64,000 bases of DNA from NCBI GenBank assembly GCA_030065635.1, contig JASJDJ010000013.1, positions 1 through 64,000 of the forward strand, in the 5' to 3' direction. Below the pieces are notes generated by a model. It was not told the origin of the DNA, did no database searches, and worked only from the letters and a program-made list of their open reading frames with translations. The DNA is from Xenococcaceae cyanobacterium MO_188.B32. Lineage in GTDB: Bacteria; Cyanobacteriota; Cyanobacteriia; Cyanobacteriales; Xenococcaceae. Made by a program: the position numbers and the translations under genes. Positions 1 to 64,000 of the stretch are shown piece after piece; position 1 is the first letter of the stretch; every line of letters starts with the position of its first letter.

Positions 1-603
1 AATTTGAGTGAAGTATTAGAATCTCTTACTGTAGAGATTGATGTAGAGTCTGGTTCTTCTGGAATTGATATTCCTCGCTCTACTATCGTTACTGGATTTC
101 CTCAAACTCAGGAAACAACAGAAATTATTGGCAGCAGGAATAATGATATTCTCTATGGAAGCGATCGAGATGAGCTTATCAAAGGCAAAGCTGGAAATGA
201 CATTCTCTATGGCAATGGTGGTAAAGATACTCTCGTTGGTGGGAAAGGCGATGACATAATTTACGGTGGCTTAGACAAAGATATTATTAGGGCAGGAGCA
301 GGAGATGACCTGATTTATGCTAATGGCGGTAGAGACTATATTAATAGTGGTACAGGCGAAGATATTATTTGGCTAGGTCAAGGTTCTGCTACTATTTTTC
401 TCAAATCAGGAAAAGGATTCGACACTATCAATAATTTTCAGTTGGGAGAAACCAAAATTAAGGTCAACCAAGTCGAAGATTTATGGTTTGCTGATAGCCA
501 ACAGGGAACGCTAATTTTGCGAGAAGACGATTTGCTGGGAAGTATTACTTCTGCATCAGCAGATGACATTAGGTCTAATCTTGATAATATTTTCTTCGCA
601 TAG
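1..603 (+). CDS. RTX-type calcium-binding repeat protein (5'-partial)
   Basis: The protein carries a run of hemolysin-type nonapeptide repeats of the GGxGxDxxx kind (for example GNDILYG, GKDTLVGG, GDDIIYGG, GDDLIYANGG) over about residues 45-120. A C-terminal beta-rich segment without repeats follows. Such repeats bind calcium as a parallel beta-roll outside the cell, and RTX proteins usually leave by type I secretion (family knowledge). The frame is open to the window edge. A TTG at position 4 could start translation, but no ribosome-binding site is visible because the sequence begins there, so the gene may be longer. No transporter gene is next to it. A HlyD-type adaptor lies about 53 kb away, and a link to it is only speculation. 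Confidence 0.85.
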   Translation, partial: NLSEVLESLTVEIDVESGSSGIDIPRSTIVTGFPQTQETTEIIGSRNNDILYGSDRDELIKGKAGNDILYGNGGKDTLVGGKGDDIIYGGLDKDIIRAGAGDDLIYANGGRDYINSGTGEDIIWLGQGSATIFLKSGKGFDTINNFQLGETKIKVNQVEDLWFADSQQGTLILREDDLLGSITSASADDIRSNLDNIFFA

Positions 604-868
604 CAACGGTTTAATTTGGTGGGGAGAACAAAAGTTCGCCCCTACAACTATAGCAATCGAAGCAAAGGTTAGGACAGAATAAATTTATATCAAAACAGTA
701 AAATAAGGTAAAAATATTAAAATGATTAGATAAAAATTATAGGAAATTTTATTATTAATCTAAACTCCGACCTTAAATAACTTGATAGCAGAACATTAGT
801 TCTGCTCAGACTTTTTCAGCTAACCCTAATTAGTTAGAGATTACTCCACGCTCAGTAGTTAACCCAAT
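604..868. other. AT-rich intergenic region between convergent genes
   Basis: This is about 265 bases between the RTX gene and the 3' end of ycf54. I see no coding frame, tRNA-like fold or clear terminator hairpin in it. Confidence 0.5.
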
Positions 869-1198
869 TTAAGCAACCTGTTCCAAAGAAGCCAAAGGTT
901 CGGGGATAGATTCTGAAGGAGCTTGAAATTCTCCTGTTAATACATACTCCAACCTCAGCTTGAGCCAAGTAATAAATTGAGAGTTAGTAGAAATAACGGC
1001 TACTGATGGTTGAGGGCATTTAGCCTTAATTTCAGCCAATTCTGGTGCTTCTAAAAAAGCGGGTTGTTTGACTAACCAAAAATCAATTTCTTTCTTTTGT
1101 TCTTGATAATTACGCACTCTTTCTTGGAGTACTTCATCAAAAGGTTCTTCTTCGAGTAAAAATTTTTGACTGGCTAAAACGTAATAGTATGTTTGCAT
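869..1198 (-). CDS. ycf54: Ycf54-like protein, Mg-protoporphyrin ester cyclase accessory factor
   Basis: The 109-residue product begins MQTYYYVLASQKFLLEEEPF and contains the conserved EIDFWLVKQPAFLEAPE and FITWLKLRLEYVLTGEF segments of the Ycf54 (DUF2488) family of cyanobacteria and plastids. Ycf54 supports the oxidative (aerobic) Mg-protoporphyrin IX monomethyl ester cyclase, which forms the fifth ring of chlorophyll. The length matches the family. A heptamer repeat array sits just upstream of the start, so the promoter lies within or beyond it. No other chlorophyll gene is adjacent. Confidence 0.93.
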   Translation of the reverse strand: MQTYYYVLASQKFLLEEEPFDEVLQERVRNYQEQKKEIDFWLVKQPAFLEAPELAEIKAKCPQPSVAVISTNSQFITWLKLRLEYVLTGEFQAPSESIPEPLASLEQVA

Positions 1199-1206
1199 TT
1201 TTTAAA

Positions 1207-1241
1207 TTAGTTGTTAGTTGTTAGTTGTTAGTTGTTAGTTG
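1207..1241. repeat. Heptamer tandem repeat (TTAGTTG)5
   Basis: Five perfect head-to-tail copies of TTAGTTG lie directly upstream of the ycf54 start codon. They resemble the short tandemly repeated repetitive (STRR) heptamers known from cyanobacteria. Confidence 0.9.
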
Positions 1242-1285
1242 TTAATAGACTTCTTGCAAAAATAAACGATCGAGCGGAATTAATC

Positions 1286-1317
1286 CCTTTTACCTTTTAC
1301 CTTTTACCTTTTACCTT
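1286..1317. repeat. Heptamer tandem repeat (CCTTTTA)4
   Basis: Four perfect copies of CCTTTTA plus a partial fifth lie between pdxJ and ycf54. This is a second STRR-like array of different sequence, 45 bases from the TTAGTTG array. Confidence 0.88.
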
Positions 1318-1358
1318 GACTTAACCAAAGTTTATAAGACTTATGCAAGAGGTCTAAT

Positions 1359-2081
1359 TTAAACTTCTCCTTTCATAGCAAGTTTCATTTCTCTTACTGC
1401 TCTTTTCATTCCCACTAATACAGCTCGACTGATTATAGTATGACCAATATTTAATTCTTCCATACCAGGGATACAAGCAACAGGGTAGACGTTCCAATAG
1501 GTTAAACCATGACCTGCATTAACTCTTAGACCTGTAGCGATCGCTTGTTCTGCACCTTTGGTTAAAATAGTTAACTCTTGCTGTTTACTAGCTTCATCTT
1601 TTGCCTCTGCATATTTACCTGTATGCAATTCAATAAATTTAGCTTCTGTTTTGGCAGCAGCCTCAATTTGTGTTTCCTCAGCATCAATAAACCAGCTTAC
1701 AGGAATACCAGCCCCTTGTAATTGCTTGACTACTTCTGAAAAGCGATCGAAATTAGAGACAATATCAATTCCGCCTTCGGTAGTTACTTCTTCTCGTTTT
1801 TCTGGGACGAGGGTAACGTAATCTGGTTTTATTTCCAGAGCGATATTTACCATTTCTTCTGTTGGTGCCATTTCCAAGTTAAGATGAGTTCTTACGGTTT
1901 GGCGTAATAAGCGCACATCCCTATCTTGAATATGACGACGATCTTCCCTTAGATGGACGGTAATACCATCTGCACCAGCCAACTCTGCTAATACTGCTGC
2001 TGCTACAGGATCGGGTTCTACTGTCCGCCTTGCTTGGCGAATAGTCGCTACATGATCTATGTTTACTCCCAGGGTTAACAA
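1359..2081 (-). CDS. pdxJ: Pyridoxine 5'-phosphate synthase
   Basis: The 240-residue TIM-barrel protein condenses 1-deoxy-D-xylulose 5-phosphate with 3-amino-2-oxopropyl phosphate to give pyridoxine 5'-phosphate (vitamin B6). The start [19 protein letters not shown] is the family signature and holds substrate-binding Asn and His residues. The motifs [12 protein letters not shown], the central ELHTGKYA, and [13 protein letters not shown] near the C-terminus are all present. Length and start agree with the family. It is transcribed away from the truncated phosphoesterase and looks like a single-gene unit. Confidence 0.97.
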
Positions 2082-2190
2082 CTTTACCTCGTCTTCTTTG
2101 AGTTAAGTTTTAGTCTTTTATAGTATCATTGCCAAGAACGAGTTACTAATTTTGCTCTGTATAAATTTTATCTGCGATCGATGAATAGGA

Positions 2191-2868
2191 TTGGTAGATG
2201 AGGCACAATTGCTATGGTTAGAGGAAACTCTAGAGAAAGTACGAGATAAATTAGTGCTGGTAATGATTCATCACAACCTCATCGAACATTTACCAGCACA
2301 ATCAAAGCATCCGTTGGGTAGGCGTTATATGTTGGCTAACTATCCTCAATTATTGGCTATTTTAAGAAAATATGGCGTAAAATTAATTTTTACAGGTCAT
2401 CTCCACGTTCAGGATGTTGCTGAATTGGAAGGGATGTATGAAATTTGCACTGGTTCCTTAGTCAGCTATCCCCATCCCTATCGAGTAATAGATGTTAAGA
2501 CAGACGAGCGCGGAAATAAAGAAGTAAAAATAGAATCCTACCAAATAAAGACTATTCCTGGTTGGTCAAATTTAGCTCATACTTCGCGGGAATGGTTGGG
2601 CGATCGCTCTTATCCGTTTATGTTCAAGTTATTAACTTCTCCTCCCTTAAATTTATCTGAGACAGAAGCAGCTAAATACGCTCCTCAACTGCGTTATTTT
2701 TGGGCTGATATTGCTAGAGGAGATACCATATTTGAGTTTCCCGAATTTCCACCCCAGTTAAAAAATTATTTTCAGCAGTTTGGAGCGATCGCACCTAATG
2801 GCAAACCTAATTTAATTGATAATCAGGCTAATATTATTCTCCGATCGCTCATTTTGAGCATTATTTAA
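2191..2868 (+). pseudogene. Metallophosphoesterase, N-terminally truncated
   Basis: The frame encodes the C-terminal part of a calcineurin-like phosphoesterase. It has the late metal-binding motifs (VMIHHN, then KLIFTGHLH) and a family C-terminal extension. The early motifs (DxH, GDxxD, GNHD) that complete the two-metal site are absent. An in-frame TGA lies three codons before the TTG at 2191, and the 110 bases up to pdxJ cannot hold the missing half. I therefore read it as a remnant rather than a working enzyme. The remaining 225 codons have no stop, so the loss may be recent. Confidence 0.75.
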
Positions 2869-2884
2869 CTGTTGTCTCTGAGTA

Positions 2885-3058
2885 TCAACGCCAATTTCCG
2901 ACCAGTACGTAGGGAGACCAATAGTAAGGAGCTTGATAGTTAGGGTCGTTTAAAAGAGACTGTTGGGCGCGATGGAGAGCGATCGCTTTACTCGTTCCAG
3001 GAATACTCAATTCCCGATCTCATCGTTCCATTAATTTAATAGTAGATCGATCGCCGAT
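2885..3058 (-). pseudogene. CHAT-domain protease remnant (C-terminal end)
   Basis: On the minus strand a short frame reads GTSKAIALHRAQQSLL, then YQAPYYWSPYVLVGNWR and a stop. This is the typical C-terminal end of cyanobacterial CHAT-domain (caspase-like, often TPR-linked) proteins. Upstream in the same frame, after one TGA, is DRSTIKLMER, which resembles the preceding CHAT segment with an internal deletion. The rest of the gene is gone. Function is lost; the identification rests on motif recognition by eye. Confidence 0.7.
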
Positions 3059-3150
3059 GACATAGATTTTCCCCGAAAAAATAAAGATTCTAGCTTATCC
3101 CGAACTGAGGTTAATTAATTGTAGTAACTGTAGAGCTACTGAATCCGAGT

Positions 3151-3999
3151 TCATACTACACTACTAACCCGCAAAAACTCCTTAACAGCCCTCAAATAAC
3201 TCTCCCTATCTTCCAACATGGGGAAATGTCCAGTTTGGGGTATTTCTACATACTCAATTATCTCATTCAAAGCTGCTGCTTGTCTGCCCATCTCCGCAGG
3301 AATGATGATATCCTTCTCTCCAGAAATCATCAGTGTAGGGACTTCTAGCTTAGCAAATTCACCAGGCATTATTTCCACCGCTTTCTTACTCACCGAAGTA
3401 TAAATCGTTCCTAAAGCAGCTTCATAATCTGCCAGTAAATAGTCTTCTAAAAATGCCCGACGTTCTTCAGCAGGAATAGGAAGATTGAGAAACCGTGCCA
3501 TAAACATCCTATCTGCCAAAGGAATTCGCAAAAACCAATTGTAGCGCAACTTAACTACATAACCACCAAACTTGTGAAAAGCCTTAAAAGCTTTTTCATC
3601 ATACTCAAAAACACCATTACAAACCAAAATACCCTGCTTGACTCTCTCTTTGTAACGATTGAGAAATAAAGCTGCTACTGATGCTCCCATCGAATGAGCT
3701 TGAATATACACTTCATTCAAACCCAAACTATCTAATAAAATAGCTAAATCTTCTGCGTATTCTTCTAACTCATAACTTAAATTGGTAAAACTTGTGGGTA
3801 AGAGAGAACGCCCAAAACCACGCAAATCGTACAGTAGACAATCAAACTCATCTGCTAAGGCATCGGCAATAGTACGCCAATACCGACATGAACCTCCCCA
3901 ACCGTGAACGAACACCATCACAGGTTTAGAGTTAGAATTTTTTGACTGGCGAATCCACTCGTAATAATGTTCTACACCACGGATATTAATTGAAGGCAT
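3151..3999 (-). CDS. Alpha/beta-fold hydrolase
   Basis: This 282-residue protein has a complete alpha/beta-hydrolase catalytic set. The HGWGG oxyanion motif is at residues 32-36, the nucleophile elbow AHSMGAS has Ser103, the acid is likely Asp230 in SGEKD, and His258 lies in TGHFP. Substrate cannot be inferred; the family covers esterases, haloalkane dehalogenases, epoxide hydrolases and others. There is no signal peptide, so it is probably cytoplasmic. It is separated from clpX by about 150 bases of AT-rich DNA and may have its own promoter. Confidence 0.88.
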   Translation of the reverse strand: MPSINIRGVEHYYEWIRQSKNSNSKPVMVFVHGWGGSCRYWRTIADALADEFDCLLYDLRGFGRSLLPTSFTNLSYELEEYAEDLAILLDSLGLNEVYIQAHSMGASVAALFLNRYKERVKQGILVCNGVFEYDEKAFKAFHKFGGYVVKLRYNWFLRIPLADRMFMARFLNLPIPAEERRAFLEDYLLADYEAALGTIYTSVSKKAVEIMPGEFAKLEVPTLMISGEKDIIIPAEMGRQAAALNEIIEYVEIPQTGHFPMLEDRESYLRAVKEFLRVSSVV

Positions 4000-4145
4000 T
4001 ACAGTTATCTGGTATCAACTACTTATTATTTACTCTAATACTCGATCGCGCTCGGTACCGAGCAAGTTAACAATTAATTGATAATTCTAGATTGATAACT
4101 GATAATTACTTAACAAAGCTAAAAGCTGATAGCTGATAGCTAAAT

Positions 4146-5486
4146 TTAAGCTGATTCTGGTTTTCTAATTGAAGTAGGATGAACTAACAACTCTGCTGTA
4201 GAACGTTGTTCTACCATTTCTTTAGTGATAGAACAAATATGTACATCTTGACGAGAAGGCAGTTCGTACATAACTTCTAGCATTAATTCTTCCACGATAC
4301 CCCGTAAAGCCCTTGCCCCTGTTTTCCGTCGATAAGCTTCTTGTGCGATCGCTCTTACTGCTTCTTCGGTAAATTCTAGCTCGATATTGTCCATCCGCAG
4401 TAGCTTCTGATACTGCTTCACTAAAGCATTGCGTGGTTTAGTTAAGATTGCCATCAAAGTTTCTTCGTTCAGAGGTTCTAAGGCTGCCATGACAGGAATA
4501 CGACCGACGAATTCGGGAATCATACCGAACTTGACCATATCATCTGGTTGTAAGTGTCGCAGAATATCGGCAGTACGTTTTTCTTTAGAGGGAACGTCTC
4601 CAGTTTGGACAAAGCCCATAGATTTTTTACCCAGACGGCGTTCGACTACTTTATCTAAGCCAACAAAAGCACCACCGCAAATAAACAAAATATTACTAGT
4701 ATCAATTTGAATACAATCTTGATACGGGTGTTTTCTTCCTCCTTGAGGCGGTACATTAGCGACAGTACCTTCTAACATTTTTAATAGTGCTTGTTGCACT
4801 CCTTCTCCCGAAACATCACGGGTAATCGAGGGATTTTCGCTTTTGCGAGCAATTTTATCAATTTCGTCAATGTAGATAATTCCTCTTTGAGCCTCGTCTA
4901 CATCTAAATCTGCTACTTGTAATAAGCGTAAGAGAATATTTTCTACATCTTCTCCTACATAGCCTGCTTCAGTGAGGGTAGTAGCGTCAGCCACAGCAAA
5001 AGGAACTTCTAAAATTCTAGCTAAAGTTTGCGCCAAAAGAGTTTTACCACAACCAGTTGGTCCAATTAGCAGTACATTAGACTTCTGTAGTTCTACGGTA
5101 TCGTCTATTCCCTCAGAACTTTTCTTGCCATCGGTCAAGCTTAATCGCTTGTAATGATTATATACCGCTACAGAGAGGACTTTTTTAGCTTCTTCTTGAC
5201 CAATAACGTGTTCGTCTAAATAGCGTTTTAATTCTCTTGGCTTGGGAATGGCTTGAAAAGATATTTTTTCGGAACGATTGCGTTTTTTGACTGGTTTTGC
5301 TTCTGGACGAGCCGTAGATGCGGATACAGATGTTCCCTCTTCCATCAACTCCTCATCTAAAATCTCGTTACATAGCTCAACACATTCATCACAAATATAA
5401 ACTCCTGGACCGGCAATTAATTTGCGTACTTGCTCCTGGGATTTACCACAAAACGAACATTTTAGATGGGAGTCGTATTTAGACAT
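4146..5486 (-). CDS. clpX: ATP-dependent Clp protease ATP-binding subunit ClpX
   Basis: ClpX is the AAA+ unfoldase that feeds substrates such as ssrA-tagged proteins into ClpP. The N-terminal zinc-binding domain shows CSFCGKSQ and CDECVELC. The AAA+ core has Walker A GPTGCGKT and Walker [11 protein letters not shown], with GYVGEDVE and RxGA (TGARALR) sensor motifs. Its 446 residues match the family. It follows clpP by 13 bases, so the two are surely co-transcribed. The tig-clpP-clpX order is a common bacterial arrangement. Confidence 0.98.
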
Positions 5487-5499
5487 GAGTGCCTCTTAC

Positions 5500-6183
5500 T
5501 TAGAGTGATGTTACGGGAATTTGGGGGTCTGATAATTCTGGTCTAATAATTACTCGATCGATTAAACCGTATTCTTTAGCTTCTTCAGAAGACATATAAA
5601 AGTCTCTTTCTGTATCGCCAGCAATTTTATCAACAGGTTGACTTGTGTGTTCTGCAATTAATTCATTCAATTTCTTTTTAATATAGAGGATTTCTTTAGC
5701 TTGAATTTCGATGTCTACTGCTTGTCCTTGTGCTCCTCCTAGAGGTTGATGAATCATAATTCTCGAACTAGGTAAAGCCATCCGCTTGCCTTTAGTTCCC
5801 CCGGAAAGCAAAAATGCGCCCATACTAGCAGCTATACCATAACAAATAGTAACTAGATCGGGCTGAATTTGCTGCATGGTATCGTAAATTGCCATTCCTG
5901 CATAAACTGAACCACCTGGAGAATTGATATAAATTTGAATATCTTTTTCTGGGTCTTCTGCTTCTAAATAGAGTAACTGAGCAACAATCGAATCTGCTAC
6001 TTTGTCATCGATTGCAGTACCCAAAAAAACGATTCTTTCTCGTAGCAGTCGCGAATAGATATCGAAAGCTCTCTCACCGACGCCAGATTGCTCTACTACC
6101 ATCGGTACTACGTTGCTAAGAGAATATACTTCTGGAGTATTTTTGTTACTTAACTGATTATAATGCGATCGCGATTCCAGCAT
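5500..6183 (-). CDS. clpP: ATP-dependent Clp protease proteolytic subunit
   Basis: This serine peptidase forms the barrel that degrades substrates unfolded by ClpX or ClpC. The nucleophile Ser is in [11 protein letters not shown], the catalytic His in MIHQPLGG, and the Asp follows further on ([11 protein letters not shown]). The N-terminal extension of about 25 residues before [10 protein letters not shown] is modest. Cyanobacteria have several ClpP paralogues; pairing with clpX suggests this one partners ClpX, which is an inference from context. Confidence 0.97.
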
Positions 6184-6312
6184 ATAGTTTTGCTAACAGT
6201 ATCTTAATTAACTAACTTTTCAGGTGATTATCCTTTACTTTTTTTAAGCTTAGGCTTTCCTTCTGTTGACTATTATGCCTTAACTCTTCAACTAGATGCA
6301 GCGATAAGGTTA

Positions 6313-6341
6313 GTAATTAGTAAACAAGATTTACTAATTAC
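6313..6341. terminator. Perfect 12-bp hairpin between tig and clpP
   Basis: GTAATTAGTAAA and its exact reverse complement are separated by a 5-base loop. The hairpin sits in the gap between the tig stop and the clpP start. No T-run follows it on the minus strand, so it could be an RNA-processing or attenuation signal rather than an intrinsic terminator. Confidence 0.5.
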
Positions 6342-6442
6342 CGTAAAACTTTGGCTAAGTCCAAAAAGTAAAAGGGAGAAGAGAATTTGGCAGAGAGTTA
6401 ATCCTCCTTTGCTCGTAAGCTCAACTCCGAACTAGACTCTCT

Positions 6443-7831
6443 CTATTCTATCTCGTCACTAGAACTAGATTCGCCACTTTCTTCCGTGGAACTATCATCT
6501 GATGAAGATTCTGTTAATTTCCCTTGGGGAACCAATTCTACTTCTGCTTTCTCTCTAAGCCAATCAAAAGTTTTTTCTTGGTTTAAATCCTTCGTAACTA
6601 TTTCTTTCAACTTTTCTTGGTCTACTTCTTGACCAGATAATTGCTCTTGAACCTCTTTCATTTTTTCAGCAATTTCTGCTTCGCTTGCCTGAAGAGATTC
6701 TTGTTTAGCAATTTCTGCAATAATTAAAGATTTTTTCAGGTTTGCTAGAGCTTCTGGTCGAGAATTTTCTCGCATTTTTGGCACTGTCTCAGCATTAAAG
6801 AGTCTTTTGACATCTATGCCCATTTGCTGCATTTGCATAAATGTCTGAGTCAGTAGTTGTGTGACCTCTTCCTGAATTAAAGTTTCTGGTACATCAACAG
6901 TACTTTGTTCTACCAATAAGGCAATAATTGCCTCATTAATATTATTTTTTGTTTCTGTTGCTGCTTTTTTTTGAAATTGTTCTTCCAGAGACTGCCGTAA
7001 CTCTGCCATAGTTTCAAATTCACTATTTTCCGCAGCAAAATCATCATCCAAATCTGGCAAGTCTTTGGCTTTCAATTCTTGGAGGGTGATACTAAAAACT
7101 GCTGGTTTGCCAGCTAACTCCTCTTTAGCATAGTCTTCGGGGAAAGTAACAGAGACTTCTTTTGTCTCTTCTGGCTTCATCCCTACTACGCCTTCCACCA
7201 TCCCTGGAATTAACTTACCTTCAGCTATTTCTACCTGAAAATTAGTAGCACTACCACCTTCAATTTCTTGTCCCTCTTCCCCTTCTGAGGTTAGTTTACC
7301 GACAAAGTCAATAATTGCCACATCTCCCATTTCCGCAGGACGGTCTTCTACAGGAACCAAGTCAGCTTGCCCTACACGCTTTTCTTCCAGAAAGTCATCT
7401 ACTTGCTGAGGGTCATAAACAGACTCTTCTGCTTTAACCTTAAGATTATGGTAGTCTCCTAATTCTACTGAGGGAGGTACATCTACTGCTGCTGAAAATG
7501 TCAGAGTTTCCCCTGGTTTATACTGCTGAACTAATTCATCGAAATTAGAACGAAGTTGATAATTACCTAAAGAATCGATCGATTCTTGAGCAATAGCGTC
7601 TTTTAAGCTGGTTTGAATTATTTCCTCTAAAGCTGCTGCCTTAATCCTTTGGCTACCTAGACGTTGCAGCAATACCTGTCTTGGCACTTTACCTTTACGA
7701 AACCCAGGAATATTACTCGAACGGGCTAGGTTTTGTACTACTTTCTCGTAAGTTTTTTGGGAAGTTTCACTAGAAATTTCTATTTCTAAGCCGATTTGAC
7801 TATCAGGAAGTTTTTCCTGGGTAACTTTCAT
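6443..7831 (-). CDS. tig: Trigger factor
   Basis: Trigger factor is the ribosome-associated chaperone that meets nascent chains at the tunnel exit. The ribosome-binding loop signature GFRKGKVP is at about residues 43-50. It is followed by an FKBP-like PPIase domain (about 155-245) and a helical C-terminal substrate-binding domain. The extreme C-terminus is a Ser/Glu/Asp-rich tail. The 462-residue length is normal. It lies upstream of clpP-clpX in the same orientation, linking nascent-chain folding with proteolysis. Confidence 0.97.
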   Translation of the reverse strand: MKVTQEKLPDSQIGLEIEISSETSQKTYEKVVQNLARSSNIPGFRKGKVPRQVLLQRLGSQRIKAAALEEIIQTSLKDAIAQESIDSLGNYQLRSNFDELVQQYKPGETLTFSAAVDVPPSVELGDYHNLKVKAEESVYDPQQVDDFLEEKRVGQADLVPVEDRPAEMGDVAIIDFVGKLTSEGEEGQEIEGGSATNFQVEIAEGKLIPGMVEGVVGMKPEETKEVSVTFPEDYAKEELAGKPAVFSITLQELKAKDLPDLDDDFAAENSEFETMAELRQSLEEQFQKKAATETKNNINEAIIALLVEQSTVDVPETLIQEEVTQLLTQTFMQMQQMGIDVKRLFNAETVPKMRENSRPEALANLKKSLIIAEIAKQESLQASEAEIAEKMKEVQEQLSGQEVDQEKLKEIVTKDLNQEKTFDWLREKAEVELVPQGKLTESSSDDSSTEESGESSSSDEIE

Positions 7832-8326
7832 CTTATAGTTCTATTTTTTGACTACTTGGTTTAATTTACTTGATGTCTTGAATTGATGTGAGAAGAAATT
7901 AGGTTCAAAATATTATCTGAATACTTCTCACGCTATGTTATCTTAAACAATCAGCCACCGGATAAGCGATTGTCTTTAACAATTTGAGGCAATTAACTCA
8001 TAAAATTAGATAATAATATAGTGGCAGACTCTGAATTAGTAAGTTTTTTTTAATTTTCTCTTGACATTATTTTAGCTAAGACTATGGACAGCTAACACTA
8101 AACAAACTTTAAACTGATGAGAGTGTAACTGCCAAAAGACTATCTGCCTACTGTAAATTAAAAATAATGTGTATCTGTACAAACCATCTGCTAGGATTAA
8201 CAAATATTAATTTATTACTTATCAGTTACTTTTAGCTCAAATCTGCATTATCATTTGCCAGATATAAAAAAATATAAACTAAAACATTTGAACTAAATTT
8301 TTGTAAAGGATGGGAGGTTAAAATCT
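7832..8326. other. Divergent promoter region between tig and asd
   Basis: About 495 AT-rich bases separate the divergent tig and asd genes. No frame longer than a few dozen codons or RNA gene is evident. It must hold promoters for both directions. Confidence 0.6.
8061..8088 (+). promoter_or_regulatory. Candidate sigma-70-type promoter for asd
   Basis: TTGACA is followed after 16 bases by TATGGA, a fair -35/-10 pair on the plus strand. It would give asd a leader of about 230 bases. This is pattern matching only. Confidence 0.35.
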
Positions 8327-9373
8327 TTGTCAGCTAAAATAAACGTCGCAATTTTGGGAGCAACAGGGGCTGTAGGACAAGAACTACTAAAGTTATTAAA
8401 GGAACGAAACTTTCCAGTCGGTAGGCTTAAACTTCTAGCTTCTCCTCGTTCTGCCGGTAGCAAAATAAACTTTGGTGGGGAAGAATTAGTAGTAGAAGCA
8501 GTAAACGAGCAGTCTTTTACTAATATAGATATAGTTTTAGCTTCTGCGGGGGGTTCTACTTCTAAAGCTTGGGCAGCAAAAGCTGTAGAAGCAGGAGCGG
8601 TAGTTATCGATAACTCTAGTGCTTTTCGGATGAATCCAGATGTGCCCCTAATAGTCCCCGAAATCAATCCAGAAGCAGCAGCTAAACACCAAGGAATTAT
8701 TGCTAACCCTAACTGTACTACCATTTTGATGGGAATGGCGATTTATCCCCTCCATCAAATAAAACCGCTCGAACGGATAGTAGTATCTACCTATCAATCT
8801 GCTTCTGGGGCAGGAGCGAGGGCAATGGAGGAAGTAAAAACTCAAGCTCGAGCTATTTTAGATGGGCAAACTCCACCAGCCGAAATATTTCCCTATCCTC
8901 TAGCATTTAATCTCTTTCCTCATAATTCTCCCCTCAACCCTGAAGGATATTGCGAGGAGGAAATGAAAATGATTAACGAAACTCGTAAGATATTCAATGC
9001 CCCAGAGTTAAGAATTAGTGCAACTTGCGTGCGAGTACCAGTATTGCGGGCCCATTCTGAAGCAGTTAATTTAGAATTTGAACAACCATTTACTGTCGAG
9101 CAAGCTAGAAAAATTTTGGCTGGTGCCAAGGGAGTAAAATTAGTAGAAGATTGGCAAGCCAATTATTTCCCCATGCCCATAGACGCTACTAGTAAAGATG
9201 AAGTATTAGTAGGTCGCATTCGCCAAGACCTTTCTCATCCTTGTGGCTTAGAATTATGGCTATGTGGCGATCAAATTCGCAAAGGAGCAGCTTTAAATGC
9301 GGTGCAAATTGCCGAATTGTTGCTGCAAAAGAACTTAATAAAACCCGCAGCTTCACCAGTAGCGGCTGTTTAA
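8327..9373 (+). CDS. asd: Aspartate-semialdehyde dehydrogenase
   Basis: The enzyme reduces aspartyl phosphate with NADPH to aspartate semialdehyde, the branch point to lysine/diaminopimelate, threonine and methionine. The NADP-binding GATGAVGQ is at residues 11-18, the nucleophile Cys130 is in NPNCTT, and the phosphate/NADP motif SAGGSTS is present. The TTG start is favoured because GGGAGG lies about 10 bases upstream and the next residues match the family start. The 348-residue length is typical. It is followed by dapA in the same pathway. Confidence 0.97.
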   Translation: MSAKINVAILGATGAVGQELLKLLKERNFPVGRLKLLASPRSAGSKINFGGEELVVEAVNEQSFTNIDIVLASAGGSTSKAWAAKAVEAGAVVIDNSSAFRMNPDVPLIVPEINPEAAAKHQGIIANPNCTTILMGMAIYPLHQIKPLERIVVSTYQSASGAGARAMEEVKTQARAILDGQTPPAEIFPYPLAFNLFPHNSPLNPEGYCEEEMKMINETRKIFNAPELRISATCVRVPVLRAHSEAVNLEFEQPFTVEQARKILAGAKGVKLVEDWQANYFPMPIDATSKDEVLVGRIRQDLSHPCGLELWLCGDQIRKGAALNAVQIAELLLQKNLIKPAASPVAAV

Positions 9374-9412
9374 TAGTAGGAAATAGATGGATATTAAAAC
9401 TTCCCATATTGG

Positions 9413-9446
9413 TAACTAATAACTAATAACTAATAACTAACAACTA
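9413..9446. repeat. Heptamer tandem repeat (TAACTAA) abutting the dapA start
   Basis: Four perfect TAACTAA copies and one variant (CAACTAA, whose last base is the first base of the ATG) run right up to the dapA start codon. They replace any recognisable ribosome-binding site. Confidence 0.88.
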
Positions 9447-10334
9447 ATGAATGAACCTTTTGGCAGAGTAATAGCTGCTATGGTGACGCCATTTGCAGCA
9501 GATGGTAGCGTTAACTATCGAGTTGCCGAAAAATTAGCTGCTCACTTGGTAGATAATGGCAATGATGGACTAGTAATTTGTGGTACTACGGGAGAATCAC
9601 CAACTTTAAGTTGGGAAGAAGAATATGAATTATTTCAAGTAGTACAAAAAGCTGTAGGTAGTAAGGCTAAGATTATCGCAGGAACAGGATCTAACTCTAC
9701 CACTGAAGCCATCGCAGCCACCCAAAAAGCAGCTAAATTAGGTTTAGATGGCTCCCTGCAAGTAGTCCCCTATTATAATAAACCACCCCAAGAGGGATTG
9801 TACAGTCATTTCAGCGCGATCGCCAAAGCCTGCCCAGATCTACCGATAATGCTCTATAATGTACCTAGCCGTACCAGTCGTAACTTAGAAGCAGGAACAG
9901 TAGCCAAACTAGCCCAAATAGATAATATTATCGCTATCAAGGAAGCTAGTGGAGATTTAGAGCAAGCTTGCCAAATTCGCTGTTTAACACCACCATCTTT
10001 TGCCATTTATTCTGGAGAAGATGTCTTAACTCTACCTTTGTTAACCGTAGGAGGAGTAGGAGTTGTCAGTGTTGCTAGCCATTTAGTCGGCAACAAAATG
10101 CAAGAGATGATTACGGCCTATCATCAAGGAAATAACCAAGTTGCCCAAGCAATTCAGATAGAACTTTTGCCTTTATTTAAAGCTTTATTTGCTACTACTA
10201 ATCCCATTCCTGTTAAGAAAGCACTTAATTTACAAGGATGGAATGTAGGTGGTTTGCGCTCTCCTTTATGTGAGCTACAATTAAATTTAGTAGAAGATTT
10301 AAAAACAATTTTAAAAGAATTAAATTTGCTTTAA
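9447..10334 (+). CDS. dapA: 4-hydroxy-tetrahydrodipicolinate synthase
   Basis: DapA condenses pyruvate with aspartate semialdehyde, the first committed step toward diaminopimelate and lysine. Schiff-base Lys165 is in AIKEASGD, Tyr137 in MLYNVPSR, and the GTTGE motif is at 46-50. The 295-residue length is normal. It directly follows asd, its substrate supplier, with 73 bases between. Those bases are mostly a heptamer repeat, and no Shine-Dalgarno is visible. Confidence 0.97.
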
Positions 10335-10470
10335 TTTTATAGATCGATAAAATAATAATATGTACAAAAAAACAAAATAAATGGAAAGTGTTAAGAGAAT
10401 AAAACATTAAATAGCTATTGTTACTCTAATTAAATAAGTTTATTTTTATAACAGAAACTAGTATATTTAA

Positions 10471-10524
10471 GCCACTAAGCTAAGTGACCACCCTTCGACC
10501 AGAGGGAAAGAAGCTTAGCGATGG
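10471..10524 (+). ncRNA. Candidate structured RNA element upstream of RNase J
   Basis: CTAAGCT (10475-10481) pairs with AGCTTAG (10512-10518). The stem is extended by CCA/TGG across a three-base bulge, and an inner CCCT/AGGG hairpin lies between. This folded island is GC-richer than the surrounding DNA. It lies in the 400-base gap between dapA and rnj, about 210 bases before the rnj start. It could be a leader element controlling rnj, a processed small RNA, or part of a dapA 3' structure. I do not recognise a known family. Confidence 0.4.
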
Positions 10525-10737
10525 ATGAAAAACATAATTAATAACCGAATATTAATTATTCACCCTATAGAAAACTATATTTTTTAGTTGATATATCGTA
10601 GACATAGTTTAATAAAAAAAGCCTAAAAAATTGGTAGTATTAACTCCAAGTTAATTGAAATAAAAAATAAGTTTAAAAAAGTTTAGATCGACAGCTTTAT
10701 TAACGTAAGAATACAAACCTAAACCGAGGAAAAATTA

Positions 10738-12501
10738 ATGAGTAAAAATGAAAGCAAATCACCCTTAAAAATTATCCCTTTAGGTGGATTACACGAAATT
10801 GGTAAGAACACTTGTGTATTTGAATACGAAGATGAAATTATTCTGCTAGATGCTGGCTTGGGTTTTCCCTCGGATGAAATGCATGGAATCAATATAGTTT
10901 TACCCGATGTTACTTATTTACGGGAAAATCGCCACAAAATCAAAGGCATGATTGTAACCCACGGTCATGAAGACCACATTGGGGGTATTTCTTACCATCT
11001 CAAAGAATTTGATATTCCTGTAATCTACGGACCTCGCTTAGCAATGACTTTATTGCGAGATAAGTTAGAAGAAGCAGGAGTACTAGACCGCACTAAACTT
11101 AAAAGTGTAGTCCCCCGTGATGTAGTGTCTATTGGTAAATTCTTTTCCGCAGAGTTTATTCGCAATACTCATTCAATTGCCGATAGTTTTAGCGTTGCTA
11201 TCCATACACCGTTAGGAGTAGTGATTCATACAGGAGACTTTAAAATCGATCATACTCCTGTAGATGGGGAACACTATGACTTGCAAAAACTAGCCGAACA
11301 TGGAGAAAAAGGGGTTCTCTGTTTGTTGAGCGATTCTACTAACGCAGAAGTTCCCGGACACACCCCTTCAGAACAGTCTGTCTATCCTAACTTAGACCGT
11401 GTTTTTGCCCAGGCAGAAGGACGATTGATGGTAACTACTTTTGCCTCTTCAGTACATCGAGTCAATATTATTCTTCAATTAGCGCAGAAACACAAACGCA
11501 AAGTAGTAGTTGTCGGACGATCGATGTTGAACGTAATTGCCCATGCTCGTAATTTAGGTTACATCAAATGTCCAGACGATTTATTTGAACCCTTCAGATC
11601 CCTAAATCGTTTACCAGACGAAAAAGTCTTGATTCTAACCACTGGTTCTCAAGGAGAGCCCTTATCAGCAATGACCCGCATCTCCAAACAAGAACACAGA
11701 CATATCAGAGTAAAACAAGGAGACACCATTGTTTTCTCCGCCAATCCTATTCCTGGCAATACTATTGCCGTCGTCAACACCATCGATCGCCTGATGATGC
11801 AGGGAGCAAAAGTAATCTACGGTCGCCAACACGGTATTCATGTTTCTGGTCATGGTTCGAGAGAAGACCATAAATTAATGCTTGCTTTAACCAAACCTAA
11901 ATTCTTTGTTCCCGTCCACGGAGAACATCGGATGTTAGTCAAACACGCAGAGATGGGAAAAAGTATGGGAATTCCCGAAGAAAATATCGTCGTGATTAAC
12001 AACGGCGATATTGTCGAATTGACTGAAGATAGTATTGGTATTGCAGGACAAGTACCTTCAGGCATTGAATTAGTAGATAGAGCAGGTATAGTTCACCATA
12101 CTGTCATGAAAGAAAGACAGCAGTTAGCAGAAGATGGGGTAATCACCGTGGCTGCTGCTATCGATTGGTCGGGTAAATTGATTGCTCAACCAGAAATTCA
12201 TTTGCGAGGAGTAGTAACTAAAGTAGAAACAACCCTTTTAAAACAACTAATAGTCAGAAATATTGAAAATACGTTGAGCGAGCGCTGGTCTGATTTTAGC
12301 CATAGTACTGACGGAGAATTAGAAGTTAACTGGACAGAAATTCGCTTAGAAATTGAAGCTAGCCTAAGAAGATTAATTAAACGGGAACTAAAAAACAGTC
12401 CTCTAGTTGTCTTTTTACTACAAAAATCAGAAAAACTACAAACAACTATCAAACCAGCGAGAAGAAGAAGACGTTCTACTGCTTCAGCAGCAGTATCTTA
12501 G
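10738..12501 (+). CDS. rnj: Ribonuclease J
   Basis: RNase J is a metallo-beta-lactamase/beta-CASP nuclease with endo- and 5'-3' exonuclease activity in RNA maturation and decay. The zinc motif THGHEDHIGG is at residues 74-83, followed by the later HTGDFK and HGEHRM motifs. The C-terminus ends in a basic ARRRRR tail, which may contact RNA. Its 587 residues fit cyanobacterial RNase J. The asd-dapA-rnj order is one I recall from other cyanobacteria. A clear terminator follows. Confidence 0.95.
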   Translation: MSKNESKSPLKIIPLGGLHEIGKNTCVFEYEDEIILLDAGLGFPSDEMHGINIVLPDVTYLRENRHKIKGMIVTHGHEDHIGGISYHLKEFDIPVIYGPRLAMTLLRDKLEEAGVLDRTKLKSVVPRDVVSIGKFFSAEFIRNTHSIADSFSVAIHTPLGVVIHTGDFKIDHTPVDGEHYDLQKLAEHGEKGVLCLLSDSTNAEVPGHTPSEQSVYPNLDRVFAQAEGRLMVTTFASSVHRVNIILQLAQKHKRKVVVVGRSMLNVIAHARNLGYIKCPDDLFEPFRSLNRLPDEKVLILTTGSQGEPLSAMTRISKQEHRHIRVKQGDTIVFSANPIPGNTIAVVNTIDRLMMQGAKVIYGRQHGIHVSGHGSREDHKLMLALTKPKFFVPVHGEHRMLVKHAEMGKSMGIPEENIVVINNGDIVELTEDSIGIAGQVPSGIELVDRAGIVHHTVMKERQQLAEDGVITVAAAIDWSGKLIAQPEIHLRGVVTKVETTLLKQLIVRNIENTLSERWSDFSHSTDGELEVNWTEIRLEIEASLRRLIKRELKNSPLVVFLLQKSEKLQTTIKPARRRRRSTASAAVS

Positions 12502-12528
12502 TAAAATCGCTCTAGATAACTTATGAAG

Positions 12529-12568
12529 CAAAAGTTTCCCATTCCCTAGGTGGGAGACTTTTGTTTTT
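12529..12568 (+). terminator. Rho-independent terminator after rnj
   Basis: CAAAAGTTTCCCA pairs with TGGGAGACTTTTG across a 9-base loop (12529-12541 with 12551-12563). A TTTTT run follows 27 bases after the rnj stop. Confidence 0.85.
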
Positions 12569-12643
12569 GACATATTCGTAAATTTCATTTTATTTTGGGA
12601 AAACTTATATATATAAACTTAAAAGCAGGTATTAGTCACCAAA

Positions 12644-13414
12644 ATGGAACTATCAAATTTACAACCATCACTAGAATCGGCTCCATCAATTAAATTTATA
12701 GAAGAATTAGCAATTATTATTACAGCTAAAAATCTGACTCCGACCATGATGAGTCAAGATTTTCTCAAATTTAGTGGAATTATTCCCCAATCATGGGAAT
12801 TAGCCCAGCAACCACTGCTTAACCCTAGTGTTGCTCAATTAAATTTTCAAAATGGTGTAAATATTGTTGCTCAGCCTGGAAACCTTACCATCAGTGAATC
12901 TTTTAGTAACAAAACTATCAACGAAGCATATATCGCTCATATAGCTAGTCAATATATCGAAAAACTTCCCCACGCAGAATACCAAGGATTTAGTTTAAAC
13001 CCTAAAATAATCGTGCCTATTCCTGACAATCCAGCAGCAATTCAATACTACTTTACTCAAAGTCTACTTAATCAAGGTTCTTGGCAAGATATAGGGAGAG
13101 GGTTAATTCAGGCCAATATCAATCTTCTTTATCAGTTAAACGAACAATGTCAGCTTAGTGTGAGCATTAGCCAAGCTACATTACAAGCTCCCCAACAACG
13201 TCCTGTGTTTGCCGTCTTGTTTTCCGGTAAATTTAACTATAACGTGGCTACAGACAACCAACAGCAGACAAAAAATCGATTACTGCAAGCAATTCTTTCT
13301 TGGCAACGTGATTTCAGGACTTTCCGAGAAATAGTCTCACAAAAGTTTTTGGAACAATCAAATTTGCTGCACCCTACTCCAGAATCAATGATATTTCCCA
13401 TGGGTATTCTGTAA
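12644..13414 (+). CDS. Conserved hypothetical protein
   Basis: This is a 256-residue protein that I do not assign to a named family. It has no signal peptide, membrane segment or catalytic motif that I can see. It looks like a soluble alpha/beta protein ending in a long helix rich in Gln and Arg. The ATG is preceded by an A-rich stretch without a strong ribosome-binding site. It lies between the rnj terminator and rpmF in the same direction. Codon use looks like that of its neighbours. Confidence 0.7.
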   Translation: MELSNLQPSLESAPSIKFIEELAIIITAKNLTPTMMSQDFLKFSGIIPQSWELAQQPLLNPSVAQLNFQNGVNIVAQPGNLTISESFSNKTINEAYIAHIASQYIEKLPHAEYQGFSLNPKIIVPIPDNPAAIQYYFTQSLLNQGSWQDIGRGLIQANINLLYQLNEQCQLSVSISQATLQAPQQRPVFAVLFSGKFNYNVATDNQQQTKNRLLQAILSWQRDFRTFREIVSQKFLEQSNLLHPTPESMIFPMGIL

Positions 13415-13476
13415 TTTTTTAACTTGAGGAATTACAATAAAAAGGTTGTCTAATTTTTCTCATATAATTTTTCATT

Positions 13477-13653
13477 ATGGCAGTTCCTAAGAAGAAAACA
13501 TCAAAAGCAAAACGCGACCAGCGTAAAGCACATTGGAAACGGAAAGCAGCTAAAGAGGCAGAAAAAGCTCTCTCCTTAGGTAAGTCGGTTTTGACTGGAC
13601 GCTCTAATAGTTTTGTTTATCCTACTGACGAAGATGAAGATGAAGATGAGTAA
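13477..13653 (+). CDS. rpmF: 50S ribosomal protein L32
   Basis: A 58-residue frame starts [20 protein letters not shown], the signature N-terminus of bacterial L32. An acidic Asp/Glu-rich C-terminus follows, as seen in cyanobacterial forms. L32 is a component of the large ribosomal subunit near the peptidyl transferase region. The cysteines of the zinc-binding type are absent, consistent with the Cys-free class. Length and start agree with the family. Confidence 0.93.
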
Positions 13654-13731
13654 GCTCATCTCGATCGCTTATGAGTAGAAGCAGATTAAAAATTATCTCA
13701 ATTTTCCACCATACCAAATTGGATTAGGAGC

Positions 13732-14328
13732 ATGGCAGGTAAGTTTTTGGCAAAACCAACACCAGAAAACAACGATCGAGTCCCCCCCGGTCAATATTTG
13801 GCGAAAGGGTTTCCCGTGCTTACCTATGGGGATACACCAGAAGTCAGTACAGAAGAATGGCAATTTCGGGTTTGGGGTTTAGCCCGAGAAAAAACTTTTA
13901 CTTGGTCGGATTTTATGGCTCTACCACAGCACGATTTTGTTGCTGACTTCCACTGTGTTACTCGTTGGTCAAAGCTGGATGTTAAATGGAGAGGAATTAA
14001 AGTAACTGATTTTATGGAGTCGATCGAACTCGATCCCTCTTGCACTCATATCATGCAACATAGCTACGGAGACTATACCACCAACTTACCTTTAGCAGAT
14101 TTCCTCAAACCAGCCAACTTTTTTGCTCATACTTTAGAAGATAAACCCTTACCTGCCGAGCATGGTGGTCCTATGCGTTTAGTAGTTCCCCATCTCTATG
14201 CTTGGAAGAGTGCTAAGTGGATAAAAGGCATTGAATTTTTGAATCAAGAAGAATTAGGATTTTGGGAACGCAATGGTTATCATCGGCGAGGAGAACCGTG
14301 GGCAGAAGAGCGTTACGCAGGCTTGTAA
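13732..14328 (+). CDS. Sulfite oxidase-like molybdopterin-dependent oxidoreductase
   Basis: The 198-residue protein is a compact molybdopterin domain of the sulfite oxidase fold. Cys75 in DFHCVTRWS is the expected molybdenum ligand. The WRGIKVTDFM and PLPAEHGGPMRLVVPHLYAWKSAKW segments are family hallmarks. It lacks a signal peptide and a dimerisation domain, like the small YuiH/MsrP-related proteins. The substrate is unknown. It is flanked by rpmF and sphR without an obvious operon link. Confidence 0.9.
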   Translation: MAGKFLAKPTPENNDRVPPGQYLAKGFPVLTYGDTPEVSTEEWQFRVWGLAREKTFTWSDFMALPQHDFVADFHCVTRWSKLDVKWRGIKVTDFMESIELDPSCTHIMQHSYGDYTTNLPLADFLKPANFFAHTLEDKPLPAEHGGPMRLVVPHLYAWKSAKWIKGIEFLNQEELGFWERNGYHRRGEPWAEERYAGL

Positions 14329-14468
14329 TATTTTAATAAGAATATGTACTAACCACAATAATTAGGCTTTTTTTAGCCAAAAAAAGTATTTTTGTTCAAT
14401 AGGTGAACAGTATGAAAGAACGGTTTTAGTGTATATGTATCCCTATAGACAATAATATCAATTATTTT

Positions 14469-15221
14469 ATGCTATCGCTCGAAATTCCCCAAGTTTCTTC
14501 TGAAGCTGAATTAACTCCTAAAAATCGCCTGCTTTTAGTAGAAGATGAAGATCTAATTCGAGATATGATCGTGGTTGCTTTAGAAGAAGAAGGTTACGAG
14601 GTTCATACAGCTATTGATGGCAGATCTGCCTTAAATTTTTTACAAAGTCCTAATGTAACTAATGGCGAATCTGCCCCCGATCTGATTATTTTAGACCTGA
14701 TGTTACCCGAAATTAACGGGCTAGATATTTGTCGTCTATTGCGTTATCAAGGCAACATTACTCCTATCCTGGTTATCAGTGCTAAAGCTAGTGAAACCGA
14801 TCGAGTTTTAGGTTTAGAAGTGGGAGCAGATGATTATCTTACTAAACCTTTTAGTATGAGGGAATTAATTGCTCGTTGTCGTGCTTTACTTCGCCGTCAA
14901 CGCTACAGCAATTTATCTCCTACTCCTGTCCAGAAATTTCGTGAAATTAGTTTATTTCCCCAAGAGTGTAGAGTTATAGTTCGTGGAGAAGAAGTAAATT
15001 TATCTCCTAAAGAATTTCGGCTATTAGAATTATTTATGAGCTATCCTCGTCGAGTTTGGTCGCGAGAACAGTTAATCGAGCAAGTTTGGGGTCCAGATTT
15101 CTTGGGCGATACCAAAACTGTAGATGTGCATATCCGTTGGTTACGAGAAAAAGTAGAAAAAGACCCCAGTCAACCAGAATATTTAATTACCGTTCGTGGT
15201 TTTGGCTATCGTTTTGGCTAA
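14469..15221 (+). CDS. sphR: OmpR-family response regulator, likely SphR (PhoB-like)
   Basis: The receiver domain spans about residues 20-135, with acidic pair Glu25/Asp26, phospho-acceptor Asp76 (ILDLMLP) and Lys126 (LTKPF). A winged-helix DNA-binding domain follows (about 150-248), ending with the YLITVRGFGYRFG signature. The gene is followed by a histidine kinase, a PhoU homologue, a porin and a phosphate-binding protein. This supports SphR, the cyanobacterial phosphate-starvation regulator. The assignment rests on this context and on resemblance to SphR; other OmpR-type regulators are possible. Confidence 0.85.
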   Translation: MLSLEIPQVSSEAELTPKNRLLLVEDEDLIRDMIVVALEEEGYEVHTAIDGRSALNFLQSPNVTNGESAPDLIILDLMLPEINGLDICRLLRYQGNITPILVISAKASETDRVLGLEVGADDYLTKPFSMRELIARCRALLRRQRYSNLSPTPVQKFREISLFPQECRVIVRGEEVNLSPKEFRLLELFMSYPRRVWSREQLIEQVWGPDFLGDTKTVDVHIRWLREKVEKDPSQPEYLITVRGFGYRFG

Positions 15222-15295
15222 ACTATCGCTCTAGTAGCCATTAGTTTTTAAGCACACACAAGCTCTAAGCTAGAAAAAATAGGAACCGATCACTA

Positions 15296-16636
15296 ATGGC
15301 TGCTGTTGATTTTTGCTTGGGTATAGTTGTTGGTCTGAGTTTTTACATCTGGAAAAGACACCAATTTAAGCACCAACTACGACTAGTTTTTAAATCCTTT
15401 TCTCCTCGTGGTGATTGGGTATCTTCTCTGCCACCACTCTCTCTGGTGCGACGAGAACTAACTTACGTACATAAGCAGCAACAAGAACTAGCACGACAAC
15501 TGCAAATTTGGCAGGAATTAATCGAGCGAGCACCAATCGGCTTTTTAAAAGTAGATGCAGAAAATCGTTTACTTTGGTGTAATCAACAAGCAAGACAGCT
15601 ATTAAATATAGACCGCTGGCAACCAGAACAAGTACGCTTACTCTTAGAGTTGGTGCGTTCCTATGAATTAGACCGCTTAATCGAACAAACTCGTGAGTTA
15701 CAGCAACAACAGGTGCAAGAATGGACTTATTATTACACTCACTATGCATCTAAACCGCAAAATATCCCATCAGTTAACGTTGCCAAAAAAATAAAGTCTC
15801 TGGCTTTGCAAGGCTATGGTTTTCCTCTACCCGAAGAAAAAGTAGGTGTTTTTATAATCGATCGCCAAGCTTTAGTAGATTTATCTAAATCTCGCGAAGA
15901 AGCTTTTGCCGATCTTACCCACGAATTGAGAACTCCTCTAACTTCCATTGCTTTGGTAGCAGAAAATTTACTCAAACGACTCGACGATCCCGAACGTCGT
16001 TGGGTAGAACAAATGTTGCAGGAAATAAATCGTTTAATTGACTTAGTAAGAGAGTGGTTAGATCTAACTCAGCTACAACGCGATCCCCATCAATCTCTCA
16101 ATTACGATCTGGTTGAATTACGGTCGCTAATTTTTTCTGTCTGGCACATTCTCAAACCAATTGCTGACAAAAAAGATGTTACTCTGGTTTACTCTGGTAC
16201 AGAATCGGTAAACATAGAAGCAGATCGATCGCGCCTAATTCAAGTATTTTTAAATTTATTAGATAATGGCATTAAGCATAGTCCTATAGGAGAACAAATT
16301 GTAGTAGAAGTCAAGCCGACAATCCAAAATAATGCTGCCGATCGAGAAGATGCTGCCGTAGAAATCGATATTATCGATTCGGGAAGCGGATTTGCTCCTG
16401 CTGACTTACCTTATGTCTTCGAGCGATTATACCGAGGAGATAAATCGAGAACCAGGCAAGGACAGACTAAGGAATTGTCTACTTCTGGTGGTAGTGGTTT
16501 GGGTTTAGCGATCGCCAAACAAATTATTGAAGCTCATCGAGGTTCTATTGAAGCTAATAATCATCCCGAAACTCAGGGAGCGTGGCTAAAAATATTGCTT
16601 CCTACTAAAAGGAAATCATTAACTAAAGATAGATAG
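15296..16636 (+). CDS. sphS: Sensor histidine kinase, likely SphS
   Basis: The 446-residue kinase has a short N-terminal hydrophobic segment (about 3-20) and a PAS-like domain (about 73-190). The dimerisation/H-box is FADLTHELRTPLTS, with His209. The ATPase domain has N-box NLLDNGIKHS, G1 DSGSGFAP and G2 GGSGLGLAIA. The layout matches cyanobacterial SphS, which activates SphR when phosphate is scarce. It lies 74 bases after sphR in the same direction, probably in the same transcript, with phoU next. Confidence 0.87.
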   Translation: MAAVDFCLGIVVGLSFYIWKRHQFKHQLRLVFKSFSPRGDWVSSLPPLSLVRRELTYVHKQQQELARQLQIWQELIERAPIGFLKVDAENRLLWCNQQARQLLNIDRWQPEQVRLLLELVRSYELDRLIEQTRELQQQQVQEWTYYYTHYASKPQNIPSVNVAKKIKSLALQGYGFPLPEEKVGVFIIDRQALVDLSKSREEAFADLTHELRTPLTSIALVAENLLKRLDDPERRWVEQMLQEINRLIDLVREWLDLTQLQRDPHQSLNYDLVELRSLIFSVWHILKPIADKKDVTLVYSGTESVNIEADRSRLIQVFLNLLDNGIKHSPIGEQIVVEVKPTIQNNAADREDAAVEIDIIDSGSGFAPADLPYVFERLYRGDKSRTRQGQTKELSTSGGSGLGLAIAKQIIEAHRGSIEANNHPETQGAWLKILLPTKRKSLTKDR

Positions 16637-16768
16637 TGACTGAATAACAAAAATAACAATTTAGTTAAAAGTAATACAATTCCTCACTTAGTCTTAAACT
16701 TTTATTGTTATCACTATATTAAACATACATAAAAATCCCTAGATTATAAATCTCGTTATTTTTCACAA

Positions 16769-17437
16769 GTGACCTTATCGTCGTCAGCCAATCATTTTGA
16801 TAGAAACCATTTTGAACGTTCTCTCTTGCGAGTACAGCAAGACGTTTTACGCATGGGAACTTTAGTCGAAGAATCCTTTCGCTTGAGCCATCAATGTATA
16901 TTCGAGCGCAATTTAGATGCTGCCCGACAAATTATTCCCCTAGATAAGCGGATCGATCGATATTATCGTCAGATAGAAAGTGATTGCGCTACCCTAATGA
17001 CGCTTCAAGCTCCTGTAGCTCAAGACCTACGTTTATTAAGTGCTTTTATGCAGTTAGTGCGAGATTTAGAGCGTATTGGCGATTATGCTCAAGATTTAAC
17101 CGAAATGGCAGTTAAATTAGTCAAATATCCACCTCATTCTTGCTTGAGTCAGATAGAAGCTATGTCAGAACACGCTCAGCTAATGTTAGCAACTAGTTTA
17201 GTTGCTTTAGCCGATTTGGATTCCAGCGCGGGGGAAAAAGTAAAAAAACTAGATGATATTGTTGATGAAGCCTATGACAACCTCTATCAAATTTTGGCTT
17301 ATCAAAGTGACGTTCCAGGAGTAGTAGAACCACTACTTTTACTTGGATTGATGATTCGCCATTTAGAAAGAATGGCCGACCACGCTACCAACATCGCCCA
17401 AAGAGTTGCTTATATTGTGACCGGGCAACGAAGTTAA
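16769..17437 (+). CDS. phoU: PhoU-type phosphate signalling regulator (SphU)
   Basis: The 222-residue all-helical protein contains two PhoU repeats. Each has the metal-binding helix pattern: LERIGDYAQDLTEMA in the first and HLERMADHATNIAQR in the second. PhoU proteins restrain the phosphate sensor kinase when phosphate is plentiful; in cyanobacteria this role is called SphU. A GTG is the likely start. The position right after the kinase gene supports a negative-regulator role for SphS. Confidence 0.93.
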   Translation: MTLSSSANHFDRNHFERSLLRVQQDVLRMGTLVEESFRLSHQCIFERNLDAARQIIPLDKRIDRYYRQIESDCATLMTLQAPVAQDLRLLSAFMQLVRDLERIGDYAQDLTEMAVKLVKYPPHSCLSQIEAMSEHAQLMLATSLVALADLDSSAGEKVKKLDDIVDEAYDNLYQILAYQSDVPGVVEPLLLLGLMIRHLERMADHATNIAQRVAYIVTGQRS

Positions 17438-17831
17438 CTTTTACTTATCTAAGCTCGAACAAAATTACTAATTTTTTTAAATCTAGTGTTTACCTAAACT
17501 TTACCAATTTCTTTTAGGATTACACTTAGAATCAGTGTAAAAAATAAGTCTAATCACGGGGGATGTGTACTTTTTAGAATAGGGTGAATACCCCTAAATT
17601 GCGTCAATACAACAACGTAAAGCAACTGAGTAGCTAAATTAAATCATAGATATGCCAATGATAAGGAATATCAATAATTAAAACTACCTCATTACTCTAA
17701 ATAAACATTACAATGTAGTCGTTAGGTATTGACACTAACTATCAAAGGTCTCTAGTCAATAGAGACATCTTTCAAAGACTGGTGATTTTTTAATCTAATT
17801 AGTCATTATGGTGTGAGGAAAAAACTAAATT
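17438..17831. other. Regulatory region upstream of the porin gene
   Basis: About 390 AT-rich bases lie between phoU and the porin. They include a candidate Pho box near the left end. A GTGAGGAA ribosome-binding site lies just before the porin ATG. No coding frame is convincing. Confidence 0.55.
17488..17506 (+). promoter_or_regulatory. Candidate Pho box (two 8-mers, 11-bp period)
   Basis: GTTTACCT and CTTTACCA are spaced by three bases. They match the cyanobacterial SphR-binding pattern of CTTAACCT-like octamers repeated every 11 bases, each with two mismatches to that consensus. A third unit is poor. The distance to the porin start (about 330 bases) is long. Confidence 0.35.
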
Positions 17832-19451
17832 ATGTCTAAATTATTTTGGCGAGCAATTAAAGCTACTCCAGTAGTTGTAGGAGCTTCTCTATTAGCAGCT
17901 AGCAGTGCTTTTGCTCAGGCTGCACCAACTTCTGAAACTAATAAATCAGTAGATGGTGTCTTAAATCAAATCGATCGCTACAACAGTGGTAGCGACGCTC
18001 AGACTCAAACAGAGTCTCTATCTCAAGTAACCAACGTCAACCAATTGAGAGACGTATCTCCCACAGACTGGGCATACGAAGCATTACGCTCTCTGGTAGA
18101 CCGTTACGGTTGTATTGTAGGTTATCCCAATCAAACTTACAGAGGAAACCGAGCTCTATCTCGTTATGAATTTGCTGCTGGTTTAAATGCTTGTTTAAAC
18201 CAAATCGAGCGTTTAATTGCTTCCTCTGAAGCGATCGTCAGAGAAGACATTGATACTCTCAATCGTTTAGTTCAAGAATTTGAAGCAGAACTCGCTACCC
18301 TCAGCGGCAGGGTAGATAACCTAGAAAGTCGTACTGCTTTCTTAGAAGATCATCAGTTCTCTACTACTACCAAACTGAAAGGTGAGGTGATTTTTGCCAT
18401 TGCTGATACTTTTGGCGATAATCCCGACACTAATAATGACGAGACTCAAGCAACCTTATCCGACCGTGTTCGTTTAAACTTCGATACTAGCTTCACTGGT
18501 AAAGACAGATTGCGTACTCGTCTAGAAGCTAAGAACGTCCCTGAGTTTAATGATGGTATCACTGGTACTGATTCTACTCGTCTCGGCTTCGATGGGGAGG
18601 AGGATAACAATATAGAGGTCAGTGATTTACACTATCGTTTTCCCATCGGTGAAAGAGTTACTGCTTGGGTAGGTACTGCCGGTCTTGACTTAGACGATGT
18701 TTTCGATCCAAATACTCCCATCCTCGAATCGAGTGGTAGTGGTGCTTTATCTCGATTTAACCGTCGCAACCCTGCGGTATTCCGTGGTCCCGAAGGTGCT
18801 GGTATTGGTGCCACAGTTGAAGTTATCGACACACTTGAAATAAGTGCTCTTTACTTAGCTGAGAATGCTTTTTCTCCTGAAGGAGGGGAAGGATTATTCA
18901 ACGGTTCCTATAGTGCAGGGGCACAAATTTTTTGGGAACCCATTGAATCACTAGGTGTAGACTTTACTTACGTTCGTAGTCATCAGACAGAAGAGGATGT
19001 TAACCTCATTGGTAGTACTATTAGCGGTGGAGCTAAAAAGCCCTTTGGCGATGTTGCTACTAACGCAAACCGTTTTGGTTTGGGTGTTAACTATCTGTTT
19101 GGTGAGAGATATAACGTCGGTGCTTGGGGCGGTTACATTGATGCTAGCGCACCAGAAGATGACGATCTCGGTGCTGACATTTGGACTTTTTCGGCTAACG
19201 TATCTATCCTGGATTTAGGCAGAGAAGGTGCTGTTCTATCCTTCGCTGGTGGTCAGCTTCCTAAGTTAAGCGGTGGAGACGGAATTCGCAAAGATGACGA
19301 GACTCCTTGGATTGTTGAAGGTTTGTATAAATTCCCCATCAACGACAACATTGAAATTACTCCAGGAGCTTACGTTATCTTTAACCCCGATGGCGATGGT
19401 GATGCCGACAATGTTGTAGTAGGTGTAATTCGTACTACCTTTAAGTTCTAG
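17832..19451 (+). CDS. SLH-domain OprB-type outer-membrane porin
   Basis: The protein starts with a signal peptide (cleavage near AFAQA, about residue 30). An SLH domain follows (about 72-125, SPTDWAYEALRSLVDRYGCIVGYP), then a coiled coil (about 130-175) and a beta-barrel of the carbohydrate/iron-porin (OprB) class ending in a terminal Phe. Such porins tie the outer membrane to the cell-wall polymer and admit small solutes. Lying between phoU and pstS, it may serve phosphate entry; that is inference from position. It has a ribosome-binding site and its own terminator. Confidence 0.92.
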   Translation: MSKLFWRAIKATPVVVGASLLAASSAFAQAAPTSETNKSVDGVLNQIDRYNSGSDAQTQTESLSQVTNVNQLRDVSPTDWAYEALRSLVDRYGCIVGYPNQTYRGNRALSRYEFAAGLNACLNQIERLIASSEAIVREDIDTLNRLVQEFEAELATLSGRVDNLESRTAFLEDHQFSTTTKLKGEVIFAIADTFGDNPDTNNDETQATLSDRVRLNFDTSFTGKDRLRTRLEAKNVPEFNDGITGTDSTRLGFDGEEDNNIEVSDLHYRFPIGERVTAWVGTAGLDLDDVFDPNTPILESSGSGALSRFNRRNPAVFRGPEGAGIGATVEVIDTLEISALYLAENAFSPEGGEGLFNGSYSAGAQIFWEPIESLGVDFTYVRSHQTEEDVNLIGSTISGGAKKPFGDVATNANRFGLGVNYLFGERYNVGAWGGYIDASAPEDDDLGADIWTFSANVSILDLGREGAVLSFAGGQLPKLSGGDGIRKDDETPWIVEGLYKFPINDNIEITPGAYVIFNPDGDGDADNVVVGVIRTTFKF

Positions 19452-19500
19452 TCTTAATTTGATTGTCTAGAAATTACTAAGTACAAATAAGTTTAGCAAT

Positions 19501-19528
19501 ATCCCCCTTAATTTCGGTTAGGGGGGAT
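19501..19528 (+). terminator. Terminator hairpin after the porin gene
   Basis: ATCCCCCTTAA pairs with TTAGGGGGGAT around a TTTCGG loop, followed by TTTGTATTT. It lies 50 bases after the porin stop. Confidence 0.8.
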
Positions 19529-19703
19529 TTGTATTTGCTATACAATACATACAAAAGTTCTAATCTTAATCTTATGATTACCAAATTTTTACCTATATAT
19601 AATCTATGAGTAACCCTAGTAGGGTAGTTTAAGAATTAGGCATTTATCCTCACATACAGTTAAGTAATTAAATCTAGATTATTTGAGACTTTTAACGTTA
19701 CAT

Positions 19704-20765
19704 ATGAATTTTATAATCCCTGCTAAGAGACGGTTCTGGTTAGCTCCCATACTAGCTATGTCTTTGAGTATTGCTTCTTGTGGTGGTTCTAATACTGTCT
19801 CAACAGAAAGTGGCAAATCTGTATCTTTGACGGGTGCGGGTGCTAGTTTTCCTGCTCCTCTATATCAGCGATGGTTTTCTGAGTACAATAAAGAAAATCC
19901 TAATGTACAAGTTACTTATCAATCTGTAGGTAGTGGTGCAGGAGTAGAACAATTTACTCAACAAACTGTGGATTTTGGTGCTAGTGATGTAGCGATGAAA
20001 GATGAAGAAATAACCAAAGTCGATCGAGGTGTAGTTTTGCTACCCATGACTGCCGGAAGTATCGTACTCGCTTACAATCTTCCCGGAGTAGATGAATTAA
20101 AGCTTTCTCGCGAAGTGTATGTAGATATTCTCTTGGGTAAAATTAACAAATGGAACGATCCTGCGATCGCTAAAATTAATCCTGGTGTTCAATTACCCGA
20201 TCGAGAGATTACTGTCGTCCATCGTTCTGATGGTAGTGGTACAACTGGCGTATTTACTCAACATCTAAGTGCAATTAGTCCCGAATGGGAACAAAAAGTT
20301 GGTAGTGGTAAAACCGTAGAATGGCCTACTGGTGTTGGTGCCAAAGGTAATGAGGGGGTTACTGCTCAAATTCAGCAAACAGAAGGTTCTATTGGCTATA
20401 TTGAATACGGTTATGCCAAACAGCAAAATATTCCCGTAGCTAGTTTGGAAAATCAAGCAGGAGAATATGTTGCTCCTTCGAGTGAATCGGCTTCTAATGC
20501 TTTATCCGCAGTAACCTTGCCAGAAAACCTCAGAGCTTTTGTTACCGATCCAGAAGGAGCAGATTCTTATCCAATTGTTTCTTATACCTGGATTTTAGCT
20601 TACGAAAATTATGATAACCCCGATAAGCTTGATGCTTTTAAAAATGTAGTTAACTGGTCTCTGACTGATGGACAAGCTTATGCTGAAGAATTAGGCTATA
20701 TTCCTTTACCTGATAATGTAGTAGAAAAAGTACAAGATAAACTCGCTACAATTCAAGCTCAGTAG
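19704..20765 (+). CDS. pstS: Phosphate ABC transporter substrate-binding protein (PstS/SphX)
   Basis: This periplasmic lipoprotein binds phosphate. A lipobox ends in SIASCGG, and the mature protein begins with the PstS motif TGAGASFPAPLYQRWF. The phosphate-binding segments GSGAGVEQF, DFGASDVAM and HRSDGSGTT are present. I prefer the ATG at 19704 over the TTG 21 bases upstream, because it gives a conventional signal sequence. No pstCAB genes follow, so this is a stand-alone binding protein like SphX, placed after the sphRS-phoU-porin set. A terminator follows. Confidence 0.93.
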   Translation: MNFIIPAKRRFWLAPILAMSLSIASCGGSNTVSTESGKSVSLTGAGASFPAPLYQRWFSEYNKENPNVQVTYQSVGSGAGVEQFTQQTVDFGASDVAMKDEEITKVDRGVVLLPMTAGSIVLAYNLPGVDELKLSREVYVDILLGKINKWNDPAIAKINPGVQLPDREITVVHRSDGSGTTGVFTQHLSAISPEWEQKVGSGKTVEWPTGVGAKGNEGVTAQIQQTEGSIGYIEYGYAKQQNIPVASLENQAGEYVAPSSESASNALSAVTLPENLRAFVTDPEGADSYPIVSYTWILAYENYDNPDKLDAFKNVVNWSLTDGQAYAEELGYIPLPDNVVEKVQDKLATIQAQ

Positions 20766-20803
20766 TAATTTTACTATTAGTTTACTAATTTAATTAACGA
20801 GAG

Positions 20804-20840
20804 AGTAAGGTGATACAAATCTATACCTTACTTTTTTTTT
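20804..20840 (+). terminator. Rho-independent terminator after pstS
   Basis: AGTAAGGT pairs with ACCTTACT and is followed by an uninterrupted T-run of nine or more, about 40 bases after the pstS stop. Confidence 0.9.
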
Positions 20841-21033
20841 GTGTTTTACGCTTAAACTATAAATAATATATCTAACTTAAATTTTTCCTTGTCTATTTTT
20901 ACGAATTGGTATCGTCAATTTTATCTAGTCCCTTGTCCGAATTATGGTTAGTATAAGCTGCTATAATAGTTGTTTATACTATTAAATTTACTTACTATTT
21001 ATATATATTAGAAATATCTAGGTAATATTTTAT

Positions 21034-21564
21034 ATGGATTGTCCTAATAATTGTGTTAGAGACCGTCTATCTATCTTTGTAGACGGCAACAATATGTTTT
21101 ATGCACAGCAAAAAAATGGCTGGTTTTTCGATCCAAGAAGAGTATTAGAATTTTTTACTAAAGACCCTACTGTTAGTTTAGTTAACGCTTTTTGGTATAC
21201 AGGATTAAAAGATGCTCAAGATCAAAGAGGATTTAGAGATGCATTGATAAGTTTAGGTTATACAGTAAGAACAAAAATACTTAAAGAATATTACGATGAT
21301 AACTCTGGTCGTTATTCTCAAAAAGCCAATCTAGATATAGAAATTGTAGTCGATATGTTTAATACCGTCGATCAATACGATCGAGTTATTTTATTTAGTG
21401 GAGATGGTGATTTTGAAAGGGCAATTGAATTATTGCGTTCTAAAAATACTCATATTACCGTAGTATCTACAGAAGGAATGATCGCTAGAGAATTAAGAAA
21501 TGCTACAGATAGATATATAGACTTAAATGATATTCGCCATGCTATTGAAAAAAGTGATTTTTAA
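21034..21564 (+). CDS. NYN-domain (LabA/DUF88) protein
   Basis: The 176-residue protein is a PIN-like NYN domain of the LabA/DUF88 family. The conserved acidic residues are visible in FVDGNNMFY, KANLDIEIVVDMF and LFSGDGDFE, which suggest a metal-dependent nuclease fold. In cyanobacteria a member (LabA) affects circadian output; other members are uncharacterised. There is no signal peptide. It sits alone between pstS and leuA with AT-rich gaps on each side. An RNase role is inference. Confidence 0.9.
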   Translation: MDCPNNCVRDRLSIFVDGNNMFYAQQKNGWFFDPRRVLEFFTKDPTVSLVNAFWYTGLKDAQDQRGFRDALISLGYTVRTKILKEYYDDNSGRYSQKANLDIEIVVDMFNTVDQYDRVILFSGDGDFERAIELLRSKNTHITVVSTEGMIARELRNATDRYIDLNDIRHAIEKSDF

Positions 21565-21653
21565 TCGAGTTGGCTCTAGGCAAATATAAAAATTATAATA
21601 ACGTATAATTTTCAATAAACAGTAATTTTCTGCACAATAACATAGATTGGTTT

Positions 21654-23249
21654 ATGGACACGTCACGAGACCGCATCATTATCTTCGACACTACTCTTAG
21701 GGATGGAGAACAGTCCCCAGGAGCAACCCTAAATGTAGAAGAAAAACTAGAAATTGCTCGCTCTTTAGCAAGATTAGGAGTTGATGTAATCGAAGCAGGT
21801 TTTGCCTATGCGAGTCCTGGAGATTTTGAAGCGGTGCAGAAAGTTGCCCGAACAGTAGGGACAGAAGACGGACCGATCATCTGTAGTTTGGCAAGAGCAA
21901 TCGAAGCAGATATTAAAAGCGCAGCCGAAGCCCTCAAACCAGCAGCTAAGGCCAGAATTCATACTTTTATTTCTACCTCAGATATTCATTTAAAATATCA
22001 ATTAAAAAAATCTCGTTCTGAAGTCCTAGCGATCGCGCAAGAAATGGTTGCTTATGCTAAATCATTTATGGAAGATGTAGAATTTTCTCCAATGGACGCG
22101 GTGCGGACTGATTCGGAATATTTGTATCAAGTATTAGAAGCAGCGATCGCAGCAGGGGCTACTACTATTAATATTCCCGATACAGTGGGTTATACTACTC
22201 CCAGTGAATTTGGAGCATTAATTAAAGGTATCAAAGAAAACGTACCCAATATAGATCGGGCAATTATTTCTGTTCACGGTCATAACGATCTCGGGTTAGC
22301 AGTAGCCAACTTCTTGGAAGCTGTCAAAAACGGTGCCAGACAGTTAGAGTGTACTATTAATGGTATTGGCGAAAGGGCTGGTAATGCAGCATTAGAAGAG
22401 TTAGTCATGGCACTTCATGTCCGTCGTCAGTATTTTAACCCCTTCTTGGGTAGACCGGCAGAATCAACCGAATCTCTAACTAATATAGATACACAACATA
22501 TCTATAAAACTTCTCGTTTAGTTTCTAACCTGACAGGGGTGATAGTACAACCCAATAAGGCAATTGTGGGCAGCAATGCTTTTGCCCACGAATCGGGAAT
22601 TCACCAAGATGGAGTGCTTAAAAATAAGCTTACCTATGAAATTATGGATGCCCAATCGATCGGCTTAACCGATAATCAAATCATTTTGGGCAAACATTCT
22701 GGTCGTAATGCTTTCCGCACTCGTTTAAGAGAATTGGGTTTTGAGTTGTCCGAAGCAGATCTCAATAAAGCTTTTGTGCGCTTTAAAGATGTTGCTGACA
22801 AGAAAAAAGAAATTAGCGATTGGGATATTGAGGCCATTGTTAATGATGAAATTCGTCAACCTCCCGAACTATTCCGTTTGGAATTGGTACAAGTCTCTTG
22901 TGGTGATAACTCTCGTCCTACAGCGACAGTAAGTGTTCGCACTCCCGAGGGACAGGAATTAACAGATGCAGCTATCGGCACTGGACCCGTAGATGCAGTT
23001 TATAAGGCGATTAATAGAGTAGTCAACGTACCTAATGAATTAATCGAATTCTCTGTTCAATCTGTCACCGCAGGTATTGATGCCATTGGCGAAGTAACTA
23101 TTCGTCTGCGCCATAACGATAAAGTTTATTCTGGTCGTGCAGCCAATACTGATATTATTGTTGCTTCGGCTCGCGCTTATATTAAGGCCTTAAATCGCCT
23201 TTATGCTGCTCTGCAAGAGGAAAATAAGCAAACTGTAGCGACAAGCTAG
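21654..23249 (+). CDS. leuA: 2-isopropylmalate synthase
   Basis: LeuA condenses acetyl-CoA with 2-oxoisovalerate, the first committed step in leucine synthesis. The HMGL-like TIM barrel starts with [16 protein letters not shown], has the metal-binding [12 protein letters not shown], and continues through the [11 protein letters not shown] motif. The C-terminal LeuA dimer/regulatory domain (about 390-520) is complete, so leucine feedback is expected from family knowledge. The 531-residue length is normal. It appears monocistronic. Confidence 0.97.
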
Positions 23250-23384
23250 AACACCAATTCAGTATTTCCTGACTGGGGAAGACAATTTTAATTCTCAGCA
23301 TTAAGACATGGGGGAAGCCCTCTGTCCTCTGCCTCCTGCCTTGTTAAGAATGAAGTTAGTTGGACGCTTACATTATCATTCATT

Positions 23385-24872
23385 ATGCTCAGATGGAAAC
23401 GTTTTACTTATTTATCTCTGATATTGCTTATTGTGGGGGTTCTAGTCCGACTGAGATTATACTTTAGTAATCGTTCTCTCTGGTTTGATGAAGCAAGTTT
23501 AGCAATCAATATAGTCGATCGTTCTTACGCTGAATTACTCAAGCCTTTAGACTATAATCAGGCTGCTCCTCCCCTATTTTTATGGCTAGAAAAGTTTTTT
23601 GTGCAACTATTAGGTAATAACGAATATGCTCTGAGACTATTTCCTCTAGTATCTGGGATTATTGCTTTAGGTTTATTTTATAAGTTAGCCGTCCGTTTTA
23701 CCTCAGGTCTTGCTACTCCCATGGCGATCGCTCTATTTGCTTCTCTGAAATACACGGTTTACTATTCAGTAGAAGCCAAGCCTTACGCTTCTGATTTAAT
23801 GGTAGCCTTGGTTCTCTTTTTACTTTTGAGAGCCCATAGTCGTCCCACTCTCCCCAGTAAAAATATTATCTTTTTGAGCCTTATCGGCTCGGTTTCTATC
23901 TGGCTCTCCTATCCATCGATATTTATCCTATTTGGATTAGAACTTTTTTTTCTTCTTCACAGTCCTTTTTCCAAACTATCCAAAATAGTACTCAATCGAT
24001 TGCCCATATATACTAGTTGGTTATTAAGTTTTGTTGGACTTTATGTGGCTACTATTGTACCAACTATGACTAATGACAATTTAGTATCTTCTTGGAATCG
24101 CAGGTATCCAGATTCTCCCTTCGATATTATATGGTTGTTAGATTCTTTGGGTCGTTTTTTTCACAAACCATTAGGTTTTTGGAGTATCACAGATGGAATC
24201 GCAATTATTGCTTTTATTGCTGGCTGTATTGCTCTGTATCGCCAAGACAAATTTAATCTGCTACTTTTAAATACGCCAATTTTGGTGACGATTGTCGCTG
24301 CATATTTGCATAAATACCCTTTTCGTGGACGTCTAATTTTATTTCTTGCTCCCTTTGCCATTATTATTGTGGCGGAAGGAATGGTTTTTTTGCTAAATCA
24401 ATTTAGATATCGATATCTATTTCTAATCGGATGTGTAGTGGCAATTTCTTTACTCTCACCTCCTCTAATTCTCTCTGGTCAAGCTCTCATCCATCCTAGC
24501 CAGTTCGATTTCGACCATATTCGTCCAGCAATAGAATATATCAAGTCTAATCAACAGCCTGAGGATATTATCTATGTTTTCCCTCGAGCTCAACGACAGT
24601 TTGTTTACTATGCTTCAAAATATAATTTGTCGCCAGCAAAATATATTTTAGGAACAGAAAAACTACCAGATAAAGATAATCCCAATCGAAAACAATATCT
24701 TAAAGAGATATCGCAATTGAAAAGAAAACAAAGAATTTGGTTTTTACTTTCTCGAACCCAACTTTTTCAGGAAGAAGGTTTTTTAAAAGATCTCGAGTAT
24801 ATAGGTCAACCCTTAGAGGTCTTTAGACAACCAGATACAATGACTTGCTTATACGATATTGCCTCAAAATAA
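23385..24872 (+). CDS. GT39-like membrane glycosyltransferase
   Basis: The 495-residue integral membrane protein has about ten hydrophobic helices. An early periplasmic loop carries the SLWFDEA motif, typical of the ArnT/PMT-like (GT39) superfamily that uses lipid-linked sugars. The soluble C-terminal part (about 380-495) holds a small domain. The acceptor is unknown; cell-envelope glycolipid or protein is likely. Its direction matches leuA, but a 135-base gap makes co-transcription uncertain. Confidence 0.85.
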   Translation: MLRWKRFTYLSLILLIVGVLVRLRLYFSNRSLWFDEASLAINIVDRSYAELLKPLDYNQAAPPLFLWLEKFFVQLLGNNEYALRLFPLVSGIIALGLFYKLAVRFTSGLATPMAIALFASLKYTVYYSVEAKPYASDLMVALVLFLLLRAHSRPTLPSKNIIFLSLIGSVSIWLSYPSIFILFGLELFFLLHSPFSKLSKIVLNRLPIYTSWLLSFVGLYVATIVPTMTNDNLVSSWNRRYPDSPFDIIWLLDSLGRFFHKPLGFWSITDGIAIIAFIAGCIALYRQDKFNLLLLNTPILVTIVAAYLHKYPFRGRLILFLAPFAIIIVAEGMVFLLNQFRYRYLFLIGCVVAISLLSPPLILSGQALIHPSQFDFDHIRPAIEYIKSNQQPEDIIYVFPRAQRQFVYYASKYNLSPAKYILGTEKLPDKDNPNRKQYLKEISQLKRKQRIWFLLSRTQLFQEEGFLKDLEYIGQPLEVFRQPDTMTCLYDIASK

Positions 24873-24878
24873 AAATTT

Positions 24879-24913
24879 ATAAGTAGGGACGTTTTCTAGA
24901 ACGCTCCTACTTA
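24879..24913. terminator. Bidirectional terminator hairpin
   Basis: AAGTAGG and CCTACTT enclose an inner ACGTT/AACG pairing. The hairpin lies between the convergent glycosyltransferase and protease genes and could end both transcripts. Confidence 0.65.
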
Positions 24914-24979
24914 CTCTTAAAAAACAAATTGTTACTTTCCAGACATAACGAATATATGTAGATTCGTCGGACACTCATA

Positions 24980-26341
24980 TTAGCGAATAGGTAGAGAAGG
25001 TTTTTTCACTTGTTGAATAGGACCTTCTTTAAGGATAGCGATCGCTTTACTGTATTGAGGGTCGTTTTTTGTACCTGCTAAAGATGGATTAATGTTTAAG
25101 TTCATTTGTTCTTCTTTAGTCAGAATAACTTGTATATCGGGTGTAATTCCCGTCTGGTTAATATCTATGCCACTAGGAGGATAGTATTGAGCAATAGTTA
25201 CCGCTAACCCAGAACCATCAGAAAGAGAATGAACCGACTGAACTGTGCCCTTGCCATAAGTACGAGTACCGATTACTGTAGCTCGTTTATTCTCTTTTAA
25301 AGCTCCCGCTAAAATTTCACTAGCACTAGCAGAATATCGATCGACCAAAACAGCTAAGGGTAGTTTTGTTAGGGCAGTACCATTAGCAGAGAATTTTTGG
25401 TCGCCTCCTTTACGATCTTTGGTACTGACAATAGCTCCTTTTTCTAGCCACATACGAGCGATTTCCACACTGGAGAACAGTAGTCCTCCTGGGTTACTTC
25501 TGAGATCGAGTACAAACCCAGACACTTGTTCTTTGCTGAGGTCTTCAATAGCTTTTTTCATCTGTTCGGCAGCATGAGAGCTAAATTCGTCTAACTTGAT
25601 ATAGCCTACTTTTATGCCGTCTTCCTCTTGTACATTGTAGTCAACCGAAGGTAGTTCAATTTGCGCTCTAGTTATAGTTACATCAAATGTTTCTTTTCCC
25701 TGACGAGCAACTTGCAAACTAACCTCTGTTCCTACTTCCCCCTTTATTTCTGCTGATGCTTGTTCCAAACTCATTAGAGAAGTTGGTTTATCGTTGATAC
25801 GTAAAATTCGATCTCCTGCTTTTATCCCTACTTCAGCAGCAGGGGAGTTAACCAACGGCTCAACTACAATCAAGTTACTAGTTTTTTCATCGATCGCCAA
25901 AACAATACCAATACCAGATAACTCACCAGAAGTTTGACTGGTTAAATCGGCAAATTCATTGGGGTCTAGAAAACGAGTGTAGGGGTCTCCTAGATCTTTG
26001 AGAGATTGACGAATTGCTTGGTAGGCTTCTGCGCGATCGCTATAATCTCGATTGAGTAATTCTTGCCGTTTTTTGTGCCAATTAACTTGATTAAATTTTC
26101 GATCGACAAATTCTTTGTTAACAATTTGCCAAACTTCATCCACCACAGTTTTAGGACTATCTTCTAAAGCTGCATTAACTGAAGGGGTTGCATAGGAAAC
26201 AACGAAAGAAGTAGTAGCTAGAGTCAACATCAATTTAAGCGATGTGACTGACGACAGGCGGGGGAAGTTGCCTCGTCCCACTACTGAGTACCTTCGACTA
26301 GTTTGAGATTTGTTAAGAGAACGCATTGAAGGTTGATTCAT
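24980..26341 (-). CDS. Carboxyl-terminal processing protease (S41 family)
   Basis: This 453-residue S41A serine protease has an N-terminal signal/anchor (about 35-57), a PDZ domain (about 135-215) and a tail-protease catalytic domain. The likely nucleophile Ser339 (RYSASASE) and Lys364 (TYGKGT) are 25 residues apart, as in CtpA. Cyanobacteria have several Ctp paralogues. One matures the D1 protein of photosystem II, but I cannot tell which paralogue this is. It acts in the periplasm or thylakoid lumen. The Pro/Lys-rich C-terminus is ordinary. Confidence 0.92.
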   Translation of the reverse strand: MNQPSMRSLNKSQTSRRYSVVGRGNFPRLSSVTSLKLMLTLATTSFVVSYATPSVNAALEDSPKTVVDEVWQIVNKEFVDRKFNQVNWHKKRQELLNRDYSDRAEAYQAIRQSLKDLGDPYTRFLDPNEFADLTSQTSGELSGIGIVLAIDEKTSNLIVVEPLVNSPAAEVGIKAGDRILRINDKPTSLMSLEQASAEIKGEVGTEVSLQVARQGKETFDVTITRAQIELPSVDYNVQEEDGIKVGYIKLDEFSSHAAEQMKKAIEDLSKEQVSGFVLDLRSNPGGLLFSSVEIARMWLEKGAIVSTKDRKGGDQKFSANGTALTKLPLAVLVDRYSASASEILAGALKENKRATVIGTRTYGKGTVQSVHSLSDGSGLAVTIAQYYPPSGIDINQTGITPDIQVILTKEEQMNLNINPSLAGTKNDPQYSKAIAILKEGPIQQVKKPSLPIR

Positions 26342-26598
26342 GAGCAGAAGATCGGGAAATTAAAATTTACTTTTACCACAAAAGGCACTTTTGTTAAAGA
26401 CTAATAAGTATTTTATTTATTTAAATATATCTAATAGACTTTAGACTACTAATTGGAGATGAAAATTTCGATAAGGAAGTTTTTAGGTATTTATACTAAC
26501 CTATTAATTTAGGCTTGGTAATTATTTTAATATTTGATTAACTAGATTAATTATATTCAATAAAATTAGAATAACGAGACAGTAGTAAATTAATTTAG

Positions 26599-27078
26599 TT
26601 ATTTTGGGGAGTTATTGTTTTTTTGGGCGACAAAATTCAACAAAATATATTGATGAATATCCCCTAAAGGTCTTTCTTGTCCTGCTTTTTGAGAATAACA
26701 ACTACCACGCTGAATATCTGGTAAGCTGACTAAATTTAAGTCCCATCCTTCATTAAGAGTAAGAGCTTCCAGTGGTACTTTGAGTGGGGCATGATAAATA
26801 TGGCGGATAACTTTCTCATTGTTATAGCAACCTAGTTTAATCGGTGAAATTAAAGTGTAATTAATTTCTTCTTCTACTTCTCTTTTTAGTCCTGCTTCTG
26901 GAGTTTCTCCAGACTCTAGATGACCGCCAAATAAACCCCAACATCCAGGATAGAGAATTCCTGGAATATCGTCTCTTAGCTGCATTAAAAACTTTTCGTC
27001 TTGATAGAGAATTGCCATAGCTACCTGAACTGGAGCATCAGGTTTAGCGGTAATCTTAGATAGATGGCGATCGCGCAT
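26599..27078 (-). CDS. NUDIX hydrolase
   Basis: The 159-residue protein holds a Nudix box, GHLESGETPEAGLKREVEEE, at about residues 52-71, which supplies the metal-binding glutamates. The family hydrolyses nucleoside diphosphates linked to other moieties; the substrate here is unknown. It starts 23 bases downstream of the stop of the lipoprotein gene on the same strand, so the two may share a transcript. The GATC-rich N-terminal end contains a HIP1-like site. Confidence 0.9.
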   Translation of the reverse strand: MRDRHLSKITAKPDAPVQVAMAILYQDEKFLMQLRDDIPGILYPGCWGLFGGHLESGETPEAGLKREVEEEINYTLISPIKLGCYNNEKVIRHIYHAPLKVPLEALTLNEGWDLNLVSLPDIQRGSCYSQKAGQERPLGDIHQYILLNFVAQKNNNSPK

Positions 27079-27100
27079 AATGAGTAGGAAAATACAAATG

Positions 27101-27526
27101 CTAGTTTTGAGAATTATTTGTTAACTGTTGTAACTCAATTAGATAAAATTCGCCTAGTTCTCGTTCTTCGATTGGTAAACTTTCGTGTTGAATTTTCCCT
27201 CTAATAAATACTTCGTCTCCCTGAGTTGGTAAAGACTTAGAGGTAAAGACCCAAAGACTACCAGTCTCATCTTGTAGTTGATAAGCAGCACTCCCTAAAA
27301 AGGGCGATCGATGAATAACTTTACCCCTGACATAGATGGTTCTGCCACTTTTTTTCTGGGAGATATTACGGATAGAGGTAATGGCTAATTCCTCTTTGCC
27401 TAAAGTAACTAAAGTATCATCAATAAATTCTTGGCAACCACCTATCACTATAAGCATAGGAATTATAATGCTCAAAGATAATATTTTCCAGCTAACTAAT
27501 TTACAGTTTCGATCGGGGGATAACAT
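27101..27526 (-). CDS. Putative lipoprotein with OB-fold-like domain
   Basis: A hydrophobic N-terminal helix (about 14-30) ends in a lipobox-like VIGGC, suggesting lipid attachment at Cys30. The rest (about 45-135) resembles a nucleic-acid-binding OB fold, with IYVRGKVIHRSPFLGSAAYQLQDETGSLWVF and EVFIRGKI strands. For an exported protein this fold may bind oligosaccharide or peptide instead. Function is unknown. It may be co-transcribed with the NUDIX gene and is divergent from folD. Confidence 0.75.
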   Translation of the reverse strand: MLSPDRNCKLVSWKILSLSIIIPMLIVIGGCQEFIDDTLVTLGKEELAITSIRNISQKKSGRTIYVRGKVIHRSPFLGSAAYQLQDETGSLWVFTSKSLPTQGDEVFIRGKIQHESLPIEERELGEFYLIELQQLTNNSQN

Positions 27527-27605
27527 CTTGAGATATCCTAGCCACTTTAGGGAAAAATAAATACTAGTTTCAACTAACTTAACTTTTAAAGTAGCCTACT
27601 TTTTT

Positions 27606-28487
27606 ATGTCTCTTCAAACAGCCCAACTTTTGGATGGTAAAACCCTTGCTCAGAAAATCCGCACTCAATTGCAATCGAGGGTTCGCAGTCTACAACCGCA
27701 AATCGGTCGTCCTCCAGGACTAGCGGTATTAATGGTAGGAGATAATCCTGCTAGTGCTGTCTATGTCAGAAATAAAGAAAAAGCTTGCCAAAAAATAGGC
27801 ATTGCTTCTTTTGGTAAACATTTTCCCGCCCAGACTTCAGCAGCAGAGTTAGAAGAAGTAATAGCTGAATTAAACCAAGACGAGCGCGTTGATGGTATTT
27901 TAGTTCAACTTCCCTTACCCAACCATTTAGATGCAGTTTCTTTGCTGCACCAGATCGAGCCTGAGAAAGATGCCGATGGACTCCATCCAGTTAATTTAGG
28001 TAAACTAGTCCGCTCAGAAGCAGGTTTGCGTAGCTGTACTCCCGCAGGGGTAATGGAACTACTAAAAGAATATAATATCCCCATAGAAGGCAAAAAAGCA
28101 GTAGTAGTAGGGCGAAGTATTTTAGTAGGCAAACCCCTAGCACTAATGCTGTTAGAAAAGAATGCCACGGTCATCATGGCTCATTCTCGCACTCGATACT
28201 TAGGGGATGTCTGTCGCGAAGCAGATATTTTAGTAGCAGCCGTAGGTAAACCAGAATTAATTACCGCAGAGATGGTCAAACCTGGTGCAGTAGTGATAGA
28301 TGTAGGGATAAATCGGAGAGAAGATAGCCAAGGAAACTCTCGTTTAGTAGGAGATGTAGCTTTTGACTCCGTAGCAGAGGTAGCAAGTTATATTACTCCC
28401 GTACCTGGCGGAATTGGACCCATGACAGTGGCCATGCTGTTACAAAATACTGTTTTGAGTTGGGAAAAAAAATCTAAAAAAATATAG
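27606..28487 (+). CDS. folD: Bifunctional methylenetetrahydrofolate dehydrogenase/cyclohydrolase
   Basis: FolD interconverts 5,10-methylene-, methenyl- and 10-formyl-tetrahydrofolate with NADP, supplying one-carbon units. The catalytic Lys lies in the [14 protein letters not shown] helix. The [11 protein letters not shown] motif, the Rossmann [11 protein letters not shown] and the C-terminal [15 protein letters not shown] signature are all present. The length of 293 is normal. It is followed by pgi on the same strand with a 116-base gap. Confidence 0.97.
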
Positions 28488-28603
28488 TAGTGCATTTACT
28501 TCTTCTACGAGTGCAAAATCTTATCCTCCTATGAAGTAGCTCAAAAAAACTAAAGGCTAATCATAACAAGAGATAACTTAAATTAGACTTACAGATAGAT
28601 TTT

Positions 28604-30214
28604 ATGCTTAGACTAGAAACTCAAATTATGAATAATTCTGAACTTTGGCAACGCTATCAAGACTGGCTTTACTACGATCGAGAATTAGGTTTTTACTTAG
28701 ATGTCAGCCGAATGAGCTTTGACGATGCTTTTGTCGCTAAGATGAAACCAAAATTCGCTAAAGCATTTAAAGATATAGAAGCATTAGAAGCAGGAGCGAT
28801 CGCCAACCCCGATGAAAATCGGATGGTAGGTCACTATTGGCTGAGAAACCCCGATTTAGCACCCACTCCAGAACTAAAACAAGATATTGTCGAGACGCAA
28901 CAAAGTATTATTGACTTTACTAAAAAAGTTCATAGTGGAGAAATTCATCCTCCCAGTGGAGGCAAATTTACTGATATTCTTTCTATTGGGATTGGTGGTT
29001 CTGCCCTCGGCCCTCAATTTGTCGCTCAAGCTTTAGCTCCTTTAGATGCCCCCTTAGCTATTCACTTCTTAGATAATACTGACCCAGCAGGGATAGATAA
29101 AGTTATTGCTCAGATTGGCGATCGTCTAGAAACTACCCTAGTCTTGACGATCTCTAAATCGGGAGGTACCCCAGAGACACGCAATGGGATGTTGGAAGTT
29201 AAAAAAGTCTATCAAGATTGCAATTTAGATTTTGCTGCTCATGCAGTTGCTATCACAGGCAAGGGTAGCAAATTAGAGACTATCGCTCTTCGGGAAGGCT
29301 GGTTGGCGAATTTTCCCATGTGGGACTGGGTAGGAGGTCGTACTTCTGAATTATCGGCAGTAGGTTTAGTGGCAGCAGCCCTACAGGGAATTAACATCCG
29401 AGCCATGCTCGATGGAGCAAAAACTATGGATGCTTTGACCAGAAAACCCGATCTCAAGCATAACCCCGCAGCTTTACTAGCTTTTAGTTGGTATGTTTCT
29501 GGTAACGGTAAGGGGGAAAACGATATGGTAATTCTGCCCTATAAAGATAGCTTACTGCTATTTAGTCGCTATCTCCAGCAGCTCATTATGGAATCTTTAG
29601 GTAAAGAAAAAGACTTAGCTGGCAACATCGTCAATCAGGGTATTGCTGTCTACGGAAATAAAGGTTCGACTGACCAACACGCCTATGTACAGCAGCTAAG
29701 AGAAGGAGTCAATAACTTCTTTCTTACTTTTATTGAAGTACTTCAAGACCGAGAAGGACAATATGTAGAGATCGAACCAGAAGTAACTTCAGGAGATTAC
29801 CTCACTGGCTTTTTATTGGGAACTCGTCAAGCACTATACGAAAAACAACGAGATTCAATTACTATCACCATTCCTGAGGTAAATGAAACTACTGTGGGAG
29901 CTTTGATTGCTCTTTACGAAAGAGCTGTAAGTATTTATGCTTCTCTAGTCAATATCAACGCTTATCATCAACCTGGAGTAGAAGCAGGAAAAAAAGCAGC
30001 AGCTTCTGTTTTGCAAATCCAAAAAGATATCATCAGCGTCTTAAAAGAAGCCAAACAACCTTTATCTTTGTCGGAATTAGCTACTAAAGCTCGAGCGAAA
30101 GAGAAGATTGAAACAATTTATAAAATTATCCGTCATCTTCACGCTAACGAACGTGGGATTGTTTTGCAAGGGGATTTAGGTAAACCAGACAGTTTGACTA
30201 TTTCTTGGCAATAG
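28604..30214 (+). CDS. pgi: Glucose-6-phosphate isomerase
   Basis: The enzyme interconverts glucose 6-phosphate and fructose 6-phosphate in glycolysis, gluconeogenesis and the oxidative pentose phosphate route. The first SIS domain shows [19 protein letters not shown]. The phosphosugar-binding [10 protein letters not shown] and the [16 protein letters not shown] segment are intact. Either ATG (28604, or 28628 giving MNNSELWQ) could start it; the second better resembles family N-termini. Gap2 is convergent, sharing a terminator region. Confidence 0.96.
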
Positions 30215-30247
30215 CAATAAAAGCTATTAGCTATTTTGTTAGCAAAA

Positions 30248-30279
30248 ATCCCCCTAGTTGTTCGCAAATTTAGGGGGAT
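30248..30279 (-). terminator. Terminator for gap2
   Basis: ATCCCCCTA pairs with TAGGGGGAT. On the minus strand the hairpin is followed by TTTTT, so it fits the end of gap2 and may also act on pgi from the other side. Confidence 0.8.
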
Positions 30280-30365
30280 ATACAATATACAAATGATTAA
30301 AAAAGCAATTCTTCCGCTAAAAACTAATTAACTTGGTAGAGTATCAAACTCCAAACTCTCGTTAA

Positions 30366-31379
30366 TTACTGCCATTTTTCAGCAACAATTTCTGCTAGAT
30401 CGACAACCCTTTGAGAATAACCCCATTCATTGTCGTACCAAGCAACAACTTTAACCATGTCACCGTCCATTACTAAAGTGAGTTGTCCGTCGATGGTAGA
30501 AGAACAATCTGTTCCACGGAAATCGGAAGAGACAAGAGGCAATTCAGTATAGTCGAGAATACCTTTTAATTCTCCTTCAGAAGCAGCTCTAAGCGCGTCA
30601 TTTACCTCTTCAGCAATAGTGTTCTTTTCTACTTGAGCGACCAAATCTACTACAGAAACATTAGGAGTAGGAACACGCATGGCAATACCATTTAGTTTTC
30701 CTTTTAACTCTGGTAATACCAAAGCTACTGCTTTAGCTGCACCAGTAGAAGTAGGTACAATATTGATGGCTGCTGCTCTTGCTCTTCTGAGATCGCGGTG
30801 GCTAGCATCAAGGATACGTTGGTCGCCAGTATAACTGTGAGTAGTAGTCATCGTACCTTTGATAATGCCAAATTTCTCATGAATGACTTTGACAATGGGA
30901 GCGAGACAGTTAGTTGTACAACTAGCGTTGCTCACAATATTTTCTTTACCGTGTTCGTAATCTTTGTCGTTAACCCCGACTACATAAGTACCCACATTAC
31001 CTCCCTTACCAGGTGCAGTAATTAGTACTTTTTTCGCTCCTGCTTGTAGGTGCTTGGAGGCACCTTCTTCTGTGACAAATACACCAGTAGACTCAATAAT
31101 TAAATCTACATCCCACTCTTTCCAGGGTAAGTTTAAAGGATTGCGATCGGATACACATTTAATTGTTTTTCCGTTGACAATCAAAGAATTAGTATCTGCT
31201 TGAATATCAGCATCTAAAATACCCAGCATTGAGTCGTATCTCAATAAGTGAGCATTTGTTTTAGGATCGGAAGTATCGTTGATCCCTACTACTTCTAATT
31301 TGCTGTTTTCTCTGCCCAGCCAGCATCTTAAAAAATTACGACCAATACGTCCAAAACCATTAATTGCTACTCTAACCAC
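30366..31379 (-). CDS. gap2: Glyceraldehyde-3-phosphate dehydrogenase, Gap2 type
   Basis: This is a phosphorylating GAPDH with N-terminal Rossmann [11 protein letters not shown] and catalytic Cys154 in [11 protein letters not shown]. The [20 protein letters not shown] segment is characteristic of the NAD(P)-using photosynthetic Gap2/GapB class, which works in the Calvin cycle. It lacks the CP12-like extension of plant GapB. The 337-residue length is normal. The promoter must lie in the odd 1-kb region upstream. Confidence 0.95.
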
Positions 31380-32415
31380 TACGTCTTGCCCTCTATTTTT
31401 TTAAGGTGAATAGATTAAAACATTCTTAATAAGACTCATCATATCGTAAAGTCTGAAGATTAAATAAAGCAATTTCGATCGGGGTTTGACACTTAAGTGA
31501 CGTACCCGACGCTGACCGCTTGCGGTACAGGCTCGGGCTTCCCAGTCCTCGTACTTGAGGAGGAGAACTTCCATCGTGGTACTAAGAGTGTTTCCCACTA
31601 CGGCGTTTTATACAGAGGTACACGCCCAGCCCCTGTTTTTGTAGAGATTAGAAAAAATTTCTACGCACTCGACTTCCCAATAGACTTTTACGTTACGGGG
31701 CTTTTAAAGGGCGGAATTGACTTCCGCCCTTTAAAAGCCCCTCCCCAAGGAAGAATTCGAGAATTCTGGTTCACAACCCATGTCTATTTTATTTTCTAGG
31801 TTCAATTATTCGATGAGGCTATTCTCACCTCACGTCGAATTGAAGACATTATACAACGGTTGCGCGAAGGGGGCGTGTCATTCAGCGAAAAACTAGAAGA
31901 CAGACCGAAAAGTTAAACTGTAAAGCCCCCTTCCGCCCATTACTATATAAAGATTATGTATCCATTACTGTAAAGCCTTCTCCGACAGGTTATCGCGCTC
32001 GTTCTCATGAGGGGCTGTCTGCGGAGGTCTCCTCCGCAGTTCATACGCCCCGTCCCGACGCTCATGCTACGCTCTTAGCGCGGGGCTTCCCACTCGCACG
32101 CTAAACTTAGACGCATTTAATTAGCATAATTGGCAATTTGTTCGGAAAGCGTCAATCTTTCTCCCCTGTCTTGGTGGACGTTCCCTTGCTAAGTCGGCTT
32201 GCGTCCTCCTCAGAGGGGCTGTGTGCTGAACCTGTGTCAGCTCTTCGGGCAACGCCCCGTCGGGTTCCCCGACTTGAAGGAACTGCTGAACCCTTTAGGG
32301 GCTTCCACCGCTGCTCCCCTGCACCTGAAGCTCCCCTGCTACCAAAACCCATGCAATTTGAATGAAGATAAGCTTAAACTTATCCTAGTCACCAATCACC
32401 ACTCACCACTCACAA
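31380..32415. other. GC-richer intergenic region with hairpins, probable mobile-element relics
   Basis: About one kilobase separates the gap2 start from the caspase-like gene end. It is richer in GC than its surroundings and contains many inverted repeats. One is GCGGAGG/CCTCCGC near 32020-32040. Others include stretches such as GGGGCTTCCCACTCGC that resemble the right ends of IS200/IS605 elements. Frames here are short, overlap on both strands and show no family features, so I do not call genes. The gap2 promoter is presumably at its left edge. Confidence 0.5.
31697..31741. repeat. Perfect 19-bp inverted repeat with 7-base loop
   Basis: GGGGCTTTTAAAGGGCGGA and its exact reverse complement flank ATTGACT. 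No T-run follows on either strand. It looks like a palindromic repeat or an element end rather than a simple terminator. Confidence 0.85.
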
Positions 32416-34782
32416 TCAGACAACTTCATAGGCAAAACTAATAGTTGCCCAATTACGAACATCTAGGGCGTAAATATTGGTATTAGAACCTACAATCTCT
32501 GATGAGACAGCACTAGCTTGGTGCAAATCTTTTAGTAATGCCTTGGTTACTTCTAAAGAATTGATGATATTAATAACTTGTTCTTTTTCTAGTTTTAAAT
32601 TCTGTTTAGTTGATAAAGCCAAGTTGGTTTCTGTAAAAGGGGCAGTAGCAAAGATCGAATAAACTTTAGCTATTCCCGCAGAACTAGAGACTTTCCAACC
32701 TACAGAATTTTCTGGAGTAGGAATAATTAACTCTTGTTTGGGAGCGATCGCGATATTGTTAATTTGGTTGGGATTTTCAGGGTTTTCTGCTTTTTGAGGG
32801 TTTAGCAAAGCGATCGCATCTCCATCTGCATCTAAACCCAAAAGCATCAAATAAAGAGGACGATCTTCATAATTATTAATACGAAACTGTAGTTGACTAC
32901 CATCAGCCACGACAGGTAAAACAGAATCGAGATTATTAGTTTTGGCTAAGTTTTTTGAGGATTTTGCCTTATTGGTACTAGCACGAAAAGTAGTTTTTTC
33001 TGCCAGTAACGTATAGTGTGATTCTATTGACTCTAGAGCCACGTTCACTCCTAAAAGAGAAGAACCTTGATTGACAGTCAAATCGAGCCATTTAGCAGCA
33101 AGCAGACTATTTAATTGAGGAGTTAAACGTTTAACAGCTAATTTTACTGCTTCATCGGCTACCCCTACTGTTTTAGGCAGAATATCTCCACTGAAAGAAA
33201 ATAAGCCATAAGCGGATTCTTTTTTTTGCTCTTTTTGCGAAGCATCTGCTTCTTCTGTTGATTCACTTTCTGTTTCAGGTTGTTTAGCTACTTTCCCTAG
33301 CAAATAATCAGCATTTTTTTCGCCTCTAATAGCTACATCATCTACCGCAGCCACATTAGCAAAAGCACTAGTAGCATCTACTCTTTCAATTCTTTCTAAA
33401 CTAGGAGCGAAAGCCATTACTAATCCTAGTTCCTGAGGGAAAACACGAATTACTTCTTGAACTAACTGTCCTATTTCGATATCTTTTGAAGAGACTTCTT
33501 GATTTAATAATTGAGCTTTAGCGGTTAAACCGTCTCGCCCACGAATTTGTAGCCAGGTTGATGAACTGAGAGGAGTCACGGGAGCGTTCATCTTTTCTTG
33601 CTCTGATTCTTCTGTTGGTGTAGCCATTGAGGAAGAATCTAAGGGGACTAAGCAAAAACAGGAATTAACTCCATAGTTATCTATCACTTTAAGAGGAAGT
33701 CCTGTGAGCTTGAGAGCGAGCGTATTTTTATCTTCTTTGTTGATGACTACTCCTTCTGCGGATACAGTGCTAATAGGCATTAAATAATAGGTAAATAGAG
33801 GTTTATTTTTGCCCGTTAATGTCGGTTTTTGTTGAGTACCGAGCAAATATTCGACTTTTTCCCCAGTTTTTTGCCGGGTTATCTGTACTTTACTCGCTGA
33901 GGTGACTTGCCAAAGGTATTGAGTAAGGGCGTAGGTAAATAAACCTGCGCTGAAACCATTCCCTTTATATTCCGCAGCTACTTGATTTTCTCCTGCTGCT
34001 GACAAAATTGTTCCTGGTACAGAAGAGTTATTGCTATTAAACCCGAATAAATTATTACCTAGTTCTGCTTTTAGTTGCTCTAGAAAGGCTAATTCCTGAG
34101 AACTAAAACTGTCAGCAATCTGTTTTAAAGAACGTATTTTGAGATTACCTCGATATAATTTTGGGGTTGGACTGAAGCTAGTATCCAGAATAATAGTTAA
34201 TTTATCTGTAGCCAGCGATCGCCCTAACCAATAAAGAGTTTCTTGAGATAAATAATTAGCAACAGAGATATCTTTTGATGATACTATTCCATCCACAGGA
34301 ACTAAACTATTTACTAAATTATTAACAGAAGATGCCGATTGTTCTGACTCTTGAGCCGATTTGGAAGGCACTTTAACTTGACTACCATAGCCACTAAAGT
34401 GAAACACTATTACATCTCCTGCTTGAGCTTGTTTCCCTAAATGCTCGATAAAAGCAGTTTCAATTTTTTCCCTGGTTGCTTGTCGAGCGGTTAAAGTAAG
34501 AACGTCTTCTGGCTGAAAGCCAAAACGATGAATCAATAATTCTCTTTGGAGCTCTACATCTGTAATACAGCCATCAAGGTTATTATTGGCAGAATATTGG
34601 TTAATTCCTACCAGCAAAGCTAATTTACGATTAGTAGTCTGGGCTAAAGTTTGTAAATAAGGCTGGATCGAAGATTGCCATTTACCCTGTTTACCCAAGA
34701 TACCAATCCCTGTTTCCGATATTCCCAGAGTAAATAGAGTTACACCAGCCTGTTGCAGAAAAGTTCGCCGATTGAGTCTCAT
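32416..34782 (-). CDS. Caspase-fold (peptidase C14) protein, catalytically substituted
   Basis: The protein of about 788 residues starts MRLNRRTFLQQAG, a Tat-like signal, so it is probably exported. A caspase p20-like domain spans about residues 50-300. The position of the catalytic His reads FHFSGYGSQ, with Tyr in place of the usual His of SGHG. The Cys position reads LDTSFSP, with Ser where DCC or DSC is expected. It therefore lacks the His-Cys dyad. Such Tyr/Ser versions are known among cyanobacterial orthocaspases. The long C-terminal part has no domain I recognise. I start it at the ATG rather than the GTG two codons upstream. Confidence 0.88.
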   Translation of the reverse strand: MRLNRRTFLQQAGVTLFTLGISETGIGILGKQGKWQSSIQPYLQTLAQTTNRKLALLVGINQYSANNNLDGCITDVELQRELLIHRFGFQPEDVLTLTARQATREKIETAFIEHLGKQAQAGDVIVFHFSGYGSQVKVPSKSAQESEQSASSVNNLVNSLVPVDGIVSSKDISVANYLSQETLYWLGRSLATDKLTIILDTSFSPTPKLYRGNLKIRSLKQIADSFSSQELAFLEQLKAELGNNLFGFNSNNSSVPGTILSAAGENQVAAEYKGNGFSAGLFTYALTQYLWQVTSASKVQITRQKTGEKVEYLLGTQQKPTLTGKNKPLFTYYLMPISTVSAEGVVINKEDKNTLALKLTGLPLKVIDNYGVNSCFCLVPLDSSSMATPTEESEQEKMNAPVTPLSSSTWLQIRGRDGLTAKAQLLNQEVSSKDIEIGQLVQEVIRVFPQELGLVMAFAPSLERIERVDATSAFANVAAVDDVAIRGEKNADYLLGKVAKQPETESESTEEADASQKEQKKESAYGLFSFSGDILPKTVGVADEAVKLAVKRLTPQLNSLLAAKWLDLTVNQGSSLLGVNVALESIESHYTLLAEKTTFRASTNKAKSSKNLAKTNNLDSVLPVVADGSQLQFRINNYEDRPLYLMLLGLDADGDAIALLNPQKAENPENPNQINNIAIAPKQELIIPTPENSVGWKVSSSAGIAKVYSIFATAPFTETNLALSTKQNLKLEKEQVINIINSLEVTKALLKDLHQASAVSSEIVGSNTNIYALDVRNWATISFAYEVV

Positions 34783-34853
34783 ATGCACTATTAGCTTTCA
34801 GATATCAGGTATCACCCTATCAGGAATACCCCTTTGATGTTAGTTGTTCTCAC

Positions 34854-34920
34854 AAAAAAAGGTTACAAGACCGAGGAAAAAAACTAGTAACTTAACTTTT
34901 CTCATCTTTTCCTTGTAACC
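34854..34920 (-). terminator. Terminator after sat
   Basis: GGTTACAAG (34861-34869) and CTTGTAACC (34912-34920) form a long stem with further internal pairing. On the minus strand the stem is followed by seven T. It lies 17 bases past the sat stop. Confidence 0.8.
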
Positions 34921-34936
34921 TCAAGGTAATCTAGAC

Positions 34937-36115
34937 CTAAGAGCTGATTTTCATAGCTCTGGCTAATTCTGCGGCTACTTTAGGACGAGAAAATTGTGGG
35001 GGTGGCAATTCACCGCGACGCAGCATCTCTCTTACTTTTGTTCCCGATAAATGAATTCTTTCTTCTTTTTTACTAGGACTAGTTTTAGAAGTCGCCATTT
35101 GTTCGGTACGAGTACAGTAAAAGGCGTGTTCAAATTTTAAGGGCGTAATTCCTAATTCTTCTGGTTCAAATTGATCAAAGATATGTTGAGCATCGTAAGT
35201 ACCATAATAATCCCCAACTCCAGCATGATCTCGCCCAACAATAAAGTGAGTACAACCGTAGTTTTTACGAATCAGAGCATGGAAAATAGCTTCTCTTGGA
35301 CCAGCATAACGCATAGCAGAGGGATTAATCGCTAAGATTACTCTTTGTTGAGGGAAATAATTTTCCATCATTATTTCATAGCAGCGCATCCGTACATCGG
35401 CGGGAATATCGTCGCTTTTAGTTGCTCCTACCAAAGGATGAAGAAAGAGACCATCGACTATTTCTAAAGCGCATTTAATGATGTATTCGTGAGCGCGATG
35501 AATAGGATTGCGAGTTTGAAAACCAACTACAGTACTCCATCCTCTTTCAATGAATGAAGCTCTAGACTCGGCTGGATCGATTTGATATTTTGGAAAAAGG
35601 GGATGAGCATCTCTTTCTAATAACCATACTGGCCCTGCTAAATTAACCGGACCTTGTTCGTAAACTACTTTTACTCCAGGATGTTTATCTTCATCGGTAC
35701 GATAAACATGAGTTGCTTCATGAGCTTTGCTATAGTGATACTTCTGAGTTAATTCTAGTATGCCAATAAACTTACCATTGGGGTCATCTAAACGAACCCA
35801 ACTTCCTTCTTTGAGTGGGTCAGCTACTTCTTCACTAACGGAAAGAGTGACTGGGACAGACCAAGGAATTCCATTGACTAGACGCATATTATCGACTACA
35901 TTTTCATAGTCTTTTTGCTCCATAAAGCCTTGGAGGGGACTAAATCCACCAATGGCAATCATCACTAGATCGGAAGTAGCTCGTCGATCGAGTGTTACTC
36001 TGGGCAAAGAGTCCGCTTGAGCCATGAATTCGGCTTTCTCTGCTGCTGTAGCAATCCGATTGATTAATTGACCGCCGTGAGGAGCGATTGTTTCTTTAAT
36101 TGCACTCATAACCAT
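34937..36115 (-). CDS. sat: Sulfate adenylyltransferase (ATP sulfurylase)
   Basis: The enzyme makes adenosine 5'-phosphosulfate from ATP and sulfate, the entry to sulfate assimilation. The nucleotide-binding motif [12 protein letters not shown] and the [12 protein letters not shown] segment are present, and there is no fused APS-kinase domain. The length of 392 fits the bacterial homo-oligomeric type. It diverges from the peroxiredoxin gene across a 70-base promoter gap. Confidence 0.96.
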
Positions 36116-36185
36116 TTATCTAATCAACGATAATGATGTCAACAAAACTATAACAACAGATGTTAACTTGTGTTAAGTAATTTAT

Positions 36186-36752
36186 ATGTTTGGGCTTATG
36201 AATCGTCGTACATTTACCAGGACTCTGTTAGCTATTTGTGTGATTGTGCTTAGTTTGGGCAATTTTATGCCCTCGGCTTTAGCTTTAGGTGGAAAACAAC
36301 CGCCTATTGGCGAACCCGCCCCAGAATTCGTCCTACCGACTAATACAGGGGACGGAGAAATAGCCTTATCCGATTATCGGGGTCAGTGGGTAGTTGTTTA
36401 TTTCTACCCTCAAGATTTTACTCCTGGGTGTACCCTAGAAGCTCGTCGTTTTCAACAAGATTTACCAAAATACATAGCCAGAAATGTGCAAATTTTAGGA
36501 ATAAGCGTAGATGATGTGGATTCTCATCGAGAATTTTGTGACTCGGAAGGGCTAAAGTTTCCTCTCTTAGCGGATGTAGATGGTAGCGTCAGTAAGGCTT
36601 ATGGTTCGTGGTTGGGGAGTATGTCTTTGCGTCATACTTATCTAGTCGATCCTCAAGGAATTTTACGGGAGACTTTTTTAGGAGTTCGACCCGCTATTCA
36701 TAGTCAAGAAATCCTTGCTCGTTTGGACGAATTGGGCGTAGCTGATTCGTAA
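36186..36752 (+). CDS. Exported PrxQ/Bcp-type peroxiredoxin
   Basis: A signal peptide (about residues 1-33, ending near SALA) precedes an AhpC/TSA thioredoxin-fold domain. The peroxidatic Cys is in DFTPGCTLEARRF. In typical PrxQ/Bcp proteins the resolving Cys is five residues further, but here that position is Arg. The only other Cys is in REFCDSEGL. The enzyme may therefore be a one-Cys type or use the distant Cys. It would reduce peroxides in the lumen or periplasm. Confidence 0.88.
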   Translation: MFGLMNRRTFTRTLLAICVIVLSLGNFMPSALALGGKQPPIGEPAPEFVLPTNTGDGEIALSDYRGQWVVVYFYPQDFTPGCTLEARRFQQDLPKYIARNVQILGISVDDVDSHREFCDSEGLKFPLLADVDGSVSKAYGSWLGSMSLRHTYLVDPQGILRETFLGVRPAIHSQEILARLDELGVADS

Positions 36753-36800
36753 TTATTTAATTTTACTGGCGATCGCACTTGAATCTAAAGATAGGCGATC

Positions 36801-36814
36801 GCTTTATAATCAAA
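36801..36814 (+). promoter_or_regulatory. Shared toxin-antitoxin promoter motif (vapB copy)
   Basis: GCTTTATAATCAAA contains a perfect TATAAT -10 box 29 bases upstream of vapB. The same 14 bases recur upstream of higB, and a variant lies upstream of the truncated higB. Confidence 0.55.
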
Positions 36815-36842
36815 ATAAATAGCTATAAGCCGATTAACATAG

Positions 36843-37079
36843 ATGACTTCTCAAACAGTTTCAATTACTGAAGCAATACTGGCAAAATTGGAAGATTTAC
36901 CATTAGAACAAAAACAACAGATTTTAGATTTTGTAGAATTTATTGCCAACAAATATCTTGAAAATCAATTGAATCACAGTGAATGTTCTCAAAAACGTGT
37001 CGCTGGACTGCAAAAGGGCAAAATTTGGATAAGCGAAGACTTTAATGAGCCTCTAGAGTTTAAAACAGTAGAGGAATGA
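36843..37079 (+). CDS. VapB-type antitoxin (DUF2281-like)
   Basis: This 78-residue protein contains the LEDLPLEQKQQILDFVEFI segment typical of DUF2281 antitoxins. A C-terminal part, RVAGLQKGKIWISEDFNEPLE, is of the kind that wraps the PIN toxin. Its stop overlaps the toxin start by four bases, so the pair was translationally coupled. The antitoxin is intact although the toxin behind it is interrupted. Confidence 0.85.
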   Translation: MTSQTVSITEAILAKLEDLPLEQKQQILDFVEFIANKYLENQLNHSECSQKRVAGLQKGKIWISEDFNEPLEFKTVEE

Positions 37080-37196
37080 AATTACTCTTAGATACTCATG
37101 TTTTGATTTGGTTTGCCCAAGGCTCGAAAAAGTTATCTCAGACAGCAGAAGAATTGATACATAATTATCAAAATGAATTATGGTTGAGTATGGCTA

Positions 37197-38868
37197 CTCA
37201 CGGTTCGCTCATTTTTTCTGGAGTTAGAGAAATTGAGCGCTCGCATAAGCTAGGGAGTCGGTTAGACTGGAGTTTATGAATAACCCCCTAGCTTTAACGA
37301 CAGAACGAGTTGACGATATTCCTCTACTGCTGGCCCAGTTAGAGAGGATGGGAGTACAAGAGTTACTCGATAAGCATTTTCCGACACACGGAAACTGGAA
37401 AGGTCTTTCACTGGGATGGTGTGTAGTAGTATGGTTAAGTTATATACTGTCTCAGGCTGACCATCGTTTAAGTTATGTGCAAGATTGGGTAGAAAAACGA
37501 TTGAAAACTTTGAAGATTTGTACAAAACAGTCCTTCTCACCTTTAGATTTTACTGATGATCGCCTCGAAGCCGTTTTGCGTTATTTAAGTGATGATGAAA
37601 GATGGGAGCAATTTGAAACAGATTTAGGAGCTTCTCTAATACGAGTCTACGATCTACAAAAAGAAAAGATCCGTCTCGATACTACAACGGCAAGTGGGTA
37701 CTGTAGTATTACGGAAGATGGACTTTTTCAGTGGGGTCACTCTAAAGACTATCGTCCCGACTTAGCTCAAGTCAAAATAATGCTTTCAACTTTAGATCCT
37801 TTGGGGATGCCTATTGCAACTGAAGTTGTAGCTGGTAATTGTGCCGACGATCCCTTGTATATCCCAGCCAGATTATTATCTATGTCCTTTAAGTGCGACA
37901 CAACTAAATAGCGAGCAACTCGAATCCTTACTTGAACCAGTCTGGAACAAAACTCAAGAATTAACAACGATCGAGTATGACTACGCCAACGGAAAAACCG
38001 AAAAGATAGCTGTTGGCTATGAATGTTCACGAACCTGTAAAGCTTCGGTTGATGAAGAAGAGTGCAGTTGGAGTGAACGAATGTTCGTGGTGCGAAGTCT
38101 TAAAAGCGCAGTCTCAGCAGAAAAATCTTTAAGGACTCGCCTCTCAAAAGCTGAAGCAGCCTTGTCAGAGTTGGGTAAACCTTGTCGTGGGAAAAAAAAG
38201 CTGAAGAGTATCGCTGATTGGCACGAAGCTGTTGAAGCGATTCTCCTTGAGTATCGAGTCCAAGGATTGTTCAACTTAGATTATCAAGTGATTACTGAAC
38301 CTCGTTTAAAAAGAGGATACCGCGAGCGCCCGACCAAAATCGTTAAGGAATCTCGCTGCGAACTAAAATTCTCTCCCAATACCGAGTTAATCGACAAGAA
38401 AATCGCCATGTTTGGCTGGCGTGTTTATGTTAGCAATCACCCAGAGAAAAGTCTCTCACTAGCTAATGCTGTGGTGGCGTATCGTGATGAATACTTGATG
38501 GAGAGAGGATTTGGAAGATTTAAAGGATTCCCCCTGTCTTTAACTCCCATTTATGTGCAGCGCGAAGACCACATCAAAGGACTAATTCGTTTGCTCTCGA
38601 TCGCCTTGCGGGTCTTAACCTTACTGGAATTTCAAGTGCGTCGTCATTTAGCCGACAAGAAACGGAAGCTATCGGGGCTTTACGCAGGTAATCCCAAACG
38701 CCTCACTCATAGACCTACTGCTGAACAACTGCTATCTGCGTTCAAAGAAATTAACCGAGTCAGTGTCACTGTTGAGTAATATGCTTTTATCTTTTCCTTA
38801 ATTTGCAAGCATAATTACTCAATAATAGCGAATTTTTCTAACTCCACAAAAAATGAGCGAACCGTGAG
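37197..38868 (+). mobile_element. IS1634-like insertion sequence
   Basis: The 1672-bp element begins CTCACGGTTCGCTCATTTTT and ends with its reverse complement. The imperfect terminal inverted repeats are at least 32 bases long. It is flanked by the 6-bp duplication TGGCTA (37191-37196 and 38869-38874), a size compatible with the IS1634 group. The inside holds a broken transposase gene. It sits in the PIN toxin gene. Confidence 0.92.
37276..38779 (+). pseudogene. IS1634-like transposase (DUF4277 N-terminus), internal deletion and frameshift
   Basis: The first frame (37276-37911) carries the DUF4277-type N-terminus and a DDE segment, IRLDTTTASGYCSI. After CADDPLYIPA the reading jumps to another frame that starts at DYYLCPLSATQLN near 37870 and runs to 38779, with the C-terminal YLMERGFGRFKG segment. 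The family sequence between these two points, which I estimate at about 40-50 residues including a catalytic Asp region, is missing. The element should therefore be unable to move by itself. Confidence 0.88.
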
Positions 38869-39230
38869 TGGCTAGTATCTGGGAAATGCAAATTAAAATT
38901 CAATTAGGTAAGTTAAAGCTCGATCTACCACTTCCAGATTTAATCTATAGTCAAAAACAAGTCAATAGGCTTAAAATTCTTCCAATAGAGCTTTTCCATA
39001 TTTGGACGTTAGATGGATTGCCAAAGCACCACAAAGATCCATTCGATCGAATTTTAATAGCTCAAGCGATCGCCGAAAAAGTACCAATATTAAGTGTTGA
39101 CTCTATCTTTGATAGTTATCCCATACAGCGATTATGGTAAGTCTATAGTGGTTCTCGAACTATTAAAGCAAAAGCGGAACTCAATATAATTAGGGTGAAT
39201 GTTTAAAGAGCGAATAACAAATAAGCAATT

Positions 39231-39353
39231 ATGAACGATCGGACTTTATACGATAAGGATTGTAGTCAGCAGCTAGACAAAAAAATTATCTCGATCGAGC
39301 TACAAGCAGAAAAATATCTTTCTGACAATGAAGAGTGTAATCAGCAGACTTAA
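39231..39353 (+). CDS. Small open frame before the lone hicB (doubtful)
   Basis: A 40-codon frame (MNDRTLYDKDCSQQLDKK) ends two bases before the hicB-like start. Part of it is made of the repeat ATCTCGATCGAGCTACAAGC, which also occurs upstream of higB. It may be a leader or just repeat sequence. It has no recognised family. Confidence 0.25.
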   Translation: MNDRTLYDKDCSQQLDKKIISIELQAEKYLSDNEECNQQT

Positions 39354-39355
39354 GT

Positions 39356-39595
39356 ATGAACGAAACAGTCAATACGATACACAATTACACAGTGATTTTT
39401 GAATTAGAACCAGATGGTGGCTATCATGCCTTTTGTCCTACGTTGAAAGGATGCCATAGTCAAGGAGATAATTTTGAAGAAGCATTAGCCAATATTACAG
39501 AAGCTATAGAATTATATTTAGAAAGCCTTATAGAAGATGGAGAATCAATACCAGAAGAAAATTTAATTATCAAGCCAGTCCGCATTTTTTTATGA
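39356..39595 (+). CDS. HicB-type antitoxin, lone
   Basis: The 79-residue protein has the HicB partial RNase-H-like fold, with YTVIFELEPDGGYHAFCPTL and a following CHSQGDNFEEALANITEAI helix. No hicA is directly attached, although a HicA-like toxin lies two genes downstream. It has no DNA-binding tail. It may be an orphan or may act with the downstream pair. Confidence 0.85.
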   Translation: MNETVNTIHNYTVIFELEPDGGYHAFCPTLKGCHSQGDNFEEALANITEAIELYLESLIEDGESIPEENLIIKPVRIFL

Positions 39596-39631
39596 GTAAT
39601 TTACCAACAGTTAAATCTAAAGATTTTATCA

Positions 39632-39868
39632 ATGAAAACTTTAATTAAACTTAAAATTGAAAAATTTGAAGATCGAGGACAAGAGTATTTTGTGGCAACT
39701 AGCGATGAATTACAAGGATTAGTTGCTGAAGGAGAAACGTTGGAGAAAGTCATAGAAATTGCTGAGGATGTGGCGCGTATTTTGCTGGAATTGGAACAAG
39801 AAAACAAAAATTTTGAGTTAAAAACCATACCCCATAATTTTGAATATCCTCTTATCTTAGAAGTCTAA
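39632..39868 (+). CDS. HicB-like antitoxin (short form)
   Basis: The 78-residue protein resembles the minimal HicB/DUF1902 fold (EYFVATSDELQGLVAEGETLEKVIEIAEDVARILLELE). Its TAA stop overlaps the ATG of the next gene by one base, which marks an antitoxin-toxin operon. Its partner is the HicA-like protein downstream. Confidence 0.85.
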   Translation: MKTLIKLKIEKFEDRGQEYFVATSDELQGLVAEGETLEKVIEIAEDVARILLELEQENKNFELKTIPHNFEYPLILEV

Positions 39869-40089
39869 TGGGCAGATTAGCTGGATTTTCTTACCGAGAA
39901 GTAACTAGGAAAATAAGTAAACTTGGTTTTGAGTTTTATCGTTCTGCAAAAGGAGATCATGAAATATGGATCGATCGAACCAACAATTTGAAAACGACAA
40001 TTCCCCATCATCGTGAAATTAAAGAAGGAACATTAAGAGCAATCTTGAGACAAGCCAAAATAGATGTCGATGATTTTCTTAATATTTAA
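39868..40089 (+). CDS. HicA-type mRNA interferase toxin
   Basis: The 73-residue protein has the double-stranded-RNA-binding-like HicA fold. The conserved His is in SAKGDHEIWID and the end matches IKEGTLRAILRQAKI. It is translationally coupled to the upstream HicB-like gene. HicA toxins cut mRNA when free of HicB. Confidence 0.9.
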   Translation: MGRLAGFSYREVTRKISKLGFEFYRSAKGDHEIWIDRTNNLKTTIPHHREIKEGTLRAILRQAKIDVDDFLNI

Positions 40090-40104
40090 GATAAATGTAT
40101 AGAG

Positions 40105-40198
40105 CCGATCGCAGCCAAGCAAAAAAAATATCTCGATCGAGCTACGAACAAAAAAATGTATTTCTTACATCGAGTTACAAGCAAAAAGATACATCGGG
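40105..40198 (+). repeat. Degenerate short tandem repeats upstream of higB
   Basis: Three imperfect units of about 30-35 bases occur in a row. Each contains a core like CGAGCTAC(A/G)A(G/A)CAAAAA followed by a TATC/TGTAT/TACAT end. A further copy lies at about 39288-39318 inside the small frame before the lone hicB. Confidence 0.6.
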
Positions 40199-40211
40199 CT
40201 TTATAATCAAA
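40198..40211 (+). promoter_or_regulatory. Shared toxin-antitoxin promoter motif (higB copy)
   Basis: GCTTTATAATCAAA, identical to the copy before vapB, lies 35 bases upstream of higB and includes a consensus TATAAT. Confidence 0.55.
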
Positions 40212-40246
40212 TCTTGAAATAAATGGGATACTGATACAAAGATTTA

Positions 40247-40555
40247 ATGCGGGTTATCAGCCGAAGAAAACTAAGAGAGTTTTGGGAAAAACATAGTGAT
40301 GCCAAAACTAGTCTATTATTATGGTATCAGCGTACTATAAATGCTAAATGGCATAATTTAGCTGATGTACATCAAGTTTATCCTTCTGCGGATATTGTAG
40401 GTAGCTTCACTGTTTTTAACATAGGAGGAAATAAATATCGACTAATTACATTTATAGATTACGAGTCTCAAATAGTGTTTACTCGTTACGTCTTCACTCA
40501 CGCAGAATATGATAAAGAGAAATGGAAAAATGACGACTGGTTTAAAAACTCCTAG
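40247..40555 (+). CDS. higB: HigB-type toxin
   Basis: The 102-residue protein is of the RelE/HigB mRNA-interferase class (HigB_toxin family). It has FWEKHSDAKTSLLLWYQRTINAKW near the start and the YRLITFIDYESQIVFTRYVFTHAEYDK core. It comes before its antitoxin, the reversed order typical of hig loci, and the two overlap. The start region is duplicated at 44373. Confidence 0.88.
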   Translation: MRVISRRKLREFWEKHSDAKTSLLLWYQRTINAKWHNLADVHQVYPSADIVGSFTVFNIGGNKYRLITFIDYESQIVFTRYVFTHAEYDKEKWKNDDWFKNS

Positions 40556-40943
40556 CAATTATTATCTTCAACTAACCAATACATTTCCTCCTCGTCCAAT
40601 TAATAATGAAGTGGAACTTATTGCTACTCAATCAAGAATTGATTCAATTCTAGACAAAAAAAACATTACTCAAGATGATAAAGACTATATTAAAGTACTA
40701 GGAATTCTTGTTTATGATTATGAACAAGAACACGAACCAATGCCAATTCTTAGAGGAATTGAACTTATTAAAGCCTTAATGAAGGAAGGAAATCTAAAAC
40801 CTCACAACCTTATTCCAATTTTTGGTAATGAATCTACAGTCAATAAAGTTTTAGAAAAAAAACAAGAAATTACCGCTACACAAATTCAAAAACTTGGCGA
40901 TTTTTTCTGTATCTCTCCTATATTTTTTTTGACCTCAGAATAA
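40530..40943 (+). CDS. higA: HigA-type antitoxin
   Basis: This is an antitoxin of about 137 residues with an N-terminal toxin-binding part. The C-terminal helix-turn-helix region includes VLEKKQEITATQIQKLGDFF. It would neutralise HigB and repress the operon. I prefer the ATG at 40530 because it gives the family-like N-terminus MTTGLKTPSNYY. An upstream in-frame ATG at 40509 would add seven residues. The stop codon directly abuts a MITE target duplication. Confidence 0.85.
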   Translation: MTTGLKTPSNYYLQLTNTFPPRPINNEVELIATQSRIDSILDKKNITQDDKDYIKVLGILVYDYEQEHEPMPILRGIELIKALMKEGNLKPHNLIPIFGNESTVNKVLEKKQEITATQIQKLGDFFCISPIFFLTSE

Positions 40944-40951
40944 ATAATATC

Positions 40952-41138
40952 GGCTCTTCTAGACTGGTTATAGTAAAAGGATAGTTTAAATTACCTGAAC
41001 CCTTTGAATAGAAAGAAATTCAACAATACAAAAAGCATTTTTTATTAAAATTGGATTTTTGTATTGCCAAAAGCCTTATTCAACAAGGTCTTTAGGGCTT
41101 ATTTTGTATTAAATTATCATAGCTACTCTAGAAGAGCC
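40952..41138. mobile_element. 187-bp MITE with 8-bp target duplication (ISL3-like)
   Basis: GGCTCTTCTAGA at the left end matches TCTAGAAGAGCC at the right end exactly, and similarity continues for about 25 bases. The element is flanked by perfect 8-bp copies of ATAATATC (40944-40951 and 41139-41146). An internal hairpin joins CAATACAAAAA and TTTTTGTATTG. It is too small to encode a transposase. The 8-bp duplication and end sequence suggest mobilisation by an ISL3-family element. Confidence 0.88.
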
Positions 41139-41250
41139 ATAATATCAAATGGCTAAATGATTGATAAAGATTAATTATTGTGGTAGCGATCGATCTCCTA
41201 AGTAATTTGGGTACTAATAACATAAGTAAGTCCCAGGTTACTCTATTTAT

Positions 41251-42174
41251 ATGACCTTAGCTGCTAAAGAACCAGTTTATATTATTATTCCAGTTCATAA
41301 CCGCAAAGACATTACTCTTAAATGTTTAGAACATCTAGATAAAAGTGGGGACTTACAAAAATATCATGTTGTTGTAGTAAATGATGGTTCTACCGATGGT
41401 ACTACAAAAGCAATTCATTCTTTATATCCCAATGTAACTGTTCTTCTTGGTGATGGTAACTTGTGGTGGACAGGCGCAATTAAAAAAGGAATGGAATATG
41501 CTTACGAGCAAGGTGCAGAATATTTTATTTGGTTAAATGATGATTGCTTAGTAAGTGATCGCGCTATACGAGATTTAGTGAACTTTAGTTTCAATAATAA
41601 GAACAGTATCATTGGCTGTCAAGTATATGAACTAAATAGTCCCGAAACAATTTCTTTTGGAGGAAGTTTTAAAAACTGGAAAGGTTATCAATTTATTAAT
41701 TTTCCAGAAAATGAAATTAATAAATGTGATGTACTAAGTGGTAACTTAGTTTGTATTCCTGTAGCAGTAATTGAAATAATTGGATATCCTGATGCGAATA
41801 CTTTTCCACACTATGGAGGAGATATTATATTTTTTATTCGAGCGAGAAAAGCAGGATGTAAAATCTTTATAGATTCCAGAAATAAAGTTTTTAATATTGA
41901 TAATCAAGTTAAAAAAGTAGCTCCCAACAGATGGATGTTAAACGATGGAAATCCGCTGTCAGTTATTAAATTAATTTTTACTCCGCAATCTATACTGAAT
42001 TGGAAAATAATCTTAGTTCAAGATTGGGAAGATTATGCACTGTTAGGAGTATTATTATATTTTTATAAATACGTATGGAAAATTTTAATTCCCATAATAT
42101 TTATCACTTTATTACGATTTCTTCCTTTATCTATCCGTTATAAATTATCTAACTTAAAAAATAAATATGTATGA
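41251..42174 (+). CDS. Glycosyltransferase family 2
   Basis: The GT-A fold protein has the start YIIIPVHNRKDITLKCLEHL, the VVNDGSTDGT nucleotide site and an LNDDC metal motif. It ends in one or two hydrophobic segments (about 240-300), so it may be membrane-associated. It opens a three-gene glycosyltransferase operon that overlaps the next gene by four bases. The products probably build an exopolysaccharide or glycan; sugar specificity is unknown. Confidence 0.9.
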   Translation: MTLAAKEPVYIIIPVHNRKDITLKCLEHLDKSGDLQKYHVVVVNDGSTDGTTKAIHSLYPNVTVLLGDGNLWWTGAIKKGMEYAYEQGAEYFIWLNDDCLVSDRAIRDLVNFSFNNKNSIIGCQVYELNSPETISFGGSFKNWKGYQFINFPENEINKCDVLSGNLVCIPVAVIEIIGYPDANTFPHYGGDIIFFIRARKAGCKIFIDSRNKVFNIDNQVKKVAPNRWMLNDGNPLSVIKLIFTPQSILNWKIILVQDWEDYALLGVLLYFYKYVWKILIPIIFITLLRFLPLSIRYKLSNLKNKYV

Positions 42175-43352
42175 TAAAAATTTTATTTATTACACCTACA
42201 GCAAGACAAACTGGTTCTGAGATAGTTCTATATAATTTACTGTCTAATTTGAATAAACAAGATTTTAAGGCAGTAGGTTTAGTATCTAAATTAAATGGGG
42301 TTTTACTAGACAGATTATTCAATGATATTGATATACCTACTTATAGTTTTGAATCTTATTTAAAGAAATTATCTTTTTTAATCAATCAAGTAGGGTTGAG
42401 CCTTCTGAAGAAAAAAAATTTTATTGCTTTTCATAGTAATATAAAACAATATCTTTTTCATTGTTTCTTACAGCACATACATAATTTATTAGAGCCTGAC
42501 TATTGGTATATCAACACCCTTGTCATTCCTGAGGCTTTAGAATATGCTTGTTTGCATAATATTCCTTGTATAGTGCATTCTCACGAACTTGAGCAAATGC
42601 TAGTGCATTTAAGCGATCGAGATGTAGAGAGAATAATCAATTATCCTAAATTGATTATTGCTTGTTCTAATACTGCTGCAAATATGCTTAGAATCTTAGG
42701 AAGAGATAGAAACCTCGAAATTTGTTTTTCTAGTATTAATACCAGTAAAATTATTCCCAGTAGTCAACTTTCACAAAAGATTAGAAATAATTTAGGAATT
42801 AAAGAAAAAACTTTTTTGTGGGCTAATTCAGGTAGTACAGATACCAATAAAAACCCGTTACTATTTGTAGAAATTGCAGCTAATTTATTAAAAAAACAAA
42901 AACAAAATATTCATTTTATGTGGATTGGAAATAACCCTTCAAGTGGTTTGGATTTCTTTGCTAAACAATACGCTAAACATCTTGGTATAGCAGATCGAAT
43001 AACATGGACTGGTATTCTAAGTTCTGAAGAATACTACAATCATTTGTATGCCGCTAATGGTCTTGTTGTAACCTCTACTAAAGAATCATTATCAGCAGTT
43101 TCAATAGAAGCACTATATTTACAAAAGCCAATTGTATCATTTGATTGTGGAGGTACTAAAGAAATTATTCAAGATAATCTAGGCTATGTTGTAAATTCTT
43201 GGAATATAACCGATATAGTTAATCAAATGATTCAAGTAATGAATGACAATCTTCATTTTTGTCCTGAAAAAGCACGAAAGCAAGCAATAAAATACGATAT
43301 AAATTTGCAAGCTGTTCGATGGAATCAAATACTAAATCAATATATTCTTTGA
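42171..43352 (+). CDS. Glycosyltransferase family 4
   Basis: The 393-residue GT-B protein has an N-terminal TARQTGSEIVLYNLL acceptor-side loop. A C-terminal nucleotide-sugar domain has FLWANSGSTDTNKNPLLFVEIA and the E-x7-E-like SLSAVSIEALYLQKPIVSFDCGGTKEII motif. It overlaps the preceding gene by four bases, so the pair is translationally coupled. The overall base composition is more AT-rich than in the core genes. Confidence 0.9.
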   Translation: MIKILFITPTARQTGSEIVLYNLLSNLNKQDFKAVGLVSKLNGVLLDRLFNDIDIPTYSFESYLKKLSFLINQVGLSLLKKKNFIAFHSNIKQYLFHCFLQHIHNLLEPDYWYINTLVIPEALEYACLHNIPCIVHSHELEQMLVHLSDRDVERIINYPKLIIACSNTAANMLRILGRDRNLEICFSSINTSKIIPSSQLSQKIRNNLGIKEKTFLWANSGSTDTNKNPLLFVEIAANLLKKQKQNIHFMWIGNNPSSGLDFFAKQYAKHLGIADRITWTGILSSEEYYNHLYAANGLVVTSTKESLSAVSIEALYLQKPIVSFDCGGTKEIIQDNLGYVVNSWNITDIVNQMIQVMNDNLHFCPEKARKQAIKYDINLQAVRWNQILNQYIL

Positions 43353-43361
43353 TTAATATTA

Positions 43362-44288
43362 ATGTCTTATAATATTGCTGCTTATATTACTGCTTATCAA
43401 GATAAAGATAGTGTTAAAACTTGCATTAATTGTATCCAAAAACAATTATTATCTGTTGCTACAATATTTATTGTAGATAACTCCCCCAAACAATTAATCA
43501 AGTATGATGTCCATCCAAAAATTATAATTAATCATCAACCAGATAATATTGGTATTTCAGGTGGGTTAAACATTGCAATTAAATGGGCAATAGAAAATAA
43601 TTATGATTTTCTTTGGGCTTTTGATCAAGATAGTAAGCCCTTACCTGATAACCTTAACCAACTAATTCAATACTATAATAATTTAACTAACAAAGGTCAC
43701 AATATTGGTATTATCGCTCCTTTACCTGTAGATATAACAACAGGACAAACATGGCATGGTATTGAGTTTAATCGATATAAATTTACTGAAGTCAAAAATC
43801 ATACAGACAAGAATGAATATTATTCTTGTGATGCAGTAATTACTTCTGGTTCTTTAATTAATTTAAAAGCTGCTAAAAAAGTTCCTCCACCAAAAGAAGA
43901 GTTATTCATAGATGCTGTTGACTGGGATTATTGTATGCAGTTTAGAAAACAGAACTATGAAGTGTTCTTGGTTAAAGATATACTATTTCCACATCGTTTT
44001 GGAAATTCTTATCAAATAAAAACCATATTTAAACCCCAAAAAATTACGATATATCAATATTCACCGCTTAGGTATTTTTATATTTGTAGAAATTATACAT
44101 TTTTAGAAACTCGCCTTGCTCTTAAAAATAATCTTTTACATAGATCTATATCCCGTAGATTATATTTTTTGATAATAATGCTGGGAAAAATTATCTTATA
44201 TGAAAGAAATAATACTGTGTTAAAAGTTTGGGCTTGTATCAGAGGTACTTGTGATGGATTTATCGGTAAACTAGGTAAAACTTGGTAA
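43362..44288 (+). CDS. Glycosyltransferase family 2 (rhamnosyltransferase-like)
   Basis: The 308-residue GT-A protein has IAAYITAYQD, FIVDNSPKQ, a DNIGISGGLN motif and WAFDQDSKP carrying the DxD. The layout is typical of WbbL/RfbF-like rhamnosyltransferases, though the sugar is uncertain. It follows the GT4 gene by nine bases and ends the cluster. The flanking DNA on its right is a duplicated higB start. Confidence 0.88.
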   Translation: MSYNIAAYITAYQDKDSVKTCINCIQKQLLSVATIFIVDNSPKQLIKYDVHPKIIINHQPDNIGISGGLNIAIKWAIENNYDFLWAFDQDSKPLPDNLNQLIQYYNNLTNKGHNIGIIAPLPVDITTGQTWHGIEFNRYKFTEVKNHTDKNEYYSCDAVITSGSLINLKAAKKVPPPKEELFIDAVDWDYCMQFRKQNYEVFLVKDILFPHRFGNSYQIKTIFKPQKITIYQYSPLRYFYICRNYTFLETRLALKNNLLHRSISRRLYFLIIMLGKIILYERNNTVLKVWACIRGTCDGFIGKLGKTW

Positions 44289-44324
44289 ATACCAAAAGTA
44301 ATGAGAGAGAAAGAGATATAAAGC

Positions 44325-44444
44325 TATATAATCAAATTTTGAGACAAACGCAATACTGATACGAAAATTTGAATGCGGATTATCAGCAGAAGAAAATTGA
44401 GAGAATTTTGGGAAAAACATAGTGATGGTTACTCAAAACTTTGA
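44325..44444 (+). pseudogene. Truncated second copy of higB with its leader
   Basis: The stretch repeats the promoter and first 18 codons of higB (MRIISRRKLREFWEKHSD), matching 40200-40302 with scattered differences. It then breaks off after CATAGTGATG into the TnpB remnant, and a stop follows five codons later. It is a partial duplicate and cannot make a toxin. Confidence 0.85.
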
Positions 44445-44744
44445 CTTGCATGAATTTTGTAGGTCATGGATACCATAAAATCCCAGCAATCCTAGAAGTT
44501 CCAAATTCTTGGAGGCATTGAAATCGGCGTGTTCGACACCATGAAGACAATTAACGCACAAAAATCGATCTCCTCTACGATTTCGCCTGTCCCATTTGAA
44601 ACAGTGCCGACAAAATTGCGAAGTTTTCCAGGGATTTTTGCGTATTACCTCAATCCCCAATTCTTCACATTTTCGTTCCAACAAAGTCTCAGAGTAAGGA
44701 AATTTAGTACCGTTAATTGAAGACTTGGAGAAAGTTATTATCAT
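44433..44744 (-). pseudogene. TnpB (IS200/IS605 OrfB) remnant
   Basis: About 103 codons encode the C-terminal zinc-ribbon of TnpB, with the paired Cys motifs FCRHC and FLCVNC. The last RuvC aspartate is in EHADFNASKNL. The N-terminal wedge/RuvC parts are missing, so it is not a working nuclease. It lies directly against the truncated higB copy and probably broke it. Confidence 0.85.
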
Positions 44745-44834
44745 TTTATCTAAAAGATCTGATAATTCCTGAGTTTAGATCTCACAGTTGAAATTGTGGT
44801 AGTAAAATAATACTATTTCACAAGCTGGCAAATT

Positions 44835-45449
44835 ATGACATCAATTCTCTTAGAAGGATTTGAACCAATTAATCTCGATCTTGAAGATTCAGAACAAAAA
44901 TCAATTATTACTGGAGTCAGTTGGAAAGATTACGAACTGTTATTAAATTATCTTCGAGATAGTTTACGCTATCGAATTACTTATCTAGATGGAACATTAG
45001 AAATTATGTCTCCTAGTCGTAGTCATGAATTCAGCAAAAAAAATATTGCCAGACTATTAGAAGCATATCTAAATCAAGCTGAGATTGATTACTGGGGTTA
45101 TGGTTCGACTACATTTCGCAAACAAAATAAAAAATCTGGGAAAGAGCCAGATGAATGTTATTGTATTGGTACAGAAAAAGAATTTCCCGATCTTGCTATA
45201 GAAGTTATTGTTTCTAGTGGTGGTGTTGATAATTTAGAAGTTTATAAAAGACTGGGAATTAAAGAAATTTGGTTTTGGCAAAATGACTGCCTTACCATCT
45301 ATTATCTAAATCAAAAAGGTGAGTATCAGCCACAAAACAAAAGTGTTATTTTGCCAGAATTAGATGTTAATCTTTTAGCATCTTACGTAACTGCTTCTAA
45401 TCCACGTATTGCAGTCAAAGAGTTTTTATCACAAATTTCCTCAAGCTAA
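44835..45449 (+). CDS. Uma2-family (PD-(D/E)XK) endonuclease-like protein
   Basis: The 204-residue protein has the DUF820/Uma2 restriction-like fold, with ITYLDGTLEIMSPSRSHE, then the catalytic core FPDLAIEVIVSSG and a GIKEIWFWQ strand. The family is greatly expanded in cyanobacteria and of unknown function. Its end overlaps the convergent glycosyltransferase by nine bases. Confidence 0.9.
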   Translation: MTSILLEGFEPINLDLEDSEQKSIITGVSWKDYELLLNYLRDSLRYRITYLDGTLEIMSPSRSHEFSKKNIARLLEAYLNQAEIDYWGYGSTTFRKQNKKSGKEPDECYCIGTEKEFPDLAIEVIVSSGGVDNLEVYKRLGIKEIWFWQNDCLTIYYLNQKGEYQPQNKSVILPELDVNLLASYVTASNPRIAVKEFLSQISSS

Positions 45450-46388
45450 AGCTAATCTAAACAATAATCGTAGCCAAAACCATTTTATAGATATTGGCAA
45501 TTTATCAAGACAAGTTTGTTTAAATAGTTCCATAATATCTAACGCATCTCTAAAATTACCGCGCTTAATTTGCCGATAAGTTCCAGCCAGAATAAATTGA
45601 TGAATAAAATCAGATTTGCATTTTTCAACTTGTTTAGAATCTAGGATATTCAGCTTTTCTACACGACTAAACAAACTTAGTAACATATTAATCGTTTTTT
45701 TATTAAACATTTCGGTAGTTAAAGCATTAGTATGGATTGTATAAGCACTAATAGCATTAGGCAAACACAATAAACCATGCTTAATTAAAATTCTAATCCA
45801 CATATCTAAATCAGCTATTTCTCCTATTTCAGGATCGAAATAACCGATTTGTTTAAAAATATCTCTACGAATAACTATACTTGGAAATCGAATAAAAGAA
45901 GAATTAGATAATACTTTTACCAAAGCTTTTTCTGGAGGTAGATATAATTTACGTTTAAATAGTTGTTTTTTTTTGACTTTCTCTTGTTCATTTACTACAT
46001 GAACACCGAACAGCATTACAGGATATTCTTTTTGGTTATTTTTAATTACTTTAATAATTTTTTCTACTGCATCTTTTAATAAGAAATCATCATCATGAAG
46101 CACTAAAATATATTTACCTGACGCTAACTGAATCGAATGATTCCAATTTGCAGCCATTCCTAGTCTTAGCTGGTTATGTACGTATTGATAACTAATATTT
46201 AGAGGTGTTAAGATTTCGCCGACGATTGTGCTACATTCATCAGAATCAGAATCATCAGAAATAACAACTTCTACATACTGTTTATTCTCATTAATATTTG
46301 CAACTATCGATCGCAATGTTCTCTCAAACCAAATAGGTCGATTGTAAGCAGGAATACAAATACTCAAAAGCTTATCTTGCTGTATCAT
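45441..46388 (-). CDS. Glycosyltransferase family 2
   Basis: The 315-residue GT-A protein has LLSICIPAYNRPIWFERTL, a VVISDDSDSD site and VLHDDDFLL with the metal-binding acidic run. The C-terminal 80 residues are helical and variable. It is the only intact plus- or minus-strand sugar transferase between the TnpB and IscB remnants. Donor and acceptor are unknown. Confidence 0.9.
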   Translation of the reverse strand: MIQQDKLLSICIPAYNRPIWFERTLRSIVANINENKQYVEVVISDDSDSDECSTIVGEILTPLNISYQYVHNQLRLGMAANWNHSIQLASGKYILVLHDDDFLLKDAVEKIIKVIKNNQKEYPVMLFGVHVVNEQEKVKKKQLFKRKLYLPPEKALVKVLSNSSFIRFPSIVIRRDIFKQIGYFDPEIGEIADLDMWIRILIKHGLLCLPNAISAYTIHTNALTTEMFNKKTINMLLSLFSRVEKLNILDSKQVEKCKSDFIHQFILAGTYRQIKRGNFRDALDIMELFKQTCLDKLPISIKWFWLRLLFRLALA

Positions 46389-46502
46389 TAGTAATAATCT
46401 GATGTTTCCTTACTCAGAGGAAACACTAATCGATAATCTTATCTTGCCCATAATTTAAAGAATAATATTCAGTCAAGCCAGACAAACTCAAAAATCAAGT
46501 AT

Positions 46503-46742
46503 TTATACTGGGTATCGATCGCTCACACGATCGAGAATCCGAACGGTTGGTTTCTTTGCATATCTGTCGATCGCTTCTTGGTAAATTTCTAACATGGTGT
46601 CTACTTTTACTTCCCAGTCAAAGCGGTCGAGGATGCGCTGACGACCAGCTTTACCCATTGCTTGACGTAATTCAGGCGATTTTGCCATTTTTAGCATTGC
46701 GGTTGCTAGGTCGCTAATATAAAGTGTTAAATAAGTTGGCAA
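46503..46742 (-). pseudogene. Glycosyltransferase family 4, C-terminal fragment
   Basis: The segment ISDLATAMLKMAKSPELRQAMGKAGRQRI followed by RFDWEVKVDTMLEIYQEAI is the C-terminal helix region of GT4 proteins. The rest of the domain is missing; the preceding codons are unrelated. A gene end left after deletion or insertion is the best reading. Confidence 0.8.
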
Positions 46743-46811
46743 AAAAACGACCTATTTCTATACTCAGATCGATCGATTTGCTTTCTCATAGAATTGCTGA
46801 AATGAAGAAGC

Positions 46812-46920
46812 TTAAGAAGCTATAACTTTGGCAGGAATGCCCACTGCTGTTTGACCGGCAGGAATATCTACTAAAACTACTGCATTGGCACCAATATTAA
46901 CGTCATCTTCGCTCGCGACT
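46812..46920 (-). pseudogene. Hexapeptide-repeat acyltransferase, C-terminal fragment
   Basis: The last 35 codons read DDVNIGANAVVLVDIPAGQT then AVGIPAKVIAS, the end of a left-handed beta-helix acetyltransferase (CysE/sugar acetyltransferase type). Homology stops at the terminal inverted repeat starting at 46921, so the gene was cut there. Confidence 0.8.
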
Positions 46921-47095
46921 CCCGCATTTCTCACCAAGATATTTTGAGAGGCTATAACCCTTGAAGGAGTCAAATTCAAGCAGAATAAGGGTTTCAACAG
47001 TGTGTAGTTTTTTTCTATCCGATTAAAGCCGGGTCAAACGCTTACTACACAAAGCTTTCAGAGACTGCGATCGCCAAGTTTGTGAGAAATGCGGG
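46921..47095. mobile_element. Small inverted-repeat element between acetyltransferase and IscB remnants
   Basis: CCCGCATTTCTCAC (46921-46934) and its exact reverse complement (47082-47095) bound about 175 bases without coding capacity. The flanks GACT and GATT may be a decayed 4-bp target duplication. Coding homology on both sides ends at these repeats. An internal AACCCTT/AAGGGTT pair is also present. Confidence 0.65.
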
Positions 47096-48044
47096 GATTG
47101 AATTTAGTTTGTGCTCCCGTACCAGTAGTTACGGGTAAGCCAGTTTCTTTAAGACTATTAAATAGTTTCCAGCGAGTAGAATTTACAGCAGCAGCATCTT
47201 TTAGCGGTGCTAAGGCATGAGCCAATATTCGTTTTAATACTGATGGTTTATCAGCTAAAAACTCCCTAATATCTAAGTTAGATTTAGCTCTGTTACAAGG
47301 TACACAAGCCAAGGCTAAATTACTGACCCTTGATGAACCACCACGACTTTTGGGAACTATATGCTCGACTTCTAAAGGAACATCTTTGGCCCCACAATAA
47401 GCACAAGTTCTGTTCCATTTCTCAAGCAAATATTCTCGAACTTCGTATTGATATAACGTACCTTGCTGATACTCTTTTCCAGATATTTCTGGATTTTGCA
47501 TTTTTTGGCAATCAAACTTGACTAGTTCCATAGCTATTGACCCAATGAGACAGAGCTTAATTAGTCGCTTCACCCAAGTCATGGTAGTTAAAACTCGATG
47601 TTCTAAAGACGGTGCTAACCATCCTTTTTCTCTGCTTCTATTGAGAAATCTAGGTTGTCTGTATCTAGTTTTTCTGGCTCTACGTCCTCTTCTGAGGGAA
47701 CGACGAGACTCTAAGCTATCTTTAATTTGTTGCCCTCTGTGAGTAAGTTCTGCTCCCCAGATAAGTTTTTTATCTTGTAATATTGCTATCCCAGTAGTTT
47801 GAGAACCTGGATCTAATTTAAGTTGACATTGCTTAACCTGCTTTGTTTCAACTGCTTCTTGGTGCGCTTGCGTCCTTTGAGGAAACCTCAAAGGCGGTCG
47901 CACCGCTTTTTTGAGAATAATTGTGAACGGATATTGTCTAAATACCGCAGCTTTACCTGCTTTAAGCAAACTACGAGCCATCCCTGGAGTACAAGGATTT
48001 AAAGGTGTTTTGTTGGTATCTAGTACAAATACGTGATTAGACAT
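47058..48044 (-). pseudogene. iscB: IscB-type RNA-guided nickase/nuclease, C-terminally truncated
   Basis: The frame shows the PLMP-like N-terminal domain (VFVLDTNKTPLNPCTPGMARSLL split over residues 6-28) and RuvC-I Asp78 in KLDPGSQTTG. An Arg-rich bridge helix (RRSLRRGRRARKTRYRQPRF, about 114-133), RuvC-II Glu173 and an inserted HNH domain with CAYC, His228 and CVPC follow. The RuvC-III motif (HALDAA) is lacking: homology stops after TKFN near residue 315, at an inverted repeat. RuvC cleavage should be lost; HNH could remain. An in-frame palindrome adds about 20 residues around 47-65. Confidence 0.88.
47861..47904. repeat. Palindromic repeat inserted in frame into iscB
   Basis: GGTGCG and CGCACC enclose a nested CCTTTGAGG/CCTCAAAGG hairpin with a 3-base loop. 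It lies in the linker before the RuvC-I motif and lengthens it compared with other IscB proteins I know. Confidence 0.75.
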
Positions 48045-48310
48045 AGTTTTGTCTCTTCTACAAAATGTGTAATGTTTGCCTCGTCAAGCTTTAACCTCGG
48101 TACTTTCTAAAAAGCACGCTCTTTAATCCCGATAAGCCTGTTAACTTTTTAGTTGTAGAGCCTAGAACTGGCAAGCATTCTAGGGTACGAACATTAACTC
48201 TTCGGTTAAAGGTAGTTCTTGTCCCAAGAACTTAGACTGGTCAGGTACTAGATTGACAAGCCCCTCCATTTACGGATGGGGTCGCTTCTCTACGAGATTC
48301 CTGACTTTGG
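48045..48310 (-). ncRNA. Omega-RNA region of the IscB element
   Basis: The 260 bases upstream of iscB hold several perfect hairpins: CCTAGAA/TTCTAGG (48161-48184), TTAAC/GTTAA (48194-48209) and GTTCTTG/CAAGAAC (48215-48231). The terminal one is CCCC-TCC/GGA-GGGG near 48263-48283. This position and layout are those of the omega-RNA scaffold, with the guide expected at its 5' end near 48285-48310. Family identity is inferred from position and folds. Confidence 0.7.
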
Positions 48311-48350
48311 CTCTGGGGTTTTGGGCTATTTCCTCGATTCTATCCAATAC

Positions 48351-48665
48351 TTAAGATATCGGAACTTTGGTAATCAATCTTTGTGAGTTCCATGTAAAAC
48401 TTGACAATACAGTTAACTGTATCGCTTGACTTGAATTTCTAAAGAATATTCGGCACACGCGATCGCGCGACAATTTTGAATCATTTGATAGTGTAATTTC
48501 TCCTCTTCTAGGTAGTTGTACAATAACATTGCAAAAATCTTTGGCATCTTCTGATTGTGCTAAATAACATCTAAAAACCTTATTTTGTTCTAAGCTTAAA
48601 CTTTTAACCAGTTCTTGAAGATTATTTATATTCTTTTTCTGTCCCGTACCCTGATTGACTGACAA
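48351..48665 (-). CDS. Hypothetical protein (doubtful)
   Basis: A 104-codon frame with an amphipathic N-terminal part (NLQELVKSLSLEQNKVFRCY). It starts inside an inverted repeat and ends just beyond the IscB element. I recognise no family. It may be a fragment of a disrupted gene. Confidence 0.3.
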   Translation of the reverse strand: MSVNQGTGQKKNINNLQELVKSLSLEQNKVFRCYLAQSEDAKDFCNVIVQLPRRGEITLSNDSKLSRDRVCRIFFRNSSQAIQLTVLSSFTWNSQRLITKVPIS

Positions 48666-48877
48666 AAGTCCTAAAACCCTTGTTCTGTAAGGTTTTTACA
48701 ATTTACTCTTTTTTAGGCGAGCAGCTTCGCTGGCACGCAAAGCGTGATCGCAGGTCTTAATTAGCTCAATTGATAAGTTACTCTATCCCCTGTCAGAAGT
48801 AAGTTTTGGCAAAGTCAACTTAGAATCTTTGAAAGGCAGATTACATAAAGGCCATAAAAGTTTTGTCAGTCAACCAG
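48651..48877. repeat. Inverted-repeat-bounded segment next to sulfotransferase fragment
   Basis: CTGATTGACTGACAAAA at the left and TTTTGTCAGTCAACCAG at the right are reverse complements with one mismatch over 17 bases. They flank about 190 bases with no gene. No target duplication is seen. It may be a small mobile element that truncated the neighbouring gene. Confidence 0.5.
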
Positions 48878-49132
48878 CAGTTAGTACAGAATCCTCGCTT
48901 AGTTATCGGCAGAATTTGTGACTTCATTAATATTTCCTTTGAGGAAATCATGCTAGAAAAATATTTAACAACAACCAAAGATATAGTTTTAGAAAATGAG
49001 CCTTGGAAAATGTCACTAGGAGAGCCTATTAGCAATAGAAACGGACGAAAATTCGATAAGTTATTTGCTCCAGAACAGCAATCCTACATTTTAAAAAAAT
49101 TATCAGAAGTTATGATCCAATTAAACTATTAG
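48872..49132 (+). pseudogene. Sulfotransferase, C-terminal fragment
   Basis: LVQNPRLVIGRICDFINISFEE resembles the conserved region of sulfotransferase-family proteins just before the C-terminus. The PAPS-binding N-terminal part is missing, and an inverted repeat lies at the break. Sulfotransferases often accompany polysaccharide clusters, which fits the neighbours. Confidence 0.7.
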
Positions 49133-49212
49133 ATATTCATACCCAATCTAAATATTCTTTATAATTTTTGGAATTTTCTATTGATTTTAGCGTTCGCTGT
49201 TGGTGGTTTCAA

Positions 49213-49257
49213 CTATTTGGATTTTTTTTCTGGTTCTTTAAGGAAAAGGTAATATAA
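49213..49257 (-). pseudogene. C-terminal fragment duplicating the gene at 49517
   Basis: The short frame LYYLFLKEPEKKSK followed by a stop matches FLYYRFLKEPEKKPK near the C-terminus of the intact downstream gene, and the DNA is similar as well. It is the leftover of a second copy. Confidence 0.7.
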
Positions 49258-49277
49258 TATAACAACACATCTAACTC

Positions 49278-49433
49278 TTAATTCACATTTTCCTCCTCAG
49301 AAATACCAGCTTTTCCTAACATTTCTCTCAACTTAGCTACCTCTTGTTCAGCACTTTGCGCTCGTTGACGTTCCTGTTCAGTTTTTTGGCGTTCCTGAGC
49401 AATTTGTTCAGAACCCCATAATACCAGATTTCC
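49278..49433 (-). pseudogene. Uma2-type protein, C-terminal coiled-coil fragment
   Basis: The frame reads SEQIAQERQKTEQERQRAQS, then AEQEVAKLREMLGKAGISEE and a stop. Such Gln/Glu/Arg coiled tails close many cyanobacterial Uma2 proteins. The nuclease domain is absent. Confidence 0.6.
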
Positions 49434-49516
49434 TTCTTTTTTATTTTTTCAACCTGTTCTAGAGAGTGCTAAGTTGAGTTTTCGTAAATCCTTGTGGTTA
49501 GTAGAAGAAGATATCT

Positions 49517-50536
49517 TTATGAGATAGTTAACTGGATTTTTCTGGTTATTTTTTGCCACTTTCTCTTGATTTTTGTTAGTTGACTCGGTGATTTGAGAAC
49601 TTTTGGTTTTTTCTCTGGTTCTTTAAGAAAACGATAGTATAAAAATTCTTCTTTATAACGAATATCTACATCTTCTCCTTGGCATAAACGAGTAAAATCA
49701 GCAGACGAATAGTTCATATAATGAATACGATGAATTGGTTTTAACCCCTGCTCGTTATAGAGGACATTGTCAATATTTACAAAGGGATCGGCATCCGCGC
49801 AGTTACCCGTTCTATCTTTACTATCGGGGCTTAGAGTAAAATTATACAAAGGTCGATCGCAGCGAAAAGTCATATAGTTAAATAAAAAAACATCATCCCA
49901 CCAACCATGTTGATTAATCCATTCAACTTCTCTCTGTTCGATTAACTTATCTGTCATTTCTAATAATTCTTGCTGGTTAAAAAAGCCTTGTTTAGAAGCA
50001 AAAAAACTAGCATCGTGAATTTTGGGACGAATATCGGCTTCTCGATAAGAAGTTGATGCTTCAATTAGTGGAATATTTAAAGCAGCAACAGGAGTTGGTT
50101 TTTTGTGTTCCCAATCATCAAAAACGAAGTCGTAATCTTTGAGTTTTTCCCAAACATCATCTACTGGTTTCATAGCCAGATTGTCGGCTTCATAGAAAAC
50201 AAATTGCTCGAAAATACCATCAAAAGCGACAAATTTTCTTTGTAAATGTCCTTTATACCAATTAGGACGAGATAAACGGCTTTTTCTAGCTCTAGGATGG
50301 GCTGCCCAAACCTGATGGGCAAATTCTTCCCATCTTTGAATAGAATCCCAGTTGTCAAACAGAGTAACGTTTGGTCTATTTTTTAGCTCTTGCTTAACCT
50401 TGTCAAGGCGATCGTTATAAGGAATGATGCAAACGGGAATGTCTGGGCTTACATTTGCTTCAATACTATTGAGCAAGGCTATAAGTTGCTCGTATACGGT
50501 ATCATTTGCCAGTGTGTAAATGCCATAAGCATCCAT
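49517..50536 (-). CDS. Glycosyltransferase-like protein of a cyanobacterial family
   Basis: The 339-residue protein looks like a GT8-type GT-A transferase. It begins YGIYTLANDTVYEQLIALLN, has a VFYEADNLAMKPVDDVW segment in place of the DxD region, and ends in a basic tail. I believe it belongs to the family named after Npun_R2821/Npun_R2823 of Nostoc, but I cannot verify this. Substrate unknown. A degraded copy of its C-terminus lies just downstream. Confidence 0.7.
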   Translation of the reverse strand: MDAYGIYTLANDTVYEQLIALLNSIEANVSPDIPVCIIPYNDRLDKVKQELKNRPNVTLFDNWDSIQRWEEFAHQVWAAHPRARKSRLSRPNWYKGHLQRKFVAFDGIFEQFVFYEADNLAMKPVDDVWEKLKDYDFVFDDWEHKKPTPVAALNIPLIEASTSYREADIRPKIHDASFFASKQGFFNQQELLEMTDKLIEQREVEWINQHGWWDDVFLFNYMTFRCDRPLYNFTLSPDSKDRTGNCADADPFVNIDNVLYNEQGLKPIHRIHYMNYSSADFTRLCQGEDVDIRYKEEFLYYRFLKEPEKKPKVLKSPSQLTKIKRKWQKITRKIQLTIS

Positions 50537-50565
50537 GAAATAGAATCCTCAATGCAATGGTAAAT

Positions 50566-50672
50566 ACTAATTATAACGGCATCGCCGGGAGGGGGCTTGA
50601 AAACGCGCGTTATTCAATTGGGCAGCACAACCAGGGTCTGATTAAGCGGGACTTCCCGCCGTTATAATTAGT
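50566..50672. repeat. 107-bp element with perfect 15-bp terminal inverted repeats
   Basis: ACTAATTATAACGGC (50566-50580) and its exact reverse complement (50658-50672) bound 77 GC-richer bases that contain GGGAGGGGG and GGGACTTCCC. It resembles a short repeat unit or the end of an IS200/IS605-type element. It has no coding capacity. Confidence 0.75.
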
Positions 50673-50876
50673 GCGGGGGAATATCTGTATCCCGACTCCT
50701 ATTGCTCCGCGATAAGGAGCGGGACTTAGCTTCCCCCTAACCCCCTAAAAAGTTAACTTTTTATAGCAGAAATTATTACAGTAATGCTGTATTATATAAT
50801 GCTTTTATAAAAAGATCGATCGAAAACTAATTATTTCATTTAAAGAGAAGAAAAATCTGGATGCGCCCTTTCTGCT

Positions 50877-50951
50877 TTTCTGAGCCTTGTTTTTTGGCTC
50901 ATGAATAATGCAGGTTAACCGAGATTCATCGAACTTGGGCAAAAAGCCCAG
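50877..50951 (+). promoter_or_regulatory. Candidate structured leader upstream of the LivM permease
   Basis: Two hairpins, TGAGCC/GGCTCA (50881-50901) and TTGGGC/GCCCA(G) (50935-50951), lie about 90-160 bases before the permease start, joined by a GC-balanced linker. It could be a leader RNA or a terminator-antiterminator set. No known riboswitch class is recognised. Confidence 0.35.
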
Positions 50952-51041
50952 TAATATCTGATACCTACTTTTGGCTTCGCTAAGGTAAAATCGGCTGCTA
51001 GAAGATTGTTGTCTTTGCAGTTTAGCGACACTAGAGATTAG

Positions 51042-52160
51042 ATGGTTGGTTATCTTGTTTTTATTACGATTTCAACGAGTTTATTTGCCTTATTTGCTTT
51101 AGGTTTAAATTTACAGTGGGGTTTTACTGGTTTAATTAATTTTGGTCACGTAGCTTTTATGACGGTGGGAGCATATGCCACAGTGTTATTAAGTGCTAAA
51201 GGCGTGCCTTTAATTTTGGCTGTTGTTATTGGTGCAGCGATCGCATCTTTGTTAGGTTTACTAATCGGTATTTCTACCCTGAGATTAAGAGAAGATTATT
51301 TAGCTATTGTTACTATTGGTGTTTCCGAATTATTACGCTTAATTGCTCTCAATGAAGAATGGTTGACGAGAGGGGCTTTTGGAATACAACGCTATCCTCT
51401 CCCTTTGGCGAGATTTGAACCTAATCTGATGGGCAAGATTATCCTGATTGGGCTAATTACGTTTTTAGCCATTTTCGCTACTTGGCAACTCTGGCGGGGA
51501 TTACGCAATCAGTGGAGAGAAGGGAAAAAAGTTCAAGGAAAAAGCTATCGACCAACTAAGCTAATCGGTTTAATTATTTGGGGAATAATCGGACTGGCTT
51601 TAATTTTGACAGTATATATTAATGGCTGTCTTGCCCTTTCCAATTACAATTACAAAGCTGGTTTGATGTTGCTAGTGTTGCTGATTTTAGCGTTGGTTTA
51701 TTGGGGATTGCAGGTACTAGTTAAGTCTCCTTGGGGTAGGGTACTCAAAGCAATTCGGGAAGACGAAGAAATTCCCAGGGCATTAGGTAAAAATGTATTT
51801 TGGTATAAATTACAAGCCTTTATGTTGGGTGGAGCGATCGCAGGAGTAGCAGGAGCTTTCTATGCTTGGCAATTAACTACGGTATATCCGAGTAATTTTG
51901 AGCCTTTAGTCACTTTTAATGCCTGGACTATGGTAGTTTTAGGAGGGGCTGGTAACAATGCAGGCGCAGTTTTAGGGGCGATTATTTTCTGGGCTTATGA
52001 TGCTCTTACTCGTGAGTATTTACCTCAATTAGGATTATTAAATAGTACTCAGTTAGGACCATTTAGAATTATGGTCATTGGTTTAATTTTAATGGTATTA
52101 ATGATCTGGCGACCTCAAGGGCTTTTAGGCAAAAAAGAAGAACTTACTTTAGGAAAATAA
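51042..52160 (+). CDS. livM: Branched-chain/neutral amino acid ABC transporter permease (LivM type)
   Basis: The 372-residue membrane protein has eight or more helices. It has the LivM signatures GLNLQWGFTGLINFGHVAFMTVGAYA and LREDYLAIVTIGVSELLRL. The cytoplasmic coupling segment is GRVLKAIREDEEIPRALGKN. A longer loop (about 145-180) is typical of the cyanobacterial Nat neutral amino acid permeases. No LivH, ATPase or binding-protein genes are adjacent, as is usual for the scattered cyanobacterial Nat genes. Confidence 0.92.
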   Translation: MVGYLVFITISTSLFALFALGLNLQWGFTGLINFGHVAFMTVGAYATVLLSAKGVPLILAVVIGAAIASLLGLLIGISTLRLREDYLAIVTIGVSELLRLIALNEEWLTRGAFGIQRYPLPLARFEPNLMGKIILIGLITFLAIFATWQLWRGLRNQWREGKKVQGKSYRPTKLIGLIIWGIIGLALILTVYINGCLALSNYNYKAGLMLLVLLILALVYWGLQVLVKSPWGRVLKAIREDEEIPRALGKNVFWYKLQAFMLGGAIAGVAGAFYAWQLTTVYPSNFEPLVTFNAWTMVVLGGAGNNAGAVLGAIIFWAYDALTREYLPQLGLLNSTQLGPFRIMVIGLILMVLMIWRPQGLLGKKEELTLGK

Positions 52161-52720
52161 CCTTTAACGGCGTTTGGTTACTATTCAACTACCCTAACTT
52201 GCTCCCTATTGGTCGCGCTCAGTTAGGGATTGTATCTGCACTCCACCTCAATTCTAAATATCTCGGAAGATATTTAGCTTTGGTTTCTTCGTGCGACACC
52301 AACTAGTTATAACAATGAGGTATCGCTACCGCGATGTTTTTTCTTAGTCGGCTTTCTGAGGGCGTAAGCGTGAATTGCATTCACGCTGTTGACCGCCCGA
52401 ACCTAACTTGTAGAAGATTAGGGAGGAAAGCCCGACATTAAGTTGAATACAATCCTCAAAAAAAATCTCCCTCTGGGAGAAGTTATAGCTCACCGTCTGA
52501 CTTATGGATTGAACCTCCCATCGCTAAAGCGAGGGATTCCCATATAAACTTATCTCTTAAAAAATATATAGTCTGAAAGTTAACAACAAAATAAGAAAAT
52601 TTTAAAATAATCAAAATTAAACTGAGATAAGAAATCATAACTGCTTCAATACCTTATATTGATTAAATTCAGATAGTTTTCCTAACCGATAATTTAATCA
52701 TAGTTAACGTATCTTCTTTT
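52161..52720. other. Non-coding region with IS200/IS605 right-end-like relic
   Basis: About 560 bases carry several hairpins, such as GCGTGAATTGCATTCACGC near 52367-52386 and AAATATCT/AGATATTT near 52255. On the minus strand a GGAATCCCTCGC...GCGATGGGAGG hairpin (about 52514-52541) followed by TTCAA looks like the right end of a TnpB-bearing element. No tnpB remains. The 180 bases before the methyltransferase are very AT-rich and presumably hold its promoter. Confidence 0.45.
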
Positions 52721-53650
52721 ATGACTATTACTCAGATTAATCCAAAAATAGGTTTAGCCTCTCGTTTAGTTAACACGATTCTGGCGATCGAACCCTTAGC
52801 AAAGTTTGCTAAAACAAGAGCGCGGAATATGATGATTAAAAGGGCAGAATCTATTGGCGTACCTTGGCGAGAAAACGTTAAAAAACTGGGCGATCGCAAC
52901 TGGGAACGAGAAATAGCTGCGGTGGAAAATCGGCAACTCCAATATCCAGATTATTATCTAACTTCTTTCCATGCTTACGAAACAGGCAATCTTAGTTGGA
53001 AAGCTGCTTGGGAAGTAGAATCGGCTGCTTATGCAGTTCACGCTAAGATCTGGTCAGAAGGAGATATACAAGGTGATTCTCAGCTACGACAAAGCTATCA
53101 TCAAATTTTACAAGAACAATTAAAGATTGAGCCAGACTCTATTTTAGATTTAGGTTGTGGAGTGGGCATGAGTAGTTTTGCTCTTCAAGAAATTTATCCT
53201 CAAGCTGAGATTACTGGAGTCGATTTATCTCCCTATTTTTTAGCTGTAGCTAAATATCGCGCTCGAGAAAAAGCCAAACCAGTCAACTGGGTACACGCTG
53301 CTGCTGAATCAACTGGATTACCTTCTGCTAGTTTCGATCTAGTTTCAGCTTGTTTGATGTTTCACGAATTACCACAAACCGCAGCAAAAGAAATATTAAT
53401 TGAAGCCCGCCGTTTATTGCGTCCAGGAGGCTATTTTGCCATTATGGATATGAATCCGCGATCGCTCATATTTCAAAAAATGCCTCCATTTGTTCTTACC
53501 TTACTCAAAAGCACCGAACCCTATTTAGATCAGTATTTTACTCTAGATATAAAATCAGCCTTGATAGAAGCTGGATTTTCAAATCCTAATATTACTGTTA
53601 ATAGTCCTCGTCATCGCACAATTGTTACTAGAGTAATTGGTAAATTATAA
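52721..53650 (+). CDS. Class I SAM-dependent methyltransferase
   Basis: A Rossmann methyltransferase domain (about residues 135-250) has motif I ILDLGCGVGMSSF, the acidic end of strand 2 in TGVDLSP and post-motif LRPGGYFAIMDMNPR. A long N-terminal extension of about 130 residues precedes it. The substrate is unknown; small-molecule or lipid/quinone-type acceptors are common for this subgroup. It appears monocistronic. Confidence 0.9.
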   Translation: MTITQINPKIGLASRLVNTILAIEPLAKFAKTRARNMMIKRAESIGVPWRENVKKLGDRNWEREIAAVENRQLQYPDYYLTSFHAYETGNLSWKAAWEVESAAYAVHAKIWSEGDIQGDSQLRQSYHQILQEQLKIEPDSILDLGCGVGMSSFALQEIYPQAEITGVDLSPYFLAVAKYRAREKAKPVNWVHAAAESTGLPSASFDLVSACLMFHELPQTAAKEILIEARRLLRPGGYFAIMDMNPRSLIFQKMPPFVLTLLKSTEPYLDQYFTLDIKSALIEAGFSNPNITVNSPRHRTIVTRVIGKL

Positions 53651-53789
53651 CTGAGACCCAAACTCATAAAATATTAGTTATAAAAGATCGAGAAGTGACG
53701 AATTAAGCTCTACAGTTAAATCAAAAGATAACTTAATTTTGTCAAAATATTAGAGCTTAATTCGTTTAACAAATTACCAATCGCAAATA

Positions 53790-56042
53790 ATGAACTCATC
53801 TAATGGCAATTCAACCAACAGTAGTCCTATTATCGACTCCAACGATCGAGAAAGTCGGATTCGTATCTTGGTAGTAGACGATCAGAAAATGATTCGAGAA
53901 GGGCTCAAAGCTCTAATTAAAACCGAGATGGACCTCGAAGTAGTAGATACTGCTGACAATGGCGAAGATGCTCTTAAGAAAGTAGAAACTCTTCAACCAG
54001 ACATTGTTCTGATGGATATGGAAATGCCTGGTATGGATGGAATGAGTGCAACAAGAGCCATCTGTCAAAAGTTCAAAGATGTTCGAGTTCTAGTCTTGAG
54101 TACTTACGATCGCCAAGAATATGTATCTCGTTCTTTAGGTGCAGGGGCAATGGGATATCTTCTCAAGGGAACCCCAGCCAAAGAACTTACCGATGCCATT
54201 AGATCGGTTCATCGTGGTTATGCTCAAATAGGTCCCGGAGCATATCAAAAATTACCTTTAGACCCCAATGTTCAGGAACCGCAAACTCCACCAAGTCCTG
54301 CCAATATACTGAGTAAAACTAAACCTGCCACTCCTCAAGTCAATCCAAAAGAAGAAGGTTCATTAATTTCTACTAAACAATCAGACAGCAAATCTACGTT
54401 AGCTGTCAAAAATAAATCTCCTTTGGCTCGGAGAAAATTCGAGCAGACAGTTATTTTAAGACAATCTCCTAAGTGGTCGCGGGCGATTATTTGGGCAGTT
54501 ATGGGAGTAACAACCTTTGCTGTTCTCTGGTCGGCAGTAGCAAAAATCGAACTAGTAGTTCCTACTCGTGGTCAGCTTAAACCTGTAGGCAAAGTCAAAG
54601 AAATACAAGTACCAACTAATGGTGTAGTCAAAGAAGTCTTTGTAGAAGATGGGGAAAAGGTTGAAAAAGGTGAATTACTATTTAGTTTAGACTCTACCGC
54701 CTCAAAAGCAGAACTAGAATCTGCCAAAGAAATTTTGCAATCTTTATCTCAGGAAAATAAGCTATATAAAGCTTTAATGGACAATTCTATTAGTAGCGAT
54801 AATCTAGATGAAATGATTGCTAAGTTAGAACTCCCTAGAGAAGTTGTCTTGTTATCTCGCAATAGAACTGAATTGGTTGAAGAAAATCAGCTATTTAGGG
54901 CTGAATTAGGATTGCCTCTTGAAAGAAAACTAAGTCCCGAACAAATCTCTAGGTTACAAGCTGCTCAACAAGAGTTAAAATCCCGTACAGCAGCAGCTAG
55001 GCTAGAAGTAGAACAACTAGAAAAACAACTCAATCAAAATCAAATACAATTAGCCGATACCAGAAAACAATTAGCTACTGCTAGAGTCGTATTAGCAGAA
55101 ATTAAGCAACGCAATGATGAGTACATAAAACAAGCAGAGGCAAGCCTAGAAATCGAGCGCGGTATTGTTGATTCTATTGAACCTCTGGTTCGAGAAGGGG
55201 CTTTATCTGAATTCCAATTAAAAACACGGCAACAGCAATTAAATGACCGTTACGCGCAAATTGTAGAGCAAAAAGCTAGCGGAACTATCGAATACGACCG
55301 CCAGCAACAAGAAATAAAAACTCTGTTGGCAGAGATCGACCGTTTGCTCGAAGAACAAAAACGCTTAAATTTAGATATAGCTCAAGCTAGAGAAGAATTG
55401 CTCAACACAACATCTCTTTCGGAAAAAAATATTAGGGATAAAATTGCAGAGAATAAAAAGAGTATTGCTCAAATTGATAGTCAACTAAATAAAACTATTA
55501 TTGAAAATAATAAGCGTATTGCAGAAACAAAAAGTCAAATTAGTCGCGCCGAACAAAATTTGAGATATCAAGAATTTCGTTCTCCTGTAGATGGCACGGT
55601 TTTCGATTTAAAAGCTTTTCCTGGTTATGTACCACCTACTGGACAAGCAGCATCTACACAACCAGTCCTTAAAATTGTTCCTGATAATTATGTAGTAGCT
55701 GAAGTTTTTATTCCTGCTAAAGATATTGGTTTTGTGGAAAAAGGTATGGTTGCTGATGTAAGAATAGATACTTTTGATTTTAGCGAATTTGGCGATGTTA
55801 AAGGAAAAGTGCATTCTATTGCTTCAGATGCTCTAGAACCAGACCAAAATTACCAATTTTTCCGCTTTCCTGCCCAAATCGAGTTAGAGCAACAATATAT
55901 TGATATTCGGGGTAAAAATTTTCCGCTTCAGTCGGGTATGTCTATTAGTGCTAATATTAGAATCCGAGAAGACAGAACTGTACTAAGTTTATTTACAGGA
56001 AGATTAAAGAAAGGGGCAGACAATTTCAAAAAACTAGAATAG
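53790..56042 (+). CDS. Receiver domain fused to HlyD-type membrane fusion protein
   Basis: The 750-residue protein starts with a full NarL-type receiver domain (about 23-145): Asp30/Asp31, phospho-acceptor Asp76 in LMDMEMPG, Ser104/Thr105 and Lys126 in LLKGT. A Pro/Lys-rich linker (about 155-225) leads to one transmembrane helix (about 230-251). A HlyD adaptor follows, with a first lipoyl half-motif GVVKEVFVEDGEKVEKGELLFSL (split 275-297), a long coiled coil (about 310-590), and a second lipoyl half (RSPVDGTVFDL) and beta-barrel to the end. The receiver would face the cytoplasm and the adaptor the periplasm. No ABC transporter or kinase gene is adjacent. The frame is continuous, so it is a true fusion in this sequence. 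Confidence 0.93.
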   Translation: MNSSNGNSTNSSPIIDSNDRESRIRILVVDDQKMIREGLKALIKTEMDLEVVDTADNGEDALKKVETLQPDIVLMDMEMPGMDGMSATRAICQKFKDVRVLVLSTYDRQEYVSRSLGAGAMGYLLKGTPAKELTDAIRSVHRGYAQIGPGAYQKLPLDPNVQEPQTPPSPANILSKTKPATPQVNPKEEGSLISTKQSDSKSTLAVKNKSPLARRKFEQTVILRQSPKWSRAIIWAVMGVTTFAVLWSAVAKIELVVPTRGQLKPVGKVKEIQVPTNGVVKEVFVEDGEKVEKGELLFSLDSTASKAELESAKEILQSLSQENKLYKALMDNSISSDNLDEMIAKLELPREVVLLSRNRTELVEENQLFRAELGLPLERKLSPEQISRLQAAQQELKSRTAAARLEVEQLEKQLNQNQIQLADTRKQLATARVVLAEIKQRNDEYIKQAEASLEIERGIVDSIEPLVREGALSEFQLKTRQQQLNDRYAQIVEQKASGTIEYDRQQQEIKTLLAEIDRLLEEQKRLNLDIAQAREELLNTTSLSEKNIRDKIAENKKSIAQIDSQLNKTIIENNKRIAETKSQISRAEQNLRYQEFRSPVDGTVFDLKAFPGYVPPTGQAASTQPVLKIVPDNYVVAEVFIPAKDIGFVEKGMVADVRIDTFDFSEFGDVKGKVHSIASDALEPDQNYQFFRFPAQIELEQQYIDIRGKNFPLQSGMSISANIRIREDRTVLSLFTGRLKKGADNFKKLE

Positions 56043-56089
56043 ATGGTTTTTTAAGTGTATAAAATCAAAAAACTGTCTATTCATAAAGG

Positions 56090-56104
56090 CTTGGCAATGC
56101 CAAG
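56090..56104 (+). terminator. Weak terminator hairpin after the fusion gene
   Basis: CTTGG and CCAAG flank CAATG, followed by a T-rich stretch, 48 bases after the stop codon. Confidence 0.4.
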
Positions 56105-56139
56105 TCTTTCAATTTGTTATTCTTAATAAATCATTATTT

Positions 56140-57297
56140 ATGCAAATATTTATTAGCACGGGAGAAGTTTCTGGAGATTTACAGGGAGCAATGCTAATTG
56201 AGGCTCTCCAAAAACAAGCAAGAGCAAGGAAAATAGATTTGAATATTGTTGCTTTGGGTGGCGATCGCATGGCAGCAGCAGGAGCTAAAATACTAGCTAA
56301 TACTACTACTATTGGTTCAGTTGGTTTTTTAGAAGCTTTACCTTTTATTCTTCCTACTCTAAAAATTCAACGGCAAACTAAACGATATTTGCAAAGCAAT
56401 CCCCCTGATGTTGTAGTTTTAATCGATTATCCGGGTTCTAATTTAATTATTGGCAATTATGTCCATAAATACTTACCTCAAATCCCTATAATTTATTACA
56501 TTGCTCCTCAAGATTGGGCAGTACCCATGTTAGGTAATGCGCCAAAAATTGTCAAAATAGTGACTAAGCTTTTAGCTATTTTTCCAGAAGAGGCAAACTA
56601 TTTTAAGCAAAAAAATATTGATGTTACTTGGGTTGGTCATCCTTTACTAGATAAAATGGCAACATCTCTAGATAGAGAAACAGCCAGAAAGTTACTAGGC
56701 ATAAACTCAAAAAAAAAGGTAATTACATTACTACCTGCATCTCGTCATCAAGAAATAAAATATTTACTACCAGTAATTTGCCAAGCAGCTAGAGAATTAC
56801 AAGCTAAATTATCCGATATTCATTACTTAATACCCGTTTCTTTATCTATCTATCGTCAGGCGATCGTCGATGCTGTAACAACTTATAATCTATCGGCAAC
56901 TATTTTAGAGGGAAAAACCTTAGAAGCGATCGCTGCTACCGATCTAGCCATTACTAAATCTGGTACGGTTAACTTAGAGATTGCCTTGCTTAATGTACCT
57001 CAGGTAGTACTATATCGCATCAATCCTTTTACTGCTTGGATTGCCCGCAATTTACTAGGATTTTCTGTTCCTTTGATGTCACCACCGAATTTAGTAGTCC
57101 AGAAAAAGATAGTACCAGAATTACAACAAGAAGAAGCCACAGCAGAAAGAATTATCGAAGAATCTTTAGATTTATTAGAAAATAAAGTTAAAAGAGAGCA
57201 AATATTGGCAGATTACAAAAATATGCGTTTTTTGTTAGGAGAAGTAGGGGTATGCGATCGCGCTGCGGATGCAATTCTGCAAATTGCTAATAATTAA
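56140..57297 (+). CDS. lpxB: Lipid-A-disaccharide synthase
   Basis: LpxB joins 2,3-diacyl-GlcN-1-P with UDP-diacyl-GlcN to form the lipid A disaccharide at the inner membrane. It starts with STGEVSGDLQGAMLIEAL and holds the YIAPQDWAVP, LLPASRHQEI and ATDLAITKSGTVNLEIAL motifs of GT family 19. The length of 385 is typical. It follows the fusion gene on the same strand, but a hairpin between them suggests separate transcripts. Confidence 0.95.
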   Translation: MQIFISTGEVSGDLQGAMLIEALQKQARARKIDLNIVALGGDRMAAAGAKILANTTTIGSVGFLEALPFILPTLKIQRQTKRYLQSNPPDVVVLIDYPGSNLIIGNYVHKYLPQIPIIYYIAPQDWAVPMLGNAPKIVKIVTKLLAIFPEEANYFKQKNIDVTWVGHPLLDKMATSLDRETARKLLGINSKKKVITLLPASRHQEIKYLLPVICQAARELQAKLSDIHYLIPVSLSIYRQAIVDAVTTYNLSATILEGKTLEAIAATDLAITKSGTVNLEIALLNVPQVVLYRINPFTAWIARNLLGFSVPLMSPPNLVVQKKIVPELQQEEATAERIIEESLDLLENKVKREQILADYKNMRFLLGEVGVCDRAADAILQIANN

Positions 57298-57339
57298 GTT
57301 GGAACAACTTAAGACTTTTGGGGTATTTTTGACCATAAA

Positions 57340-57993
57340 TTACTTATCTTGTGACCAATGCTTCCATTTACGACAACTGACAGATTCCTCGGGATCGGAA
57401 TCAGAATCTTGTTGGATTTGCTGGATGAATTGCTGATTAGTTTGTTTATCGATTATCCATTCATCATACTCATTATCGAATCGACCTTTGAAAAAAGCTT
57501 TTTCCCAATTACAGGCTGATTTAATTTGAGTAGGAGTGAGATTTTTAGCACTTTTGAGATTAGCATTGGTAAGGTTAGCATTCTTGAGATTGGTATTGGC
57601 AAAATTAGCATTGTAGAGGTTGGCACGATAAAGGTTAGCCTCGGCGAGATTAGCATTGGAGAGGTTGGCATGGGAGAAATTGCTACGGTAGAAGTCAGCC
57701 TTGGCAAGATTAGCATCTTCAAGATTGGCATTGGTGAAATTAAATGACCTTAAATTTTTCTGAGCTTGAATAAGTGTCTCTAAAGCGGAAATAATGTGAA
57801 AACAATTGTTGTTTAGAGAACAATTATTGACTAATTGTCGAGCAGCATTAATTTGGATTTTGCGCCTGATAAAATAGCCAACCAGAATTGAAACCAGAAA
57901 AAAAGAAATAAGCAAGATAAGACGATTAGCTCTAGACTTTTTGCTAGTTTTGGAAGGTACGTTTGTAGCTAATTCCGATTGCTTAGTTTTCAT
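57340..57993 (-). CDS. Membrane-anchored pentapeptide-repeat protein
   Basis: A basic N-terminus precedes one transmembrane helix (about 26-43). After a short Cys-containing linker comes a run of A(D/N)LXX pentapeptides (about 80-145, for example ANLSNANLAEANLYRANL), which form a right-handed beta-helix. Such proteins are abundant in cyanobacteria and of unknown function. It is convergent with lpxB, 42 bases away. Confidence 0.9.
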   Translation of the reverse strand: MKTKQSELATNVPSKTSKKSRANRLILLISFFLVSILVGYFIRRKIQINAARQLVNNCSLNNNCFHIISALETLIQAQKNLRSFNFTNANLEDANLAKADFYRSNFSHANLSNANLAEANLYRANLYNANFANTNLKNANLTNANLKSAKNLTPTQIKSACNWEKAFFKGRFDNEYDEWIIDKQTNQQFIQQIQQDSDSDPEESVSCRKWKHWSQDK

Positions 57994-58637
57994 GCTATTC
58001 CTAACATTTTTATTTATAACAAAAAATATTTTATACTATTCCAAATAAAAAGTCAGAGGTTTTATCGACAATATATAGTCACATTATTCCGTGTAATTAC
58101 TGAAGTTAAATACTGCTATAGATAAAAAAAAACGTTTGATTTGTGAGGATTTAAGTAATTATTTGAGTTTTAATACCCGAGCCAATTGCCTTAATTTTCA
58201 GTGCAATTACTGAATTATTTTTGCCCGTGTTTATACGGAAAAAATTAGCAATAGTCAGCAAAGATAGGTAATTTTTGGGATAAATTTTTGAAGAAAATAA
58301 TATTTCGATCGGTGAACAGTTAACAGATAAGCTGAAAGTTTCGGTTGGAGTTCAATCCCCAACTGAAACCAGATCGCTGATAACTGATTGAATCAGTAAC
58401 TTTATATAAACAAAAAATAAATCTATTTTTATGACTGGGTTGTGAACCCTAGTTTATAATTTTGCAAAAGTTTTTTTGTGATAAGATGGTAAATTTGACT
58501 CATATTTTTAAAACTCCAGAAAATTATTATGAAATTTGCACGAGTTCGAGGATTATCCAAGTATAGATGTAAGCATCTGGCAGGAATGAGTCTTCAAACT
58601 TACTATGTCATCTTCACTTAAAGGAAATCTTTATTAA
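57994..58637. other. Long AT-rich intergenic region
   Basis: About 640 bases lie between the pentapeptide gene and the lipoprotein gene. It holds one strong hairpin, GTTTCGGTTGG/CCAACTGAAAC (58339-58369), and a short frame (58529-58621). No known RNA gene was recognised. Promoters for both divergent genes should lie here. Confidence 0.5.
58529..58621 (+). other. 30-codon frame, possible transposase N-terminal remnant
   Basis: MKFARVRGLSKYRCKHLAGM and the next ten codons look vaguely like the helix-turn-helix start of IS5-group transposases. A genuine small protein or chance frame is equally possible. Confidence 0.2.
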
Positions 58638-59687
58638 ATGCTAAAAACGAAAGGCTATCAGCTTTTATTTATAGTGAGTCTTATTTTTCTTATTATCTCT
58701 TGTAACTCATCCACAGAGGCTAGCAAAGTCCCAAAAATCTTAGGTGAATATCCTCTCTGCGAACCTTCCGCAGTGGTTAAGATAGCTTGCCCCAATAAAG
58801 ATGGAGATTGTCTCTTAGTAGGTGACAATGAAATTAATTATGCTCTCTTTGTTTATCCCTTAAATTTAGGTGAATTACAAGCTCAACAGCAGCGAGAATT
58901 GAGTTTGGAAAAAGTGGAAATTAGCGATCTTGAAGCAATTGCTAGTCTAGCTAACGATCGAGTTCTTATTGTTGGTTCTCACAGTCGTAATAGCAAATGT
59001 CAAACAAAAAAAAAGAGACAGCGTTGGTTACAAGTAAAAGTCTCAAATAATAGTCTTCAACCTATTGATGAAGTCGTTCAAACCCCAAAAATTGATTCGC
59101 AAATCTTGTTTGATGATGTAAATATAAATAGCAATAAAATTATTCAAGCTGTAGCTAAAGCTATCGATGGTGCCGAACAAGCTGCTAACTCAGCCGAAGG
59201 AAATAAAGAGGCTTGTTCTACCACCAATCACTTTAATATTGAAGGTGCTGTTGCGGTTAACAGTAACTCTTCTGAATCTAGTATTTGGATGGGAATGCGA
59301 TCGCCTTTAGTAACTTTAGACGGTAAAAATTTGGCTATTCTCTTACATCTCAAAGATATAAATAGTTATCAATTCGATCGAGTCGCACTTTTAGATTTAG
59401 GTGGGCGAGGTATTAGGGAGCTTACTTTATGGCAAAATTATCTCTGGGGAATTGCTGGTGGATCGGAAGACGGTCTAGATAACTTTGTGCTTTGGCAATT
59501 TCCCCTTGAGTTGCTCAAGCCAGACACAATTATCGAACCAGAAATCGTTCGTTCTCTTCCTTCTTCCTCAGAGGGATTGGTATTTGTAGATTCTAATACT
59601 GCCTATACTACGATCGATGGAGATTTAGGAGATTCTGAGGCTAACTGTTTGAGATCGGGTAAGTTTCTTAAGTTGGCAATTCAATAA
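58638..59687 (+). CDS. Putative lipoprotein with DUF3616-like domain
   Basis: An N-terminal hydrophobic stretch ends in LIISCNSS, a lipobox with Cys22, so the protein is probably anchored in the membrane and exported. The remainder resembles DUF3616 proteins (SDLEAIASLANDRVLIVGSHSR and later NFNIEGAVAVN-like and LPSSSEGLVF motifs), which look like beta-propellers. Function unknown. The DUF3531 gene follows after 24 bases. Confidence 0.8.
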   Translation: MLKTKGYQLLFIVSLIFLIISCNSSTEASKVPKILGEYPLCEPSAVVKIACPNKDGDCLLVGDNEINYALFVYPLNLGELQAQQQRELSLEKVEISDLEAIASLANDRVLIVGSHSRNSKCQTKKKRQRWLQVKVSNNSLQPIDEVVQTPKIDSQILFDDVNINSNKIIQAVAKAIDGAEQAANSAEGNKEACSTTNHFNIEGAVAVNSNSSESSIWMGMRSPLVTLDGKNLAILLHLKDINSYQFDRVALLDLGGRGIRELTLWQNYLWGIAGGSEDGLDNFVLWQFPLELLKPDTIIEPEIVRSLPSSSEGLVFVDSNTAYTTIDGDLGDSEANCLRSGKFLKLAIQ

Positions 59688-59711
59688 AATTCTTTCATCT
59701 TATTTTTGTTT

Positions 59712-60158
59712 ATGAAAATTCAGTTTCGTGAATTTAATCCTTTTGATTTATGGATTTGGTTAGAATTTGAAACCGTTCCTTCACGTATGGAACAACAATA
59801 TATTGAAGAGTTATTTAACTCTTGGTTTTTTCTCGGAAAACTAGGGGGGTTTAATGCCGAAAATCTTCAAGTACAAGAGGCTGGCATTGAAATTAGTTAT
59901 ATGGAATACGATAAAGACATGGCAGAAAATGTCTTTATGTCACCAATGCATAATATGGGCAATTTTGAATATTTAGGTACTTGGGGTCGTTGCTGGTTCG
60001 ATCTCGGTACTAGCGATTTAATTGCGATCGATATTTTAATTAATTCTCTCCATCAGTTAAGTAAAGAATACGTACAGATCGAGCAACTAATTATTGGTGG
60101 TCAAAACGAAGATTGGGCAGTTAATTCACCAAATCAGTCTATTTTTTCGGAAATGTAA
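59712..60158 (+). CDS. DUF3531 family protein
   Basis: The protein of 148 residues begins MKIQFREFNPFDLWIWLEF and continues with FVMSPMHNMGNFEYLGTWGR-like and CWFDLGTSD segments of DUF3531, a family shared by cyanobacteria and plants. I start at this ATG, not the TTG two codons earlier. There is no known activity. It is close to the upstream lipoprotein and may share its transcript. Confidence 0.85.
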   Translation: MKIQFREFNPFDLWIWLEFETVPSRMEQQYIEELFNSWFFLGKLGGFNAENLQVQEAGIEISYMEYDKDMAENVFMSPMHNMGNFEYLGTWGRCWFDLGTSDLIAIDILINSLHQLSKEYVQIEQLIIGGQNEDWAVNSPNQSIFSEM

Positions 60159-60213
60159 TTGAGGTCTTGCCCAAATATAATTTTTGTATTAAAGAGAAAT
60201 CAGGAGTTCAGAA

Positions 60214-60471
60214 GTGAGCAAATTACCAGAATTAGAAAGTGCTACTATCGATCGCGTTATCGAAATGGCGTGGGAGGATCGTACTCCTTTTGCAGCTATT
60301 GAAACCCAATTTGGTTTATCAGAAAAGCAAGTAATTGCCTTAATGCGCCAAGAAATGAAACAATCTAGTTTTAAAATGTGGCGTGAACGAGTTACAGGCC
60401 GTAAAACCAAGCATTTGGCTAAAAGAGACTTTCTAGAAGCTATATTTAAGTCGCAAAACCAAAAAACTTAG
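60214..60471 (+). CDS. TIGR03643-type small protein
   Basis: The 85-residue protein starts with GTG after an AGGAG-like site (TCAGGAGTTC). It shows IDRVIEMAWEDRTPFAAIETQFGLSEKQVIALMR, a helix-turn-helix-like core, and the conserved FKMWRERVTGRKTKH. This matches the TIGR03643 family of unknown function, widespread in cyanobacteria. Confidence 0.88.
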   Translation: MSKLPELESATIDRVIEMAWEDRTPFAAIETQFGLSEKQVIALMRQEMKQSSFKMWRERVTGRKTKHLAKRDFLEAIFKSQNQKT

Positions 60472-60592
60472 CTAAAAAAACTAACAAATTTATTCATCTG
60501 TAGCAAAAAAGAAAGTTGATATTATTACTTGAGATCGCGAAGCTCCTGATACAGCTCAAAAATTTTTGTCCTGTACTTGGCGCGATCGACAC

Positions 60593-61066
60593 TTAGGTTT
60601 TTAATCTACATCTTCCTGGTTCGGATCGTAACTTCTCCTCTCTTTTTGCTATTATCTCAGCTAAATTTGGTCTACCAGTAAGAGCTAATCGCCAGTCTGC
60701 CCAGATATTGTATAACCAATCTGCGATCGCGCCAAGTACAGGCAATTTGGTTATGGCGTACACCCAACCCATGCCCAATTCTTCATATACTCGCCGAAAT
60801 ACTTCGACATTTTTAATAACCGTGCCATCGGGTAAAACCGCATGAATTCTGCCCATTGCTGTCTCAAAATCAACACCGCCATTTTCTTCTGGCTGATAGT
60901 TAAGATCGGCAATATCGACAAATTTAACTATGCCTCTCCCTGCATCTCGCTTGAGGAGAAAATTAACTTCCCGCACACATAAGGGACATTCCCCATCGTA
61001 TAAGAGTTTGATTTTCCAGTTGGTTGCTTTTGATGGTCGATCGATCTGATTTGGAGATGAAGTCAT
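60593..61066 (-). CDS. DCC-family thiol-disulfide oxidoreductase-like protein (DUF393)
   Basis: The 157-residue protein has the defining DGECPLCVREVNFLLKRD at about residues 24-41, with a CxxC pair in a thioredoxin-like fold. A GRIHAVLPDGTVIKNVEVFR segment and a C-terminal basic part follow. The family is of unproven redox function. It is transcribed toward the TIGR03643 gene. Confidence 0.88.
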   Translation of the reverse strand: MTSSPNQIDRPSKATNWKIKLLYDGECPLCVREVNFLLKRDAGRGIVKFVDIADLNYQPEENGGVDFETAMGRIHAVLPDGTVIKNVEVFRRVYEELGMGWVYAITKLPVLGAIADWLYNIWADWRLALTGRPNLAEIIAKREEKLRSEPGRCRLKT

Positions 61067-61144
61067 AAAATTCTTTAATATTTATTAAAAATCTTAATTT
61101 TTATTGTAATGTTATTTCAAAATCCACTTCTGAAGCAAGGTTAA

Positions 61145-61435
61145 CTAATTGCGCGATAAAATATATATTCCAGAACCAATCAGTAGTAGGGCTAAAAGTT
61201 GTTTCAAACCAAAAGCTTCTCCCCAGATTACGTGAGCCAAATAAGCTACAGCAACATAGCTAATAGAAACACTTGGAAAAGCTACTGAAACTGGTATATT
61301 TCTGAGGGAGTAAATGTATAATAGCGAGGCCAAAAAATAGGCAAATAATCCCAAAACAGTGTATTTTTGAAAATACAAGTTACCGTCGCTATGACCCTGA
61401 AGAGCTCCTGCTTTAAGACTAATTTGTCCAATCAC
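61145..61435 (-). CDS. Half-size DMT/SMR-like transporter
   Basis: The 96-residue protein has about three or four hydrophobic helices. Its LRNIPVSVAFPSVSISYVAVAYLAHVIWGE and LLLIGSGIYIL segments resemble EmrE/ArnE-type small multidrug-resistance proteins. The start is uncertain: only GTG (MIGQISLKAG) is available, yet similar residues continue upstream (KIEILLG) without an ATG. The first helix may be clipped or an unusual start used. Confidence 0.7.
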   Translation of the reverse strand: MIGQISLKAGALQGHSDGNLYFQKYTVLGLFAYFLASLLYIYSLRNIPVSVAFPSVSISYVAVAYLAHVIWGEAFGLKQLLALLLIGSGIYILSRN

Positions 61436-61858
61436 GCCTAAGAGGATTTCAATTTTTATAAATGTCTCGCTAAACAGAAAATAGTTAATCCTGCAATGGC
61501 ATTAAATGGAAATAAAACTATGCGCTCAATATCATGCAAGGATATTAATGCATTATTAATTTTTATAAGTTTTGTTCGGTCAGATGGCTAGTTATGATTT
61601 CGAGTGCTGTTATATTTATTTGGGCGCATAAGTCTTAATATAAATACGTACTGCTTTAGCATTAAATATGCCTGCGATCGCCTTAACGGATCCTGGTGTG
61701 ATGTATGGCGCGATCGTCAACACTTCGATTGCGAGACAGCCCGTTGTGGTGAAGCCGTGCGGTCTTGTTGGTTTCCAACAAAAAGCAACTCTTTTATGAC
61801 TATAAGGTGATAAAAGAGGGTTGATTAACAGATAATCGTCTCAACAACAATAATTAGA
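61436..61858. other. Intergenic region with a possible gene remnant
   Basis: About 420 bases lie between the small transporter and carB. A minus-strand stretch (about 61457-61600) reads open for some 49 codons, ending IAGLTIFCLARHL, without a start codon. It may be the end of a lost gene. No RNA gene is recognised. Confidence 0.4.
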
Positions 61859-64000
61859 TTAAGAAATATAATCCTGTAAAGCCTTAACCGCAAAAGCTTC
61901 CAACTGCAAAGACCGAATTGCTGCCACCGTTGCTTTTGCCCCTGCAATGGTGGTAATGATTGGTAATTTATAGTCTAATGCCATGCGCCTAATTTGACGG
62001 GCATCGGTTTGGGATTCTTCTCCTGTGGGAGTATTAATAATCAGTTGAATTTGCTTATTTTTAATCCAATCTATGACATGAGGGCGACCTTCATGGACTT
62101 TTAACACTAATTCTACATCTTTAATTCCGTTTTCTTGCAATACCTGACGAGTACCAGAAGTAGCCACTATTTTAAAACCCAAGTCGATAAAATCTTTGAC
62201 TACGGGTACGGCAGCTTGTTTATCTCGTTCGTTCATGGAGATAAATACTGTCCCTTCTAAAGCTAAATCTACTCCTGCTGCAATCTCTGCTTTAGCAAAT
62301 GCCTTACCAAAATCGGTATCAATGCCCATTACTTCTCCAGTCGAGCGCATTTCCGGACCTAAAAGAGTATCGGAACCAGGAAACTTATTAAAAGGTAAGA
62401 CGGCTTCTTTTACTGCTATATGCTTGGGTATGGTTTCACTGACTACACCCAAAGATTCTAAAGTTTGTCCAGAGACAACCAAAGAGGCGATTTTGGCTAA
62501 AGGTACGCCCGTTGCTTTAGAAACATAAGGAACGGTACGAGAAGCGCGAGGATTGGCTTCTAGTATATATACCTGTTCTCCTTGTACTGCATATTGGATA
62601 TTCATTAATCCTACTACCTGGAGCGTAACGGCAAGTTTTTCTGTCCAAGTACGGATAGTGTCTATGGCTGCGGGAGAGAGAGAATTATAGGGAATAGAAC
62701 AAGCGGAGTCGCCAGAGTGAATACCTGCCTGTTCGATATGTTCCATAATTCCGCCAATAACTACCTTACCAGTACCATCGGCTAAAGCATCTACATCTAC
62801 TTCTACCGCGTTTTCTAAAAATTTGTCGATGAGAATAGGACGATCTGGTTCTACATCTACTGCATAGGTCATGTAGTGTTTTAATTCTTTATCAGAATAG
62901 ACAATTTCCATTGCCCTGCCTCCTAGCACATAAGAAGGACGAACGACTACAGGATAACCAACTCGATTAGCGATCGCCAGAGATTCTTTGTAGCTTCTGG
63001 CAATACCATTGGCAGGCTGTTTAATGTCTAATTTACGCAATATTTGTTCAAATCTTTCCCGATCTTCGGCAGTATCGATAGAATCTGGAGATGTACCCCA
63101 TATTTTAGTATGAACAGTTATATTCTCCCCTGCACCTCCGCTCCCCTGCGCCTCTGCTAATTTTTCTAAATAATCTTGGAGGGGAACAGATAACTTAAGA
63201 GGAGTTTGTCCGCCAAATTGAATAATAATTCCTTCGGGGTTTTCTGCTTCGATGATATTGAGAACGTCTTCTTTGGTGAGGGGTTCAAAATAAAGGCGAT
63301 CGCTGGTATCGTAATCGGTAGAAACTGTTTCTGGATTGGAATTAACCATAATCGTTTCTAAGCCTGCTGCGGAGAGGGCAAAGGCAGCATGACAGCAACA
63401 GTAGTCAAATTCAATCCCTTGCCCGATGCGGTTAGGCCCTCCACCCAAAATCATAACTTTGCGTCGATCGGAGGGGGTAATTTCTGATTCTCCTTCTTCG
63501 TAGGTAGAGTAGTAATAAGGCGTAAAGGCTTCAAATTCCGCAGCACAGGTATCTACTAGCTTGTAAACAGGAGTAATGCCTAATTTTTGCCGATAAGCTC
63601 TTACTTCGTCTTCAGTGGTTTTCGTAGCAAAAGCTATCTGGCGATCGCTGAATCCTTGCTGTTTCACCCAGCGCATCTCTTCAGCCTCGATCTTTTCTAG
63701 ACTAGTACATTTAAGGAACTTCTCTGTCTCTAGTAACTCCTGCATCTTATCTAAAAACCACATATCGATCGCGGTGAGTTCGTGGATTTGTTCTGGTTCC
63801 ATCCCTAATTTGAGGGCATGATAAACACTAAAAATCCTGTCAGGGTTGGCAGTACGCAGGTTAGCCCGAACTTGAGAGAGAGAAGGAAGAGTCTCCTGGC
63901 GATCGCAACCAAACCCATAGCGTCCTGTTTCTAGGGAACGTAAGGCTTTTTGGAAAGATTCACAAAATGTCCTGCCAATTGCCATGGCTTCCCCAACAGA
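61859..64000 (-). CDS. carB: Carbamoyl-phosphate synthase large subunit (N-terminus beyond window)
   Basis: The frame runs off the right edge, and the codons there (SVGEAMAIGRTFCES) match an internal CarB segment. About 713 of an expected 1080 residues are present: the end of the first synthetase half, the oligomerisation domain and the second ATP-grasp half (GGGPNRIGQGIEFDYCC, then VRPSYVLGGRAMEIVY). The C-terminal MGS-like allosteric domain (FVISMNERDK-like to the end) closes the frame. It makes carbamoyl phosphate for arginine and pyrimidine synthesis. Confidence 0.97.
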   Translation of the reverse strand, partial: SVGEAMAIGRTFCESFQKALRSLETGRYGFGCDRQETLPSLSQVRANLRTANPDRIFSVYHALKLGMEPEQIHELTAIDMWFLDKMQELLETEKFLKCTSLEKIEAEEMRWVKQQGFSDRQIAFATKTTEDEVRAYRQKLGITPVYKLVDTCAAEFEAFTPYYYSTYEEGESEITPSDRRKVMILGGGPNRIGQGIEFDYCCCHAAFALSAAGLETIMVNSNPETVSTDYDTSDRLYFEPLTKEDVLNIIEAENPEGIIIQFGGQTPLKLSVPLQDYLEKLAEAQGSGGAGENITVHTKIWGTSPDSIDTAEDRERFEQILRKLDIKQPANGIARSYKESLAIANRVGYPVVVRPSYVLGGRAMEIVYSDKELKHYMTYAVDVEPDRPILIDKFLENAVEVDVDALADGTGKVVIGGIMEHIEQAGIHSGDSACSIPYNSLSPAAIDTIRTWTEKLAVTLQVVGLMNIQYAVQGEQVYILEANPRASRTVPYVSKATGVPLAKIASLVVSGQTLESLGVVSETIPKHIAVKEAVLPFNKFPGSDTLLGPEMRSTGEVMGIDTDFGKAFAKAEIAAGVDLALEGTVFISMNERDKQAAVPVVKDFIDLGFKIVATSGTRQVLQENGIKDVELVLKVHEGRPHVIDWIKNKQIQLIINTPTGEESQTDARQIRRMALDYKLPIITTIAGAKATVAAIRSLQLEAFAVKALQDYIS

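Follow-up and report, generated by a model that had tools for sequence, protein, structure and literature searches.

The window analysed here, a stretch of 64,000 nucleotides (contig JASJDJ010000013.1, positions 1 to 64,000; own genome designated G000), carries a gene in which a phospho-receiver domain (REC) is followed by a HlyD-type export adaptor. This locus raises the question of whether the two halves truly form one protein, which exporter such a protein would serve, and whether phosphorylation could act on an export machine directly.

The fusion protein and its conservation

The fusion gene (53790..56042, + strand) is open from ATG to stop in a single frame and encodes 750 amino acids. 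Its N-terminal part is a NarL-type receiver (residues 26-138; 53865..54203, +) matched by PF00072 Response_reg with an E-value of 5.7e-29 (101 bits vs a curated cut-off of 30.2). Asp76 (codon 54015..54017, +), the predicted phospho-acceptor, is present together with Asp30, Asp31, Ser104 and Lys126. A loosely conserved linker (residues 142-226; 54213..54467, +) leads to a single transmembrane (TM) helix (residues 227-250; 54468..54539, +), which is helical in the AlphaFold model and predicted to have its N-terminal side inside. Beyond it lie a biotin-lipoyl-like half motif (residues 271-301; 54600..54692, +; PF13533 Biotin_lipoyl_2, E 8.9e-8, 32.2 bits vs a Pfam cut-off of 29.8), a periplasmic alpha-helical hairpin made of AlphaFold helices and matching EmrA, MacA and HlyD (residues 303-592; 54696..55565, +), and an HlyD_3 region that comprises the second lipoyl half and the beta barrel (residues 596-703; 55575..55898, +; PF13437, E 1.5e-19, 71.2 bits vs 22.2). 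In a sequence profile search, the HlyD_3 region also matched 8dck and 7sgr, structures of the HlyBD complex.

The AlphaFold model, a monomer built on 35 relatives, has a pLDDT of about 90-97 in the receiver and below 50 at residues 156-225 of the linker, which are predicted to be disordered; its pTM of 0.42 is expected because the parts are flexibly joined. In a Foldseek search, DesR/NarL receivers matched the N-terminal receiver (rmsd about 1.4 A; by target, a TM score of about 0.92), and EmrA, MacA and HlyD matched the remainder of the protein. The TM helix, both lipoyl halves, the helical hairpin and the beta barrel are thus all present in AlphaFold and Foldseek, which is the anatomy of a membrane-fusion protein. 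The sequence-only reading had described this order of receiver, linker, TM helix and HlyD part, with its coordinates, an intact NarL-type receiver and Asp76, and was right on each. It had also placed the receiver on the cytoplasmic side; the positive flank just before the TM helix (7 K/R vs 1 D/E), together with the general topology of such adaptors, argues strongly for this location. The fusion scores 186.1 bits against TIGR01843 type_I_hlyD, under its cut-off of 208.65, and therefore no membership in that family is claimed; the other cyanobacterial adaptors tested, including REC-less operon members, also fall below it (153-206 bits).

Every one of the 27 genomes sampled from the host's GTDB family carries the fusion, which is complete in one frame in 25 and cut by contig ends in the other two. 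Its hosts include Xenococcus PCC 7305, Hyella patelloides LEGE 07179, Waterburya agarophytonicola KI4 and several Pleurocapsa/Xenococcaceae MAGs, and some of the family assemblies consist of only 1, 2, 6 or 7 contigs. When 84,980 species genomes were scanned with a peptide pattern, the fusion was returned from cyanobacteria only. In a plasmid collection, the best matches were REC-less relatives only, and none of the places matched spanned 80% of the query. Class-wide searches retained the best 2-3 places per genome, so that counts beyond the family are lower bounds.

Across the six pairs compared, the receiver was the most conserved part in every pair, with 75-96% identity compared with 64-87% for the HlyD part and 38-84% for the linker. 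In a codon comparison in which some synonymous distances are near saturation, dN/dS was 0.02-0.16 for the receiver vs 0.08-0.19 for the adaptor; by these estimates, purifying selection acts more strongly on the receiver than on the adaptor. The full set of three Asp, Ser and Lys active-site residues is complete in all 16 of the window-type sequences whose N-terminus can be read. A 17th, from a MAG (L019), has an N-terminal frameshift and keeps D76, the Ser and the Lys.

It might be argued that the fusion is passive, being either an artificial join from sequencing or assembly, or a neutral fusion that yields two functional products. The frameshifted MAG copy fits such an explanation, as do a receiver and a DevB gene that adjoin in separate frames in genome G397 (L282, see below). 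An assembly join or frameshift artefact is nevertheless ruled out, since the junction recurs in 27 genomes of the family, of which several come from isolates or are near-closed assemblies; strong purifying selection speaks against a neutral fusion. A separate adaptor made from a conserved internal start is likewise ruled out: the sole candidate in the window, a TTG at codon 212, is missing in the closest relative. We therefore consider a passive origin very improbable, and at sequence level it is already refuted. The single unbroken frame of the sequence-only reading thus survives a check for the very join that might have undone it, while the impression of a one-off fusion does not, given its family-wide presence and the receivers on several other kinds of adaptor described below.

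The candidate ABC partner

A profile search found no ABC_membrane protein on the window's contig, which bears out the earlier remark that the partner exporter lies outside the window. The relatives of the adaptor point to where it may be found. Among homologues without a receiver, the closest (572-601 aa, about 50% identity) belong to other families of the order; at most of the loci examined, these orthologues occupy third place in a PPIase - ABC - HlyD operon. One such operon is annotated on plasmid pAQ7 of Picosynechococcus PCC 7002 (SYNPCC7002_RS15550-15560), with an extracellular nuclease gene just upstream.

An orphan exporter of the HlyB or peptidase-ABC type, which the sequence-only reading had suggested seeking elsewhere in the genome, is indeed present. 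Contig C150 of the own genome carries a PPIase (42027-42767) and an ABC gene (42780-45818) with no HlyD alongside. The ABC protein contains cNMP_binding, C39-like, ABC_membrane and ABC_tran domains, of which the C39 domain is degenerate and the cNMP-like domain N-terminal, and it passes TIGR01846 type_I_sec_HlyB (750.7 vs a curated cut-off of 725.55 bits). The other family genomes read also have PPIase-ABC without HlyD, usually after ispF; in three of them the contig ends too soon for the neighbourhood to be decided. An ABC of the C150 type occurs in every genome searched for it (71-91% identity). Together with the orthologous PPIase-ABC-HlyD operons, this orphan exporter upholds the proposed link to type I secretion.

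The histories of the two genes also run in parallel. The ABC tree mirrors the REC-HlyD clade, both with an SH-aLRT of 100, and pairwise ABC and REC-HlyD distances within the clade are correlated (r = 0.90, 91 pairs). Five near-closed family genomes have one ABC of the C150 type each, and no REC-less HlyD of this type was among the matches listed for them, so that the REC-HlyD is the adaptor left for pairing. The two genes are unlinked in the window's family and lie about 1.9 Mb apart in a one-contig genome (G428). TolC-like genes are present in the own genome. Because PPIase-ABC persists without an adjoining adaptor and the REC-HlyD is located elsewhere, comparative sequence evidence indicates that the REC-HlyD and the C150 PPIase-ABC are very probably partners. 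The ABC protein of contig C173 was rejected as the main partner, since a PPIase and a HlyD of its own (L131) go with it.

The HlyD tree groups the window-type fusions in a single clade (SH-aLRT 100), which branches from within these REC-less adaptors. It seems that the window's adaptor moved out of the operon and acquired a receiver, its pairing with the ABC being kept in step. In four genomes of other families (G168, G216 and G242 of f40, and G057 of f41), a REC-HlyD is the gene after PPIase-ABC; these proteins fall outside the window clade.

Receivers on other export adaptors

Receivers were also detected on adaptors of several other kinds. Another operon type has the order ABC - HlyD - PPIase (type B); its HlyD occurs with or without a receiver, and the type B REC-HlyDs are placed between ABC and PPIase. 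Receivers on DevB stand beside DevC on contig C161 of the own genome and at three other loci (L223, L269 and L277). On C161 (L130:12475-15546) the REC-DevB has 653 aa and is followed by a DevC-like permease, an order shared by the other three loci; the contig also carries P450, dioxygenase and NRPS-like genes. Further receivers are found on MacA-like adaptors beside MacB-like genes (L272 and L280), on a likely RND-type adaptor (L281) and on an adaptor within a polysaccharide region (L220). At L268 and L283, receivers are joined to proteins with weak Wzz/GNVR matches amid glycosyltransferase genes, and these Wzz-like fusions suggest that polysaccharide export may be under phospho-control too. 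Fusions of this last kind are probably also present at L270, L271, L273, L274 and L276.

Some related arrangements were observed as well. At L282:2510-5629 (G397), a stand-alone receiver of 131 aa lies directly before DevB and DevC, all in separate frames, which could reflect a gene that is split, interrupted by an in-frame stop or misread in sequencing. In the own genome, C269 (L132:1464-2849) encodes a 461-aa receiver-TM protein whose C-terminal part is weakly HlyD-like, and the receivers of the longer fusions at L222 and L226 group with that of C269. In seven other proteins of this genome (L084, L086, L087, L090, L091, L094 and L095), a NarL-type receiver is followed by a linker and by a TM segment that lies at the C-terminus or close to it, and there is no adaptor domain; it is possible that they are the source or the partners of the receiver-adaptor fusions.

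Spread of a single fusion event everywhere was rejected: on the HlyD tree, the presence of the receiver requires 10 changes, at least six of them forced by well-supported branches. The receiver tree, which is poorly resolved and weakly supported, does not unite the fusions. It is quite possible, though we would stop short of calling it probable, that in Pleurocapsales-type and some other cyanobacterial lineages single-pass export adaptors of the envelope (at least two type I HlyD operon types, DevB, MacA-like, RND-type and Wzz-like) have time and again acquired receivers at their cytoplasmic end, as a general form of direct two-component export control that bypasses transcription.

Phosphorylation and comparison with known systems

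For the protein of the window, we rather favour the reading that it is the periplasmic adaptor of a cyanobacterial type I secretion system, with a cytoplasmic receiver on its N-terminal tail, the C150 ABC protein as partner and Asp76 as a switch. HlyD-type adaptors are hexamers around the ABC transporter, as established for E. coli HlyBD, and therefore about six receivers on flexible linkers would lie beside the cytoplasmic face of each exporter. The short cytoplasmic tail of E. coli HlyD, which stands where the window protein has its receiver, contacts the substrate and takes part in channel recruitment. In such an assembly, a kinase encoded elsewhere would phosphorylate Asp76, which would alter receiver-receiver contacts within the adaptor ring, as in regulators of the DesR/NarL type; the altered contacts might then control how the adaptor tail engages the substrate and the ABC protein and recruits the outer-membrane channel (TolC). 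The cytoplasmic parts of such adaptors are essential to recognising the substrate and to assembly (PMC8277102, section 7.2), and the substrate may bind the cytoplasmic part of HlyD (PMC4648471). For the window protein, phosphorylation-dependent control of adaptor assembly or substrate engagement is a moderately supported proposal.

Asp76 is kept in 45 of 48 REC-adaptor sequences. Three type B REC-HlyDs have degenerate phospho-sites (L207, DDGT; L214, DNNT; L255, DAGG); having lost phospho-acceptor or acidic-pair residues in adaptors that are otherwise intact, they are natural pseudo-receivers. Since some type B relatives lack Asp76, phosphorylation is not the whole story in every member. As for the kinase, none adjoins a REC-HlyD in the loci read. 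The own genome has only three HisKA_3 kinases (contigs C33, C36 and C188), each beside a NarL-type DNA-binding regulator and none near the fusion, and in the receiver tree the window-type receivers are nearest three NarL-type DNA-binding regulators (support 86). Possible sources of phosphate are cross-talk from the HisKA_3 kinases, another kinase class or a small phosphodonor. The sequence-only reading had noted that the kinase is not in the window; an OmpR-type response regulator (14469-15221) and a HisKA kinase (15296-16636) form a PhoB/PhoR-like pair on the + strand, about 37 kb from the fusion. This pair is unrelated to the fusion, the kinase having its own OmpR-type regulator. The window also encodes a 790-aa caspase-like (Peptidase_C14) protein with DUF4384 (32416-34788, - strand).

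The same observations bear on two other roles for the receiver. It could be a phosphorylation-independent module for docking, dimerisation or localisation that pairs adaptor subunits or docks on the exporter, its phospho-site being retained mainly for folding or Mg binding. The three type B proteins that keep the receiver despite a lost Asp76 or acidic pair agree with such a role, as do the loci read, in which no kinase accompanies the gene; however, conservation of Asp76 in nearly all REC-adaptor sequences, retention of every readable active-site residue in the window-type proteins and the very low dN/dS of the receiver make it unlikely, if still worth keeping in mind. Alternatively, the membrane-tethered receiver may serve as a phosphate sink or reporter that competes with soluble NarL-type regulators for the three HisKA_3 kinases and so tunes transcription to the state of the exporter, the signal then running in reverse or sideways. 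The proximity of window-type receivers to the regulators paired with these kinases and the seven receiver-TM proteins without an adaptor are both in its favour, but it leaves unexplained why receivers were joined separately and repeatedly to different kinds of exporter adaptor, and we regard it as improbable.

The cytoplasmic tails of adaptors are little understood, and control of type I secretion is usually put at transcription (PMC8277102). A receiver on the adaptor tail, set beside REC-less orthologous operons, offers a ready-made comparison for the role of the tail and for asking whether phosphorylation can switch an export machine. Recurrence across adaptor kinds, with a mixture of intact and degenerate sites, opens the question to comparison and mutation. 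These findings suggest that such cyanobacteria may switch export machines on and off directly, and not only via gene expression.

None of the open-access papers searched describes a REC-HlyD protein, in line with the earlier reader, who knew of no characterised example; protein databases may well list the architecture without comment. NarL, DesR and VraR share the receiver fold and residues with the window protein (about 39% identity to the DesR receiver, rmsd about 1.4 A), but their output is a DNA-binding helix-turn-helix, whereas that of the window protein is an envelope adaptor. E. coli HlyD of the HlyB-HlyD-TolC system (7sgr, 8dck and 5c21) has the same single N-terminal TM helix, lipoyl, hairpin and barrel parts and is matched by profile and fold, and the candidate ABC partner passes the HlyB model; the window protein differs in falling below the TIGR01843 cut-off. 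The pAQ7-type operon is homologous in its HlyD part (47.5% identity over residues 217-749), and homologues of its partner ABC and PPIase are present in the window's genome. The PCC 7002 HlyD, however, has 559 aa, no receiver and a place inside the operon, whereas in the window gene a cytoplasmic REC and linker together add about 226 aa, and the gene is sited away from the operon.

The closest analogue in design is Alg44, in which a cytoplasmic signal domain is joined via a TM segment to an adaptor domain. Through Alg44, alginate export is controlled post-translationally by c-di-GMP. Its signal domain is a c-di-GMP-binding PilZ instead of a phospho-receiver, and it belongs to a polysaccharide synthase system rather than to an ABC exporter. 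The combination of PilZ and HlyD domains in Alg44 is described in PMC4971617. A Pfam scan found no PilZ in the window protein, and the comparison with Alg44 is an analogy only. The adaptor and receiver families are each well established, and the candidate partner is a standard HlyB-type exporter; what seems to be new is the joining of receiver and adaptor in one protein.
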